From Thuidium tamariscinum (Eukaryota > Streptophyta > Bryopsida > Hypnales > Thuidiaceae): DNA of 64,000 nt. This document shows positions 1-64,000 of the stretch, piece by piece. A program made the translations under genes and the position numbers. Location: assembly GCA_947034885.2 (NCBI GenBank), contig OX344758.2:5520501-5584500 (forward strand), given 5' to 3'. A model generated the notes under the pieces. The model searched no databases. It saw only the letters and a list, made by a program, of their open reading frames with translations, and was not told the DNA's origin. Within the stretch, counting starts at the first letter, position 1, and every line of letters begins with the position of its first letter.

Positions 1-129
1 CTATAGTTTACTGTATGTCACGTAGTTGAATGTACCTGCACCTCAGTAAGGTAGGTACACCCAAAAGTGCCATTTATTGGCACTTTGTCTAGTTACTATT
101 ATAAAACTGTTCAGACTTTCATATAGTCA

Positions 130-290
130 TGTTGGCAAGCAAAAGCACGTTCCAATGTACCAAAGAACACAGCATTTAGATACAGTATGCAAAAGTTATA
201 AATAGTCAAAGTCTGTTTCTGAAAGCGCCATCTACAACCTGTGTACATGATTGATTTTGAAAATGTACACCAAATGTAAATGGTGCTTTT
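130..290 (+). repeat. Dispersed repeat family R1, copy 1
   Basis: This copy shares an ordered series of short blocks with 1020-1180 and 12985-13150: a 'caatgtaccaa' block, an 'atttagata' block, then 'gcaaaagttat' and 'ggtcaaag'-like blocks at similar spacing, followed by a 'ttttgaaaatgta' block. Copies 1 and 2 lie about 890 bp apart in the same orientation, and the matching also covers the 60 or so bases upstream of each. The family was not identified. Confidence 0.5.
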
Positions 291-1019
291 AGGTGAGGTG
301 CGCTTTTGAGTGTATTGACTATAAAGGGTTTGTTGGTATCGGTGTAGTGATTAGGAAAAACATGAATTTTGATTTTTTTTCCCTCCCCTTTAAATACATA
401 GACAATTTCCGTAACCCTTGTAATGCCCCTGTGGAAACTAAGTGTCCGATGTTTGAGAAAGAATTCTTACATGTAAGATATAATTGCAATTGTTCATCCT
501 TGAAATTTTGTGCAAAAAGGGGGAAGTTATGAGTAGTAATTCACTCTCCACTCTCTAGTGAGTACTTTTGAATTTCTTAAAGTAGATGATTTGCATGGTT
601 TCCAAAAGCATGATTTGCCCGGAAACCAACTCGTCAAGTTAATAAAGGGACAGAAACAATTTAATTTAATTTAATTTTTTTTCCACAAATGAAACGAAAT
701 TTGAGAAACATGATTTTTGAATAACAGTTGGTTGGAAAGTTTCATTCCAAACATCTATTATTTGTACGTCTGTAGTGTACTATTACTAAAAGCTACCGCT
801 AAATGAAAACATTACATTCAATGCTCTCTAACCACATCTCAAGGGGGACAATTTGGTCTATCAAAGGGGAGAATTATTTCTTTCAAGCAGATTCCACTAT
901 AGAATCTAAGGAGAAATTGTTGTTGCTTATTTTTAGATTATTGTGAGTACCTCCAAAAATGCCACATTTTACTATTGTGCCTTATTACTATTATTAGATT
1001 GGTCAAGTTTTTGTATTTT

Positions 1020-1180
1020 CTTGTTTGCAAGTGAGACAAGGCTCCAATGCACCAAGGAATGCGACATCTGGATATTATGTGCAAAAGTTATGGAGGGTCA
1101 AAGTTTATTTTGGTGGGTCATTCCAAATTGTTCCTTCCACACATGCACATTTGGGATATAGAGGTGTACATAGAATGTCA
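1020..1180 (+). repeat. Dispersed repeat family R1, copy 2
   Basis: Direct repeat of copy 1, recognised from the shared order of blocks (caatgcaccaagg, ggatattatg, gcaaaagttatg, gggtcaaag). No target-site duplication or terminal inverted repeat could be found, so it may be the inner part of an old element or an old segmental duplication. Confidence 0.5.
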
Positions 1181-1889
1181 AGGCAACCCACTTCAAAAAT
1201 TCATAGAAATTACAATTTTATTGGATAATTCAAATTTCACTTGGATTAGATTTGTGAAACAAGTTCACACCTCTAGAGAAAGATGTGCCCCTCTTGGAGT
1301 TAGTTATCCTCAAGATGTATTCAAATTAGGGCTTTTCATTCATTTTTTATGAAGTGCCCAAGTGGCAATATAAAATGTTATTAATAGTGGTGCTCCAAAT
1401 TTCAACAATCATCCACATATTGAATAGAAAATATTACAATAATACTTATCACACGTCCAAAATTTTGTTTTCATCCACAATTTCATCCAAGATACTTTTT
1501 CAATTTACTATATGTGTAGGTCAGTTTCGTAAATAACTCGGAAAAATTTGGAAAATGCCAAAATTTAGAAAATTATCTACAACTATTTCTAAAAATCTGA
1601 AAAAAATTGTTTTTGAGAAAAATTAGAAAAAGGAACACATTGAGGCATGAATAGATAGAATCAATCCAAATTAGGAGTATCCTCATAGATTGCCGAAAAT
1701 TTAAAAAATTCTAATTTGTTTGCCGAACTATCGAATTGCTAAAATAAAATTATTTGGACAACTTCATGCCGAAATTGACCTACACATACAGTAGAGTTTT
1801 ATGGTAAAAAGCTTTACAATTTGTTGCCATTTTTTAGCCAAATTATTTCTTCTTCTTTTGGTGCAATCTTGCACCAGGATTTTTTGATT

Positions 1890-2186
1890 TTTTAAAGTCT
1901 GCAAGTCGCAAGACGTTAAATCAGTCCCACAAAGGCACAACAGAGGGGTAGAACGTGGCTCCAGGAGGATAAAACTCATTTTACTAGGGGTTGATTGAGG
2001 TTTGGGGTTTATGATTTTGTTGAGTTTTTTGGTTGTGTTTGGGTCCCCCTCGATGAATTTGGGGTCTCTGATGCCAAATATGAACTCAAAATTTGAAAAA
2101 AATAAATTTATGCAAAAAATAGAAAATTCAGGGACTCGGGGACTTCGTGGGACTGATTTAACGTCACGCAAGTCAGGTTGGCAAGT
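1890..2186. mobile_element. Short foldback (miniature inverted-repeat) element
   Basis: The outer parts are inverted copies of each other. The arm at about 1900-1932 contains 'gacgttaaatcagtcccac', and the arm at about 2146-2180 contains its complement 'gtgggactgatttaacgtc'. About 210 bp of G/T-rich sequence separates them. No transposase and no clear target-site duplication were seen, so the superfamily is unassigned. Confidence 0.45.
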
Positions 2187-2439
2187 GAATGACGGTACGG
2201 GAGGCTGGTCTCCCTCCATTATAGCCTTTCCGACCTGGCTTCTCCGTTTGTCTCTTCAATCAGTGCAGCCCGCCTCTGTTTGACCTGGATTGGGCTTCGC
2301 AGTACTGTACAGTAGGTGCGTGCTTGCATGCCCATGCGGTCCATTGTTTTCTTCAACAAATGAAACGGAAGTTCATTGCCACAGAAGAAATGCAACCCCA
2401 CCGGCCCCAGGTGGCCTGGCAGCTCAAGTATGGGCTTAA

Positions 2440-2801
2440 CCCTTGAACGACGCGGAGGACGTCTGGTGTCCGACGGATGATGAAAATTTCATCTGCAGTG
2501 TATCCCAAGACCATTTTTCATCCTTTTTTTTTCCAACACGATCGTGGAGGTGCTGCATCGCACAAAGCAGAAAATAGTACCGTTGACTTCTTATGTATTT
2601 TTAAGCATCCGGAGATTCATGTACACGGTTCTGCGGTGCATGCTGCCCTCCTTTCAATTTACAATGAGGGCAGCTCAGCTCCACTTTTTCATTTGCACCG
2701 CTCCCTGATCATGAAAACTGTTTCTCATGCGGTCTGCTGCTACAGTCTTCAGGTCCATGTTGACGGGCAGCTTCCACGGGGACCAGTCCGTCGTTCAAGG
2801 G
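2440..2801. mobile_element. piggyBac-like miniature element with TTAA target duplication
   Basis: The element starts CCCTTGAACGACG right after a TTAA (2436-2439). It ends CGTCGTTCAAGGG right before a second TTAA (2802-2805). The 13-bp terminal inverted repeats are perfect. CCC-starting ends flanked by a TTAA duplication are the hallmark of the piggyBac superfamily. At 362 bp it is non-autonomous; the open frame crossing it (2477-2815) resembles no transposase. The interior is markedly more GC-rich than the spacer on both sides. The superfamily call rests only on ends and target site. Confidence 0.65.
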
Positions 2802-2805
2802 TTAA

Positions 2806-3907
2806 ACCTCACTAAGCAAGCACCGAAGACCAGCAAGGTCCATGCGTCCATGTCCGTTGTGAGTTTGTGACAGGAAGTGAGACTGAAGGTCCGGCCCGGG
2901 CTTGAATGCAGCCGATCATCGCCGTCGGTGCCGTGGGTCACAGCAAAAGAGGCCGTGAACAACTGAAGGCTCGGAGTAAGTTGAAAGTCGAAGTGAAATC
3001 ACCTTCCTTCAATCCTTCCTTCTGTCGCTGAACGAACGGAATGGATGTTGCACTAAAAGCCAAGTTGGAAGGGACTGAAAACAGCTTCCTACTTTTCCCC
3101 TTTTCAATGGATTTGTCCTGCCATGTGTTGGGAGAGGAAAAAAATCATAGAAAAACAAGAAATCAGCTTCCCTTCCCTCAGCTGTTGGCCTGTTGGGTAG
3201 GAAACAGCCAGTATTGGATTGTACAGTAGGAGTCGATTTGCTGGCGTCCCAGCCGTTGCGCGATATTTTCTCTTGGTGCATGCTGATTCTGTGGGGCCTG
3301 CATGCAGTGCATGCGCGAGCGAGCTTCTCTTTGGCCTCAATTCCGAATTTCCGACTCCTCCGCCCAGCGACGGAACGGAAATATTCTGCACCAACAAAAT
3401 TAACCCTGTCGTCCATGGGGAGAATGGAATGGAATGGAATTGTGTTGTGGCACAAATTCAATCTTTTACTATTGGGGCAACTAAGTTTGGAAAAAGAGGC
3501 CAATATCATTTTCAATGTCCATGTTGGTATTAGTGCCATAATGTAGGCACAAGTAATTTCAACTTTCCAATGAGAAATTCTATTCCTAGTTTGTGACTTC
3601 AGCAATTCTCTTACATTTCAAGGGCTCTCGAGCCATTTAGCACCTCTTGTAATAGACGTGGGAGGTCAATCATAACTCCTCCACAACTCTTATTTGCTAT
3701 TCAAGGCTAATTGTGGAGAACATCAATCTATAGTAGTGTTCTTGTTTATATTTTTAAGACAACTCAATGAGCCTCAAAATTTGATCACTAAATTGCAATT
3801 TGAAAGTGGGGAATCAACTACGTGTCATGCCTGAGGAACAAGACACACTTCAAACTCTAGAAAAAGGGAGCCTAGCTTTATGCTATAGAAGGAACCAAAT
3901 TCAGCAT
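2806..3907. other. GC-richer unique stretch, no recognisable gene
   Basis: From 2806 to about 3600 the base composition is close to that of the exons elsewhere in the window, and overlapping open frames occur on both strands (the longest on the minus strand, 3009-3605, 198 codons). None shows a familiar domain, and no convincing splice chain was found. It may be an untranslated or promoter region, or a decayed gene end. A short GGAAT run (AATGGAATGGAATGGAAT) lies near 3425-3442. The last 300 bases return to AT-rich spacer. Confidence 0.4.
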
Positions 3908-4641
3908 GGGCAATTGCAAGAAACACTTGTCCTATTTTTTGTCACACCTAGTGTGCTGATTTGTTTTTTGGCCATAACTTCTATGTTTTGGTTTCAAATG
4001 ACTTAGGATTTATAGGGAAGATACTCATAAGTACCATACACATTCTCTAATTTTTTCATAATTTTCAAAAATAGTTTGATTTCAAAATAGTACTAGTGAT
4101 TGAATGTCGCATTTGGCAATTTAGGGGTTTTTAGTCATTAGGGAGTATCTTTTTTTAATGATTTTGAGATGAAATTTAGATGAAATGGTCTTCTAATAGA
4201 CTTACAGCTCTCTACGTGAGGGATTTTGAAAAAAGTTATTTTTATGTTGTATGGAAGTCCACAAAGTGAGCTTCCTTTTGGTTGCATTTTTAAACATATA
4301 AAGTATTATTTTACTGATTTTTTTAATGAATGATCATCTCTATAGAATTGTTGCAAATGACCACTTTTTATTTTTTGTATATACTTCTTTTTCCTAATTT
4401 TCCCGAATTAAAACATGAAGGTATGTATTTACTTGAGGTTTGGTGCTTTTTAAGTTCTCCTACTTAGAGAATTTTTCTATCAATCTTCTTTGGTGAAAAC
4501 CTTCATCTTAGAGGTGTATACATTATTCATATTTTTCAAATTTTTTTCAAATTAATTTTATAATTTTAAAGTACTCTAGAAAAAGTCACGAGTACTGTAG
4601 TAAAACGCAACAAATAGGACAAGTGTTTCTTACAATCACCT
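3908..4641. mobile_element. 734-bp terminal-inverted-repeat element, copy A
   Basis: The left end reads GGGCAATTGCAAGAAACACT. The right end is the near-complement, reading AGGTGATTGTAAGAAACACT from outside in. The element is flanked by GCAT on both sides (3904-3907 and 4642-4645), a possible 4-bp duplication. A second copy in reverse orientation, also 734 bp long, lies at 54189-54922 inside the kinase-pseudogene intron. No coding capacity was seen. The interior shares blocks (acttagagaatttt, ccttcat, gaggtgtatacat) with the longer elements at 5874-7126 and 26103-28910. Superfamily unknown. Confidence 0.6.
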
Positions 4642-5194
4642 GCATATAAATTGAGATAGGTTGACATCAATAAGGACATACGTCAAATTGCAATCTTATT
4701 TTCAAGCCAAAATTTGGGACTGATCATATATGTAATACAATGGTTCATCAATCTATAGCTACTTTAGTGAAAGAGTGGATAAAATTCTTTCCCATCAAAT
4801 GTTTTGCTCTATGAAGTAGCCTCTAAAGGGTGTTTTTTTTCCTAATGTTGGTGGGCTTTCTAAGATCATCTTTCCATTGCATTTCAACTAAATGGTTTTG
4901 ATGTCGTATCTAATGTGGTAGAACTTCTAATAAACAATACTCTCTAAAGTAATAAACCCCTTTAAGGTAATAGAAAGTACTACTTCTCTTTCTAAAAAAG
5001 ACATGTATTTCCTTTGAAAAACACAAAGGTGTAAACATGGGTTTCTTTTAGAAAGACAGGGAATACTTTGTGATTGATTGCAAATCCTGTCCTAGCTTGC
5101 ATACTAATGCCATGAATGCTAAATGACCTTCCCTAATGTAACAGATATCTCTAATGTAATGTGTTAGACTCGTCCCAACTTAGCTCTCTATAGA

Positions 5195-5512
5195 CATTAG
5201 AAAAAATTTCAGCCCAAAACAAGGCCGCCAGTTTTGCACCCCTGCGGTGCTATTACAGAAAAAATGGGAAAAAAAGTTATTTTTTTATTTTTTAAAATTC
5301 GGAATCTGATGTGGCACTACTAGTGCCACATCAGCGCCACGTCATAATGGCGAATTTTTTAATATTTTTTTATTTTTTAAATATTTTTTTTTGAAAAAAA
5401 ATAATTTTTTTTTTCTGAAAAAATAATTTTTTAATGTTTCCGTAACTGCACTGCGGGGCTGCCGAAAATCAGAGCTTAGCAGCCCTGTTTTGGCCTCAGA
5501 ATTTTTCTAATG
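5195..5512. mobile_element. 318-bp miniature inverted-repeat element
   Basis: The ends are imperfect inverted repeats of about 30 bp, starting CATTAGAAAAA and ending TTTTTCTAATG, with 'cagcccaaaaca' against 'tgttttggcctc' further in. The middle holds a perfect small palindrome, GTGGCACTACTAGTGCCAC, then T- and A-rich runs. No target duplication was obvious. Non-coding and non-autonomous; superfamily unassigned. Confidence 0.5.
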
Positions 5513-5873
5513 AGTTCTACTATGTCTCTAACTTTGTATTTTACCTATGTAGTGGTGGAAAAATGTACTACTTTATTTGTTTATTCTATTAATGTGAGTC
5601 ATGCTAGTTTTCCAATTAATATTTGCAATGTATGAAATACCATTAACAGTAGTATTGGGTGAAATATTGTTATATTATATCAATTATGACACACTTTTTT
5701 GGAGGTAATGGATGCAATTTTGCATCTTCATTAACAAGGTAATTGCTATAGATAATTGATACAATCAATCATTAGACAATTCACTCTAGCTACAATGGAA
5801 AGAAACTAGAGATAAGTGATGATGTTCAAATTACTGTATATTTTTAAGTTCTTGGATTTGTTATTATTGTAAT

Positions 5874-7126
5874 GGGTCATAGTCAAAGTAAGAAACACTA
5901 GTCTTGTTCTCCATCAAAATTGGAGTGACATTGTTTTTTTCTACTAAAATTTTTGAGTTTGAAGTCCTAAGAATGTGAAATAATTATTGAACCTATTTAA
6001 TTTAATGGTTTTGACATCCATTATATTTCAGAAATTTAAAAAGATTGCTTTATATTTAAAGTTTATTGTTGTTAATTTATCACAATGTGAAGTTTAGGGA
6101 TTCTTGCTATGTTAGAAGTCTCCAAATTTAATAATCTAAAGCTGAAATCTTTATGGTATATTTGCATAGTAGGAAAGTGTAGTAGTCTAATTGATGTCTT
6201 TTAGATAGATAGTCACTCATGTTATATTCAATTTGATTGATTTTTGAGATTAATTTTCAAGTTGATTATTTTTTCCACCTCGCCCCTCCTTTATTTGTAT
6301 TTCTTTCTAGATAGGTCCCCTTGCAATCAATACGTGATTATGTGATTTCCATGTATATATTGTATATATGTATATGTATTCCACATGTACATATCCATTA
6401 TCTCATACTCTAAATTTGAATTCCATATTCTATGTTGTATCTATATTTCACTTTTTAAATTTTGTATCTATATTGCATATTTAGAATCAATATTAAATAT
6501 CCAATACCTGTATTATGCATTTTGATTGATGGCCTGATCAATGGTTGTTTGTTAATTTCCCTTCCAATTAGATGCCTGGGGAGGGGGGGGTATTTCTTAT
6601 TTTTCTTAGAAAACAACTCTTATTTATTTGGAGAGGGGGGGAGGATTTTGGTTGGGGTGGAGCTATATTTTTAGAAGATAGTAGGAAAGCATACTCCTAC
6701 TAAAAATAATCTAAAATTTCATTATTTTATGTCTTCCTCATGAGTGCAAATAACACTCCCATTGTACGCAATTTTTGAATATTGATGATGATTCAAAGAT
6801 CATTCTTTTGATGAAATCTCATCACCATCAATTCTTTCTAAATGGCCAATTTTTATTTTTTAGAAAAAATTATTTTCCTATTTTTTACAAACTAAATTGT
6901 CAATATGCCATTTTCATGAGATTTTGCACTTTTCTAGTTCTCCTACTTAGAGAATTTTCCTAAGGTTTTCTAAGGTTTCCTTCATAGGGTACCTTCATCT
7001 TTGAGGTGAATACATTGGACATTTTTCATGCTTAAATTTTTTTTTAATTATACAATTGCTTGGAAAAAAAGAGCACAATGCCAAAATGTTGCAAAAAAAT
7101 ACACATTGTTTCTTGCAATGATCACA
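5874..7126. mobile_element. Longer, degenerate relative of the GCAAGAAAC-ended family
   Basis: The left end contains 'gggtcat' and 'gtaagaaacactag'. The right end contains 'tgtttcttgcaatgatca', the complement of the family end. The right half shares long stretches with 28480-28910 and 63170-63370, in the same order (attgtac-caattt, attgatgatg, aaatctcatcacc, aatggccaa, catgagattttgcactt). No transposase frame was recognised. The exact borders are uncertain by some tens of bases. Confidence 0.4.
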
Positions 7127-8100
7127 ATGTCGAAATGAATCATGTAAAATTGAAATAAATATAAATTTATAAATCAATTATTTAAAAAAAAATTACCATT
7201 TATAATTATGCCATAGTAGTTTAATAACCTTTGATTTAAGTCAATCATTATTGCTTTAATACAATTTAGGTAATTGGTGTTGGATGAGCTTGTTAGTGTA
7301 GTAGCATTATAGATTATGATACTTGGCTAATGTTGGCTTAAACTCTTAAATTGACTACATGTCAAAGAACATCTTTGTTTGAAATTAATTTAGTGTGGAT
7401 AGGGTCTAGACTCTACTTATTGTTATCTTCTACTTAAATTTTAACCACAATCAATTTTGAATATATTAAAATATGATTTTTTTAATTGCATAAAAATACT
7501 TTAAATTACACTTGTAGAACTCTAGTCATTATATAATAAACACACAAATGTATACAAATAAAAGAATCATGAATCCTTAAAGGACAAGTTCATGACTATG
7601 GAAATCATCCTCTTTGGTACTATATGAATTATTGATGAAAAGAAATTCCGAAAGCATTCATTGGAAATAAAACTATTGTAAAAGTCTTCTCCCTTTTTAT
7701 ACAAAATTCTATAGATCAGTACTTGCACTTCTATCCTACATAGAATTTTTTTTATATCATTCTTCAATTTAAATATGGTTACAACATTCTTTAAAGGCTA
7801 AAGACGAACTTCGTCTTGCTTAATCAATTTCTTTATTGAAATGTAGTTGTATTAGTTGCATATGTAAAATTCTTTACTCCATGAACCATCATTATAACTT
7901 CAAATCTCAAATCCAATTGTGACAAAAAAAACTATTTGTGCACATTATGAATATAAATAATTTGAGCATAAACATGAATCCTATAGCACTCTTGGAACAA
8001 GTCACTAAGTACTATATTTGTTGCTAATACAAATCAAAACTTAAGTTGGTAATTTTGAAATTTTAATGGTATTGTTGTTGAAAAATTCAATGTATAGTAG
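7127..8100. other. AT-rich spacer
   Basis: I see no gene, RNA gene or bounded mobile element here. Short frames on both strands (for example 7567-7767) have the composition of random AT-rich sequence. Confidence 0.55.
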
Positions 8101-9060
8101 GGTACCAATCAAAATGACATTTTTGAATTCACAATAAAAGAAATTTCAATGTACCAACTTTGACACCCAACCAAGGGTTGAAAAATTGATTTTCTACCAT
8201 GAATTTTTTCAACAAGATCATCTCTTAGTTAATAACGTATATGCCACATTTTAATGATAGAAGATTTATACAAAAAAGTTATTCAATATCTACCAACATG
8301 TATAGCAATGGGAAAAATTTCAATATTGCCAACTTTGAAACCCTCCCAAGGATTGAAAAATAATTCTTTTTCCATCAAAGTTTTGTCATAGAATCATCTC
8401 TATGTTGATAATATTTGTGCCGAATTTCAAAGTCAAAAGCTTCATACAAAAAAAGATATTGAATTTTTTATCATAATTTTTTTCTTATGAGATCAACTCT
8501 ATGCTAAAACATATGTGCCAAATTTCAAGTTCAAAAGCTTTGTACAGAAAAAGATATAAGAAACCTACCAACATGTGTATTTGTGAAAAAGTATTTCACT
8601 ATTGTCAACTTTGACACCCTCCTAAGGGCTAAATTTTTTTTTTACCCCAATTTTTTGTCATGAGATCATCTATATATTGGTGAGATGCATGCCAAATTTC
8701 AATATCTTTTTTTGTATGAATCTTTTGACTTTGAAATTTGGCACAAATATTATCAACATAGAGATAATTCTATGACAAAACTTTCATGGAAAAAGAAATT
8801 TAATTCAATCTTTGGGAGGGTTTCAAAGTTGGGCAATAGTGAAATTTTTTCCACTGCTACACTTGTTGGTAGATATTGAATAACTTTTTTTTGTGTAAAT
8901 CCTTTGTCCTTGAAATTTGACATGTACATTATTAACTAAGAGATGATCTAGTAGAAAAAATTCATGGTAAAAAAATTTTCAGCCCTTGGGAGGGTGTCAA
9001 AGTTGGCACACTGAAATTTCTTTTATTGCAAATTCAAAAACGCCATTTTCATTGATACCT
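8101..9060. mobile_element. 960-bp foldback element with repeated inner units
   Basis: The first 370 or so bases and the last 370 or so are inverted copies with high similarity. For example, 'cacaataaaagaaatttca' on the left mirrors 'tgaaatttcttttattgca' on the right. Inside the left arm, a unit of roughly 180-240 bp recurs in tandem, marked by 'ccaactttga-acccnccnaaggg', then 'gatcatctct', then 'ccaaatttcaa-tcaaaagctt'. The central 200 bp contain one further unit. A TAG lies on both outer sides (8098-8100 and 9061-9063), which may be a 3-bp duplication. No coding capacity. Confidence 0.65.
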
Positions 9061-10014
9061 TAGTGTCGATTGTCTTATTTTTTGAAAGATACAGATTCGT
9101 CAAAAGCAAAGCAAACATGATAATTGATGCATCTACATCCACTAAAAGCTAGATTCAATATGCTCAATGTACACTAGAAATAGTCATTTCAAAACCTTAG
9201 TATAGAAATTTAGTTGCCCAACCCAACCCAAAGGTACAGAATGTCTGCATGATTTTTCCACCTCTGAAATGTGAACAGGATTAATGGAAAGGACCGGAAG
9301 ATTTCATGATCTTTCCCCAGGAAAAGACCTAATCGAGACCACATCTAGAGTGCGATTGAGCCACAATGCTCATTTCAACACGCCGTCTTCCCAACCCGTG
9401 GATCAAGCTAATGATTTCAATATGCCACAAGCAGAATAACAGGATCCTCTAGGAAGCATCCAAGAAAAGACGGGAGAGCTGGTGTACTCTTTCTTAATAC
9501 CGATTGTAGCACCAATACAATGAACTCTTAGGTTTAGAGTTGCCTGTGGTACCTTCTGAGGGTCGACCCTGTCCTGGTTGCGGACAGAACTTTTTCCAGG
9601 AGATCTGTTTCAGGCAAGCACAACTTTAATTTGCAAGTTGAGCCCACAGTAATTAAACATGATGCTATTCGTTGTAAAAATTCTTGATGAAAATTCCAAA
9701 GTGTTAGCAGTAACACGGGAAGTTCAACACAATCGACGATTGATAACGAATGTAACAAAATTAGAATACTCTAAAATGTCCTCATACTAGCTTAACCCGT
9801 GCTAGACTCACCCAAAAGTAATGGAGAGTGAGTCTGAGCACAGGACCATACCACCACGCATGTGATCATGGATAAGACGCCAAACAGATAGAAAAGAAAT
9901 GATCCAGTCCTCATATGAAACAGATTTGCAAACTCTGAGGGTTAGCTTCGACACAATCAGTGCGATACTGTACCAGAGTAGGAGCAGAACTGACCATCAT
10001 GTCCCTCTCAGGAC
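9061..10014. other. 3' flank of the deacylase gene
   Basis: This is downstream of the minus-strand D-aminoacyl-tRNA deacylase gene. The part from about 9250 is less AT-rich than the spacer and probably includes the 3' untranslated region. No additional exon or gene was recognised. The minus-strand frame at 9534-9758 has no recognisable features. Confidence 0.45.
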
Positions 10015-12513
10015 TCACATTTTCAAAGAGTCATCTGAAATGCCGGATTCAGAAGTGGAAACTCTGCGGGAATCAAGATTCATGGTGACGGGGCCATCAT
10101 TTACCAGATGGACCTGCACAGTAAAAGCACTTCTCGTTACAAATCACTGCCACGGTCTCTTTCTAATCGGCGACACATCACAATTAGCTAGAAAAGAGAT
10201 CCTATAGCTTGCTGAAGATGTCAACGAGCAATCAACTACTCAAAGTAAATTAGAAAGCGTAACCTACAAGCAAAACAAGACAAGGAGGTCTGAGACGAAA
10301 CCTGCATCATTGACCCAAAAACTCCGTCTGCAAGAGCATAACCAATGCAATGAGATTCTGAGTTGCTAGCTAAGCAGAGCAAATGTAAATGACACAAACA
10401 AAAATTAGTAAATTGAGCCTCATGCATGCAGTAAGGTAAATATAATATTTGCGTCACATAAAGCATTTTGACATATGTAAAGAGTATGATTCTTGGGAGA
10501 TGAGAAGAGCTTTGGAGAAATCACTTCAACCAAAGAGACAAATCTGTTTTAAGTCAAATTTTCATAACTATGTATAAAGTTCTTATGCAATTTCAAATTG
10601 GGAGCTAGTATTTCAAAGTGAAAGGTTGTGAGACCAGTGTCTGTGACAGTAGGCAACATCATTTTCATTCGAAGATCAGTAGACATAGACAGTTAGCCAA
10701 ATCGTGCTTACAACACTTACTAACAAGCTCGACCAATCATATGAATAAACGAGTTGTTCAAAACAGGCGTCAGTACAGGAGACGGGTTCAGGTCCTTTCG
10801 GCTTCATTGTTTTCTGCCTTTGTCAAATTCGGTGCAACTGCAATAGATGATTTGTTACCTTTTACGGCGTCAGGCTTGTAAGCTCTCCCCACTCTCTGAA
10901 CAAGAGATTCGTAAAATGGCTTGGCAAGCTGTGGAGGCATGGCAACATGAAAATCCGGTTTGTTGCCTTTTAACACTCCGTACAGAGTGAATTGGCTGAC
11001 TGCATCTCATACCACCTCCGAATTAAAAACACGAGTAAGCATTGATTTTTCTAGAATATGAAATGCCCTGATAACTGGAACAGTTTAAGCTACAACAAGA
11101 AGCAAAGTGAAATGCACGAGAGTGCAACAGAAAGAAAATTACCAAGCAAGACTTCATAGTTCCTTTGCATCACCTGCAGTGCAGGATAGGACTGGACGAT
11201 TAGTATCTCATTGATGCACTTACTGACATTACGTCGCCTGCGAATGCAATGCATTGTTCTGCTCCATTTAGAAATCAAGCTACTGTATAGGGAGATGGTA
11301 ACAATCAAGATACCACGAGAAAATCGATTGATTTTGTCTCAGGTTGAATACTACGTGCAGCTGCATAAAAAACTAATGGCAACTTTGTGCCGCTCCATAA
11401 TACTCAAGAGTAGTATACAAATTTCTTCTTGTCCACTGTAGCACAAAAAAATTCTAAAATGTTGAAGAGCTGGATTACTACTGAAGTATTTATTCCACAG
11501 CCAAGCAGACACTCTCTCAGATGAGCCCGTATACAAGCATACCGATAAAGGAAATAAATGAATGTAAGGACTGAATGCAAGGCAATAAATAATTCAAATA
11601 TGAGTCACATCTGCCTTTGCAAACATAACATGAGCTCAAGAAAAGAATCTGCACAAAAAGAAGCTGGATTCCTTTCTCAGCTCACTGTTCACGTGGATTC
11701 CAAATGGTCTTCAGGCAGGTTCTCAAGAACTTGAGGTCTCGTTGAGAAAGAATGCTCCTACAAGTCGCAAAAGGTGAAAAGAAAAGAAAGAAAGACCTAA
11801 ATTTAAGAACGATCAAATCGAAAGTCAAGAGGCTCACGTTCTGGTCCCAAGGTTTGCCAGTCTTCTCGTTCTGAAAGAGACGCATGTTGAGGATCTTTCG
11901 GCAGCTGAAAAAAGTACAGAGCATCAAATTAGATGCTAAAAACCGGCTTTCAAAGATTGCCTCACTCGAAGAGCCTCTTCAATATTCAAAATTGAGGACT
12001 TTGCACACAATGGCAAAACCTAGAATAAATTCCTATAAATCAAGCAATGATAGTAACCGAGATACAGAGACGTCGTTACAAACATGAATTCAGAGTCTAT
12101 GTCAGTGTCGGAGTCGAGAAGGCCAACAAGCACCAGCAGCCCATGCCCGATTTCTGATACAATCTTACCATCCACCTGCCAAATTACACCCAGAACCCTA
12201 AATTTTCAATTTCAGGCTGATTGACCTAATTGGTGAATCCAGGTTATCGATTCAAATAAATAACACATTAATCTAAGCCATTCAGGGTTCAAGTGCGATG
12301 TAAGATATCCATGGTTCCATCTTCCTTCCTATGCAATCTCGGTAAGATGAGAAAACATATCCGTATCAGACATTGTAAACTGTCCCGTTCTACAAGTTCA
12401 AAAAAAAATTCCAGTAAAGCAGTTCCATGGAGGTAAGGATTGAAATAGAAAGAGAGGTCAAGAAAACAAGCCTCGATGCGCGCAGACGTGACCCGCTGCA
12501 CCACAGCCCTCAT
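10015..12513 (-). CDS. DTD: D-aminoacyl-tRNA deacylase (DTD), seven exons, 165 aa
   Basis: This enzyme hydrolyses D-amino acids (and glycine) mischarged on tRNA, a proofreading step after aminoacylation. Exons, in coding order: 12513-12472, 12175-12084, 11904-11838, 11173-11143, 10999-10859, 10327-10302 and 10113-10015. All phases match and give 498 nt. The start MRAVVQRVTSA is the family start. The catalytic SQFT motif lies at residues 79-82 (LVSQFTLYG). The second conserved motif, GPVT, which carries the Gly-cisPro pair, is at 140-143 (NDGPVTMNLDS). Other family signatures are ICRKILNMRLFQNE, KPWDQNVMQRNYEVLL, KGNKPDFHVAMPP and DGVFGSMMQV. The length suits the plant family, with a short Ser-rich tail. 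Six introns end in AG and five begin with GT. Intron 1 begins GAG|GCTTGT, a GC donor. The gene looks intact, and family assignment is near certain. Targeting (cytosol or organelle) cannot be told from the sequence. Confidence 0.9.
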
Positions 12514-12984
12514 TGTGCGCTATGGGGGTGAGACACGCAAAGTGTAGAATGGGAACCCCAACCTGGGAAGCAGCTGCACACCGAGATGACTCAAATCACT
12601 GCTGCACAAAATCCAAACTCCACATGATAAGGTGGGCACCCCAAAACCGCCACTTTTTGCTAAGGAGTAGTAGGCGGTTTTAATAAGGGCCTCTTTTGGG
12701 AACCTTCTCTACTACTTTTTGCATGCCGCAATGCTTGTTTTTAAAAACACCATACCTTTTTTGGACCATGTATATAGGTTTAGCAAGGGCTATAAGTCAC
12801 GAACAGATCTCTATGACAAATTTCTTTTGAAATTCATAACTAATTTATAACCTTCTTTCCTTTCAACTTGCTTTCTATACCCTTGAATTATGAAGATCAA
12901 TAGTTATGATTGAAAAATATACAACTAATTATGTACAATATCTTATTCGCTGCTAATATAACTCTTTAGTTCTCTAATACATAT
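12514..12984. other. 5' flank of the deacylase gene
   Basis: This stretch lies upstream of the deacylase start codon. It includes a GC-richer part to about 12600 (probable 5' untranslated region or promoter) and an imperfect hairpin 'ccaaaaccgcc ... ggcggtttt' at about 12643-12682. No TATA box can be assigned with confidence. Confidence 0.35.
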
Positions 12985-13150
12985 TTTCTTGAAGGAAGTT
13001 CTAATGTAGAAAAAAATGCAACATTTGGATATTGTATGAGAAAGTTATGAAGGGTCAAAGATTCATTTTAGAAAATGTTCTAAATTTTTTTCCAGAATAT
13101 ATGTATATTGATTTTGGAAATGTATATAGATGGTGATGAGGGCAATATTA
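12985..13150 (+). repeat. Dispersed repeat family R1, copy 3
   Basis: This matches copies at 130-290 and 1020-1180 in block order (atttggatattgtatg, gaaagttatgaagggtcaaag, gattttggaaatgtat). It lacks coding capacity and visible ends, as do the other copies. Confidence 0.45.
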
Positions 13151-15247
13151 AGTGAGTTGTGATTTGGAATGTACACACCTTTTGTGCACTTGTAATTACC
13201 ATTGTCCAAAATGCAACGTGCAAATCTAAATATTGATGATACAAGATGTGCAAAAGTTTCAATATGAGAGTATAGTGTCAATTTTGGGTCACCAATAGAC
13301 AACACTTTGATAACTTATTCATATAGTGTCCAAACAATGCATACTAAAGTACTTTGGAATTTTCTTTTGCTTGCCTACAAGGTCCAATAAAAAAAAATTC
13401 AACAATAATAATTTTTAAAACTTTTTACAAGTGTTGATTTTTGGTGCACTTATTTTCATTAACAAAACATTTAATGAAAAATAACAAAATTCTAGCACAT
13501 CCATTTCTTGTTGATGTTATACTTTAGGCATCCAAATTCTTATGGTTAAATTACTTGGAGTTTTGTAATAATATAATAATTCAAATTGTGTTGGTATACA
13601 AGGTTGAACACTAATATCAATACCAATATCAATATTAATAGCATATATTCTATCTCCTTGATACTAATTTGGACAAATATCCAAATGATATTCTAGTATC
13701 TATGTATTTGTTTGGACAACTATGAAGATGATATACAATTAGGGAGGCTACCTAAGTATTACCTACGTCAAAGTCTATGTCTCTTGGTAAAATAATGCAA
13801 CATTGAAATTCGACAATGTTTGAAATTACAAAACTTAGCCAACATCCTATGCTCTAGTTAGACTTGTTAAGATATAAATTAAAATATAATAAATATGGCA
13901 TGATTGTGATGAAGTTTTCAAAAATTGCAAAGTGGCATATTTGAATAGTGTAGAAATATTAATGAAAGTAATCTTAATCCTCAAAAAAATCTCAAAGTCA
14001 ATTATATAGGATTTGGTAAGGCTGCAAATATTGATAATGCTTTTGGCTATTACTGGTAAAGTTAGGAATACTACCAAAGGTCATAATATATTTTTGAACT
14101 GTACTAAAGGTCATGAAATATTTTGAACTTTGTTAAATGAACTTTCAAAAATTCTAAATTGAATTAATAAATAAAAATTGAAGCAAAAAAGAAATGATTT
14201 CATGTGAGGCCTAATGAATTTGATTCCAAGTACCAATATGATTATTTAAAAATTTAATCCTTTCTTTAAATACTAGTATCTATATAATAATAAAAATTTG
14301 AATAATCCCTAATGACCTAATAGAGACTTGGATGAAATTTGGATGCTCTAAGAAATCGTGTCTTTTCTAACTTCTTTGATTCTATGATACATAGTGAAAA
14401 TGAATTATTTGAAGAAATACTTATAGATATTTTTTCAAATCATATTTATTATATTTAATATTTAAAATGTATTTGAATTCCAATTGATATTTTTTATTTA
14501 CTAAATTTAATGATTGATTATAGTTTCATCATACATTGATTAATATCAAATGTTTAAAGGTGTAATCATACAAATATAACTACTATAATAGTTAGATATA
14601 TTTTTTTTGGCATGGTTTACATTACCTAATGTATAAAAAATTGAAAGGGAATTTGAGGCTTTTTTAGGATGCATTTTTTGGTTACCATGTGTATAAACTA
14701 TAAATTTTCAAACATCCAAAAGTCAATCATAGGCTCAAATATATGAAGATTGTACATGTGAAGCTACATTTTACATTCACTTAGGTTCAGTTGCCTAAGT
14801 TGTTGTCAAAATTCAATGTTGAAATGGATCAATTTAGATTTAATACTTGTACCTTTACAAGGAAAAGTCAAGGGTCGAAGTTCCAACATTTTAAAAGACT
14901 CAATTTGTGAGTTATATAAGGAAAAAAATGGAAGAATAGGAGGTTATAAGACAAGATAGAAAAAAAATGCAAAAATCCTCAAAGATACTAAAAACTTATT
15001 GATATTAAATGTTTTCAAAGAATTTTTTGTGATTTTTTCTAAATACTCAAGTCTTTACAATAAATATCTAGAAGTACCAAAAAAAATTCAAAAAACAAAT
15101 CTAATGTCAAGTTTTGACATTTATTATTGCAATAGTAATGCTTTGTATGTGAAGGTAAGAATACTCTATATGTGGGGGTAAGGCTCTTTATAGACTAACT
15201 TCACCAATGTAAAGCAAGAGTAAACCCAAGTCTATATTGCTTCAAAG
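13151..15247. other. AT-rich spacer, nothing recognised
   Basis: About 2.1 kb of very AT-rich sequence. No exon-like composition, splice chain, inverted-repeat element or RNA gene could be supported. Confidence 0.55.
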
Positions 15248-15535
15248 TAGGGGGCTGTAAAAGTGACCCTTTACCAGCTGATTTGCATTTTGGGAAAGCT
15301 AAACTCCTTAAAACAATTTTTAGTAATTTTTTCTCGTAAGAAAAATGGAATTGGCATCTAACCCAAGTCGTTTCATATTTTTTGGACCTTCATGGAATTA
15401 GTTATGAATTTTTGAAGTTGAAAACACACTGGTTTCTAAAATCGACCCCCTCCTGAAATGTACACTTCTGGTACATGTTAGAGGCAAAATCTACCAGATT
15501 GATTTTAGAGACAGGGTTGCAATTACAACCCCCTA
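15248..15535. mobile_element. 288-bp miniature inverted-repeat element
   Basis: The ends are inverted repeats: TAGGGGGCTGTAAAAGTGAC at the left, against TAGGGGGTTGTAATTGCAAC read inward from the right. No clear target-site duplication is present and there is no coding sequence. TAGGG-type ends are seen in some hAT-type miniatures, but the expected 8-bp duplication is missing, so the superfamily is left open. Confidence 0.45.
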
Positions 15536-18500
15536 CCTTACATTGGCTAAATTGTGAGCCCGATTATAAGGTGGTGTGTCACTTATTATAAGATTAGAAG
15601 TAAGGAAATTGTATTGTTTTGCATTTAAGGTTGGAATTAATTATAATCAAGTATTGGTTGAGTGGTCAAATAACATGCAATGGCTAGTAGTTTATTTTTA
15701 TTTTTGTTATCCATGCAAGTAAAGTTACACTATACTATATTGGTGCATTGTTTGCATTTTAGGATGTGGAGAAGAGGCATTCTTTCCTTCATGTGGTTGT
15801 AAGGGCTCGTCACTTATTGATTGTAAAGAAATCTGCTTTCAAATTATCATGTTGGAAAGTGGTGATGTGGTAGTAAGTGCTATTTTGTAGGAAAAAAATG
15901 GAATATTTTATAGATGTTTTTAGATTTTATTTTCATCATTACAATGAAAAGAATTCTTTTGAAAAATTCATAGTATGTCTATTTGGAAATTTTTTTTGGG
16001 GGTCACAATTAAGGCATGCATACCCTTTTCTAACAATGCTCCTTCACAAACAACTAAATCAATGGTCAAAGTTGGGCTAGTTTCAAGAAATTTGTTTTTT
16101 TAAGTCAACACTAGTTCCTAAAAGGCAAAAAGTAACCAACAATGCTTGGGAGATGAACAATTTTTTGAGACAACTAGTAAACATTGAAGCATTTTTGTAT
16201 TTCAAAATTCAAAGATGTCTTATATATTAGGGATTCATGTCCTATGACCTTTAAATTAGAATTTTTGTAGTTTTTTCACACAATCTACAAAATTCAATTT
16301 CAAACCAATTGCATTTACTTCTACTTCATTTGCTAAAATTTGCTAACAGGATTTGAATTAAAATAATGCTTGGCTTAAGTAAAGATACCTTATGTAAGAA
16401 CTAGATAGCTAGGAATTCAATTTAATTTTGGAACTTAGGATGTCTTAGGTTATTTTAAAGCCCTTTTTTTGGCGTGTAGGACCTATTTCAACGCGCAACT
16501 ATTGTCTCAACGAGATCTTGTAGATCCTAATTGTAGATGCTTTTGGAACCTTTATTTTTCATTTTAGATATTGCAAGAAATACTTTTGGCCTAATTTTTG
16601 TCCCCTTGTTCTTGAATAGTTTTTTTAATTTTTATTTATTTATTTATTAATATTAATATTAATATTTTTTTATAAATTTTGTGTTGTATGTCAATTTCAC
16701 ATCAAATTTGAAGCAAAGATATACATGGTTGTTGTAGATATTGAATTTTTTTTTCAATTTTTCTTAATGTCATTCATATTTGTGAAATAAAATAAGAGCT
16801 CTATACTTAGGGGATAAAGTCACAACAATGGTACCGTATATAAAAGCATCTCTACCCCATGAAAGGATTTAGTTTCAAACTTTGACCTACCATGAAAGTA
16901 TAGGTAGATAGAGGTTGACTACTTGATGACAATACTATTTAGCTATATCAACTTAGCAATGCAACAACTTGAGGCCGGGAGTAATGCCGTAAGAGAGGGG
17001 ATATATTTGCCCTTCTTCAAACATAATGATGTGAAATATTTTACATCATTTTATCCTTCCATCAATAATAATAGGGGCACATGGTAAGAAATATGCAATT
17101 GATGAGATATGTATTGAAGCGCATTGTAAATAAATAAGTATTCAAAAATAAATAATAAATAATAAATAATAATTTAAAAATACAACAAAAATGCAATAAT
17201 AAAAAACAATGAGTAAAAATTAAATAATTAAATAATTAGAAGTGGTCAATATAAATTGTACTAATCAATTGTAGCCAATGCAGTTGGATTGTTGGATGAA
17301 CTTTGTGGAGAGGGCTTTGAGGGTTGGTTCATGGAAGACCTAAAAAATGTTTAAAAACAAACAAAATTATAATTCAATCACTTACATTGGTAGAAGAGAC
17401 AACCAAGGACCCAAATTCTAAAACAATAGTATGTCTAAGAGGCAACCAAGGATCCAAATTCTAAAACAATAGTATAAGAGACAACCAAAGATCCAAATTC
17501 TAAAGATAAAGCAACTTAGTGATCTAATGTTATATTATAAATTAAGCACATATTTGTATTGATTGCATCTCGATTTATATTCAAATTTATCTTTCATTAA
17601 ATTTGAATTTAATGTGTTATATTGATTCTATATAGTTTATGTCATCAAAAAGGGTGAAATAAGACAAACAATACTTGAGCCTACTAAAATTTATAGCCAT
17701 GAAAAATACCTAGATTAATCCTCCTAAAACAATGAAGGAGGGACTCAATACTCAATCCAATAGTGAATGCTAGGACTAGATGCTTGAATACTTGTCAATT
17801 TCAAAACTTGATTTAGAAAATACCAACTAACTAAAATTGAAATTTGAAAATCCAACAATTATCATTCTTTTCATTGAGATGGTTTTTTAAATTCACACAA
17901 GGACATTTTTGAAGACAATAAAGGTGGTATCAATGCTTCTTCTTGTCATTGTCATTGTGTCTTGCTCTTCCAGAGGATTTTATTCACTCATTCACCATCC
18001 AATCATGACAAACATTGCCCTTCCTAACACACATTTGTCTTTGAAAATTTTGCCCGAAGTTCAGAAACTCAAACATGTATATGAAACATCAAGTTTCTTG
18101 ATTAGGTAAATTTTCATTACTTTGTCTCGGTTCAAGATGCATGGCCTATACGGGAAATCTGCAAACATACTAATTTGTAGCTTGAAAATTGTGTGTGAAG
18201 ATATGTGTCACAACTCTTGAAATTGATATTATGAATGCCCATGAATATCAACAATTTAACGAAAATGATGTTATGAATGCCCAGGAGTAAAGGTGAATTG
18301 AGTGTTCTTCAAATTGTGATTGAGTTTGAAAACTCAACTGGGATAAGAAAATTCATGCTATGTAACTGCCCTTGAGTCAGCATGATTCCACTTCCTGGTC
18401 TACTTCATTGCATGTCATCTCAAACCTGTCATTCGAACTGAAACTATGATAAGGCCTTCAATGTATGAATGGAGCTCAGTCACACATAATTCAACTCAAC

Positions 18501-19039
18501 CAGTTGAAGTTCCGGATGAGTTTGGATTTCAGCTCGACTGTCTATACAAGGCTCGGCTACGAAATTCATGAAGAATGCGCCCATTCAGTCGTAAACACAA
18601 TTGCCTGAGCAAAGTGGACCACAATTGAGTTGAGACTGAGAAAAAATCAATAAACCTGTCGCGAACATTCTCTCTGTTAGTAGCAAGCGACAAAATCAAT
18701 CAATCTAATGTCAATTTGACGAGAGGGGTTAGGAGGATCAGTTAGGCCATAGGAACACATCAGTTTAGCCTCTGGCGGTCTAGTGCTGAGAAAAATCAAT
18801 AAATCGATCCCGGGCACTCAGGCACTGTTAATAGCAAGCCAAAAAACCCAAGAAGAATCGATTCTAAATCGATCTCTGTTAATAGCAAGCGAAAAAACCA
18901 ACCAAACGGCTACTATCAATGTAATGAACTGTGGGGATGGAGGGATCAACTAAGCCATTCATTTGGATCATATCGATCGGTCTCGTGATCTGACCACTGC
19001 AACCATCGAAACTTTCCCATGGATACGCCCGACGGGTGG
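15536..19039. other. AT-rich spacer and 3' flank of the DUF641-like gene
   Basis: Nothing with clear coding character occurs up to about 18100, apart from a doubtful short frame at 17909-18109 (listed separately). Simple repeats of TTA/TTTA and AATATT type lie at 16630-16670. From about 18400 the composition becomes GC-richer. 18600-18960 contains loosely repeated phrases such as 'aatcaataaa-c' and 'agcaagcgacaaaa', consistent with 3' untranslated or downstream DNA of the minus-strand gene that ends at 19040. Confidence 0.45.
17909..18109 (+). CDS. Doubtful 66-residue frame with a signal-peptide-like start
   Basis: The frame begins MKTIKVVSMLLLVIVIVSCS, with a basic start, a hydrophobic core and a small-residue stretch, as in a secretory signal peptide. 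A short polar remainder of about 45 residues follows, without cysteine pairs or any recognised family motif. A donor-like AG|GTAAAT overlaps its end (at about 18106), so it could be a first exon, but no continuation was found. In DNA this AT-rich, a hydrophobic run can arise by chance. No function is proposed. Confidence 0.18.
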   Translation: MKTIKVVSMLLLVIVIVSCSSRGFYSLIHHPIMTNIALPNTHLSLKILPEVQKLKHVYETSSFLIR

Positions 19040-22000
19040 TTACTGATATTTGCTACAACAGTAGACCTGGCACTTGATGATTTGTCGATCCACAAGAAAG
19101 CCCGGGTTCAGCATGATGCCGACCTTGGAGCGGGCTCCCACGGGCGGGTCCTCCTCAAACGCCGTGACCTGCTGCATGAAGCGCGCGTCGAACTCGGCCG
19201 CGGGCGAGACGCGGAAGATGGACACGGGCTGGTCGAACGCGAACGCCATGTGGTGCACCAGCCACACGCCCTTGGAGGCGTGGAAAAACGCCTCCATGAG
19301 CGACAGCGAAATCTCCTGCAGCTCCGCCAACTTGCCCAGCTGCGACAGAATGAGCTCCATGCGCACCACAAAGAAGCGGTGGAAGCTCGCGTTCACCACC
19401 ACGGCGTTCGCCTGGCTCGAAGACTGGCTCAGGCGCTTCTCGATCGAGCTCCACTCCTGGCTGCGCAGGCTCTGGAAAGCCTGGAAGCATTGCTGTTTCA
19501 ATGTGTCCGGGCAGAAGATGGAAGACGCGCCGTTGGGTTCGAAGCTCACGTTCTCGAAGCTCTCGAACAGCACCTGCAGCGAATCGCCGTACTAATTCGT
19601 TAGGCCGGCAAAGTTTCACTTGAGCTATTGGCACAAATCAACAAAAACTGACCCTCGAAAATCACCTGCGTCGAATTGTCTTATTCGTTTTTTGGAATGG
19701 AAACTTCAACAAATTGGCACCGGAGCAGACCAACCTCAGATGATCTGTAATGCCAGTCTTCGTTTTGAGAGCTTTGTATCACAAATTTGGCACTCGCAAA
19801 CATGGCAATTTAACAAATCACAAGCGCTCGTGATAGCCAACACGGGATGTTTCAGTAAACTCGCAATTTCGATTAGACACAACTTGAATCTGGACACAAG
19901 TGAGTGGGTGCAGGTGCTTAGAACGATATTGTCACGAAAAGATATTATCGCTCCGATGAATTTCAACATGCGAAGTACGGCATGGTTCTGATGACATACG
20001 TCGTAGTCATCCATCAGTCGCCCATCTGAAACCTCAGGTATCCTAGGTTTAAGACCTCTGTGTCACAAATTTGGCACTCTGAAACTTGTCATTTTAGCAA
20101 CTACTGTGTGACCTTATTTCAGCTTGTTCTAGAGAAATAATTTCATTCATGTTACAATTTCATGTCGACAAACTGAAATGTAGACACAAGTGGGTGCACG
20201 TGCTTTCAAAAGGCATGGGTTTTACAACAGAAAATGTCGTTCCAGTGAGTTCCACGAGTGCTCATAACGACATGGTTGTCCATGGCATCGAACGTTTCAA
20301 AGTAGTTTTAAGTATCATTCTAAGTTGCTTTCCCCTATTGTGAGACCTAGAATCATATTTTATGGAAAACTCACTTGAGCAACTCATTTCGGCACTTGGA
20401 AAATGGTCAATGGGTATTTGCTTCAGTACCTGGTTGAGGAAGGATTCGAAGTACAGGATGATGACGTTACGCGGCATGCGGCGGACTGCGCGTCCCACCT
20501 TGTGCTGCTCCAGTAGCGCGGTGATCACCTGCGTGGCGGACTCACCATTCTCTCTGATGTGGTGACAGATCACCGAAGCCAGTTTTCGCAGATTGGCGAT
20601 GGCGTCTTCGAAGACTTTCAAAAACTGCTCGGGCGTCAAGTCCTTTGACTGGAATCGAGCAGCGACGTGCGCCGGGACAAGATCTCTCCCTGAGCCAACA
20701 AAATAAGAGGCGCTGTTGTTGTTTCCTTCCTCCAGTTCCATGTTCCAGAGACCGCTGCTGCGCGCGCTCAACTGGAGCTCCAATTCGTGGCACCGGTACG
20801 TCAACTGGCGACTCTTCTCCTCGGATGCTTCCAGTGCGGATTGCAAGGCGCAGACCTCGTCCACGGCCGCGGCGTGCTTCTCATTGACTTGCTCCAGATT
20901 GTAGCGTAACGTCTTGATGGTGTAGTCCAGGACTTTGATGGAATCGGAATCGGCTTTCACGCTCCCGAGGTCCCCGGATTCCAGAAATGACTCCGTGGGA
21001 GTCGTGAGCTTCGGCATCGTGGAGCTCCCGTGATTCAACTTTTTCTTGCCCCAGTTCCGGAAATTGAATATGTTGTAGGAGCCTGATTTTTGGGTTGAAG
21101 CGATCTTCTTGCCTCCTACTCTGCGAGGGACTTCTGGACGTTCCAACTCCCCCGAAAGAGCCCCTGCAGCCTCGAATTTGAGATCACGTTAGCTCTGTGT
21201 CCGCAGTGGTACGTTGCTACTCCCTCTGTCTAGAAATGAGTTTCCGATTTCAAGTTAAGGATGGTTACTTTGGAAAAAAAAGGAAAAAATGATTAAGGTA
21301 AAAGGAGGTATTAAAAGCACTGTAGTTTACTTCATGTTGAAAGAACAAAAAAAATTGACAAGTTCCAAAAGACTTTCATATAGTCATGCAAATTTGACAA
21401 TTATTGACCATTATGACTTTGAACTACCACTTGACCGTTCTTAATGTTATCAAACTGCCAACTGTAGCAAACATTTTAGTGTTTCTAGTGTTTGACGCCC
21501 ACCCTAACAAATGAGCAACGCCTGAAAGTAACTTATTTGTTCTTTTTTAAGCGCCATGTGACCTGCATTCATTTAGGCACATGGGCAGGAGTGGTCTTGA
21601 GTGAGACCAACTTCCAAGACAACTAATTTGAGATAATCAAAGTATCAAGTGCTTCGCAATTGATGAATCAAACTCTTCTAACACCTGTTGACGTCAGACA
21701 CTGGTTTCAGGATCAAGTGGACACTTATTTCCGGATGAGCCCCCTGTCCAACAGGCAGCACCCACCTTGACAAATTTCCCGCTCACAATCCGGCACCACC
21801 ATCGCTTGGGCATCGCCATCGCCACAACCCCGCCAGCTCGGGATCGATGACGTATTCACGGTCACACACGTGGCTGCAGCTGCAGTTGCTCGCCCAGTAT
21901 TCCAGCCATTCATCTCTCTCGTCATGTCCGGGGCGGCATTGTTATGCAATGTCGTCGTTGCCATCGCCGGCGTCACTCCCTGGAAGGAGCTTTTCCATGT

Positions 22001-23500
22001 GCGACCCGGCGACCTTTCTCTGGACACTTCCTTCGATACCGAAGGCCGCGGCGCTTGATCCGTCCCGGGTTTCATCATCTTTTTCTTCAGCTTCGTGGAA
22101 GAGCTCATCGGCTTTACCACGGGGCTAATTGGCTTCACCTGCAGGGTAGCCATGACTACAATTACAGTTCTAAGAATAAATATGAACATCCAAGAATTGT
22201 CGTAGCGCCGGTTACAATAGCGAATTGTTCAGGATCCGTCATTGTTCACTTGTCACTCTCGTCACTACGTTATGTATCAAAAGCGAGATTTGAAATCATT
22301 GTTACACAGCTTGCCGCGAGTGGCTATCTTGTAGAAACCGAACAGGAGAGATTCGCGTCACAGAGGTGGGATTATCTCAGAGTCGTGAACTGCAGGATCG
22401 ATACTTCGTTAACCTAATCACGTTCAATAGTCAGAAACTAGAGACCACATGACTTGATCTTTTTCAGTATTCTACAAATGTTTCAAATCGGATCTGTACA
22501 GTTCAAAATGGTGTTTAACAGGGGCAAGTTACCGACTCTCACCTGGTATGGAGATCGCTCTACAGCCGCTGCTGGTGGAAGTGTAGTGGGATGTACTTCC
22601 ACGTCGTGACCATACATTGGTCGTGCAGTTTGCTGCGGACTCGATGTGAGTTGATTCACCATGGGCGCCAACCCGCCGTTCTCGGTAACCCCCGGATTGG
22701 CGATGTGGAGCTGCGTGCGCTTGGGACTCTTCTCCAGCGGTCGCAACTGGGGACTGAGAATGTTGACGGTTTGTGGTGAATGCGGCACCTTAGGACTCCC
22801 GCGGGCGTAGTAGTTGCTTCCGGTGGTGTTCATGGCTATTCTTCCACCACCCTTGGCGCGGCTTGGGCTCATGAGCACCGCCGGCTGCTCCATGAAGGGG
22901 CTGTTCGGGTTGCTGGGCGTTTGCTCAAAACTGGAGGTGGGCGGGAGGATGTTGGAGGAGACGGAGCCGCTGCTGTACAGTCCGCAAGTGTCAGTGTGAA
23001 TCTCTTTCCAGATTCCGTGCTCGTCGGCGTCTTGGAATCTCGTTCGGCTTGGGTCGGCACTGCTCCCGAGTCGCACGCCTGGTTCGCGAGCACCCTGCAT
23101 TCACACGGTCGATGTCGGCCTCAGCTCTCTGGACAATGGGGCCCGTGTCAGCAAGAGACGACAGCAGATTCCGAAACCATCAATTCCGACCGCAGCATTG
23201 AAGTCACCATGCATGAATTATCAGGCGATTCAGAGTACATGAACCTCGGAGAAGGAGTAAGTCTACCAATAATGCGCAGCATTCTCTGTTCACTGTTTGC
23301 ATCGGGCGCTGAAAGAGTGACAAAGTTTGAATTCACAAATTCGTCGTGCCAAATCGATATACTGAGAAAGATTGTCTGAATCTGAAATGCACCTAATTCG
23401 GAGCGAATGCGACTGGGATTTTCGAACCCTACAATAGCTTCGTGATGTGTGAGAAGGGGCTTACGTTAGTGACAACCGGATAGTCGGGTTGCGGAGTCAT
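19040..23500 (-). CDS. DUF641 / GIL1-IRKI-like protein, five exons, 742 aa
   Basis: Exons, in coding order: 23500-23465, 23094-22543, 22138-21766, 21163-20430 and 19573-19040. Phases 0, 0, 1 and 0 match at every junction, and donors/acceptors are canonical (AAC|GTAAGC, CAG|GTGAGA, AAG|GTGGGT and CAG|GTACTG; each acceptor ends CAG). Residues 1-320 are Pro/Ser-rich and probably disordered (PSNPNSPFMEQP, RGSPKVPHSPQT). A coiled coil lies at about 396-454, as in plant proteins of the GRAVITROPIC IN THE LIGHT 1 / IRK-interacting type. It is followed by LTPEQFLKVFEDAIANLRKL, an AFQSLRSQEW-like segment and the family's C-terminal GIMLNPGFLVDRQIIKCQVY. Family members act in light/gravity signalling and with a receptor kinase; a similar role here is inference. 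The typical N-terminal DUF641 helix was not obvious. The first exon has only 12 codons, so the start is the least certain part. Confidence 0.72.
19765..20300. repeat. Tandem duplication of about 285 bp inside the last intron of the DUF641-like gene
   Basis: The block 'tcacaaatttggcactc' occurs at about 19789 and again at about 20073. 'gacacaagtgagtgggtgcaggtgctt' (19894 onward) recurs as 'gacacaagtgggtgcacgtgctt' (about 20180 onward). The copies are clearly diverged, so the duplication is old. It accounts for most of the 856-bp intron. Confidence 0.55.
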
Positions 23501-24657
23501 GATCCGTCGCGCACAAGCTTGGCATTCCGAGTTGGTGTCAACCATGACACAGCCAAGCGAGCCCCGTCATTTCCGCAAGGTATCGCATGAATGCCTAAGT
23601 TGCTGTTGACTTGGTCGCACAAATGAACTCCCAAAATACTCACTTCAAGTGAGTATTTTCCAAGCGCTGCAAATCTCTTCCAAAAAACTCCAGCGCTAGC
23701 TCCTGATGCCACTGTAGTACAGTTCCCCCTCCACGATTCAGCCTCCTATTACCGCTAATTTCATCACCATCATCTCTCAACCCTCCATGGCCCTGACTGC
23801 GCAACGTGTCTTGACGAATATAAACAGATCATCTCGCAAACCAGCAGCTTGAGGCCCTCAGATTCCAAACCCGTATGACCCCCCAGAAACGCCGACCCTC
23901 CAGAGGCACGGGAATCCGACATCCTGCAACCCCAACAGATCAGACCAAGATGCTGCAATTGCGCTATCTAGAGCTGTAGACTTATTATCCCTCGGTGTCA
24001 GGAGTCAAGACTGATTCAATCATCATTCCAGTCAATTCCACCCGACTCGGCTCCGTACCGAAATCTTCTGATTTCGGTAATAAAAGCCATTGATCCTATC
24101 TTCCACTTGCTGGGTGCATGCCGAAACCATGTGAGTTGCTCTGCAAACCTTTCTCTCTGGCACACCATTTGACTTCCGTTTTCCAGTTCCTCCTTCCCCG
24201 AGTCCCCGCCCTCGAGAGGCACACCAGTGTGTACTCTTTCTTCGTCCTTTAATGACACCGTTTGATTGAGCCCGGGCCGAGCAAAGGTTCGATGGAAAGA
24301 GACAAAGCGCGAGGAGGCGGCGCGACAAAGCGGGGCGGGGTGAATCTTGACTACTGCCACGACGCTCAAGTGGCCAAGGCACTTAAGAGCGTGTTCAGTG
24401 GCTGCTATAAACTACTCCATATCATTATTGGATGCTCCTTTTCTCCTGTAGTTTTATGGAACGGAACCCCGCCTTTCTGGTTTGGGCGTTTGAACCTGGG
24501 TTGCAAAATAGGAGTACGGAGTACAATTTATTTCAGGAATCTGGCCAGGCTGGGATGAACTGAAGTTTTCAATCACTTCAGGAGAGAAAGAACTCCGATT
24601 CTTCCTGGAACCGAGCCCTTTCCGAGTCTATTCTCCCTGTTCGGTGAAGACCACCAA
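23501..24657 (-). promoter_or_regulatory. Probable 5' untranslated region and promoter of the DUF641-like gene
   Basis: The kilobase upstream of the start codon at 23500 is as GC-rich as the exons. It contains no frame with a recognisable protein, and the AT-rich spacer resumes only at about 24650. Just before the boundary lies a very G/C-rich patch (about 24305-24345, gcgcgaggaggcggcgcgac). No TATA element or transcription start could be assigned; the role rests on position and composition. Confidence 0.35.
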
Positions 24658-25077
24658 TAAGGTAGAAGCACCTAAAATGGACACTTATCCTGGATCAAGA
24701 GATCCACTAGGTGCTTAGGGAGAAAGATTATGTGCATTTGTTAGGAAATGGTCTAAGAAACCTTGAAAATTAGGTTCTTGCTTTTCTGAGCTTGTATGAA
24801 TATGATATGAATTTTTTAAAATAATTTTGTAGATGCACCTCCTATAGGCATTAGACTAATTCCAAAGTGGGCACGGAAACACCCAAAGGTGACACACTCT
24901 AATTTTGAATCCCATGCAAGTGATTGGCCATTTCTTGGAAGAATGATAACATTTTGGAACCATATTTGCTTACTTTAGGACCTTGCATGGCTTCTTTGGG
25001 TCCACTTGCACTTGGATTAAGGTTCTTTTCTAGGTGTCCGTGAACAACTAGTGTTCAATTTGGGTGCTTCTACCTTA
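24658..25077. mobile_element. 420-bp inverted-repeat element
   Basis: The left end is TAAGGTAGAAGCACC and the right end is its complement, GGTGCTTCTACCTTA. Further in, 'gtgttcaatttgggtgc' on the right pairs loosely with 'gcacctaaaatggacac' on the left. There is no coding capacity and no confirmed target duplication. It sits at the border between the gene-side GC-rich DNA and the AT-rich spacer. Confidence 0.5.
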
Positions 25078-26102
25078 GTGCTTTGTTTGGACTTACCTTC
25101 ACCAAACTCACTCTAGAATTTTGTACTTACTCAAAGGGGACAAGGTACCGTTTCTTGATCTTGCTTAACCTAGCTTAAATAACACTATGGCCATTTTTTG
25201 GTTGATTATTGGCAAAGAATATTTCTATGTAGGATAGAAGTGCCTTAGTGCAATTGTTCATCTATGCATAGTAGTTTGATGTGCAATGAACATTTTTTGG
25301 ATTTTTTAAGTAGATGATGTTATACATTAATACAATACCAATAAGGATGATTTTAATCATGGTCACCAACTAGATGTTCAATGGTTAAGAAGCTATTGCT
25401 ATCATGATTCCCTCAGCAACAAAGGATTTGTTGCTATTAGGATAGCAACCAACAAATGACTACTATGGATGCATTTTTAGCTCTAGAAATAAGAAAAGCT
25501 CTAACAATTTTAAGAGAGTAAAATAACCATTATAGAGTATGGATGCATTAAGAAGTTGTTGCTATAATGCTATCATGGGGCTCCTAATAATTAAGACAAC
25601 CATTATGGATGTTTATTTGTTCAAAGCCGATGACAAAACAATTCCCTCAATTGATACTCATTTTGGACCCAGGCTAATATATGTGAGCCCATTGTAGGCA
25701 AAATAGGTGTCTAGCTTCTGTAGTATTGGTTGGAAAATTTCATTTAAAAAAATCATAAGTAGGCCTACAATCACTACATTAGGAAAGGTAATAGCAATTG
25801 AAACTATCTTAGTCCAATAAAGTATGAATTTCTATGAATTTTTTAAATGTATTGCCAAAATAGCCCAGGATACAAATCATTGGTCATTGCCTAAAAAAAA
25901 CTAAAAGCATCCATAATGATCATCTTTTTCTCTTAAAATCATTGGAGTATTTTCTTAAAAATGCCATTACATTTTTTACTTTAATTAGGTACTTTATGTG
26001 ATAGTTTTAAACTCAAAAGGTTGAAGTTCTATAGTCATCACTAAAGTACTTCATTATTATTATTCAAAAATTGGGTTGGAGTAAGGCTAAAATCTCATCT
26101 AT
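25078..26102. other. AT-rich spacer with degenerate internal repeats
   Basis: No gene seen. Phrases such as 'agaag(c/t)(t/c)attgctat', 'ttgttgctat' and 'actatggatgc/attatggatg' recur between 25380 and 25610, with the complement near 25905 ('gcatccataatgat'). This suggests remnants of an old repeat array. Confidence 0.4.
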
Positions 26103-28910
26103 GAGTGATTGCAAGAAACAGTGAACCTATTTTCCATCACAATTGAAGTGATGTTCTTTTCTAATGAAACTTTTGAATTCAAAGTCCTAGGATATGAAAT
26201 AATTAGTAGACGTCAAACTCGCTTGATGGTTTTTACATTGAATACATTGGTTATTTTTCATAAATTAAAAAATATTTTATATTTAAATTTTATTTTTGTT
26301 AAATTGTCACAATGTGAGGTTAAGGATTTCTTACTACTTTAGGAATCTACAACTTTAATCTTTCTTTTCAAGTTATGTCTAAAATTTAGGATAAAAGTAA
26401 TTTCAATAACCCTTCATTTAACGTTATCGCATTGTAAATACATATAATATATAAAAATAAGGGTTTATGTAAATTTTATTAAAATAATATTAAAAAAAGG
26501 TGACGTCAATTGGAATGGCTTCAAAGAAAAGCCTTCTCTTTATTGTAATGAGCAAACTATAAAGAAGAGGAGATTGTTCAAGAACTTCATTAATTTAATG
26601 TAGTTTCTTTTTTTTCATTTTGAATTCCAATATGTTGAACATGAGGATTTTTTTTAAGTCTCAAGATGAAGAATCTGACATGGAGCATGAATTTAAATTT
26701 CTAATGTCGCAATCACCAATTCAACCTCATGTACTGCTAAGTTTTGCATTATTACAGGAGTGTTTACAAAATGTTGTTGTATCCTCTCATCTACCAAAGC
26801 AACCTTGAATTGAAAAGCGTTCATATAAGAACCTTCAACGTAATTCCTAAGTGACGGTGATTTTGTTACAAACTGGACATATAAAGCTCGGCATCAAAGA
26901 TGTAACATTTGAAAGTTGCTTCGAGGATTTTAATGACGATCAATATTTTTGTATGGTTAAGTTTATTGAAAGGAATCGAGGCCACCAATGTTGATTGAAA
27001 AGTCTAATCAATCTTTCACTTAAAGCAAACCGTGTAGAATATACTATTGCAATTGTTAAACGCATTTTTACATTTTTACAAATGAAGTGATGTTTGTCTT
27101 GGAACTCTAATTTTTTTTATCTCTACGAGACATATTAGATCCTTATTATTTTGATTTATTTATATGATAGCATTTCAAAAATTAATTTATGTGTTTGAAG
27201 TTGTAGGAAGAAAGAATGAAGGTAGTTTACCTTCTAGTAGAAGTTTGAAGCTTTTAACCTTCAAGGTTTGAATAGTAAATTAATGGAAGAATTTTTTCTT
27301 TTTCTTACCAATGGTTGTTAAGATACCTTTAGATCAATGTATGGACTAATGTCCACTTGTTTGGATAGTGAAGGTTGAAGATAAGGTGGGGTTCAAAATG
27401 AGAGTTTTATTCTTTTTTCTTTTAGTTTTTGGTGAGTAGGCTGAGTGTTTGGAGAACTATAATGTATTGTATTTTGTGAGTTTTGTAATTAAAACTTGAA
27501 AATATATTATTTTTTTGTAATTTTATAAAATTTATTTGTTGTATTTGAAGTTAGTATGCAAAAGTTATGCTTGATGGAGTGAAAGAGGTTTATTTATTAT
27601 GGAGTTTGAATACAACCTCTTTTAAGCAACTATAGTTATTATTTAAAAAAATATTTGATTTTGAAATTTTATGCATTTATATAATATTATTAGCTTTTTA
27701 AAGAGCTATCATACACTTCATTTGGCATGAAAGAAGAAAAATTATGTACTTTTGAGTACTATAGTAGTGAGTTGCCTTTGTTTTAAAAGAGAGTAGTTTT
27801 TGAACAACTATAGAAGTCAGAAAGTATGAAGTTTAGACTTGAAACTTTGAGGATTTATAAGAATTTACATTATTTTTCAAAAAACCTGTTGCACTCTTAA
27901 TTTGAAGTTATAGAATGAAAGTTATGGATTTTGAGATGAGAGTATGTACAATTGCTTTTGAAATTGAGGCTGTCAACTTCAACAAGCTATAAATATTGAA
28001 TAATATCTTTTTTGGTATTGAAATTTGGAAGAATTATTCAACATTTTATCATCTTTCTATGAAACCAAGATGAATTCTGATTTGGAGTTTTGAAGAAGAT
28101 ATGACATTCATTCAAATTCACTTTTTTTTCCAAGGTTTTATTGACATATATATGGCATTTTATACACTTATACAATATGATATACAATTTACATAATATT
28201 TATATATATTATGTATAAATATACATATTTATATTATATATAATAGATATATTAATACATAATATAATACATATATTATATTAATATATGTCTACATATA
28301 CAAAATGGTATATTATTTGTATTTTATTTATAGAGATTATACAACAAATAATGTATTCATTTTGATTTGAAGTAGTTTATCCTACTTTATTGCTTAAACT
28401 AAATTCAATTGCAGCCAAAAACTCTAGATTTTCTCAAAGCAAATTCTCTCACCACGACTTTTAGTACTTAAAAAAATGAGAGTGTATATTTCTGCCAAAG
28501 ATAATCTAAAAACATATTATTTTGTGTCCTCCACATGAATGCAAACATCACTTCCATTGTACACAATTTCTAAACATTGATGATGGTTCTAAGATTATTC
28601 TTTTAGTGAAATCTCATCATCATCAATTCTTTCTCAAATCGCCTCTTCTTAGTTTTTAGAAAATTGATTTTCTTATTTTTTACAAATTAAATGTCAATAT
28701 GCCCATTTTCATGAGATTTTGCACTTTTCTAGTTCATATAATTAGAAAATTTTCCTAAGCTTTTCCTTCATAAGGTGCCTCCTTCTTTGAGATGTATACA
28801 TTCAACACATTTTTCATATTTTTTTGTAATTGTTTTTGTAATTGTAATATACTCCTAGAAAAAGAATGCCAAAATGCTACAAAAGATGTAGGATTTTCAT
28901 GCAATGACCC
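26103..28910. mobile_element. Degenerate 2.8-kb member of the GCAAGAAAC-ended family
   Basis: The left end reads GAGTGATTGCAAGAAACAG and the right end, read inward, GGGTCATTGCATGAAAATCC. These fit the family ends seen at 3908-4641 and 54189-54922. The last 430 bp match 6700-7126 and 63170-63370 in block order. The left part matches 5890-6120 (attggagtgacatt-like, gtttgaagtcctaagaatgtgaaat-like blocks). No transposase was recognised. A short coding-like island lies at 26620-27000 (see findings). An AT dinucleotide-rich stretch lies at 28140-28330. The borders and the single-element reading are uncertain. Confidence 0.35.
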
Positions 28911-29257
28911 TTACATAATTATAGTGAAAATTTTAGCTTGAATGCAATATTGCAATGAGTGCATTTTAAATTGTACAAAATAGGAAAATTGTATAGAATG
29001 AGCTCCTCTACTTTAAAGGCTTAGATTGGACATTGGATTCTTGAATACACTAAAATTTGTAGGGCATAATTATAGATTTAACTCATGGAGCAATGAGGTA
29101 CTAGTCAAATGTATTGACTATAAATTGTAGTACAACTTATATAATATACAACATGTTGTAGCCAAACAACAAAAATAGTACTCTAAAACTATAGATTGGA
29201 AGGTTATAGGTTGTATTCATTGAAAATATAATAAATGAAGTTGTGTATTATATATAC
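28911..29257. other. AT-rich spacer before the LTR element
   Basis: No gene or bounded repeat was recognised in this 350-bp stretch. Its last bases provide the left copy of the ATAC flanking the retrotransposon. Confidence 0.5.
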
Positions 29258-29503
29258 TGAATCATGCGTTTAAATTCCAACACTTTATTCATGAATTCCT
29301 TGAACTTACATCTGCCTAGTTCTCTTGCTCATCTCTCCTTTTATCTGAGGTGCCTCACCGTTATGGTGGTTATTACCTAATTGGTAGTTACTTTGCACAA
29401 TGGATGAATTGACTACGATCCAACTTGTCCAGACATAACTTCTACCTATGGGATAGACTCATTTTGAGTGACCACCAGGCTTAATCAAGAAAACCTGGTA
29501 TCA
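29258..29503 (-). repeat. 3' LTR of the Ty3/gypsy element
   Basis: 246 bp, the same length as the partner at 35131-35376 and about 93.5 % identical to it by eye. On the minus strand it runs from TGATACC to the TTCA end. Confidence 0.9.
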
Positions 29504-32500
29504 TCTCCTCCCCAGGGCCTGAAGCTTCGGGAGCGAGTTCCATTCTATGATAATATTGTTTAAGTTTAATCCCATTGTACAGTTTCTTTAAAATTGTTCC
29601 CTCGGGTGTACTCAAACTGTAAGTTCCATTGTCAAAACGGCAGTAAATTACATACGGTCCTAGCCACTTAGGTTTGAACTTTTGCCCATGTTGTTTAATT
29701 AGCCAATGATCTACCATTATGACTAATTCGCCTAGATCGAACGTGATAATCTTCCCTTGGGCATCGTGTCGTAATTTTCTTTTCCGTTGCAGAGCCTCAT
29801 AGTTTTGTAACGCCCAACACTGATCCTCGTCTAGTTTTTCTAACAGGTGAACCCGTATAGCTAACGAATCCACATCACCCAATTCATGTTGCATTGCAAT
29901 ATGTAAGGACTTGAGCTCTAATTCAATAGGGATGGTTGCTTCAATGCCAAAAGCCAAGTGAAATGGGGTATACTCGGTGGTAGTCTTGTAAGCCGTCCAA
30001 TAAGTCCAAAGAGCCTCGTGAACATGCTAATCCCACTTGCGACGCTTTTCTAAAATGACCTTGCTGATGATGCCAATCAAAATTCCATTGGTCTTTTCCA
30101 CCAATCCATTTGCCTGCGGGTAGTACGGGCTAGCCCTTCTATATTTTACTAACAGTTTTTTCATAATGCCTCCAACAACTTCATTAATGAAATGAGTTCC
30201 TTGATCAGTGACAATTTCCAACGGGCATCCGTAGTGACACACAATCTGATTAAAGATAAATTCTGCAACCACCTTCTTATTGCAACTCCGCACTAGTAAA
30301 GCTTCAACCCATTTGGCCAAGTAGTCCGTGGCTACTATAAGATATTTGTTCCTTTTTGCAGTCACGAGAAGAAGCTCGATGAAGTCCATGTCCTACTTTT
30401 CAAAAATTCCAATAGGATAAATCAAGTGCAACTCGGTGAATGGTTTTATTCGCTTCCCATATGCTTGGCATTGTTTACACGTTTTGCAAAATTGCGCACT
30501 ATCCGCAAACATCATCAGCCAGTAAAACCCCACTCGAAGAATCTTTCTCAAGGTCACATCCGCGGCGAAATGGCCACCACACACTCCTTCGTGGTAGTGG
30601 TAAACTATTTCTTGGGTTTCACAAGGTCCCACAGCTCGTTGCAAAATTCCATCCTTACTAGCGCGATACAATTCACCGTCAATTAATGTGTAAGGTTGAC
30701 TCTTTCAACAAATTTCCTTGCATTGCCATGCCGTCCCTTCTGTTGGTAGGGTCAGGTCCTTCAAATAATTTATGATATTTGTGTAACCAAAGTCTCGATG
30801 TTGTGACTTGGTGGATAAGGCAAAACATTCCAATTCGTCCAATAATTCTCCTTCGACTTCGTTCAGGGGTTGATCAAGATCTAGCAGTAAGGACACATGT
30901 CCTGCTCGGGTTCCTTTGACTGTCTTTATGATTAAATCATACGGCTGAAGAAAGGCCATGAGGCGGGCTACTCTTCCCTCAGGATTAGCTTGTTGAATCA
31001 ATAATTTAAGTCCCTCAATTTCGCATTGGACCAATGTCGGAAAGGAATTGGCTAATAAATAATGCTTGAACTTCGAGTAGGCAAACAAGAGAGACACCCC
31101 CAAATTCTCTAAAGGAGAATATTTCACCTCACAAGCCGATAGGAGTCTACTAGCATAATATATAGGATGTACCCGACTTGCTTCGTCATTTTGTATCAAG
31201 ATTGCTGCAACCGCAAATTCAGACGCAAAACGATTTAATATGAATTGAAGTTTCCAATCCGGGTTTCGGACCACTGGACTACTTGCCAGGTATGATTTCA
31301 CGTATTCACAATCTTGAACACATTTCTTACTCTAGTCAAAGGGCTTGGTTTATGCTATTAAGGAACTTATAGGTCGACCAATGCCTGCAAGGTTTGGAAT
31401 AAAACGATTATAATAAATTGTTGTACCCCATAGCTTTGATACCTGTTCCTGTGAAGTAGGAGCCTTCATCTCTAATATTTGTTGCACCTTTTCTAGATCA
31501 ACCTTCAGTCCTCCCTTGAACACCACGTGTCCTAACAGTGGCCCTTCCTCAAACCCAAATTTGCACTTCGAGGGGCTTAAGGAGCAACCATGCTCCCGCA
31601 ATCGCTAAAAAGCGGCACGTACTTGCTCTACATGTACCACTTTATCACCGTATATTGCGAAATCATCTAAATAAACTTTGATAAACCGACCAATATAGGG
31701 TGTAAAAATCTTAAGTTGCACCCGTTGGAAGGTCCCACCTGCATTGCACAGCCCAAAAGGCATGTGCAACCATGCAAACATGCCCCATGGCGTGGTAAAC
31801 ATCGTAAACAAGATGCTATCTGGGTGAATCCGAATTTGATGATACTTGAGTATCCATCACAAAAAGAGTAATGTTCATGCCCTGCTACCTCGTCTAATAA
31901 CTCATCAATGTGAGGTAATGGCTATCGATCTTTCCTCGTAAATTGGTTTAACGCTTTGTAGTTTACATAGACTCTCCATTTTCCTCCTTTTTTTTGGGAC
32001 AATAACAACAGGAGACACCCACTCCGTGTTCCGCACTTTGGTAATGAATCCTCCCTCCAAGAGACGATCTAACTCAACTTGTAAAATCATCATCTTTTCT
32101 GGAGCCATCCTCCGTTGCTTAGCTCTGACAAGTTTAGTCCCTGGCAGTAACTCAATTCGATGCTCCTCCAAGGTAATAGCTGGTAGATCCACATGTTTTG
32201 TAACAAAAAGGTCTGATACTCAATGACTAATTGCTCTAATTCCTCGCGCTCAATAGGAGTTAGGGTGGGTCCGAATTGAAGCAATGACAACATTTCACTT
32301 TTCGCGCAAGGGCCCACATCTTGATCTTCCAGATGATTCATTGAATCGGTAATGACTTGCAGTAATACATGGATGGCGTAGAGTTCCACCTCCATGTCTT
32401 CAGACTCCGCATCAAAATCTGATGCAGGATCAAAATCCCATGAAGATTCGCCAGAGGAGTCTTTCATCGCCGAATTACTGGACGAGTCACTCCCAAGCTT

Positions 32501-35130
32501 TGGCACCACTTGAATGCTCACGCGATTTAGAGAAGAACCTATTTTCATCTTTCCCTTTTCCCAGTAGTTAACAAGTTTTACTTATCATAACCAGGGCCGC
32601 CTCAAAATCATAAGATAACCGCCATTATTCACTGATATATTTAATACATGGAAATCAACTTTTACTATAATACCATTTACAGTAACAGGGATTCGACTGA
32701 TCTGGCCGAGGGACTTTATGCATCTTTGATCGGCTACTTTCAACCACATCGACAACGACTTGGTTGGTTTCAATCCTGCCTCCTCTATGAACTAGCTTGA
32801 CATGATGTTTACGGCTGCTCCGCCGTCGATTATACATCCTTCAACTGTATGACCGTGTATCGTGGCTTCGATCTACAGTGCCTTGAGATCTCCATGAGCT
32901 TTATCTGCAATATGAATCTCCGCCGATGATCGTCGTTGTCGTGCACTTATCCCTTGTCATAACTCTCTCCTCAAAGCGGGAGATTTCGTAATTAATTGCC
33001 CCATGGTTATGTTTGCAGTTTGGTTACCGAAGGCGTCTAATATGGAATACTCAATCTGGCCGCAGCCCACTAACAAATCGTCAATCCCAATGCGTCGACG
33101 TGGTTTACGAACCTTCTTATCCGAACAAGCATGTTTATCTCGGTGAAGCTCAATTGGGGATGTCAATGTTGGAATTGCCTCTCTCGTCGGTCTACCGTAC
33201 TTTGCCATCATCACCTTAGGGTTCTCCCACAAAGTGCCTGCAATTTGCACCAAATGTAGCTCCGCTAATTTAGTAGTACTTGGCGTTGCGGTCTTTTCTT
33301 GGTTCGAACAATTGTTTTTATAATGCCCTTTTAATCCACATCCATGACAAGTAACAAACTAGACAACACGTGACGAGGGCCCTGTAAAGTCTGACTGCGG
33401 ACTCTTGGCACGGCTGCTCATTTGTCCTTGCAGCAAGAATAGCTTCAGGTCACGCATCTCAACCACTAGCTGCAATAACTCAAAATCCGTTCCGCCTTGC
33501 ATGCACTTACTTTTCGTTGGACCAAAGGTAACTTCACCTACTTTTGGCACAAAAGTTGTTCTTATTACTACCAACGACAGGCTCTGCACCATATTTGTTA
33601 TGGTTAATTTTTTACGTTGTGCTAAAGCAAGTGCTACTTCGAACATTGCCGGATCCTTCCAAGCCACGATCTCTTGGATTACTAGCTTCAAATTGCCAAT
33701 GAAACTTCACAGTACCAATGCGTCGATACTACTTAAGTTGGCTACGGTATTCTCGACGTTTGTCGCACCACGATCTCCATTCGTGGAAACCGGACAGCTC
33801 ACACTTCTCTAGATACGAGTCTGCAACTCCCTCACTCTTTCACTAAATTGTCGCACCGTTTCCTCAGATTTTTGTTTAATCAAGCTCAACGTACCCAACA
33901 AACTTTGATAGCTTTCTCGTTCTTGAAACTTGGATACTAAGGCTTCAGTCAAGGCTTGCCAAATAGCCTGCGTTCCGATCACTTGCATGTCATACCAAAA
34001 CATTGATGTATCATCTAGATGGATCGGCAGCAATTCCAACCAAACAACCTCTATCCGATCCCCATTTGCCATGCATGCTTGTTTGTATTGCTTTATAAAC
34101 CGTTTAGGGTCTTTTTTTTCCTTTCCTGAAAAAACTAGTATAGCTACCATGGTGCTTGATCACTAACACTTTCCCCAAAATGATTCTCTATGATAGCTTC
34201 TTGGCTGCAGCGTCGGCTTCGTGATTTTGTTCCCTAGGTACGTGAATAATTTCCATGAATTTGAATTCTTGGGTTACCCCCTTCACGGTCTCATAATAAG
34301 GTTGTAAATTCTCCGACTTTACCTCCTAATTTCCAGCCACCTGATTACAAACCAGCTTCGAATCACCTTTGATCTGGACATGGTACCCGTTCTTCCCTTT
34401 AGCAATGTTCAAAGTGGCTATCAAAGCTGCATATTCAAATTGATTGCAAGTTAACCCTTGGCCGAGATCATAATGGAAGGTTTCTTTCTCCCCTATAGGA
34501 TTCTCCAAAACCACCCTAGCACCCGAACCTAACCGCTTCGAGCAAGACCCATCAAAATTGAGTTTCCAAGGCTTCATTCTTTCCGCAAGGCCATTGAGAT
34601 TTCAACATGAAGTCTGGTGACTTCGAATTGTCAATGAGTGACCAAGAAATTGCTATTCTTCACCCCGGCACTATAAACGGAATCAACACCCTCCTAGTGG
34701 GTCTGCTAGTCAATGGGGCCTCATAGTCCATGTATCAACTCCTCGCAACTCGGTCACTGGAATCTCATCCTCGATTGTCTGAATATTGTTTACCATGATC
34801 AAGTCCCGGTGTTATACTGCACTAACTCATTGTCTCCTCCCGGTTACACGCTCCTCGAAGAAAGAGCTTACTGAAATATGCATCCAGGGCGTTTTGAATT
34901 CCATAATTGTTTGTTTTTAACTTCAAAATTTGCACCAACATCGTTCTATGTGATCCCTGAAATAACGTTGACATTGATGGTAGATTTCTGAACTGTTGGG
35001 TTATCTCCAATCTCGCTCGTAAATGAGCAAGGCACATCTTCCAAATCCTCTCTGATTCTGTGTTTTGGTCTATCACTTTCCCGGCTCTCACCCTATAACA
35101 AATTCTTGTGTCCCGGCAAGGGAACCAAGA

Positions 35131-35376
35131 TGAATCATGCGTTTAAATTCCACCACTTTATTCATGAATTCCTTGAACTTATATCTGCTTGGTTCTCTTA
35201 CTCATCTCTCCTTTTATTTGAGGTGCCTCACCGTTATGGTGGTTATTATCTAACTGGTAGTTACTTTGCACAATGGATGAATTGACCACGGTCCAACTTG
35301 TCCAGACATAACTTCTACCTATGGAACGGACTCATTTTGAGTGACCACCAGGCTTAATCAGAAAAACTTGGTATCA
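35131..35376 (-). repeat. 5' LTR of the Ty3/gypsy element
   Basis: 246 bp partner of the 29258-29503 LTR. The short LTR size and the absence of insertions or deletions between the two copies make the border call firm. Confidence 0.9.
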
Positions 35377-35743
35377 ATACCTATAACTAACTTTACAAAA
35401 TATTAAAAGTTCCAATGTCTTAAAAAACAAAAATCTAACTACATAAGTATAAGTGACCAATTTTAATGAAAATACCTTTGTTAAAATCTTTGAGATAATT
35501 TCTTTCTTCTAACAAAGTGCTATAAAGAAACTTAAGCAAGCACACATATTAGGATTATTTAATACCAATTATACCATGTTATGAATGGCTAAGAATAATT
35601 TGATTTAATAAATATGATACCAATTCAACATTGATTTGTATTTTAGAATATCTATATAATTATTGCCTAATATGAGAGTCATCTATCTTTTGAGGCTTCA
35701 CAACTTTGATGATGACTAATAAGATACATCTAAAGTCTATAAA
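35377..35743. other. AT-rich spacer between the LTR element and the CACTA nest
   Basis: No gene or bounded repeat was recognised. Confidence 0.5.
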
Positions 35744-35859
35744 CACTACAAAAAAATGAAAGTATCACTACTAAAAAATGGTGTCCAAATCAACAAAAAC
35801 TTAACACTTTTTTGTTAATTTGTGTACTGCAATGTCCATATGCACATTTAGTTGTGAAC

Positions 35860-36509
35860 TCTGTGAATGTTCGCAACATATTTTTATGGGCCCGTTGTAG
35901 ACGCTTACGCTCCATTCACTTCACTGGAGCTGCGGCACCATGGGGAACGGGGAACTTTTTGAACCATCATCTCGCGCGAGTCGTCAAGCGCACCTTGAGA
36001 AGGCGTTTGCACTTCGTTTGAAGCTTTACTGTCGGTAGGGTTTAGGTTTTCGTGAAAAAAGAGGTGTTCGTGATTTGTATTTTGGATGGGACATAATGAT
36101 ATGGTCGTGTCCGTTCGCTGTAATGGCGTGTTTCGAACAGCCAAAATTGTGAATTTCAAGTGCACAGAGCTCTGAAAACTTGGACTGGCGCAGATGTGAG
36201 GTTAAAACAGGCGTTTACCAGTGACCAATTTCTGGAATTTTGGTCAATTTTGGTCATATATTTTTTTCTGTTTTAGTGAATGTGACAAGTGGTGGTTCAA
36301 ATGATCACTTGGAAGCTCTAGAATTGTGCTCTTGTTCTTGGTAGTGGTTGGAAGCTCCTAGGTTGATGGTTTTTGAACACGGGTTGGAGTGCTTAGAGGG
36401 AAGGTGAGCGCATTCAAGTTTCTATTAAATGTATGGTAGGGATATTGATTTTGCTTTGGATTTTGGAATGGCTGGTCTTATATGGATCTGGTGTGTTTTT
36501 GAATTGCAG
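35860..36509 (+). other. Probable captured upstream part of the allantoinase gene
   Basis: The stretch between the transposon's left subterminal motifs and the first recognisable allantoinase exon is GC-richer than the spacer (especially 35890-36160). It ends in a good acceptor (ttgcag at 36504-36509). It is likely the captured promoter or 5' part of the gene. An ATG at 35939 opens a frame, MGNGELFEPSSRASS, which closes soon and cannot be matched to anything, so I do not call it a first exon. Confidence 0.35.
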
Positions 36510-39500
36510 ATCGACAAAGGATGCAGTCTGTTGTCTGACACCCACTTCGTGCTCTACAGCAACCGTGTTGTAACTCCTGACGGCACTGGGCCTTATGCAG
36601 GTTCGTTACGCTAAACAAACAATTTGTATTAGTTTTTACAAGTAGTGGCATTGATATACCGCAAGTGAAAGTACCACACTCTCTTGAGGATGATCGTAAT
36701 TAGTTGTTTTTTCTGATGTTTATCCTGACCTAGTATTGCGAAATGCAGACGTGTTCTTTGCGTCAGTAGAAGTTAACAAACATTCAGATCCTTGATTTTG
36801 AGAATGTACGATTTTCTCCAATTTTGTTGCAGTGGAGGTGAAGGGCGAGAGGTGAAGGGCGAAAGGATTGTTTCTGTGACGAAGAGAAGTGAGGCGCCCA
36901 AGAGCACAGACGGAGGGCCTCGGGTATTGGATTATGGAAATGCCGTCATCATGCCCGGACTTATTGATGCGTATGATTTTTAACCATGTTGCATTCTAGT
37001 TGCAAGGCAGTGGAAGGGATTCTTTCTGCCTTCTTGCTTCGATTTAGTAATCAATCGACCCATTTGAATTTTTAAATAAACTTGAGTATTTGAGGAAAGT
37101 ACGGAGTAGTATATACATACAAAGATAAAGCACAAAATGCGGCAGAAATTAAAAAATAGATTTAAGCATGTAAGGGTTAGTTGTCTACTCGTAGTAGGCG
37201 TGTAAATCCATGTTTGGAAATTGAATAGATTTGTGCCAGTGAAATTCATAAGCACAATAATGAATCCTAGTATTTTGTTGCAGTCATGTGCATATCAATG
37301 AGCCGGGGCGAATGCAATGGGAGGGTTTTCTCACCGGCACGAAGGCCGCTGCAGCTGGTACGTTACACGCAAATACACTGATTTATCCAATTAGTGAGGG
37401 CAAAATCATAGTTACATGCAAATGTAGTGTCATTAAATTTTCTTTTTTTGGTGGAAAATAGTACAATCTAGTAATATTTCAGCTTCCACCAACTTAAGTA
37501 TACCACAAGTAGTGTCTCAGTAAATTAGTATCACACGCGCTCTAATAGGATAAATGAGTGTGCGCTTCTTTCACTGTCAACACTTCGTTTAGGCTTACCT
37601 CCGTTGAATGTCCTTTGGCCATTCATTCTCAAGTGGAAATTAGGTTGTCTCTTGTCCTTCAATAGTAATCTACAACCTCCCACTTTGAATGATTGTATGA
37701 GAATTCATGCGTAGTGATTGATAATAATGCGATCTCACGAGAGTTTAATTCTCCACTGCTCTTCAGAGATCTTCATAAAATCACTCTCCTACATATGTTT
37801 AATAAAATGGTATCCTTTATCTGAAAGGTATGTACTAATTCGATAAGGATGTGCTCTACAGGTGGTACGACTACTATTGTGGACATGCCATTGAATGTTC
37901 ACCCCACGACAACAACAAATACGATTCTGAAGGAAAAGGTAGACAGACCTCTTGTCGTAATTGCTGCATTTTCTGTGTGGAGAATTCATCATCTTGCACA
38001 TCTCTGCTGCAATTTTGAGAGATTGTTATGCTCTTGTGCGGCGATTTCTGAGTAAGTTTTGTGTTGTGTGCATGAACGTGGATAAAGATAGAATCCACCA
38101 AAGATATGCTTTATATCGATGTTGGTAAGTTTCCTGCCCATTTCAAGTAGTCTCTAGTGAACAAAGTTTTTTTTGAGTTAGCAAACTAGAGTCCTCTTTG
38201 AACGAGATTGTTCTAGTTTGATTATATTCCAGTATGTTTTTTGTTTTTTATGTCTTTTTTCTGTTTTGATTTTGATTGGGAAGTATGCAAAGCAAGTTCT
38301 CTTTGGTATCTAATTTGTGATCGTTGAATTTTTCAGGTTTTGGGGGAGGCTTAGTCCCAGACAACGCTTACAATGCATCGATCTTAGAGGGTCTCCTTGA
38401 AGCTGGCGCTCTTGGTTTGAAGGTTTGGAATATATCTTTTCTCCTTGTTATATTATCTGGGTATATTTTTGAAAGGATGACGAAGCAATTTTTGTGTTCC
38501 AGAAAATTCTTCACAAGTTTTTCATCTCAGAAAACGATTACAACATGGTTATTTGTGAGTATCTTGGTTTATGTCAAGTTCATATCTAACCAGATGTGAG
38601 TTACGATAAATTAAATTGCAGAGAGACTGACGCTCTCGGCTACGTTGTTGAAGTTGTTCATGTGTCTATCAGGAATCAACGACTTCCCAGCCACCACTGC
38701 AAATCATATAAAGGTGAGCGAGCAACTTGTGCAATAAATTTGCTTGTGCATCTTGAATTTTTCATAATTTTGTGCATACTTGTGTCTTTTTATTGAATCC
38801 TTTCATGAATTTTTGACCTCATGTTTTCATTTGCACATCGAAGCATGGTGTCTATGTTTGGATTGGTGGAGACTTTCAGGAAGAACGCGATTTGCTTGGT
38901 GCAATTTAGAACATTTTTCATGTCGGATGAGAGTTGAATGCACTCTTAATCGTATTGAATCTCTTTAGATCTGAAAAAATTGAATGTAATTGAATTGATG
39001 CTTTTATTTTCTATGAGCCCAACTAAAGTAAAACAAACTGCTATTGCAATTTTTCAAAAGACACAAGCTAATGACCTTTGATTTTCTCTTAATGATCTAT
39101 ATTTTGATTCTGATATAACAATTTTACTACTTTTGTAGGCTTCATTGCCAGTGCTAGCAAAGTTCAAACGCCCCATTCTGGTGCACCAGGAAGTGACGGA
39201 CCCACCTGTTGACCCCTCGCACTTAGCCCCAGGGGAGCTAGCAGGCAATGCTCGCATTTACGAGAGATACTTGGAAGCTAAGCCTATTACATGGTACTCA
39301 TTCTTAGCCCTTAATTTGATCCTTCAACTGCCCAGTACTCAAGCTACCTTCTAGCTCATATTAGACTGTTGGTTACGTAGATTATAATGGTTGTTTATAT
39401 TAAAATGTCGAGTAACTTCATTCCATTTTTGACAAAATTTCGTGTTTTTTGGTGCAGGGAGCGAGAAGTAGTGAGACAGTTGATGGAGGTGGCCAAAGAC

Positions 39501-39584
39501 ACAAAACCAGGAGGTATTGCAAAGGGGAGCTCATGTGCATGTTGTCCACCTCTCAAATGCAGAAGATTCCTCTCTCGTATCAAG
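36510..39584 (+). pseudogene. ALN: Captured 5' half of an allantoinase gene
   Basis: Allantoinase opens the allantoin ring in ureide (purine) breakdown. Exon pieces: 36510-36600, 36833-36970, 37284-37357, 37862-37938, about 38079-38126, 38337-38422, about 38654-38713, 39139-39293 and 39458-39584, most with GT...AG borders. They read [119 protein letters not shown] and VVHLSNAEDSS. This order is collinear with plant allantoinase. The HVH metal ligands and the VHLS histidine are present. Everything after that (the later metal ligands and the SSDHSP-type segment, roughly the last 40 %) is absent. A one-base shift before VHVVHLS and a poor border at 38654 show decay. It cannot make allantoinase. 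Confidence 0.85.
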
Positions 39585-40015
39585 GTATGTATTTTCTATC
39601 GCCGATCTTTCACATGTCTTATGGTTTTAGATGCATTTTACTCTTGCGACTTTCATTGCGAAACAAGTGCCACCATCGTTTGTTACATTTGGAATCAAGT
39701 TACGCTTTGCTTTTCCCTTCAAAAATCATTGATCACACTTATTTTGGTTCTGGGTTTTGGGTTTTTGTAATGTTGCGTGATGGGTTGTTGTTTGAAGGAT
39801 TTGTGGTTTTTTCCCTCCCATAAAACAAAATTAATAGAACTCGGACGTTCACTGATTTTTTGTTTGTTAATTACGATTTTTTTCTTTGTCTCACGTGAAT
39901 TACGGTGCAGATTGTGTATTGGTGGATGATTAGGGTTTGGGGTTTTCAGTTGTAGTTGTGCAATTTCGTTTTGGTATGGAGGAATATTAATATGTCTTGG
40001 CGTTTTTGTGCACAG
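39585..40015 (+). other. Junction intron between allantoinase and PRP31 pieces
   Basis: This is non-coding sequence from the donor CAAG|GTATGT to the acceptor TTTTTGTGCACAG. The capture junction must lie within it, but no sequence mark pinpoints it. It would be spliced as a single hybrid intron if the element is transcribed on the plus strand. Confidence 0.55.
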
Positions 40016-41732
40016 GCGACATTAACTGTGGACTCCTTGGCAGATTTAGAGGACTTGTCTGACGATGAAAATCACAATGAGGTATGCTTTTCGCTTCTTC
40101 CTCTCATGCCTTGTTACCTTTTTTTATTGTAAATTTTTCTATGTTGAATCTGTATAAAAGAGTTTTGTCTTTTTTTGTGGATATTGTAAATCGATAATTG
40201 TGAACATCGATATCGACAACAAGCGCTGAATTGACAAATTGTTTCTCGACTGTGCCTTTGCTTTGTCATACGTTTTTGAGTTTTGGATATTTCAGTAATT
40301 GAACAAAGGTTTTTGCGTTGTGTCCAGATTAGGTTCTTTTAGCATTTTTTGTTTCTATTTTGCCTAAGAGTGACCATTTGATCTATCTTTAATACCTAAC
40401 TGCCCAAGGTGAATACACAAATTATTTTGAAAGTCAATACTCTTTGTAACTTTCAAAACATATTTTGGGGCGTCAATCTATCGATTTTTAATGTAGGCAT
40501 GAATTCTTCTTTCTACAAGTGCACTTTGTATCCTAAATGATCTATTTCAACTCCTATCTAAATGGAAGAAGTCGAAGCCGATGTAGGCAATTTTCACAAG
40601 TATTTTCTAAACTAAAGACTTACTCCGTATTGTTTTCTGCTTATAGTAGTTCACTGGCATGCTCCTTCGTTTTTTCCGTTTTGTTATCTGTCTTAATAAA
40701 GTATGCTAACGATATGATTAAATGTGTCGGGTGCGACAGGTGGTCTTACTGCGCTTTCCAAAATGCCAGCTTGCAATGTACAGATCTTGGGTGCCAAGAG
40801 GAAGAACTTGGCTGGATTCTCAACTTCCACACAACTTCCACACACGGGTTTTGTATTTCAGACAGAAATTGTGTAAAGTACTCCTCCACTGTGAATGAAG
40901 GCTTGCTGTCAAGTTGTAGGGAAGTGTACACTAGTTGTTCGAGTTGATTTTACAAGAGGTGATCTTTTTGTGAAAATTGGTGAAGACTTCTGGGAAGAGA
41001 TTCGAAAGAACATTGAAAAGTAGCCAGAACCTCTGCCTCCTAAACAACCAAAACTGCTTCCGGTCCCAGAAAATGATCCGAAGAAGAAAAGAGGTGGCCG
41101 TCGACTCAAGGAGATGAAGGAGAGGTTTGTCGTTCTCTCTCTAAAATCATCATGGGTGTCGCTCAGTTGGTTCTAAGGATAACATTCTACAATTTATCTT
41201 CTGTTGTTTGTAAGCATATACTTGAATCTCTTGTGTTACCTTGGTAATGTGATTGTAAGCAGTATTTTCATTGCATACATGAAGCTAAGGTTCAATTCTT
41301 GTTGTCTTCTCAGGTATGCCCTAACTAACATGCGCAAACTTACAAATCAGATGAAATTTGGTACAGCTAAGGAGAGTTCACTTGATAATTTTCTCTACTT
41401 GTTTTTTCCTTACAATTTTACTGATAATATCTGGTAAGATATGTTTGTGATGCTCCTTGGTGACTGATGACTAAGATGTGGTCGTATTGTGCGCAGGGGA
41501 TGGTTTGGGACAAGGCTATGGTATGCTTGGGCAGGCGGGTAGTGGTAAATTGCAAGTCTCGATTGGTCAGAGTGACACCAATCTCTAGAATGTGTTTAAG
41601 GCTGCTCTAGAGGTTACGGGCCAAAATGTTTTCCAGCACAAGACTACTTTGAAGGCTCCTGACGGGATAGATGTTAAGGGGATAGTGGATAATTTGCTTG
41701 TGGATTTATTGACAACACTCAATGTTTTGTAG
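40016..41732 (+). pseudogene. PRP31: Captured pieces of the splicing-factor gene PRP31
   Basis: PRP31 is a U4/U6 snRNP protein needed for tri-snRNP assembly. The first piece, 40016-40081, reads ATLTVDSLADLEDLSDDE and corresponds to the very N-terminus (the usual initiator Met is not present in this piece). The next recognisable piece, 40740-41124, begins [20 protein letters not shown], the end of the Nop domain, and runs through EIRKNIEK and KKKRGGRRLKEMKER. 41314-41384 reads YALTNMRKLTNQMKFGTAKE and 41497-41732 reads GDGLGQGYGMLGQAGS and onward. The middle of the protein is missing. At least four in-frame stops occur, in EIV, PPL-MKA, IEK-PEP and TNL, and the donor after 41384 reads AT instead of GT. 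Several stops fit simple C-to-T or G-to-A change. Non-functional fragment. Confidence 0.85.
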
Positions 41733-42565
41733 CTAGCCTTCTTTAGATATTATATGATATGACACCATATTCCCATGATATGACAAACATATATAATTTG
41801 CTACACTATATTCAAATTTGTGAGTTGCAAGAAGTTGTTATGTGAATGGGCATCCAAATCAACATTTTTATGTCAATCATCAACACAAACGTGTCAAATT
41901 GGACAAAAAAATGAACACTTTTATGTTCACAGAGAACAAAAAAGTGTCAATTTGATCGTCCAAATCAACACTTTTTTGTTCATCTTTGTCCAAATCAACA
42001 CGTCCTAATTAACAAAAAAAATCAACACTTTCTTGTAATTTTGGACGCTGAATTTTCTACTAGTGTATATGGTAGAAGTACCCATTACTAATTGGAACCC
42101 CATCAACAATCAATAGGGTATCCTATTTCCAACCAAGATTAGAACAAATTTTCATTTTTTCCTTAAAATGCATGTCTTTGTACTTTTTCAAGGTTTGGAC
42201 CAATAAATTAATGACAAGTAAGAAAAAAAGTAGTAAGGAATGAGTGAAAAAGTAGTTCTTGAATGATCAAAATTAGATGACTTAGATGTTGGTCACAGGT
42301 CAAGCTCAACTTTTTCCTTTTAAAATTCATAGTAATTTCAATTTGAGAGATAAAATTATTAAATTTTTTGCATTTGCCATCATTTTTGTCAATGTACCTT
42401 TGAAAACAATTGCTTTGCCTTCCACCACCCTAGATCATGTCTAGATGTTCTTATTTTATTGGTTATGGGTACCTCTACAATCAATGACTTGTTGACAATG
42501 ATTGCAAAGCAATCATTTTAGAGTCATTGTAGACAAATCATTGTAGATACTTGTTTTTTGTAGTA

Positions 42566-42878
42566 AAAGCAAGCAAACATAACATTCTTGAATAAACTAC
42601 TATTCATCTTTAGTGTATAAGAATCTTCACCATATAAAATGATATTTGCCTTCTTTAGTGTGCAAATTTACATTTTTGGATCTTCAAAATATTCCTCCAT
42701 TTTATTATGTCATTTGATTCTTTCACCATCTTCTCTATTTTTACCATCACTCTAATGGCTCACATGATTTAATTTGAAGATGGCATAGATCTTCCAACTG
42801 GTTCAAGAAGTTATGAAGGCTTAACAATTGAAATTGAAACTACAGATCCTTTACAAGTGTGACCTACATTGAATGAAG
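42566..42878. other. AT-rich spacer between CACTA elements
   Basis: I see nothing recognisable in this 310-bp gap. Confidence 0.5.
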
Positions 42879-43193
42879 CACTAGAAAAAAATATGAGTTT
42901 TTGCAATTGGAGTTTGCAACTAGTTTCGTAGTAGCATAGGACGTTTGTAATTGGGTGACAATCTAAAGATCAGAGTTGCAATGGACAAGTTGCAATAGTT
43001 GCAAAACGTATCAAGGTTACCCGAAAGGTTAATTCTCATCCAACAAACTCTATGGAACTTCATTAATGAACTCTTTTGATGTGGTTGTTGATGTCAAACT
43101 TCCTTGTGGTGATTTGTTTGCAACCGATTTACAATTGCTTTGCAACTCATTTGTAATTCATTGCGACTTATTTGCAACTTATTGATCATTTGA

Positions 43194-43406
43194 CACTACA
43201 AGAGAAAGGGGTGTTTTAAGTATAGTCCTAGAGATAAGATTTTAAGTAATGAACTTTTTAGGAGATTTTAAGTAAGGAATACATGTCTTTTGAGTAAAAT
43301 TTTACTAGAAAGACATGTATTTCTTACTTAAAATCTCTTAAAAAGTTCATTACTTAAAATCTTATCTTTAGGACTATACTTAAAATATCCCTTTTTCTTA
43401 TAGTGT
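43194..43406. mobile_element. 213-bp hairpin CACTA miniature, copy 1 (nested)
   Basis: The element begins CACTACAAGAGAAAGGGGTG, ends CCCTTTTTCTTATAGTG, and is almost fully self-complementary. Flanks are TGA and TGG, an imperfect 3-bp duplication. A sister copy of 212 bp lies at 50072-50283. Confidence 0.7.
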
Positions 43407-43823
43407 GGGACTTATTTGCAACTCATTTACAATTTGTTTGTAGCTTGTTTGTGACTTGTAAATTTATAGATTTAGAAATTTAAATCTATCTTCTTTTTTA
43501 GATTAGCAATCCAAATATTGATATTGATAAATTTCAACACTTTAGAAAATTTTATAATTTTTCAAGTTTTTAAATTACTTAAACATTAAATATTTGTAGA
43601 TTTTTGTAGACTATAGAAATCTACAAAGTATAAAATATTAGATTTTCATTATTAAAATTCATTATATAAAAATGTATAACTTATCATTCAGATTATATGT
43701 CAAATCTAATAGTATTCTTGAAACTTGATATGGGACAATTGATATAAGACTTAATTCTAATCGTTTCTAGTTGTTTCTTAGTTGAATCTAAGTTGTACAA
43801 TAGTTGGAAACTGAATGTACTAT

Positions 43824-43915
43824 AGTTGTTTACTTATTGAATGTTAGTTGCACTATATTTGTTCACTAATTGAATGCTAGTTGCACTATAGTTGTTCACT
43901 AGTTGAATGCTAGTC
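43824..43915 (+). repeat. Tandem array, about 31-bp unit, three copies
   Basis: The unit 'ttgttcacta(g/a)ttgaatgctagttgcactata' recurs three times with a few changes (first copy: ttgtttacttattgaatgttag...). It lies inside the 42879-44220 CACTA element and may be part of its subterminal repeat structure. Confidence 0.6.
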
Positions 43916-44220
43916 AATTTAGAATTATATGTAGCTGCTATTTGATACACTAGAATCTATAGAACGCAAAGTTGTTTATATTGTTATTTATGCAAAGTTG
44001 TTTATTTTGATGAATATTAGATGTAGAATACCTCACAATTCTTCTTGTTCTACATTTATGTAACCCTAAACTTCATTTTGCAACTATTTTGTGACACAAC
44101 AATGTAAATGTCAAATTTGGTTCAAATCTAGAGGATTGTAGTTGTAGGGCAGTTGTGTAGTAGCATATGACATGTAGTTGCATTGTAGTTGGTTGTGGCC
44201 GACATGTTTTTCTTCTAGTG

Positions 44221-47200
44221 AAGATTAAGCCTCATAAAAATAAACAACAATTGCGAAAACTAAGAATTGAAACAAAAAAGTAAGTGGAAATTTTTTTCTA
44301 AGTTGTTTTATTTACAAAAGCTATGTTGAATTTTATCAACCATATTTTACTTTTTTTTCAATCTGAAACTAAAATTTGTTAGTCTTTACACAAAATCATC
44401 TCCAAAGTAAGTTATATACATTTCTTAGTGGAAAGCTTTATGTTTAATCAAACACCATGTGTTACTCCTTTCTACAAAGTTCTAAATTATTTTTTCTTCA
44501 TCCACTTTAAAGCAAGAACTTGGCCATGGCTAGTGTTTCCATTAGTTTCAGCTAGTGTTTCCATTGTGAGGTCTTTCGGTAAAACTACCTTCTCTAGAAT
44601 ATTGCCTAAAATGTACAACCTCCATATGCATGAGAATTTGAGGTCAATTGTATGGTACACCCTATATTTCAGCTGAAATTTTTTAGTTTAATTATTCATG
44701 AATATAGAGTCCAAAAAATGCATTACATGGAAATATAGAAACTCCTTGCAATTACTAATAAGACTCTCCAAAATCTTTAACAATTGAATATTAATAGGAA
44801 GTTTTATATTCAAACTAAGCTTTATTTTTAAGTTGTTTTGTATAGGTTATATGGAGTTTTTTTAGTCCAATTTCAATTAGATTGCATTGACTACATGTAA
44901 TGTTCTTCAATAATTCTATAGTTCTATAGTTCTTCAATGATATAAATTTTGAACCCTTTTGATTGATTTAAAAAAAAATATGGTACATGAAATTGGTATT
45001 AAACTTTTTCAACACTATTTCAAACACATTTTGGGACAAAAGGAGTAGTAGTTATCCAATTTAACATGACCAAAAGCATCCTTTGTAAATGATTAAGACT
45101 TAGACTCTTAGTCAAGTTAATCTTGTTGCTTTTGAAATCAATTATTGGCTCAAATCAAACCTCTATCTCTTATAAATAGGAAATTAAAGATTTGTAATAA
45201 ATACAAAATTATAATATGTGATAATATTTTTGACTTTTTAACTATTAGAAAATAATACTTCTTTTGTCCCACTAAGAACTTCCAAATCTCTTTTGCATGA
45301 GATATTAATTGTGATTTGACTCTTTTCTACCAAAAATGCATGCATTCAAGAAACAATATTTTATCTCCTAAATCTATGCAAAATTTGTGTAGATAGTCTA
45401 ATATTTTAGTGGAAATTTTTGAGGTTGTAAATTCCTAATTGGAAGTATAAAGGGTGGACTTTAGGCTTATGTTGAATAGTAGTAAGCCAATACAAAGTTT
45501 TTGGTTAGTTATGTGGGTTGGACCTTGTTGGATTAGATGGTGAGTTGAATTTCAAGTTGGTAGTTAGCTAACTTGGATTTGGTTGGTTGTATTGTGATTT
45601 GGGTGGGCTTGAAGCAATGTTTTTTTTATTGGCTAAAAATTGCCAACATTCACCTACCATCTATGTACTTCAATTTTACTATAGGAATTTAAGGAGCAAA
45701 AATTGTATTTTTTCGACTAATTTCACTCTCTACTAATTGTATTTTAGCCACCTAGCCTTCCTGCCAAAAGATAACATCACCACTAAATTCAATATGCATA
45801 AGTTTATAATCGCCTATACTTCTCTCATTATGGCCATACATTCCAAACAAAGTGGCCCAATCTTAGTCATTAAATCACATTTTCAATTCTTGCTAGTATA
45901 CACCCACTACAAAGATATATATGTTTCCACTTTTGCTTTATCTAAATCTATATATAGCCAAAATTCACTAATGTGCATTTGTTTAGCGAAATTATTTTCT
46001 TCCTACAATGAACAAAAGTAGCCACTTCATTGAAAGTTCATCGAAAATTATCGCCAATACTTCGAAAAAGCTAAATCACTAAAAACAACATTGGTTTGAA
46101 GTGATGTCCTAGTAGGGTACTTAAAGGTCTTCTCTAAGTTGGATTATCACCCATTGTTAAAAAGATTCCAATGCGAGTGCAACCTTAGAATAGGTTGTAT
46201 TTGATGTGTATATTTTCCCTTGATTAATATAATTTTGAGTTTAATTACCTAATCAGATTGTATGGTTTGAATTGTTATGTATTGGTTATTAATTGCATTG
46301 ATATGAATTTAATTTGGAATGATTTTGCATTGTATGAATGAAAATTGTGTTTATAAGTCATTATAGATAAGCTTTGGAGTTAATTTTACAATTAAACAAA
46401 ACCCAAGGCTAATAATATGATTCGGTCCTAGGGAGGCTTGTTAAATAGGTAATTCTAATTATTCCAAATCGGATCATTGCAATCATATAGAAAATGAATA
46501 TCAATTTGTTCCTTAACCATAATAATATGTTTTTCTCATATTGAATCTAATTTCACAATTTGTCTCTCCACTCTTAATGACCACAAAGGTTAGAATATCT
46601 CCCAAATTATTTCTTTAATTCTTTAATTCCTTTATGTATTGCTTCTTCTTTTATTTATTTATTTTTAATCTTTATTTTCTTTATTTCCAATTCGGCATCA
46701 TAGCTACAGTCTCCAAATTGGGTCTTCACATTGCAGCACCATATACTAGCAGTAACTCCCAAATCAGCCTTGGATTAACACAGCCTGATATGGTTCTTAA
46801 GCTTCTAACATGGCTAAATCCTCCTACTCCAATTAGACTTCTAATAACTTATTTGCCAAGTTGGTTTCCTTATTTTTCTATCAGCAAAATGACCAACTTG
46901 GAATTTATCCTTTCATTTATTTATTCATATTCCATAAATATCATTTCACTTGAAAACATAGACAATTTAATCTCCTAATTCAGTCTAATTCCACTCGGAC
47001 ATTTTTCCCATTGTAGCACACATCACATATGATTCTAATAAAACTCCAAATTGAAAGTATTACATCCAACATACAAAGACTCCAAATTAGAAACAATATT
47101 GCAAACAGCCTATATCAACACCAACTCGGGACATACATACAATTCACATCAACTTTCACATGACTATGTTTAAACAAACTCCAAATTGGATAAGTCATTG

Positions 47201-48397
47201 AGCCATTCATTCTTATACACATCCCATTTGGATTAATGAATTCCAACAATTATACAGATTAGAAAAATTGATTCCTTATATTATAGCAAACATTCATACA
47301 AAATAGTTTTTTCTATCACATGTCTAATTGGTGAACAAATCACCTTTAAATATTATCAGATTTTCAAATTCTCACAGATCTAATCCATAGCTAAATTGAT
47401 CTTATAATTTTGACTATACCAGATTGTAATTTAGCTCTACTAATCTTCTCCTAATTGGATTATTAAAATCAATCACTATAGAACTTTTCAATTAGCTTTC
47501 CATACTTCCCACAGTTCCAATCACACCAATATTAAACATTAACGCTCATAATCACATCTCTCAAACATTCCCAAAATAGGAAAAATTAAATCCTTAATCA
47601 CACACACAGACACACACATCCCAATTAGGACACCAAAAACACATTCACTCAAAACAAAAAAATACAAGAACACAAAGAAAATACAGCCTACCTGGATGGA
47701 CACACTCAATCTCTGTAAGTGGGTAAATAAATATGAGGAAGAAAATGTTCACACAAATAGGAAACTGAGAAGACGAAGCCAACAACTTCCACCAACTGAC
47801 TCAACTACATCAATTGACATCCCAATTCACCAAATAGGAATTCCAACTCAGCAATTTTCAATAACTACAACACCCATCCTATTCGGACTTACCTATCTAG
47901 AAATACCCAACTACTCCCAGACTAAACCAATTAGGTAAATCTAACACAAATTTCCCAAATAGGACTAAATCCCAACTATACAACACCACCCAATTGGACC
48001 CCAACCATTCCTCAGACAATACAATTTGGAAATTCGACTACGGGACTTCCACAACATTCAACAAGAACAAAAACTCAACTCCAATTTGATGAAAAACCAC
48101 ACCAAAATTTACAAAATTAACACCCAAATGTATAACTAGGCTGTTAAAACCCAACTTAAAACCGCAAAAACTACACACAAATTGCAAAAATTCAGATCCA
48201 ACTAGGTTATCTATAGTCATGTTAGAGAATTATGAATGTCATGTATATAATGTGTTAAGTGAAAAACTACGAGAATTGAACATATATCAAATTGGAGTTT
48301 TATCATTATTGAATTGTAAATTCGATTTTGGGTGTCGTTGTAGTCTATTAATCTTTGTGTTGTTATAACTTAGAATAGTATACCAATTAGGAGTGTA
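44221..48397. other. AT-rich spacer with a recurring AATTGGA-type motif
   Basis: No gene was recognised. Between about 46650 and 48230 a degenerate motif of the form CCAAATTGGA / CCAATTAGGA / CAAATAGGA recurs every 30-80 bp on one strand. Examples lie near 46715, 46829, 47049, 47082, 47180, 47450, 47610, 47830, 47955 and 47990. The frame 47696-47938 falls in this low-complexity stretch and is not believed to be a gene. Confidence 0.45.
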
Positions 48398-49407
48398 CAC
48401 TACAAGGGAAATGGGACCTAATCTATAGAACTTTTGATAGAAAAGTGTTTGAAATGACAACCTAATGTCTGAAATGACAGCCACAATTTCTAAAAGTTGG
48501 TACTTTGTCAATGCGGTCAATATTGCAATGTTTGTCAAATTCTTGTCAACTTCTCAATTAGTTTTGCCAAACAAGGTTAGTGTCTTTTTAGAAACCCAAC
48601 AAGATTTTATATATAATTTTTATTTTAGATATAAAATGATGAAATTATCATTTACTAATACTAAGAGAAAATGTACCTCATTGCAATCTTCAACCACTCA
48701 TCATCAACAACTTAGCATTACTTGTTTATAGGGGAGTAAATCTCCCTCTATATATTTGGAGTAGAAGGAGGTTGACCAATCCATATGGAATATATGAATT
48801 CTTGAAATTGTGAGCTCATAGTTAGGTCTAAAATCCTAATTTTAATACAAAATTTTGGGTTTTAAACTTAACTATGAGCTCTCACAATTTCAAGAATTCA
48901 TATATCCCATATGGATTGGTCAACCTCTTGCCTCCATATGTATATATAAAAAGCTTTTCTTCCCCATTATTTTTACAAAATACAAATGGTTCATGGAATA
49001 AAACAATTTAGTGAATAAATTTACACCATGATCTTAATTTGTTTTGGTCAACATTCTTGAAAGTTGATTAAAAAAAAATTTAAAATTTAAATCATTCAAA
49101 AGTATTTCATCTAAAAATTTATCATTCATTTGATAAAATTTCATCTAATTTTTTTTCTAGCCATTATTTCAACTATTTTATTAAATTCTTGGAAAATATT
49201 TTTTTGAATTAAGTGACGTAGAAAAAAATCCACAGTGGCAAAGGAATGAGAGGAAGACTTGCTAACGTGTATCTTTGTCCAAATTGACAACCAAATTGAC
49301 ATAATTCTATCAAAAAAGTGTCCAAAACAGGTACTCCTAATCTACAATAGAGTTGACAGAATTCTATCAAAATTATTGTCAAATAGGACATACTTTTCCT
49401 TGTAGTG
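48398..49407. mobile_element. 1.0-kb non-autonomous CACTA element
   Basis: The ends are CACTACAAGGGAAATGGGAC and, read inward from the right, CACTACAAGGAAAAGTATGT. It is flanked by GTA on both sides (48395-48397 and 49408-49410). Non-coding. A strong foldback occupies its middle (48749-48948). Confidence 0.75.
48749..48948. mobile_element. 200-bp foldback nested in the CACTA element
   Basis: The arms carry 'ggttgaccaatccatatgg' at the left and its complement 'ccatatggattggtcaacc' at the right, then 'gaattcttgaaattgtgag' against 'ctcacaatttcaagaattc'. Each arm is about 90 bp, with a short A/T loop. This is probably a separate miniature element that inserted into the CACTA element. Confidence 0.6.
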
Positions 49408-50071
49408 GTATTGCTTGTTTTTTGAGTTTGAGCCTATTAGTATATAAAACTTTCCTACTTGACTGTCTCTGAAGGAATGCATCATAAATACTATTGGAAA
49501 TACTAAATCATTAATTCCTAATTCTACAATTTGCAACTCAAGAGTCACCATTTAGGCACCTAGAATACATATGGTATTTATTATTTTGTAAAGTAGTAGC
49601 ATCCATAACCGTCAATGCACCCAATTACTAATAGTAGAGTTATCTTAAAATGTTGTTAGATGTGCCTTGAAACCATGCCAATGCTTGATTGTAGTTGCTG
49701 GGGTCTGATTTTTTAAAATTTTGGTGTGAAAATCAAGGCAACTTTACTAGAGTGTGGTTTAGGGTGCCTTACACAGTTCTACTTCAAAAATTCATAGAAA
49801 TTTGATACTTTATCCAAAAATTCTAAATTTTTTTGGAGAATTCATTATTTTCAATTGCTAATACAGCAAAAATATTTCTTTTATGAAAAATTGCCTCTAA
49901 CTATGCTGAAATTCCTTATTTTGACAGTTATGGATGCTGCTGCTTTAGCACGATTTGTGAATGTTGTCACCTCATCATTATTGGTGATTTCAAAGTTGGT
50001 GGCAACAATCATAAAGTAGAAATATTTACCTCTAATTGAAATAGCTAAATTATGAATGTAGCCCATTTCAT
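49408..50071. other. AT-rich spacer
   Basis: No gene or bounded element recognised. Confidence 0.5.
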
Positions 50072-50283
50072 CACTACAAGAGAAAGGGGTGTTTTAAGTA
50101 TAGTCCTAAAGATAACATTTTAAGTAATGACCTTTTTAGGAAATTTTAAGTAAGAAATAAGTGTGTTTTTAGTAAAATTTTACTAGAAAGACACTTATTT
50201 CTTACTTAAAACCTCTTAAAAAGGTCATTATTTCAAATGTTATCTTTAAAACTTTATTTAAAACACCCCTTTATCTTGTAGTG
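50072..50283. mobile_element. 212-bp hairpin CACTA miniature, copy 2
   Basis: It begins CACTACAAGAGAAAGGGGTG and ends CCCTTTATCTTGTAGTG, with CAT on both sides (50069-50071 and 50284-50286). It is nearly self-complementary along its whole length and closely similar to 43194-43406, so the family moved fairly recently. Confidence 0.8.
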
Positions 50284-51148
50284 CATTAACATTCAATTTC
50301 AAGGATGGTAATAAGACAAAGAATCTAAAGAGTCTTTCTTCAACCACAATACCTACAAACATGAATCGTGTACTACAACTTCATTAGAGGTCTATCTTTT
50401 GAAGATTAGAAACCTTAGTGTAGATAGATGAAACTTGATCTTGCAACAAATTTATAATCCATCTCGTAAATTCACAAATTTTCACTTTTGAGCAGAAGTT
50501 GATAAGAAGTTTTAGATCAACAATTTGTATATGGTAGATTTTCATGGTGGTTGTGAGTGTTAGTTTTTGAGTACATCAATAGAGTCATGGAGTTGAATTT
50601 GAGATCATAATCAAGTGCATGTGCTATAGATGCAAGCTTGAACAATATTGTTTGACGTCAGCACTACTATTTAAGTGTCCGAGGTGAGCACATGTGCTAC
50701 AGATGCAAACTTGAACAATATTGTTTGACGTCAGCACTACTATTTAAGTGTCCGAGGTGAGCACATCGATACATCAATGATGTTGAGTTAGACATACAAA
50801 GTATTTGAAACTGATTTCAATTGTCCAATTTTGGAGATGTTTGAGTAATGGATAACATGAGATTTACTTGCCTTAGATTAGTGAATGCAAACTACATTCT
50901 TTAGACATCAAACCATGCAATCAAGAAATATTGTCTGAGTAAAATGAATGTCAAGATGGATTACAATTCTATATACTAGCAGTTATAGAAACTCCAATCA
51001 CATGAAGTAGTTGAATTCACTCACTAAAGTCACTATCATACAATTACTTTTTAATTCATAGACATACTTATGTATTGACATGCACATGTAAAAGTTTAGT
51101 TTCAATACTAGTCCAGACTGCAATTTGTGTTGTAACCCAAGGTCAACA
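50284..51148. other. AT-rich spacer with one recent tandem duplication
   Basis: No gene recognised; it holds the 73-bp direct duplication listed next. Confidence 0.5.
50618..50763 (+). repeat. 73-bp unit duplicated in tandem
   Basis: The unit beginning 'catgtgcta' at 50618 is followed directly by a copy at 50691, with only about two base differences, so the duplication is recent. Each unit contains TGACGTCA, the palindromic core bound by plant TGA/bZIP factors. The spacing would give two such sites exactly 73 bp apart. No gene starts nearby, so a regulatory role is not claimed. Confidence 0.8.
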
Positions 51149-51481
51149 CACTAGAAGAAAATTACGTTGTATTTGACAAAAACTATGCAACAGAAATATG
51201 TGGAGTGAATTGTGTTGAAGTCTCCCTTTGTTATGCGGAATTTTTCATTCTATCACAAAATTTTGCATTTTACTTGTTCAATTCTATGTTTGGGTTGTTC
51301 AATTTTGTGTTGAAAAGTTGAAACGCAAAATTTTGCATTATGAAGGGAGAACTCAACACAATCCACTCCACACATTTTTGTTGCATGCAACGCAATCACA
51401 ACTCAGTCCTTGTTAAGTAAAATGCAGATTTGACAAGTTTAACGTAGTTTTTGGCATGAATAGTATAGTTTTCTTCTAGTG
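51149..51481. mobile_element. 333-bp CACTA miniature
   Basis: The ends are CACTAGAAGAAAATTACGTT and, read inward from the right, CACTAGAAGAAAACTATACT. ACA flanks both sides (51146-51148 and 51482-51484). It is an inverted-orientation relative of 55054-55392, sharing phrases such as 'gtggattgtgttgagttctccc'. Confidence 0.8.
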
Positions 51482-51843
51482 ACAAAATTCAACATCTTGA
51501 ACAAAATCACATTCAAAATTCGAATGTTTGGATATAATGGATGTAGAGGATGTAGGAGATGGTGGATGGAGTCTAAAGGGTAGATAGGTGGTGTGTTTGC
51601 TTGCTTTTTTTACTAGCCAAAAAAAGGACATTCTTAGAACATCCTAAAAATTGAGCATCCATCACAGAATTTTCAAGCTAAGTAGTATCTTATATAGGAA
51701 CAAAAGTTGTTTCTTTTGCTTATCTGAGTAAAACCAAATCCTACCTAATATTTATCCCCAAGTGCTATGCTATTTATGGCTTAATTAGCTTGAATAACTC
51801 TAATCATTGTCAAAATAGACATAACACTAGTGTATGCAATATG

Positions 51844-52657
51844 CACTATAAGAAACATATGTTTTTGGTAGTGTTGCAAAGAAACGGGTCATGCTTTTAT
51901 TGACATTAGTATGTTCTTAATTTTGAGCCAATTAGTGGTAGATTTTTGCTGAATGTTGGAAAAGACATGACAATGTCAAAGTAAAAACATGTGGATGACA
52001 TTGGAGACATGTATGTTTTTCTAATTAAACATCAAATAAAAGATGGGCACATTTTTTAGAATGTCCCCCCAAACATGGAAGTGCCACTTTGATTAGGGAT
52101 TCCTATGTTTGAATAATCCCATATCCTTTTGTCATGGATGGATAGTGGATTTCATTATAAAAAGAATCCCTCCACTCTTCTTTTTCATCAAATGCTAATG
52201 AAATCAATAATTGACTTTGTCATCAAAAATTCTTTTGATTGTAAATGATAACTTCTTAATGAATTTGAGAATTTTTTTATTGATTATTTTTGGACTTTAA
52301 AAAAATATATATAATTAAATTATTATTATTCTTGAATAATTGTTTTATACAATTATTCCTACATTTTTATAGTGATTTTTTCATTAAAAAGGGACATTGT
52401 CCAAATATAAAAAGATGATGTGGCCACTATATGGCATCCATATGGCAAGCTTTTGGAGAGTGCTAACATGAGATATCACTAGCTATTTTCTATAAAACAT
52501 ATAGACATTAGGGTGTGTTAAATTAAAATTTCACCCGTCTATAAAAACGCTACCTACAACAAATTTTAGGTGACATTAGAGTTGACACACTTGCATTTGA
52601 AAAAACATACTTTTACATTTTTTAAAACACCACAAAGAATAGTGTTTTCTTCTAGTG
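51844..52657. mobile_element. Possible 0.8-kb CACTA-type element
   Basis: It begins CACTATAAGAAACATATG and ends, read inward, CACTAGAAGAAAACACTATT. The flanks (ATG and AAA) do not match, so the two ends may belong to different insertions or the duplication has decayed. Its right border lies three bases before the first recognisable part of the kinase pseudogene. Confidence 0.4.
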
Positions 52658-54188
52658 AAATGAAGGTTGTAGTTACAACATCAACATCATCAGCTCTTGT
52701 ATTAATACTTTTGGTAACCGCTATATATTTAAGGCGCTTGATGGATAGTATCGAAGCTCTTCATATCATTTTAGATAATGAAATAGTGTTGATGGTTTTT
52801 CTTTTTTCTATTTTCTATTTTCTTCACAAAAACTAGTTCAATAAATGAAATTTTAAATGCCCATACTAATGTACTTTGAAAAGTGAGGATTATCAATTTA
52901 AATAATTGAACAATTCATTCATCTCATTTGGATGTATTGTTTCATTATAGATTACTATTTTATTTGTAAATTCATCTAACTTTCAAATTTGCAATTAGTT
53001 AATCTTTCCTTTTGTATAGGAGTTAAATATTTCAAGGTTTTGATATATATATATATATAAAGTATTTATATTGATAATATATTTGAATTGGTGGTGTCAG
53101 AATTTAACAAGAAAGAAGTGAAATCCAATTTATACTCTTATAGAAAGGTGAAATTGGCTATTAAGAACTTTAGTAAGGGCAACAAGCTTGGTAAAGGAGG
53201 TTTTGGTATAGTATATGTGATCTCAAATTTTTGAATTTTTATGTCAAATTGGCTTTTAAAGTGTAGATAGAGCTTAGAGTTAAATCCATTTCTATTTTCA
53301 TATCAAATAGACTTGTAGAAATTAATTGAGACCTAAAAGGGTGCAAATAGATGGATTTGGAAGGAACTAATCAAAGAACTGGAAAGTCAAATTAACAATG
53401 TGCCTCACGGTGAAGCGTTGTCTTCCCATTTTTGAGACTATATGTCCAAATGTCTAATTGTCTAATCTTCAATGCATACAAGTAGTATGACTCATGTGCA
53501 AACTCGTTTTCTATTGTAAATAATTTTCAAGCTTTCAAATTGTCTTATTGAGTGAATTAGAGCTAAGATAGCAGGTGGCTGTGAGCTCTTTGCTTTCTTG
53601 TCTATTTGTCAATTTGCTTTGTGTGTGTGCATCTTAGTTGGAGTTGTAATTTTGTCTACTTGCCATTGTAAGCTTACAATTTATTATATTTTGCCCAATG
53701 TCCAATGGTCAGTATGATAGTAGAGGGGAATCTTGTGTTGTGAATTTGAAGTCAATTTGACTAAGCAAGCATGTAGCTGTCAGTAGTTGAAATTGTTACA
53801 TTTGGTGAAGAATAGAGAAATTAAGATGAGAATGTGAGAGTATGGAAATTTGGTCTAATTGTCGAAGCTGATATGGCTGTGTTGGCTATATTGGAGCTCA
53901 GACAAATTGATTGAGCAGGTCGCTTGTAGTTCTTCCTAACTGGTTGTAAGTTTCTGTCAATTGGTCTGTGTGAGATTATAATGAATTAATCATGTATTGT
54001 GTGTAATTCTTGTCTATTAGATTGAAATGAGAAAATTAGAAGTAAAATGAATGTGAAATTCTGTGAGATTGTCTAGTGAAACTAGTGTGTGGAAATGTTC
54101 TCCAATTGTTTAATAATTCCTATTGTAAAGCAATTTCTTGGTTTTTGACCAATGTATTGTGCTGTAATAAAATGCTGTTGATGAGTCT

Positions 54189-54922
54189 AGGTGAATGCAA
54201 GAAACACATGTACTATTTGTTGCGTTTTACTACAATACTCATGACTTTTTCTAGAGTACTTTAAAATTAGAAAATTAATTTGAAAAAAATTTGAAAAATA
54301 TGAACAATGTATAGACCTCTAAGATGAAGGTTTTCACTGAAGGAAATTGATAGAAAAATTCTCTAAGTAGGAGAACTTCAAAAGTGCCAAACCTCAAGAA
54401 AATACATACCTTCATGTTTTAATTCGGGAAAAATAGCAAAAATAAGTAAATACAAAAAATAAAAAGTGTACATTTGCAACAACTCTATGGAGATGGTCAT
54501 CGACCAAAAAAACCACCAAAATAATATTTTATATGTTTCAAAATTCAAGCAGAAAGAAGTTCAATTTGTAGACTTCCACACCACATAAAAATAACTTTTT
54601 TCAAAATCCCTCACGTGGAGTGATGTAAAACTACTAGAAGACCATCTCATCCAAATTTCATCTCAAAATCATTAAAAAAAGGTACTCCTTAGTACTAAAA
54701 ACCTCCAAATTGGCATTTGTGACATTTAATCACTAGTACTATTTTAGTATTAAATTATTTTTGAAAATTATGAAAAAAATTATGTAAGGTGTATGATAGT
54801 CATGAGTACCTTTTCTATAAATCTTGAGTCATTTTGAGCAAAAATGCAAAAGTTATGGCCAAAAAACAGATCAGCACTTAGGTGGTGACGGGAAATAGTA
54901 CAAGTGTTTCTTGCATTTACCC
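54189..54922. mobile_element. 734-bp terminal-inverted-repeat element, copy B
   Basis: Same length as copy A (3908-4641) and in reverse orientation. The left end is AGGTGAATGCAAGAAACACA; the right end read inward is GGGTAAATGCAAGAAACACT. GTCT flanks both sides (54185-54188 and 54923-54926). It lies inside the kinase-pseudogene intron. No coding capacity. Confidence 0.65.
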
Positions 54923-55053
54923 GTCTAATGGACTGGATGCATGTTGCTCAAGTAAAGTATCAAGATATATGGTTGTGTTGTTAGCATGTCAACTAGTCAA
55001 TCAACATTGGTGTTGTAGTCAAGTGGATTGAATGACTTGGTATACTATTTGTG

Positions 55054-55392
55054 CACTAGAAGAAAACTGCACTATTCATTCCCAAAATTGTGTTGAACTT
55101 GTTAAATTTGCGTTTTACTTAACAAAGACTACGTTGGGACTGTGTTGGATTCAATAGAACGAGTGGGGTGGATTGTGTTGAGTTCTCCCTCCATAACACA
55201 AAATTTTGTGTTTCCACATTTCAACATAAAATTAAACAAGTAAAACGCAGAATGCAACAAGTAAAATGCAGAATTTCATGTTAGAATGAAAAAATCCATA
55301 TAAGAAAGCGAAACTTCAATACAATCCACTCCACGTGTTTTTGTTGACTACAACGCAGTTTTTGTCAAGTACAACGGAGTTTTCCTCTAGTG
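55054..55392. mobile_element. 339-bp CACTA miniature
   Basis: The ends are CACTAGAAGAAAACTGCACT and, read inward from the right, CACTAGAGGAAAACTCCGTT. GTG flanks both sides (55051-55053 and 55393-55395). It belongs to the same family as 51149-51481, in the opposite orientation, and is nested in the kinase-pseudogene intron. Confidence 0.8.
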
Positions 55393-56343
55393 GTGTGGTT
55401 GAATGTGGTTCACAGTTTAATTGATTGTGTAATGTCAATTTGATTAAAACCATGCTTGTGTATTTGAGAGATTATGAATTGTGTAATGAAGAATTAAAAC
55501 TTGAAGTTTGATAATTGCAAATATGTTGAATTGTCTATGAAAAACTCCAGTCTTGTATTGTTAAGTCTAATAGATTGAGTATAGTGTGAAATTAAATTCA
55601 AATTAACATATACTGGATTAACAAATTGAATCTGGGATATTAATTATAAATTGAATTGTTTATCATTGTATTAATATCAAATTGACCATGTGGTAATGCT
55701 GAAATGAGTTAACTTATTGAAGTTGTTTATTAAAATTTGTTTGTCAATTGGATGTTATGTTATGAGTAATTTTATTAATGAAATTTGCAAAAGTCTAGTA
55801 GACAAAATAAAATGTGGGTATAAACCAATTTAAGTCTAATAGACTGTGATCATTTTAATTGTGTCTAAATTACAAATATAGAAAATTTGATCAAGTTGAC
55901 TGTTATATAAGATCTAATTGTAGTTAGAATTGTAAATTGCCATGGTGCCCAAATTACCAGCATATCTGGTAGGTGGGATTTGCTTCGGTTGTAAAACTAA
56001 ATTGAGTTGATAAAAGAATATATTGCATGTCTATTTGATTGAGTAGTTAGAAGTAGGTGGCAAGTTGGCAGAATTATAGAAGATAGATAGATAAGTTTAA
56101 GAATCAGTAACTTTATGGTGCCTTTATAAGATTAAGTCCATGGCTAATTGACATGAATTGATCCAATAGAATGACTGTGAATATTTGATATGCTAAAGAG
56201 GATCAACATGGCAAACTAAAAAAATAATCAAACCAAGGAAAGTATTTGAATTCCTTATATTTGAAATTAAATTGCAAAAGTGTAATTAAATTAAGAGTGA
56301 TAAAATTTCTATGTGAGAGAGCAAAAGAGGAATTAAATTATAA

Positions 56344-58357
56344 AGATCCTAGAGCATTCATTGCATTAAAAAATTTGACCAAATGTGAAAAATTGACCAT
56401 AATATTTGACCTCTTTGTAGAACAATAGATAGAATTGGGACTTTATACATTGTATCTATGCATTGGTCATGGATTGGCCAGCAAATCATTATATATTTAT
56501 ATCTGGGAATAAGAGTGTTAGTGTTTTATAAGTCTAAAACTAGGTGTATTTAAGTTTAACATATAAATGTATTTGAAAAGTGACGTAGGTACATCAACGA
56601 TAGATTGAATAAACCTTTTGTTTTAAATGAACCCCTATACTTTTGTTTTCCTAGGTTTTAAAAGTTAAGCAAAACCCTAGATTACATAGAGACACATTTT
56701 GTGTTGAAAATTTGCAAACTTCTTCCTAAATTTTTTTTTGTGTAAATTATTATTATTTAAAAAAAAGTTTCAATAGACACTAAAAATAGAATTTTTTGTT
56801 CAAATCTAAAGCCTATTGAATTTCTATTACGATTTTTTAACAATAAACAACTAATCATTTTATCAATTATCATATCTTTATGAAATTATATTCCCTATGA
56901 ATTGTTTGATTTCCAAATGTTGAAAAAAGTGAGGAGAAAATTAAATATATTTGACACTTTTTAATTGATCTATAGATCCAAATCTATATCAATTTTGAAA
57001 GAATTTTAGAAGCAAAAATGCTAAATCAATCTAAGACTCCAGTAGAATGCAATTATAGTAAAAATTTAAATTCAAAATAAAATTTAAATTCAAAATAAAA
57101 TTTAAATTCAAAATAAAATTTAAATTTAAAATAAAATTTAAATTCAAAATAAAATTTAAATTTAAAATAAATAAAAAATAAAATTTAAAATTTAAATTTA
57201 AAATTATTGCTTATCAAAATTTGTAAATTATTCTTTTGGGATCAATTATAAATCTAATATTCAAATTTTTTTGATAATTCATTTCTTTGAATATTTGGAA
57301 TTCAATTTAAAATATATTGAATACTTGTAAAATATGGGATGACCATCTTTAGAATTTGAGTTGGCTATTAGTAAAAAATTAGCTTTACAAAGCCATCAAA
57401 GTCTTTGGAAATGATGATTCTAAGCACAAAAAATTTCCTACATTATCAAAATCTAAAAGACATTGGCATTCAGATATATTTTACCTTGAATACTATAATG
57501 TAGATTTTGCCTACTTGACAAAAATCTCAAGACAACTAATTAGGGGGTTATTTTCATGAAAAGGTCAATAAGTCTATCATTTGTATAACTAAGGTCATTC
57601 TTATCATATGTTGGATACTTATTTATGTCGTTTTTGGTTTTTCTTTTAATAAAATAAATCCAAGAAAAATCTCTAATGTCAAATTGTCACAGTCCACAAA
57701 CTCAATGCTATAATATAGACCTTATGTATGGCGTCCTAGTCCTTTCTAGTATGTGGTTCATGTCAAATCACTGTCATCAATTTGTCTTGGGTGGTCAATT
57801 TGTCTTATGCATGCTCTAGCCACTTAATGCAATTTTTATATAATGATTAGTTGTTTATTGTTAAAAAATCTTAATAGAAAATCAATAGGTTTTAGATTTG
57901 AACAAAAAATTCTATTTTTAATGTCTATTGAACCTTTTTTTAAATAATAATAATTTACACAAAAAAAAATTTAGGAAGGAGTTTGCAAATTTTCAACACA
58001 AAATGTGTCTCCTTGTAATCTAGGGTTTTGCTTAACTTTTAAGACCTAGGAAAACAAAAGTATAGGGGTTCATTTAAAACAAAAGGTTTATTCAATCTAT
58101 TGTTGATGTACCTAATGTCACTTTTCAAATAGATTTATATGTTAAATTTAAATATACCTAGTTTTAGACTTGTAATACACTAACACTCTTATTCCTAGGT
58201 ATAAATGTATAATGATTTGTTGGCCAATCCATAACCAATGCATAGACACAATGTATGAAGTCCCAATTCTATCTAATGTTCTACAAAGAGGTCAAATATT
58301 ATGGTCAATTTTTCACATTTGGTCAAATTTTTTTATGCAATGAATGCTCTAGGATCT
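56344..58357. mobile_element. 2.0-kb foldback element with about 520-bp arms
   Basis: The left arm (56344 to about 56862) and right arm (about 57840 to 58357) are inverted copies. For example, AGATCCTAGAGCATTCATTG at the left border mirrors CAATGAATGCTCTAGGATCT at the right. 'gaacccctatacttttg' mirrors 'caaaagtataggggttc', and 'caataaacaactaatcatt' mirrors 'aatgattagttgtttattg'. The spacer of about 975 bp holds an A/T tandem array (57060-57175). No coding capacity. A diverged single-arm relative lies at 62095-62830. Confidence 0.7.
57060..57175 (+). repeat. AT-rich tandem array, about 18-bp unit
   Basis: The unit 'aaaatttaaattcaaaat' repeats about six times with minor changes inside the foldback spacer. 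Confidence 0.75.
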
Positions 58358-60416
58358 AATCATCACACAATAATACTTTTAAAATAGTACAAATAATTCC
58401 TTCATTATATATTTTTTATATTTGGGTCAAATTGTTTAGTCAATCTATAGCTATCAAGTATTATGTACAAATGCTTAACAATTCTGTCAACTATGTCAAA
58501 TTGTTCTAGTTAATGCAAAGTATAGTGAGTTTAGATGTTATATCCAAATTTTGTCTTTCTCCTTAAGATTTTTTCCTGTATTTTTGGATCAAATGTTCAA
58601 ATCAAATTGTCTACATTAACATTGGTTAATTCCTAAATTCCACATACAAAACATTAGAACAAATCACAAATTATCCAAACATAGATTAGATATTGAAATT
58701 TGTGAATTAATAGTCAAAGGACCTAGAATCATGAATTTAATAGGCTTATGACTGATTAGTGCCTAAAACTGTGGAGAAATTTTGGTGAATGAAAGTTTGA
58801 GAACTTATGATTGTGAAAAACAGACTTTGAAGCCATTTGCCAAATCCTATCACCATGGAGATTCCTATTCTACTTCTTCATAGACTATAGCAACCTTCAA
58901 TAGTTCAACTCGCTACCAATCAAGAATTTTAGATCGATTTGATCCAATTGATTGAAATTTAATTCTTATCCTTATTCAATCAAACAACTTGAATATATAC
59001 AACCCTCTCCAAGTATGAATTTGAGCAATTCTTTACAATTTTGGTAGTTGGTGGAGGAACCAAGCGAGGCATTACAACCACATGATCTAATTGCAAAGTT
59101 TGGATGGATTGATTCAATTTTACTAAATTTTGTTGATGATCCTTACTTGCTTAACTAATTTGATCTATGCAACCTAGTAGCTACAAATTTACGCAATCTT
59201 TCAAAATTTTGAGAATTGGCGATGAAGGTCAAGTCAAGTTGTGAAGTGTTTCCCTGCAAATCCCAATTTTGATGTATATATGGAGAAGTTCTTTTAATCT
59301 TTGATCATCTCACCTTATTCCATGAAGTTGAACACCAATATCAGTTGTTGATTGCAAATTTTCAACTCCACCACATTGTTTCAAAATCTTGATCTGCAAT
59401 TTACATCACCGCTATTCTTCCAATCAGACTCTATCTAAATTGGAAACTAACTTTTGAAGGAAGAAATAAATCTCAGTCATCCTCACACCAGCTTTGCTTC
59501 AATGTTATGAAATTTTAGAAATTAGAATTGCTACAGCATCAGGATCCAATTGCTCCTCCAAATTTGCTCCTGCAATTTTCCAACTTCCCATGGCACTCAA
59601 AGTCTTCACAATTCCATTCAAACAAAACAATTCTCAATTTGATCAAATTCTCCTTGTGTGAAGATTTTTCTCTTTAATCTATCTTGTTCAAAATTTGTGC
59701 TCAAATTCTCTATTCTCACGTGTTTCAATCAAACATAAAATCACCAATCTCCCAAAACAAATTTTAATTGGGAAATATACACCCTAGATAACTATAAATT
59801 GCCTCTCTTGCAATTCTCACGATTTTACACAAAACCCACCAAATACAAAGATGATAACCAAAAATACTCCCACTTTCTTAAAAAATATTCAAAAATAACT
59901 ATAAATACAAAGTGAAATAATATATATAAATTAAATACAAGAGCTTACAATTGAGTTGATGACAATCTTTACAACTAAATAAAAACAACCAAAAATTCAC
60001 AATTCATAGGGAAGAAAGTAGTTAGTCATATCCTTTTTGAAAAAATGTGACCTGAAGTCACACCCCATTCATCCAATTTTTTTCATTCATCCTAATTAAA
60101 ATATCTCTATTTACACTATTATGTGTATTTTAAGTTTATTTCTAACTTTATTTGTATTTTAATTCTAGTGAGGGACTTCTAATAGGCTACTTTTCTAATA
60201 TCACTAATCTTTTCTAAAATATTTGTCTACACTCTTCTCTTCTCAATTCTAACATTAGTGAACAATAGGATCCTATGATTATAATTACAAAATAAAGACT
60301 ATGATTTCCAAAGTTCATTTTTAGAAAATAATGATTTAAGCAATAATAAGAGTACATTTAAGTTTACCACTAGAAACCTTAGGGGTTAATCTAAGATTGG
60401 TCATTGTACCTTTTAG
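58358..60416. other. Right part of the kinase-pseudogene intron
   Basis: AT-rich, no coding exon. The part up to about 58750 resembles 62450-62830 (phrases 'tacaaataattc', 'tttatatttgggtcaaa', 'ggatcaaatgttc'), suggesting that a dispersed repeat flanks the foldback. Further right, nothing recognisable up to the acceptor at 60416. Confidence 0.4.
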
Positions 60417-62094
60417 GGAGAGTTTTTAGATGGGATGGAAGCAACTATGAAGAAATTGACAATGTTATCAAATGAAGTACTATCTGAGTTTTTGAATGAA
60501 GTCATTGTCATTTCTAACTTAAAATAATACAACTTAGTGAAACTTACAAGTTGTTGTCTTGGAAATGGAGATCAATGCATCTTGGTGTTTGAATACGTGG
60601 AAAACAACAATCTTGTGCAAGCTTTGTGGATGTGTGGTATAACCCTTTGAATTCCTATAGCTCTATATCTGATTCAAAATTTACACACATATTTCCATAA
60701 TAAGATTTTGTTGCAAGTGATTCGCAAACCAACATTGAACTTTCATGTTTGGATTGGAAAACAAGGTTCAACATCATTGTAGGTATTGCAAAAGGGCTTA
60801 CATACCTTCATGATGAATTGCAACCACCAATCATTCATTTAGACATCAAAGTAACCAACATCCTTTTGGACAAGAACTACAATGCAAAAATTGAAGATTT
60901 TAAATTGGTGTATCTATTTCCAACTCTTGATAATAAAGTGTCACTCTTGACTTTGATGCAAGTTGTAGGAAGAAGATGAACAAACTTACTTCTTGGAGAT
61001 ATATTGAAATATTGAAATTGTTGAAATATATAAAGATACTTTTCTAAATCATAAATCTTTATATACTATTGGTTGTTGTAAACACATAAATTAATTTATT
61101 GTGTAATGTTTATTTTTTGCTACATGGCATATGTGTATGTGTGTGTATATATATAATTCATTGTAGATGTTATAGATTTGTAAAATACTTTGATTCTAAT
61201 TGACAAATTTTTCTATATGCTTTTGTATGAAGAAGATATTGCTCCCTTGAATATGCCCTCCATGCTCATGTGTCAACAACCCTTGATGTATATAGTTTTG
61301 GAATTCTTGTATTTGAGATTGTGAGTGAAAGAAAAAACATCAATCTTCAAAAACCAAGTGAAGAAATTTATTCGTGAGAATGGGTGAGAAGTCTTGATGA
61401 AAATTTATATTCAATGATCGATAGTAAGAATTCCATTGCATTGATGGACTACAGTTATAATTTTGAAATTTCATATTCAACATTTTAATTTAGATTTGTG
61501 CTTATCTATGTCAATAAGTTGTTATGTGTTTCTTCAATTGGACATTGATCATGCATATAATCTAATATGTATGCCAATTTAACATTCATTTTAGGGATTT
61601 TTTTTCCTAGCAAAATTTTGCCAGATTGTTAGAATTCTAACCTTCATTTGTCTTCCTTTTAAAATCTAGCATATATAGTGAGGCTAGAGGGTTGGATAAT
61701 AGTACAAAAGAAAGTCTTGATTGATTTAGTTAATAGTAAATATACCATGGCTAATTCATAAATTTTTTCTATTTATCTTAAAAGACTGGAAACAATATGA
61801 AAAAAGAAGCATTAATAATGATGTTTATTGATAAAAAGATGGAGCACTCTCCAACGGACTTGGATGTCATCTAGCATATTCTAGCTATGGCACTTGCAAG
61901 TGTATACGACGTCCTAGAATGCATGATGTTGTACCTAAGTTCTTAGGAAATATATCAATTAACCAATTTCAAACAAGCTTTGAAGATGAAGAGGAGATTA
62001 TTGAAATGAATGGATAATTTTCTATTATGGTGGGCACAACATCATCCTTTTGGAGCAATGAGAGACTATAGTTTAGATTTTGTCTATTTCCCCA

Positions 62095-62830
62095 AAACCT
62101 AGGACTATAGTATAGGGGTTCTTAAATTGAGGGAATGGTCAAATGGTCTAGTGTATTGTGACTAAAGTCATTTGTTTTCTATAGTTTAACAAAATTTACA
62201 TATAATTGATATTCAATAGTACAAAATTAATTTTCACTCTTATATCCAAGGGTAAAATTTTGTGGCTTGTCTTTTAATAGTACTATAGATACATGAGTGC
62301 AATCCCAGTCCTATATAGTTTTCTAAAAGGAGGTTAAAATATCCAAGTCAAAATTTGAGGTTTTGGTCCATTTTTTACATTCTTACATATAAAAAATGGA
62401 CCAAAACCTCAAATCATTATTTATAAAAAATTGATCCCAAACCTCAAATCTTTACTAGATAATATTTTGAAAATAATACAAATAATTCTTTAATTAGATC
62501 TTTTTATATTTAGGTCAAATGTATCGATCTATCTATACCTATTACGTTTTGTGTAGGAGTACCTAACAATCCATATTCTACATCAAATTTTCCTCAGTAT
62601 GTAAAAAGTATGCAAGTGAGAGTTATACCTATGTCAATTTTTTTTTTTTCTGTAGGTCAAATATTCCAAGATTCACACAATTAGATATTTAGATTCCTAC
62701 TTGCATTAAAATATGGGACCAATTTATGCTCTTCCACAACAAACAATCTTAAAATCATACAAAAGGAATCCTAAAACCAAGGCCATAAACAACATCCAAA
62801 ACCGTGCAATGAAATAGTCAATAATTGTAG
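62095..62830 (+). repeat. Diverged copy of the repeat at 58010-58750
   Basis: Shared, ordered phrases ('ctaggactatagtataggggttc' against 'ctaggaaaacaaaagtataggggttc'; 'aatacaaataattctttaat' against 'gtacaaataattccttcatt') show that this is a second copy in the same orientation. A short perfect hairpin, ggttttggtccattttttac with its complement, sits at about 62360-62412. Confidence 0.4.
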
Positions 62831-62856
62831 AAAATAGCCCCTTTAATTGTGTACAA

Positions 62857-64000
62857 GGGTCATTGCAAGAAACACCAACCACTTTTGTAGCACTTTACAA
62901 AATTTGTTCTTGTTGAATGCTATAACTTTTGATTGATGAATCCATTTCCCAAACCAAAAAAACTATTTCTAGAGTTTTTGATTGCAATCATATTTTATAT
63001 TTTTTAGAATTTAAAAAAAATCATTTTATATTTAAAAGTTATTTTTGTTAATTTGTCACACTTTCAAGATTAGGGTTTCTTTTATACTATTGATTGGTTT
63101 AAATTAATGATTTTTGGTTGATATTTTTGTGGTATGTTTTTATAGTAGGTAGACATGTCTCTACCAAAGGGCACCTAAAAAAACCTTATTTTATGACCTC
63201 TACATTAGTGCAAACAGACCTCCCTTGCGCGCACACTTCCAAACATTAGAAATGCTTTTGAACTCATTTTCTTAGTCAAACCTCATCACCAAAAAGTCTT
63301 CTCAAATGGCCAATTCTTAGTTTTGTTCAAAATTGTTTTTCCTATTTTTTACAAATTAAAACGTCAATGTATGTATTTTCTAGGACATCTTCTTAGACAT
63401 TGAATTCTAGTAAAGAAACAAGATGATTGACAATGTCGTTGCCAAACTTATCGGAGAGAGTCCTAATCACTATCAAACACTTCACGTAGTAAACCCCATA
63501 ACAAATATCAACTCACTGTATACTACCTGTATAGTTCAATTCATAACAAACTCAAAGAAGAGATTAATGAAGACAAAAACAAAATGCAAGCATTAAGATT
63601 AAAGATGAACACAAAAATTTCAGAAAAGTATGACAATGAGAAGTAATGTGAACAGACATTCTCACCTTCTTCTCTCTCAATAATACTCTACGAAGAGATG
63701 CATTTGTTCATAATCAATTTTTGAAGTATAAACATCAAAATGTCTCTTTTGGAGAACAAATTTTTTTCAAATGTTTTATTTCATTGAATAGTCTACCTCT
63801 CATTGTGTGTACATTTTCATTCAATTCTACCCTAACTAACCTTTCAACATCACTTTCTATGGGGTCTATGGGGACCAACTCATGAACTACAACATTGACA
63901 CTCATAGGATCAGATCTTCATTTTCCTTCTCTTTTCGTGTTTTTCTATTTCTTCTTTTCCTCTTTTGATTAAGTTTTCTACTAGGTGTGTGACAATGTCC
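62857..64000. mobile_element. Member of the GCAAGAAAC-ended family, cut by the window end
   Basis: It starts GGGTCATTGCAAGAAACACC, the family end. 63140-63370 matches 6700-6910 and 28500-28700 in block order (gtgcaaa-a-acctccc, aaacattagaaatg, cctcatcaccaaaa, aaatggccaattcttag). The right end was not found and may lie beyond the window. No transposase frame was recognised. Confidence 0.4.

Follow-up and report, generated by a model that had tools for sequence, protein, structure and literature searches.

The 6,300 bp at positions 35766-42065 of the window (the whole 64-kb stretch of DNA analysed, C10:5520501-5584500) form one complete CACTA element. We read it, with a probability of about 0.92, as a non-autonomous Pack-type element carrying host-gene DNA that was captured in steps; the element would have been mobilised by a TNP2-bearing relative, its cargo would have been acquired at the DNA level, and this cargo may now be silenced and non-working. 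Searches of the host genome covered 363.2 Mb in 19 contigs. The initial annotation had proposed the same kind of Pack-CACTA gene capture, a proposal now borne out by unlinked donors, by ends shared across a family and by a transposase-bearing relative. The element itself contains no transposase, and its cargo has identifiable donors on C5 and C7 and a relative on C11. Its features, in window coordinates, are as follows.

35763..35765 (no strand): left target-site duplication TAT, read directly; 3-bp flanks are identical in 12 of 13 family copies
35766..35961 (+): left (5') end, starting with CACTACTAAAAAATGG and holding one subterminal TCCAAATCAACA at 35784-35795
35962..36054 (+): element interior of unassigned origin, with matches to C3 and C7
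36055..39670 (+): captured allantoinase, an intron-bearing segment that spans the upstream region and roughly half of the coding exons, counted from the first; the donor is C5:6071787-6068177(-)
36835..36862 (+): two tandem copies of the 14-bp GAGGTGAAGGGCGA within an allantoinase exon, a frame-shifting duplication not in the donor
39668..39670 (no strand): allantoinase/PRP31 junction, TGC in both donors (three shared bases)
39668..41572 (+): captured PRP31 piece; donor C7:20229603-20232546(+), with an internal deletion of ~1 kb
40729..40732 (no strand): junction of the PRP31 internal deletion, donor 20230719 joined to 20231700, with GGGT on both sides
41572..41725 (+): third captured piece, an SCC2/Nipped-B-like exon (cohesin loader); C11:16245166-16245004(-) holds a related open frame
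41685..42065 (+): right (3') end with three subterminal TCCAAATCAACA and TAGTG last; 93.7% identical to a TNP2-bearing 20.9-kb element
42066..42068 (no strand): right target-site duplication TAT, from direct reading and comparison of family flanks

The element combines CACTA/TAGTG terminal inverted repeats, a 3-bp target-site duplication and subterminal repeats. Read letter by letter, CACTA begins at 35766 and TAGTG, within the terminal bases TCTACTAGTG, finishes at 42065; these ends, the TAT on each side and the subterminal repeats are as the initial annotation had described them. The motif TCCAAATCAACA starts at 35784, 41853, 41959 and 41989, and nowhere else in the 64-kb window when up to one mismatch is allowed. 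By itself this count is weak evidence and only mildly unusual (1.2 matches are expected, and four were reached in 5 of 100 shuffles). The motif evidence is nevertheless strong, because the repeats are placed at both ends and the same layout of one CCAAATCAACA on the left and three on the right recurs in 11 of 12 family copies, the remaining copy, C7b, having none on the left and one on the right. Within the short unassigned interval next to the left end, 35964-36038 is 97% identical to C3:30500070-30500144, and 35964-36001 is 95% identical to C7:5921010-5921047, which lies inside copy C7b.

The capture reading had been made dependent on the ends being shared with other copies, and they are: the right end occurs at no fewer than 39 other genomic places (best 40 of 348 candidates scored) and the left end at no fewer than 37 (best 40 of 303). 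Among 13 copies whose two ends were both read, all but one have identical 3-bp flanks, the single mismatch (aca/acg) being at C1:27350038-27356693; one of the matching copies, at C9:7898364, has an altered first base (AACTA). With even base usage a 3-bp flank would match by chance once in 64 per copy, and the family boundaries are therefore secure. Two copies in opposite orientation, C3:30195664-30200555 (+) and C3:30201086-30206030 (-), lie about 0.5 kb apart.

A transposase-bearing CACTA relative with the same ends, for which a search had been suggested, is present at C8:15609662-15630570. This 20.9-kb copy has gtc/gtc flanks, shares with the window element aligned stretches of 129 columns on the left and 382 columns on the right, and contains a 605-codon open stretch identified as Transposase_21/TNP2 (PF02992, E 2.7e-58) and a 205-codon stretch identified as DUF4218 (PF13960, E 4.4e-33); two more of its open stretches gave no Pfam family. 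Among the 12 complete copies, TNP2 and DUF4218 sequences are present in this one only. It is a candidate for the transposase source of the family. Both stretches were compared by tblastn with the whole window and gave no match at E<=1, which agrees with the earlier claim that the element has no transposase; a transposase remnant within it was rejected on this basis.

Donor alignment and Pfam both confirm that the interior holds intron-bearing allantoinase and PRP31 sequence in one orientation. The allantoinase piece, in which Pfam recognises ALN_composite and Amidohydro_1, is 96.3% identical to its C5 donor segment over 3,630 columns; it had been identified correctly and placed at 36510, and its true start is 36055. 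A genome search in which every first-look candidate was scored found close allantoinase sequence elsewhere only in the C5 gene, at C5:6.066-6.072 Mb; the genome also has another allantoinase gene, a diverged one, at C10:11.892-11.899 Mb (within C10:11892001-11901000). As judged by tblastn with an allantoinase protein as query, the C5 gene runs on through more exons to the query end at about C5:6066129, whereas the element stops about half way, and the donor gene appears to be complete. The PRP31 piece contains the Pfam families Nop and Prp31_C and matches Prp31 chains in PDB (E 1.4e-32). Its donor at C7:20.229-20.233 Mb extends beyond the captured part and, judged by eye, also appears complete. 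The initial annotation had assigned 36510-41732 to allantoinase and PRP31; the PRP31 content stands, and the right limit moves back to 41572. The two genes lie on different chromosomes, and the possibility that they are neighbours in this host genome, which had been named as fatal to the capture reading, was rejected.

The rest of that span, 41572-41725, belongs to a third piece, and the reading of the interior as pieces of two unrelated genes was rejected in its count, its allantoinase and PRP31 components being retained. This piece is 78.5% identical in DNA to C11:16245166-16245004 over 163 columns, and we take it to be SCC2-like. The 184-codon open frame on C11 matches Nipped-B-like protein chains (E 4.6e-21) and has no family in Pfam; the 47-residue right-end peptide alone has no Pfam family, and its best PDB hit has E 0.31. 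The SCC2-like peptide occurs at 30 genomic places, or 28 once the window and the C11 gene are set aside, and the TNP2 element has 74 bp of SCC2-like sequence in its 3' region. Because the DNA match extends over only 163 columns at 78.5%, the C11 gene may be a relative of the SCC2-like donor rather than the donor itself.

As far as the sequences of the copies record it, capture is shown to have been stepwise, in at least three steps, with the SCC2-like exon first, PRP31 next and allantoinase last. This order follows from the agreement of three lines of evidence: distribution among copies, divergence from the donor and shared breakpoints. PRP31 sequence was found in 20 of 36 other family copies (donor excluded, best 40 of 53 candidates scored, the count being made from 48 listed rows). 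In the window copy, identity to the related C11 sequence is 78.5% for the SCC2-like piece, and K2P divergence from the donor is 0.092 for PRP31 and 0.029 for allantoinase. The outermost PRP31 edges, 20229482 and 20232668, are common to C7b and C9a, which also group together in the PRP31 tree (96/89), most other forks of which are weak. The edge at 20232546 is common to the window, C2b, C1b, C11a and C8a, with C9c at 20232541, and the internal deletion is common to the window and C2b, where the equivalent junction lies within 4 bp (20230719/20231696).

A gene scan of the interiors of the other copies, excepting C3a and C4b, shows further host cargo. The interior of C2b (C2:33809363-33816634) has counterparts at three or more unlinked host loci: it has a CID-domain piece (E 8.4e-24) that matches C3:15.279-15.281 Mb at 94%, and a 570-bp piece that matches C4:2.698 Mb, a locus with long open frames, at 97.7%. 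The latter piece is antisense to these frames, so captured pieces need not all be sense. A WD40 stretch in the same copy fell below the Pfam cut-off and was not counted as a named gene. The flanks of C2b are telomere-like, with ttagggttta on each side. Copy C7b (C7:5914393-5921356) has a WW-domain stretch (E 1.4e-8) and an interior that corresponds to C2:17.948-17.950 Mb at 95-98%. It also contains an insert of ~230 bp that is not in the C2:17.948-Mb source and occurs at 39 or more other places (best 40 of 1653 scored), probably a miniature transposon added after capture. C1b has CIA30, ribosomal S17 and hexapeptide-repeat stretches by Pfam, and its interior matches C2:16.963 Mb (96%), C10:6.985 Mb (97%) and other loci too; C1a has an EDRF1-like stretch (E 9.6e-10). 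We tentatively suggest that the family might be a layered collector of gene pieces, in which each round would place a new host segment between the existing left and right parts and leave a readable record of capture order, with the SCC2-like exon fixed in the 3' region, the transposase-bearing member included.

The cargo has decayed in a characteristic way. The allantoinase piece differs from the C5 gene at 103 of 3,597 sites; at 70 of these the donor has C/G where the element has T/A, and at nine the opposite holds. The rate of change per cytosine in this piece is 0.095 in CG, 0.105 in CHG and 0.024 in CHH contexts. Across 12 cargo/donor comparisons, which are non-independent in that several copies have common ancestry, changes from donor C/G to copy T/A exceed the reverse in every case, and CG and CHG exceed CHH in every case. 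This skew indicates transfer from gene to element. It would also inflate any age, and for this reason no age was estimated. The decay is likely to stem from methylated cytosines being deaminated in a silenced transposon, and the base changes suggest that the cargo is methylated, silenced DNA. When the C10 paralogue is used to polarise the exon changes, only ten fall on the element side and five on the donor side, with five ambiguous. As judged from its reading frame, the captured allantoinase is disabled by the frame-shifting 14-bp duplication and by two 1-bp exon indels, which relative to the C5 gene are of opposite sign. The splice-site bases visible in the C5 alignment are retained, so that exonisation is possible provided the element sits in a transcript. 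The proposal that the element is a good candidate for exon shuffling finds no support beyond the retention of these visible splice-site bases, given a disabled allantoinase and methylation-type decay; exon shuffling is possible but unsupported.

The sequence of events that best accommodates these observations would begin with TNP2 from the relative mobilising the element in a cut-and-paste step that produced the 3-bp duplication. The captures would each have taken place at the DNA level through faulty repair or joining around transposition, giving junctions with few shared bases. After capture, the cargo would have become cytosine-methylated and then decayed, and the window copy would consequently yield no working allantoinase or PRP31.

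How the last segment was acquired may be explained in two ways, and both are compatible with the junction overlaps, which measure three bases between allantoinase and PRP31 and four at the internal deletion of PRP31. Somewhat short of an even chance, in our estimation, is that one family element inserted on each side of the allantoinase segment and that the two, after losing their inner ends, moved as one hybrid, the left part coming from one element and PRP31 with the right end from another; movement of neighbouring insertions as a hybrid is described in the available text of PMC8903248 and PMC13317346, both citing Catoni 2019. As this model predicts, the C2b piece nearest its source, the one from C4, lies between the older CID and PRP31 parts, and the oppositely oriented pair at C3:30.196-30.206 Mb is the kind of local arrangement from which such capture would start. 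Among the copies compared, the left end of the window element is nearest to C2b (92.7%) and the right end to C1b (98.1%), but the left- and right-end trees, neither of which has a starred fork, are too weak to tell one parent from two and do not support this, and the 16 kb read around the C5 donor gave no match to an element remnant. Alternatively, the copying that restores the lost interior after excision could have switched template to the allantoinase gene and been closed by microhomology joining, an interrupted gap repair to which we assign a plausible minority share; abortive gap repair as a capture route is cited in the portion of PMC8978399 at hand. The shared junction bases, the apparently unbroken donor genes and the recurrent internal deletions among copies are consistent with this route, but overlaps of 3-4 bases are common in ordinary end joining too, and nothing here distinguishes it from hybrid movement of neighbouring insertions.

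Two further explanations were considered. A functional chimeric gene, in which the allantoinase promoter and exons are spliced to PRP31 exons in a useful transcript, would draw on the retained splice-site bases and on the precedent of soybean Tgm-Express1, which according to the accessible text of PMC1947982 is spliced in such a manner. It is very improbable in view of the exon duplication and indels, the methylation-type decay, and an exon K2P of 0.0290 that equals the non-exon value of 0.0294 (with exon edges set by us). For the idea that the allantoinase piece is a retrocopy or an unrelated nested insertion we found no supporting point and consider the odds negligible: introns are retained, on which ground the retrocopy was rejected, upstream DNA is retained as well, and no repeat pair lies at the edges of the piece among the repeats listed, which comprised 20 of the 30 direct families and 25 of the 34 inverted pairs.

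Stepwise DNA-level capture by a Pack-type CACTA element is thus the preferred reading, and gene-capturing CACTA elements are a known phenomenon to which the window element adds a well-preserved example. The available portions of reports on Tpn1 (PMC5105172), Tgm-Express1 (PMC1947982), Pack-CACTA (PMC8903248) and Chenopodium (PMC8978399) establish that CACTA elements carry pieces of host genes. Like Tpn1 of Japanese morning glory, the element has kept En/Spm-type ends and subterminal repeats around an interior of captured host genic DNA, and as in the Tpn1 family many copies are non-autonomous and few have transposase; this likeness is one of description, and, as far as the account in PMC5105172 extends, the captures here differ in being layered and orderable. 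The 5.7-kb Tgm-Express1 likewise combines fragments of several unrelated host genes, five in all, in one CACTA element; within the compass of that account (PMC1947982) it is inserted in the second intron of a flower-colour gene, whereas no host gene was recognised in the partly annotated surroundings of the window element. Pack-CACTA and other Pack-TYPE elements of Arabidopsis, rice and maize, as outlined in PMC8903248, are similarly non-autonomous, with matching ends and duplications, without transposase and with coding DNA drawn from one or more loci. The present case, set against that outline, comes from another genome, has three orderable capture layers, and shares its oldest piece with a transposase-bearing relative.

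The value of the family lies in captures that can be ordered in three agreeing ways and in the availability of both donor and captured copy, which would allow both proposed capture mechanisms to be tested on real junctions. The captured gene DNA shows methylation-type decay instead of the birth of a new gene.

In the surroundings, a fragmented pol region resembling that of an LTR retrotransposon lies to the left of the element at 29484-34159 (-), with an RT_RNaseH domain at 30708-31301; among the 10 window open reading frames scanned in Pfam, out of 16 of at least 130 codons, no other family was found. The left flank, which was the flank searched, is partly repeated elsewhere in the genome. 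An open stretch at 60704-60976 (+) resembles, by eye, part of a receptor-like protein kinase.
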